From assembly GCA_946187095.1 (NCBI GenBank), contig CAMHPW010000108.1, forward strand, positions 1 through 5,116: DNA of 5,116 nt, in the 5' to 3' direction. Made by a program: the position numbers and the translations under genes. The notes beneath the pieces were generated by a model. That model was given only the letters and a program-made list of their open reading frames with translations, searched no databases and was not told the origin of the DNA. Numbering within the stretch: the stretch's first letter is position 1; each line of letters begins with the position of its first letter. This stretch comes from an uncultured Clostridia bacterium. GTDB lineage: Bacteria; Bacillota; Clostridia; Oscillospirales; Acutalibacteraceae. Shown piece after piece: positions 1 through 5,116 of this stretch.

Positions 1-2
1 CA

Positions 3-263
3 TACATCAGCAGGATTAAATTCATAATACCAAACCTCTTTATTTATCGCTGTGCTACCCTGTTTAGTTCTTAAATGTGTATTACTATAATTTGAATCAT
101 GATAATTCACACTTTTCCAACCGCTATAGATATAATTTCCCTCGTTGTCAGGATCAGGTTTACGCAAGTTGATCTGACATGTTCCCCAGGAACAACTCAA
201 ACTTTGGTTATTATGGTAATATGTCCCCGGTTTTTCAAAATAAATACGATTAGGAACTGTCCA
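3..263 (-). repeat. Module R7, partial AT-rich carbohydrate-binding-like repeat
   Basis: Residues 1618-1704, cut by the window edge. RIYFEKPGTYY (1623-1633) parallels FIYFKKPAGW of R3, with Tyr in place of Trp. A CSWGTC pair of cysteines (1641-1646) and a Trp-rich middle follow. The last visible strand EVWYYEFNPADV (1693-1704) resembles the 'yy..vP.dv' strand that precedes the F.NNG turn, so the module probably ends shortly outside the window. Its DNA is noticeably AT-richer than the rest. Confidence 0.5.
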
Positions 264-3200
264 ATCGCTACCACCTGAACTATCCCACTTATAACTAATG
301 GTGTTGGAATCTGTTTGATACAAGACGGGCGTATCACTTGGAGTATTGCCCTCAAATGTCGGTGTCGCCGCTGTCGGCAATGTCGCATACGGCTCTACAT
401 CTATATAACGTGTCAGCGGTGCATTGTTCTCTTTATTGATACTGTCCGCTGTCTGTGAGAAAGTTTCCTGCTGTTCCTCTCCCGAACTGTACGGATTTGT
501 CGGCTGATCTATCTCCGTAAAGATGGGATATATCAGACTGAGTGCATAGGCACTGTCGGAATCTCCCGTTGAAGCGATTCTGTACTCCATATTTCCGAGC
601 GTGTAATCCTTCTTACGAGCCGAATAACTGCTGCGTAACGGATAAATCGGATATGCCGTGTCGGAATGTTTGGCAGAATCGTTATCTCTCAACTCGAAAG
701 AAGCCGCATTTGTCGGAATGGAAATTCTGTACCATGTACCGACTGCATCTGTCACTGTAGTCGTTTCACCCGAAATTGCCGTACCGTCCGCCTGTGAAAG
801 CGTTCCCAGCTTAACGGCACTTATCTCCGTTTCCGAAGATGTATTTGTGATTGCTGTACCGTCTTTGTCTTTGAATACAACACGCATATTATCCCATGTA
901 TTGCCCTCGGCAACAAGATAGAGATAATCTCCTCGTGCATCTCCAAAGGTATCATTGGCGGCAGATAAACCACTGCTGTTGATATAATTACTGTTTACAG
1001 GCCATGTCAATGACAATGTACTGTTGTCACTGTTTGTATCATAGATCATGTCGCCGTTGGTAAATGCCTTTGTCGTTCCGGAAGTTGCCTGCGGATAGAT
1101 GTCATAATGCCGTGTGGTATCTCCCATGCTGATACTGAATGAAACCGCATTAGCAGGGATTTCCTTACAAATCCATTCTATTCCCGTGGGAGAATCTTCA
1201 CGCTTGAATGCCGGATATTCTTTATCATCTGCCGTAATGCGTTCACCGCCTGCGTCATAGAACTTAAACTTGATGTTATGGAAATTGGCAGTGTCCCAGT
1301 TACCTGTATTCTTTATCCATACACAATCATTTGTATCGTTATGTGTACGGATAGTGTAATCAATACCCTCGCTTTGTGCTGTCGAACCTGTAACAGCCGT
1401 TTCATGTACTGTCACGGTTTCTTTTGGTGAAACAAGTTCCAATGCAGTACGGCTCTTGATTTCATAGACCTGATAGCCTGTTGTCGTTGTGGCACTGTCA
1501 ACAGTACCATGCTGCAATATCGGATAAATACCGCTGGCTTTGCCGTCATTTTTGTTATTGCCGTTGTTAATGGCAAACTTGGCGGCATTACTCGGAATCG
1601 GTATCCTGAAATACTGATAACCGTTTTGTGTACCGGCATATTTCATCACATAGCCCTTGCCGGTCTGGAGAATCGCACCGCCGCTTGCATTATAGAATGT
1701 AATATGGATATCGTCCCAAAGGTCTGCATTGTTATTCTTGATGTAGAGATAATCGGCATTGTCAAGACTTGTCGTTGTACCGTTGCCGTCAGCCCTGCGG
1801 AATACATAGGTTTTGGTAGATTCCACATTATCGGCTTGCTGCCATTTGCCGCCGTCCTTGTCATAAGCATAGCCGGCAAACAATTCAACCATCTTGGATT
1901 CATTTCTGCCGCCGTCACCATGATAATAACCTGTCTGCGTACCATTGCCGCTGCCGACCATGCCGTCACTGAATATGATCTTGCTGTAGTTGGTTCTGTC
2001 GCCCATCGGCAAACGGAATCTGTAAATCGTACTGCCGTTGGCATCTTTGAAAGTACTTCCCGGCATAAGCGTCATATTGCCGATACCTAAAGCAAATTTG
2101 CTGTAAGAATCATGGTCTTTATTCGGATAATAAACTTCACTTTCATAAGGAATCACGCCCGGCCATATCGAATATACGGCACGCTGCCAGTTATTCGCCC
2201 TCAAATCGCCGCCTGCATAGAAATATGCATACACATGATTTTTCCAGCCGGCAGGCTTCTTGAAGTAGATGAAATCGCTGTCACTTTCCACTGCAAAGGC
2301 GGAGGAAGTATCATTGATATTATCTCCTGCCTTGCTGATATCGGCAGAGCTCCAATGAGTCAGCTGTACACTACCGCCGTTGGCATTGGAATAGCCGTAG
2401 TCAGTACCTGTGCCACTCGATGCCAATTTCCAGTAGTTGTTGTAGTTCTTCTTGTTAGTTTCGGCAGCCAACGGTGTAATGGCAGTCTTATAATTGCCAT
2501 AGCCGCTGTATGCACCGCCGCTGACACTGTTATTGGTACCGTTATTGATACGGAAATGCGTTGCCCCTTTCGGAATGGTAATTTCATAGGTAAGGTTGCC
2601 GTAATATCCGTTTCCGTCTTTCTGATACTTTTCCGCATAATCAAGACCGTTAGCAAACTTACTGCTCGGGAACTGAATACGGTATGCCTCATCTGCATAA
2701 GCATAGGGTTCCATGAGATAGCCGGGGAAAGTTTCTCCGACCGGCTGAGTACCATTGGCATCTTTGAAGAATTCTACATGGAGGTTATCCCAGCAGTATT
2801 CACTGTTGCGGCGGAAAATAAGTTTCTGTGCGGTAGGTTCATAAGCTACACCGCTGTTTCCGGCTGTCTTTGTACCGTTATCATTGTAGTCTATCCAGTC
2901 ACCGTTCGGTACGGTATGACCACTTGAACTTATCGTGCTGACATTGCCCTGATTGTTATAAATCAAACCTTTCTTAAAGATAAATCCACCTTCGCCCGTT
3001 CTATTGGTCCAGCCATTGTAACCTTGGTGGAATTCAACTTTTGTTGCACCGTCAGGCGGCTGAATCTTCCACAATACTCTGAAGTCTCCACTATCATTGA
3101 CATAATATACAAAGCGTTCCCATACTTCAAAGCGTCCCATCCATGAACCGTCATATTTATAGAAATCAGCATAAATCGGATTTTCATAGATAAAGAGGTC

Positions 3201-5114
3201 ACCTTTTGTCATTCTTCCACCCTTGGTATTTTCGTTCATATAGAGATAACTGCTCGGGTGATTGACTTCATATCTTCTCCAACTGTTTGAACCGCCGTCC
3301 TCGAAATAGATATAGTCATTATCCGTTCTCGGAAGTATCCAGTTACTTTCATTGGCAGAAGGTACGCTCTCTGTACTGTAACCATAGGTATACTCATAAG
3401 TATATGTCGTCTGTCCCGATTGAGCGGAAGGTGTAGACGGCTCTGTATCGGTCTGCAAAGCATATGTCATTGACGGAGGTGTGACCGAACCGTTGAACGT
3501 ATAATACGGAATGGAAGTCATGACTTCGGGGCTGTAATACAGTTCAAATTCACCGCCGCTCAGGGGATCGCCATGCTCATTCTCTTTGAGAATGGTCAGA
3601 TCAACCGATTTTCTGGGGTTGGAATGTTCAATTCGTACTACCTTTTGCGTGTCGGAAATGATGAACGGTTTGCAGAAACTTGTTTCATAGCCCTCTGCCG
3701 CCTTTACTTCGACAAATGCATAACGTCCCATTATAATATCCTTGATCGGACCGATCTCACCAATACCGTTGGTAGTATAAGTACCCACCGGTGTACTATG
3801 CCAGTATGTCATGGTATCAGGCAATGCGGAATGATTGGCAATCATTGCCTCAAGTTCATCATCGGCAGCCTGTTCATATGCTTCTGCCGTTATGCTGCTG
3901 TCTCCGATCTCATGCGGTATCATCTTCAGCAGATAATAGGTCGTATCCGCAAGACGAATATTCGGATTTTCCTCATCCGTCTTGACAAGCGTGATCTCCA
4001 CTTCCTCTACTCTTTGGAGATTACCGATACGGTTGTCATTACTGCCGTTCTGGATAAATCCGCCACCATAGGTAACAGTAGCTGTCGTGGAAGTGTCATT
4101 TGTCACATCAAATGTCATGTAGGCACTTGCAAGAGAAATATTATAGTTGGCAGGTGCTTCAGTCTCTTGCAAATAATATGTGTTCAGCGGGAAGTGACAG
4201 AATTTGATCAGTCCGTTTTCGTCGGATATCACTTCATTTGAAGTCGATGTCCTGTCAAGGACATATTCTCCGTTAGTATTTCGGCTCACATAGACAGGGA
4301 TATTTGCGTCACCACAAGTCAGCCTGAACTTTGCACCCTCCAGAGTAATATCCTGATAGCCGTTACCGGTGTGTGCACTATAGGCATCATAATGGTTCTG
4401 GTCTATCTTGATGATCTGGGCATCGCCTACGATCTGCGTATTGGTAACTTCCACTGTCTGTGCAGAACCTGCAGCCGCTTCAACTATTCCGCCAGTGGGT
4501 GAATAAGATGCCGCATAACCTGTAACAGGCGTTTCAACTACCCTGTACTCATACTTGTTATTGTCATAATCGTAAACAGGCAGATCACTGTATGTCACGG
4601 ACTCTGCTACAGTTGCCGAATGAGTCGCTCCCTGAACATTCGTATCATTGAAATTGACATATTCCCCATCGACTTTTCTTTGGAGGTCAAACGTAACATT
4701 TGTATGCGAATACTTGCTCAGACTCAAAGCATAATCAGATTCATCTTTCCATGTCTTTGTTGCTGTTATTTCCGTCAAAGGTATGGTATTGGTAATATCA
4801 TATTCTGTCGCATACGTTTTGGTTTCACTGCCTATGGTTTCCTGTGCGGCAATATATTCCGCTGTGCCTGTATAGCCGTAATGCATATCGCCGTAAGTAA
4901 AGGCAGGTACAGGATTCAAAACAGGATATCCGCTGCTTTCACTCATTGAACCTGCTGTTCCTGTTTCACTTGCAGGATCTGATGCATCTTCATGGACATT
5001 ATAAACGATAACTTCACCGCTTTTGTCATACTTCGGCAAATTCTCAAACTTAACCGAAATACTGCCCTTGCTTATCTCTTTTGTTTCGGTGTAGCCTATG
5101 CCGCTATTACTCAA
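3..5114 (-). CDS. Giant multidomain surface adhesin-like protein, internal fragment (Cna_B/SpaA stalk plus CBM26-like modules)
   Basis: One frame stays open across the whole window: 1704 codons, with start and stop both outside. Reading N to C it holds a partial Cna_B domain (1-112), a complete Cna_B domain (113-228), two SpaA-type domains (229-368, 369-502), a half SpaA-type domain (503-545), a Thr/Ser/Pro/Tyr linker (546-597) and seven divergent carbohydrate-binding-like modules (598-1704). Cna_B and SpaA domains build stalks of Gram-positive surface proteins and pili, and self-crosslink through Lys-Asn isopeptide bonds helped by a Glu. An extracellular, wall-attached protein that contacts a glycan is therefore inferred. 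Cysteines are scarce and no hydrophobic membrane segment appears, which suits a secreted protein. No catalytic motif was found. The signal peptide, sortase motif, operon partners and regulation cannot be seen. The reading frame is essentially certain; the function is moderately supported. Confidence 0.96.
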   Translation of the reverse strand, partial: MSNSGIGYTETKEISKGSISVKFENLPKYDKSGEVIVYNVHEDASDPASETGTAGSMSESSGYPVLNPVPAFTYGDMHYGYTGTAEYIAAQETIGSETKTYATEYDITNTIPLTEITATKTWKDESDYALSLSKYSHTNVTFDLQRKVDGEYVNFNDTNVQGATHSATVAESVTYSDLPVYDYDNNKYEYRVVETPVTGYAASYSPTGGIVEAAAGSAQTVEVTNTQIVGDAQIIKIDQNHYDAYSAHTGNGYQDITLEGAKFRLTCGDANIPVYVSRNTNGEYVLDRTSTSNEVISDENGLIKFCHFPLNTYYLQETEAPANYNISLASAYMTFDVTNDTSTTATVTYGGGFIQNGSNDNRIGNLQRVEEVEITLVKTDEENPNIRLADTTYYLLKMIPHEIGDSSITAEAYEQAADDELEAMIANHSALPDTMTYWHSTPVGTYTTNGIGEIGPIKDIIMGRYAFVEVKAAEGYETSFCKPFIISDTQKVVRIEHSNPRKSVDLTILKENEHGDPLSGGEFELYYSPEVMTSIPYYTFNGSVTPPSMTYALQTDTEPSTPSAQSGQTTYTYEYTYGYSTESVPSANESNWILPRTDNDYIYFEDGGSNSWRRYEVNHPSSYLYMNENTKGGRMTKGDLFIYENPIYADFYKYDGSWMGRFEVWERFVYYVNDSGDFRVLWKIQPPDGATKVEFHQGYNGWTNRTGEGGFIFKKGLIYNNQGNVSTISSSGHTVPNGDWIDYNDNGTKTAGNSGVAYEPTAQKLIFRRNSEYCWDNLHVEFFKDANGTQPVGETFPGYLMEPYAYADEAYRIQFPSSKFANGLDYAEKYQKDGNGYYGNLTYEITIPKGATHFRINNGTNNSVSGGAYSGYGNYKTAITPLAAETNKKNYNNYWKLASSGTGTDYGYSNANGGSVQLTHWSSADISKAGDNINDTSSAFAVESDSDFIYFKKPAGWKNHVYAYFYAGGDLRANNWQRAVYSIWPGVIPYESEVYYPNKDHDSYSKFALGIGNMTLMPGSTFKDANGSTIYRFRLPMGDRTNYSKIIFSDGMVGSGNGTQTGYYHGDGGRNESKMVELFAGYAYDKDGGKWQQADNVESTKTYVFRRADGNGTTTSLDNADYLYIKNNNADLWDDIHITFYNASGGAILQTGKGYVMKYAGTQNGYQYFRIPIPSNAAKFAINNGNNKNDGKASGIYPILQHGTVDSATTTTGYQVYEIKSRTALELVSPKETVTVHETAVTGSTAQSEGIDYTIRTHNDTNDCVWIKNTGNWDTANFHNIKFKFYDAGGERITADDKEYPAFKREDSPTGIEWICKEIPANAVSFSISMGDTTRHYDIYPQATSGTTKAFTNGDMIYDTNSDNSTLSLTWPVNSNYINSSGLSAANDTFGDARGDYLYLVAEGNTWDNMRVVFKDKDGTAITNTSSETEISAVKLGTLSQADGTAISGETTTVTDAVGTWYRISIPTNAASFELRDNDSAKHSDTAYPIYPLRSSYSARKKDYTLGNMEYRIASTGDSDSAYALSLIYPIFTEIDQPTNPYSSGEEQQETFSQTADSINKENNAPLTRYIDVEPYATLPTAATPTFEGNTPSDTPVLYQTDSNTISYKWDSSGGSDWTVPNRIYFEKPGTYYHNNQSLSCSWGTCQINLRKPDPDNEGNYIYSGWKSVNYHDSNYSNTHLRTKQGSTAINKEVWYYEFNPADV
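264..629 (-). other. Inter-module segment and acidic Thr/Pro/Gln-rich linker
   Basis: Residues 1496-1617 separate R6 from R7. The first part (to about 1531, ending SLIYPIF) may still be a beta strand region of R6. After that the text is low in hydrophobic residues and rich in Glu, Gln, Thr, Ser, Asn and Pro, for example GEEQQETFSQTAD (1545-1557) and TPTFEGNTPSDTP (1584-1596), as expected of a flexible spacer. No family was recognised. GC content falls towards the low-coordinate end of this stretch. Confidence 0.5.
630..941 (-). repeat. Module R6, carbohydrate-binding-like repeat with expanded Thr/Ser loop
   Basis: Residues 1392-1495. DYLYLVAEGNTWDN (1396-1409) is the shared start, then MRVVFKDKDGTA (1410-1421). 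A long loop rich in Thr, Ser and Ala (about 1422-1458) separates it from WYRISIPTNAASFEL (1461-1475). The turn has lost NNG and reads RDND, and the module closes with YPIYPL (1488-1493). It is followed by a KKDYTLGNMEYRI segment and then a linker. Confidence 0.6.
1080..1373 (-). repeat. Module R5, carbohydrate-binding-like repeat with altered NNG turn
   Basis: Residues 1248-1345. The shared strand is DCVWIKNTGNWD (1263-1274), with Trp replacing the usual Tyr. It is followed by IKFKFYDAGGE (1281-1291), then WICKEIPANAVSFSI (1314-1328) and the ending DIYPQ (1338-1342). The turn that reads INNG in R2 and R4 is ISMG here. The match to R4 over these blocks is clear despite low identity between them. 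Cys1264 and Cys1316 lie in two different core strands. Confidence 0.6.
1515..1820 (-). repeat. Module R4, compact carbohydrate-binding-like repeat
   Basis: Residues 1099-1200 give the cleanest version of the shared pattern. DYLYIKNNN (1121-1129) is followed by LWDD (1132-1135), then IHITFYNASGG (1136-1146), GYVMK (1154-1158), YFRIPIPSNAAKFAINNG (1168-1185) and an IYPIL ending (1196-1200). The order strand, Trp, 'FY-A-G', 'IP..A..F', 'NNG' follows that of starch-binding modules, although the WPG box of R3 is replaced by GYVMK. A segment TTGYQVYEIKSRTALE then leads to R5. Confidence 0.65.
1920..2288 (-). repeat. Module R3, best match to a family 26 starch-binding module
   Basis: Residues 943-1065. 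The order of motifs fits CBM26 as I know the family: DFIYFKKPAGW (947-957), then VYAYFY (961-966), then a WPGV box (984-987). A strand IYRFRLP (1030-1036) follows FKDANG (1023-1028), and the end reads KIIFSDG (1045-1051) with a Gln-Thr pair at 1060-1061, as in the usual 'viFnnG..qT' ending. Between WPGV and FKDANG is an insertion of some 35 residues, rich in Tyr, Ser and Asp. CBM26 modules bind alpha-glucans through surface aromatics; here Tyr950, Trp957, Tyr962 and Trp984 are candidates. The ligand is not shown by the sequence. Confidence 0.6.
2463..2849 (-). repeat. Module R2, carbohydrate-binding-like repeat
   Basis: Residues 756-884. Its shared strand is KLIFRR (764-769), followed by CWDN (774-777), then HVEFFKDANG (779-788). 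GYLME (798-802) matches GYVMK of R4 at nearly the same spacing from the Trp (23 versus 21 residues). The strand AYRIQFP is followed by an insertion of roughly 30 residues, and a second similar strand TYEITIPKGATHFRINNG (842-859) completes the motif. The ending AITPL corresponds to the YPI/YPL endings of R4 and R6. The doubled strand suggests an internal duplication or a lengthened loop. Confidence 0.65.
2895..3323 (-). repeat. Module R1, divergent carbohydrate-binding-like repeat
   Basis: Residues 598-740. It starts with the shared strand DYIYFE (600-605), followed by Trp612 nine residues after the second aromatic. The centre is unusually aromatic (WMGRFEVWERFVYYV, about 659-672). The later strand WKIQPPDGATKVEF (682-695) corresponds to the 'IP..A..F' strand of the other modules, with a following HQGYNG (696-701) in place of the INNG turn. 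It is longer than R4-R6 and is the least typical of the better-preserved copies. Carbohydrate binding is inferred only from its relatives in the array. Confidence 0.55.
3324..3479 (-). other. Thr/Ser/Pro/Tyr-rich linker with alternating tyrosines
   Basis: Residues 546-597 join the stalk to the module array. The segment is rich in Thr, Ser, Pro and Gln (for example TDTEPSTPSAQSGQ), typical of an extended extracellular linker. It also holds a strand in which Tyr occupies every second position (571, 573, 575, 577, 579), so all five side chains would lie on one face of a beta strand. No known family was recognised. Confidence 0.65.
3480..3608 (-). other. N-terminal half of a fifth SpaA-type domain (D5), second half not seen
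   Basis: Residues 503-545 restart the SpaA pattern directly after D4. They read SVDLTILKENEHG (503-515), with Lys510 in the donor position, then DPLSGGEFELYYS (516-528), a very good match to the family's 'pL.GAeF.Ly' strand. What should follow within about 60 residues is the 'y.l.E..AP.GY' box and an Asn-containing final strand. Neither is present anywhere in the remaining 1159 residues of the window. Either this domain is truncated, or its missing half lies beyond position 3 and the whole module array is a loop insertion within it. Confidence 0.7.
3609..4010 (-). other. SpaA-type isopeptide domain with a helical-looking insertion (domain D4)
   Basis: Residues 369-502 begin with VEITLVKTDEENPN, giving Lys378 as predicted donor, followed by LADTTYYLLK (388-397), equivalent to the 'l.GA.F.L' strand with Ala-Asp-Thr replacing Gly-Ala-x. 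A stretch of about 30 residues (406-434) rich in Ala, Glu, Asp and Gln looks helical and is not typical of the small SpaA fold. The domain then resumes with YTTNGIGEIGP and RYAFVEVKAAEGYE (464-477), the 'Y.fvEv.AP.GY' box with Glu469. It ends in VVRIEHSNP, where Asn499 is the candidate acceptor. It follows D3 without a linker, consistent with a continuous stalk. Confidence 0.8.
4011..4430 (-). other. SpaA-type prealbumin-like isopeptide domain (domain D3)
   Basis: Residues 229-368 match the SpaA (major pilin) repeat fold. It opens with AQIIKID, where Lys236 is the likely donor. Next comes LEGAKFRL (258-265), the family's 'l.GA.F.L' strand, then SDENGLIKF (297-305), the 'T.enG...f' turn. YYLQETEAPANY (313-324) is the diagnostic 'Y.l.E..AP.gY' box, with Glu317 as predicted catalytic residue. 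The acceptor is unclear: Asn361 and Asn365 both lie near the final strand, which reads less canonically than in D2. Two cysteines, 267 and 306, fall in strands of this one domain, which is unusual in such a cysteine-poor protein. The family call is strong; bond formation is inferred. Confidence 0.85.
4431..4778 (-). other. Complete Cna_B-type isopeptide domain (domain D2)
   Basis: Residues 113-228 carry every Cna_B landmark in order. ITATKTWKDE (116-125) is the family's opening 'v.kvW.d' strand, with Lys120 as the predicted isopeptide donor. VTFDLQRKVDGEY is the second strand pair. A Tyr-x-Asp-Leu-Pro strand ('YSDLP', about 175-179) follows, then YRVVETPVTGY (190-200) with Glu194 as the predicted catalytic Glu. 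The domain closes with VEVTNT (221-226), where Asn225 is the predicted acceptor. Length is close to the usual one for the family. It should be a rigid, protease-resistant stalk unit. This is the most confidently assigned domain in the window. Confidence 0.9.
4779..5114 (-). other. Partial Cna_B-type isopeptide domain (domain D1)
   Basis: Residues 1-112 look like the C-terminal part of a Cna_B (collagen-adhesin B) domain, with its N-terminal Lys strand outside the window. Visible signatures are FENLPKYD (about 23-30), matching the family's central 'LP.Y' strand, then a strand ending NVHED in which Glu42 sits at the usual catalytic Glu position. The final strand is EYDITNT (104-110), the classic 'VTNT' ending, where Asn109 would accept the isopeptide bond. 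The segment between Glu42 and Asn109 is about twice as long as normal and rich in Ser, Gly and Thr, so it probably carries a loop insertion. The assignment rests on motif order and on the clear Cna_B domain directly after it. Confidence 0.75.
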
Positions 5115-5116
5115 TG

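Follow-up and report, generated by a model that had tools for sequence, protein, structure and literature searches.

We think it probable that the window, the whole stretch of 5,116 nucleotides analyzed here, encodes six related modules of CBM25/26 type (R1 to R6) that stand in a fixed order within a giant, likely secreted, starch-holding protein. These modules form two homologous sets, each of which matches CBM26 modules found in the same proteins. The array is old and ordered, with a conserved sequence of its own in every slot. A kept order does not mean a kept job, and the whole aromatic platform associated with CBM26 is retained by R3 only.

The window is the entire contig C108 of a fragmented genome (1,685,873 bases in 316 contigs, 83.3% complete), and its host is likely an uncultured relative of Ruminococcus. 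A single open frame runs through it, in which a Cna_B domain and a SpaA prealbumin-like domain both exceed their Pfam cut-offs, and its features are as follows.

3 to 5114, minus strand: open frame of 1,704 amino acids, stop-free and open at both contig ends, a fragment of a giant modular protein.
4440 to 4769, minus strand: Cna_B domain, best stretch residues 116-225 (Pfam PF05738, E 4e-10, 40.4 bits against a cut-off of 22.3).
4077 to 4346, minus strand: SpaA prealbumin-like domain, the best stretch of two, residues 257-346 (Pfam PF17802, E 1.5e-16, 60.7 bits).
2919 to 3329, minus strand: R1, CBM26-type module, residues 596-732.
2400 to 2843, minus strand: R2, CBM25/26-like module, residues 758-905.
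1821 to 2288, minus strand: R3, CBM26 module with a predicted Tyr-Tyr-Trp platform, residues 943-1098.
1407 to 1769, minus strand: R4, module with a predicted CBM25/26-type fold, residues 1116-1236.
975 to 1343, minus strand: R5, CBM25/26-like module, residues 1258-1380.
507 to 947, minus strand: R6, CBM-like module with the platform mostly lost, residues 1390-1536.
3 to 263, minus strand: R7, residues 1618-1704, cut by the contig end.

Apart from the Cna_B and SpaA domains, the sole Pfam trace in the window up to E 10 was a CBM26 match (E 0.73) at residues 949-987, within R3. Pfam gave no catalytic domain in the window and, up to E 10, no match to CBM25 (which we take to be PF03423), while NCBIfam named nothing there up to E 1. 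Tandem Repeats Finder reported no DNA-level repeats in the window, as expected given how far the modules have diverged.

The original prediction had described seven divergent tandem modules that share a previously unlabelled motif pattern, and much of this pattern is present as described. All seven aromatic residues that it placed at positions 603, 767, 950, 1124, 1266, 1399, and 1625, and all six Trp residues that it placed at 612, 775, 957, 1133, 1273, and 1407, are the residues named. The proposed common start, D-[YFC]-[ILV]-[YW]-[FIL], is strict in R1, R3, R4, R5, and R6 and holds only loosely in R2 (QKLIF) and R7 (NRIYF); the protein has five strict occurrences, whereas 2,000 residue shuffles averaged 0.02 and never gave more than 2. 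Two internal motifs had been attributed, a little generously, to most copies: IP-x-[NG]-A-x-x-F is found in four of the seven (R2, R4, R5, and R6) and F-x-[DN]-A-x-G at the equivalent place in three (R2, R4, and R5), the latter motif also occurring at 1022 and 1390, both of them non-equivalent places. Three copies (R4, R5, and R6) do end in YPI-like text. One part of the pattern does carry a label, since R3 falls just short of the CBM26 threshold.

We assessed the relatedness of the modules using relatives of the window protein. A protein search with residues 590-1704 returned 16 relatives, and a species-genome scan returned 16 loci, titled uncultured Ruminococcus (13), Ruminococcaceae (2), and Clostridiales (1). 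One profile per slot was built from 38 sequences (16 proteins plus the longest frames of 19 loci), with each region assigned to a single slot; a slot was present at over 50 bits in 35 of these sequences and absent from three (L021o1, L024o1, and L025o1). Within the window protein, and with E-values computed for the search of one protein, the R2 profile matched R4 (3.9e-17), the R4 profile matched R2 (6.5e-13), R5 (4.7e-11), and R6 (7.2e-14), the R5 profile matched R4 (4.3e-19) and R6 (8e-18), and the R6 profile matched R4 (1.1e-11) and R5 (4.9e-10).

Comparison by hhalign resolved one set comprising R2, R4, R5, and R6 (probabilities 95-99.7, with R2 to R4 at 99.2) and another comprising R1 and R3 (96-97, with R1 to R3 at 95.9). 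No direct hhalign link connected R1 and R3 to the other four (at most 19.6), and the two sets are joined only through a CBM26 set of 68 copies, whose four starting seeds lie in same-family proteins with a CBM26 that passes Pfam. Against this set, hhalign gave 99.6 for R3, 94.8 for R4, 91.7 for R1, 88.5 for R2, 77.5 for R5, and 75.6 for R6, and in the reverse direction 99.6, 93.6, 89.1, 81.6, 69.2, and 61.6, respectively. The mutual similarity that had been predicted for all seven copies was therefore found for R1 to R6 inside the two sets, but neither directly between the sets nor for R7.

Four control segments taken from the SpaA and linker parts of the same protein scored under 1% in hhalign against every R module and against the CBM26 set. 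In our preferred decoy test, which shuffles match columns only, 0 of 60 decoys reached the real score for every R copy (R1 scored 84.6 in this run), whereas the control segments fell within their own decoys, 1 to 15 of which (out of 60) equalled or exceeded the real score. Shuffling all columns, a test that we regard as flawed, yielded some extreme decoys, as high as 134 bits; out of 40 decoys each, the real score was equalled or exceeded by one for R4, two for R5, and six for R7. The Pfam gathering score for CBM26 (PF16738), 28.1 bits, was missed both by the whole protein (10.5 bits) and by R3 alone (24.0 bits). Among homologues, a Pfam CBM26 match at E <= 1 was obtained for 12 of 12 R3 copies (best 3.4e-8) and for 5 of 15 R4 copies (best 0.0011).

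We do not count R7 among the copies. A single homologue of it is present in the set, and its hhalign probability is 0.2-0.9 (0.2 against the CBM26 set, to which it shows no profile similarity); a longer R7 copy in homologue P0001 scored -2.9 bits against that set, and the structure model lies below pLDDT 50 at R7. Its real score of 11.5 exceeds all 60 match-column decoys (top 7.6), a hint that it may be related to the other copies. Beyond the window, slot 7 of the relatives contains between one and three matches to the CBM26 profile in 18 of the 21 sequences with the slot complete. Further downstream, weak R2-like, CBM26-like, and R2-like stretches follow in most of the eight sequences printed.

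For R1 to R6 the predicted fold is a CBM25/26-type beta sandwich, with a structural match obtained for R4 and R6. The nearest folds of these two modules were CBM25, CBM26, and CBM41, four of the five R4 models being poor; these matches fit the original guess of CBM modules. A model of R5 plus R6 aligned to a tandem CBM41 (2j44), but at an rmsd of 12.4. Searches of PDB sequences gave no match for the R3 profile up to E 10 and no CBM for the R4 profile, which returned four unrelated matches (best E 0.11).

The order R1 to R6 was kept in 26 of the 33 sequences with three or more slots. The seven exceptions are all fragments that start with slot R3 or R4; their best R2-like match lies downstream, and we read this match as a later copy. 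A tree was built of 56 modules belonging to 14 proteins (13 of the 38 sequences plus the window); in it, R2, R4, R5, and R6 cluster by slot with three label changes, the minimum, and R2 and R6 form single clades while R4 and R5 do not. Since modules cluster by slot across proteins, the duplications must predate the split or spread of these proteins. The proposal of old duplications under structural constraint is supported for R1 to R6, on the slot-wise clustering and the hhalign links, but not for R7, which lacks convincing similarity to any copy.

To ask how the binding surface has fared, we mapped the CBM26 platform (Tyr, Tyr, Trp) onto the slots through the profile alignments. The counts that follow include the window's own copy, refer to sequences rather than independent events, and leave out rows gapped at the position concerned (one in R3, two in R2 at H779, eight in R5 at Y1300, and one in R6). 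R3 carries the full trio.

2229 to 2231, minus strand: Y962 of R3, predicted platform residue, in 33 of 33 copies.
2223 to 2225, minus strand: Y964 of R3, predicted platform residue, in 33 of 33 copies.
2163 to 2165, minus strand: W984 of R3, predicted platform residue, Trp in 32 of 33 copies and Tyr in one.

None of the other five modules has the full platform. R1 has kept the Trp (W665, 21 of 22 copies) and lost the Tyr positions, and R5 has likewise lost both Tyr positions, with an aromatic residue at the Trp position (Y1300) in 23 of 25. R2 has a His, H779, at the first platform position in all 27 slot-2 copies and in all 18 downstream R2-like copies, and an aromatic residue at the third platform position in 25 of 46. 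A His (H1137) also occupies the first platform position of R4, in 36 of 36 copies. Of 35 R6 copies, 7 have an aromatic residue at the first position and none has one at the second. The importance of the Trp is known from another CBM26, through the W32L change in Lactobacillus amylovorus (PMC6260227), and domain 1 of Sas20 is described as using Y60 and W72 (PMC9112005). By analogy, W984 would correspond to L. amylovorus W32 and to these Sas20 residues. R3 is the best candidate for a starch grip.

The host belongs to a starch-degrading lineage. In its own genome, CBM26 was located at 17 places, 13 of them above the cut-off, and alpha-amylase domains in 16 rows. Seven contigs (C12, C44, C70, C78, C87, C102, and C139) have GH13 and CBM26 both in an open frame of equal length, as Pfam confirmed for two of them. 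On C70, one open frame (L048, 1249-6135) combines an alpha-amylase, two CBM26 stretches, and Flg_new (Listeria-Bacteroides) repeats. The array itself occurs on five contigs of this genome (C108, C41, C66, C99, and C209), as five gene fragments, some of which could be parts of one gene. The copy on C209 (L010, 682-1011) has one in-frame TAA inside its R2-like match; this paralogue may be broken, or the assembly may be wrong. The R2 profile matched 27 of 64 genus genomes, 11 of the 64 at E below 1e-40. Only 4 genomes matched in a 300-genome sample of the family (the own genome, one of the same genus at 7.8e-4, and two of other genera at 2.0e-6 and 9.9e-4), and so the array is nearly restricted to the genus. 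Among the array matches listed, the one with the longest surrounding open frame is on contig C20 of genome G003 (L042 and L043); this frame comprises 8,379 residues, of which 7,279 were read.

The giant protein is likely secreted. Two relatives with a visible N-terminus (L019 and L020) begin with a hydrophobic segment that resembles a signal or anchor, and L020 has a fibro-slime domain over the cut-off. L020 also contains a CBM26-like piece (IWVHIW...TTSWP) near its N-terminus, at residues ~180-200, a sequence hint that further modules may lie ahead of the array. At the other end, which the window itself does not reach, none of 11 C-termini of relatives carries an LPXTG signal; the LPxT matches in relatives are internal, and a hydrophobic tail is absent even from the match that comes closest to an end (L028, 1460 of 1509). 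Neither a membrane segment nor a dockerin-like motif was seen in the relatives examined, and the four C-terminal ends scanned had no Pfam domain over the cut-off. Nine relatives (L013, L015, L016, L018, L022, L023, L025, L026, and P0001) share a similar, LPXTG-free C-terminal region with, for example, IVYTAQL, VFTAQL, or IVYTAKL near the end, and L020 and L024 end earlier than the other giant proteins. The own genome has four sortase matches, one of which (L045, on C155) lies beside an open frame that ends in an LPATG signal plus a hydrophobic segment. The giant proteins seem not to use the cell's sortase system.

Our preferred reading is that R3 and the downstream CBM26 modules of the relatives would serve as starch-gripping points, with the Cna_B and SpaA domains acting as a stiff stalk. 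R1, R2, R4, R5, and R6, in which the platform is changed or lost, may be spacers or may carry a different glycan site, which in R2 and R4 would involve the invariant His. It is exceedingly improbable that the repeats reflect chance or compositional similarity of surface-protein sequence, and for R1 to R6 this is contradicted: no copy in the window exceeds the Pfam cut-off and the two sets do not match each other directly, yet composition-keeping column-shuffled decoys never reach the scores, the SpaA and linker controls stay low, and the slot order recurs together with a slot-wise tree.

Two further alternatives concern what the modules do. An old CBM26 array might have been co-opted purely as a beta-sandwich stalk, with binding elsewhere in the protein or by other proteins; the missing platform in five of six copies, the adjoining Cna_B and SpaA domains, and the additional CBM26 copies downstream in relatives are all consistent with this. 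We nonetheless consider it unlikely, since the conserved R3 platform would be needless in a pure spacer and H779 and H1137 are invariant on a strand aligned with the platform. It is also rather doubtful that the modules bind another glycan, such as glycogen, a host glycan, or bacterial exopolysaccharide, instead of dietary starch. The structural matches to CBM41 of glycogen-degrading proteins, including the poor alignment to 2j44, and the deviation of the His-bearing copies from the CBM26 platform would fit such a role, but the GH13-plus-CBM26 frames on seven own-genome contigs and the trio kept in R3 point to starch. Returning to starch holding, we see one further extension as possible but rather improbable: R2, R4, R5, and R6 would make up a carbohydrate-binding family of their own, new and descended from the CBM25/26 fold, and each slot of the fixed array would be tuned to a different feature of the starch granule. 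In this scheme R3 would grip by its Tyr-Tyr-Trp trio and R2 and R4 by an invariant His site, while R5 and R6 would orient the chain. If this is true, giant proteins with open frames of up to 8,379 residues could read the starch surface like a comb. If the starch-holding reading is right, the array also offers a rare series made by nature, in which a single fold recurs in set slots and its binding site has been retained, modified, or lost, so that change of a starch site is testable module by module.

The closest known relatives of these modules are CBM26 domains (PF16738), among them those of Eubacterium rectale Amy13K (6b15), Bacillus halodurans (2c3g), and the Ruminococcus bromii starch-adherence proteins Sas6 (7uwu) and Sas20 (domain 1, 7rft). 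The window copies differ from these in scoring under the Pfam cut-off, in the changed or lost platform of five of six, in their length (121-156 residues as cut here, with insertions), and in lying alongside Cna_B and SpaA domains with a catalytic domain absent from the window. CBM25 (B. halodurans 2c3x; P. polymyxa 2laa and 2lab) is another near system, but is not matched by Pfam in the window. The array was not found described in the literature, a search confined to open-licence papers and hence no proof of absence. A tandem CBM26 array is known from the L. amylovorus alpha-amylase, whose five modules bind starch (PMC8288039 and PMC6260227); those modules, which are part of an enzyme, do not differ from one another, whereas the window copies are highly diverged and slot specific. 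The R. bromii amylosome (Sas20 and Amy proteins) resembles our system in having starch-adhesion proteins with CBM26-fold domains, in a host group that is likely related (PMC9112005). It differs in that a search of the own genome (83% complete) for cohesin families gave no match and, by one pattern, we found no dockerin-like motif in the 38 sequences. The amylosome, the best-described starch-adhesion system of a Ruminococcus, relies on cohesins and dockerins; if the proposed starch-holding reading is right, a group of uncultured relatives would have an alternative design, built from giant adhesins with ordered, diverged CBM25/26-type modules.
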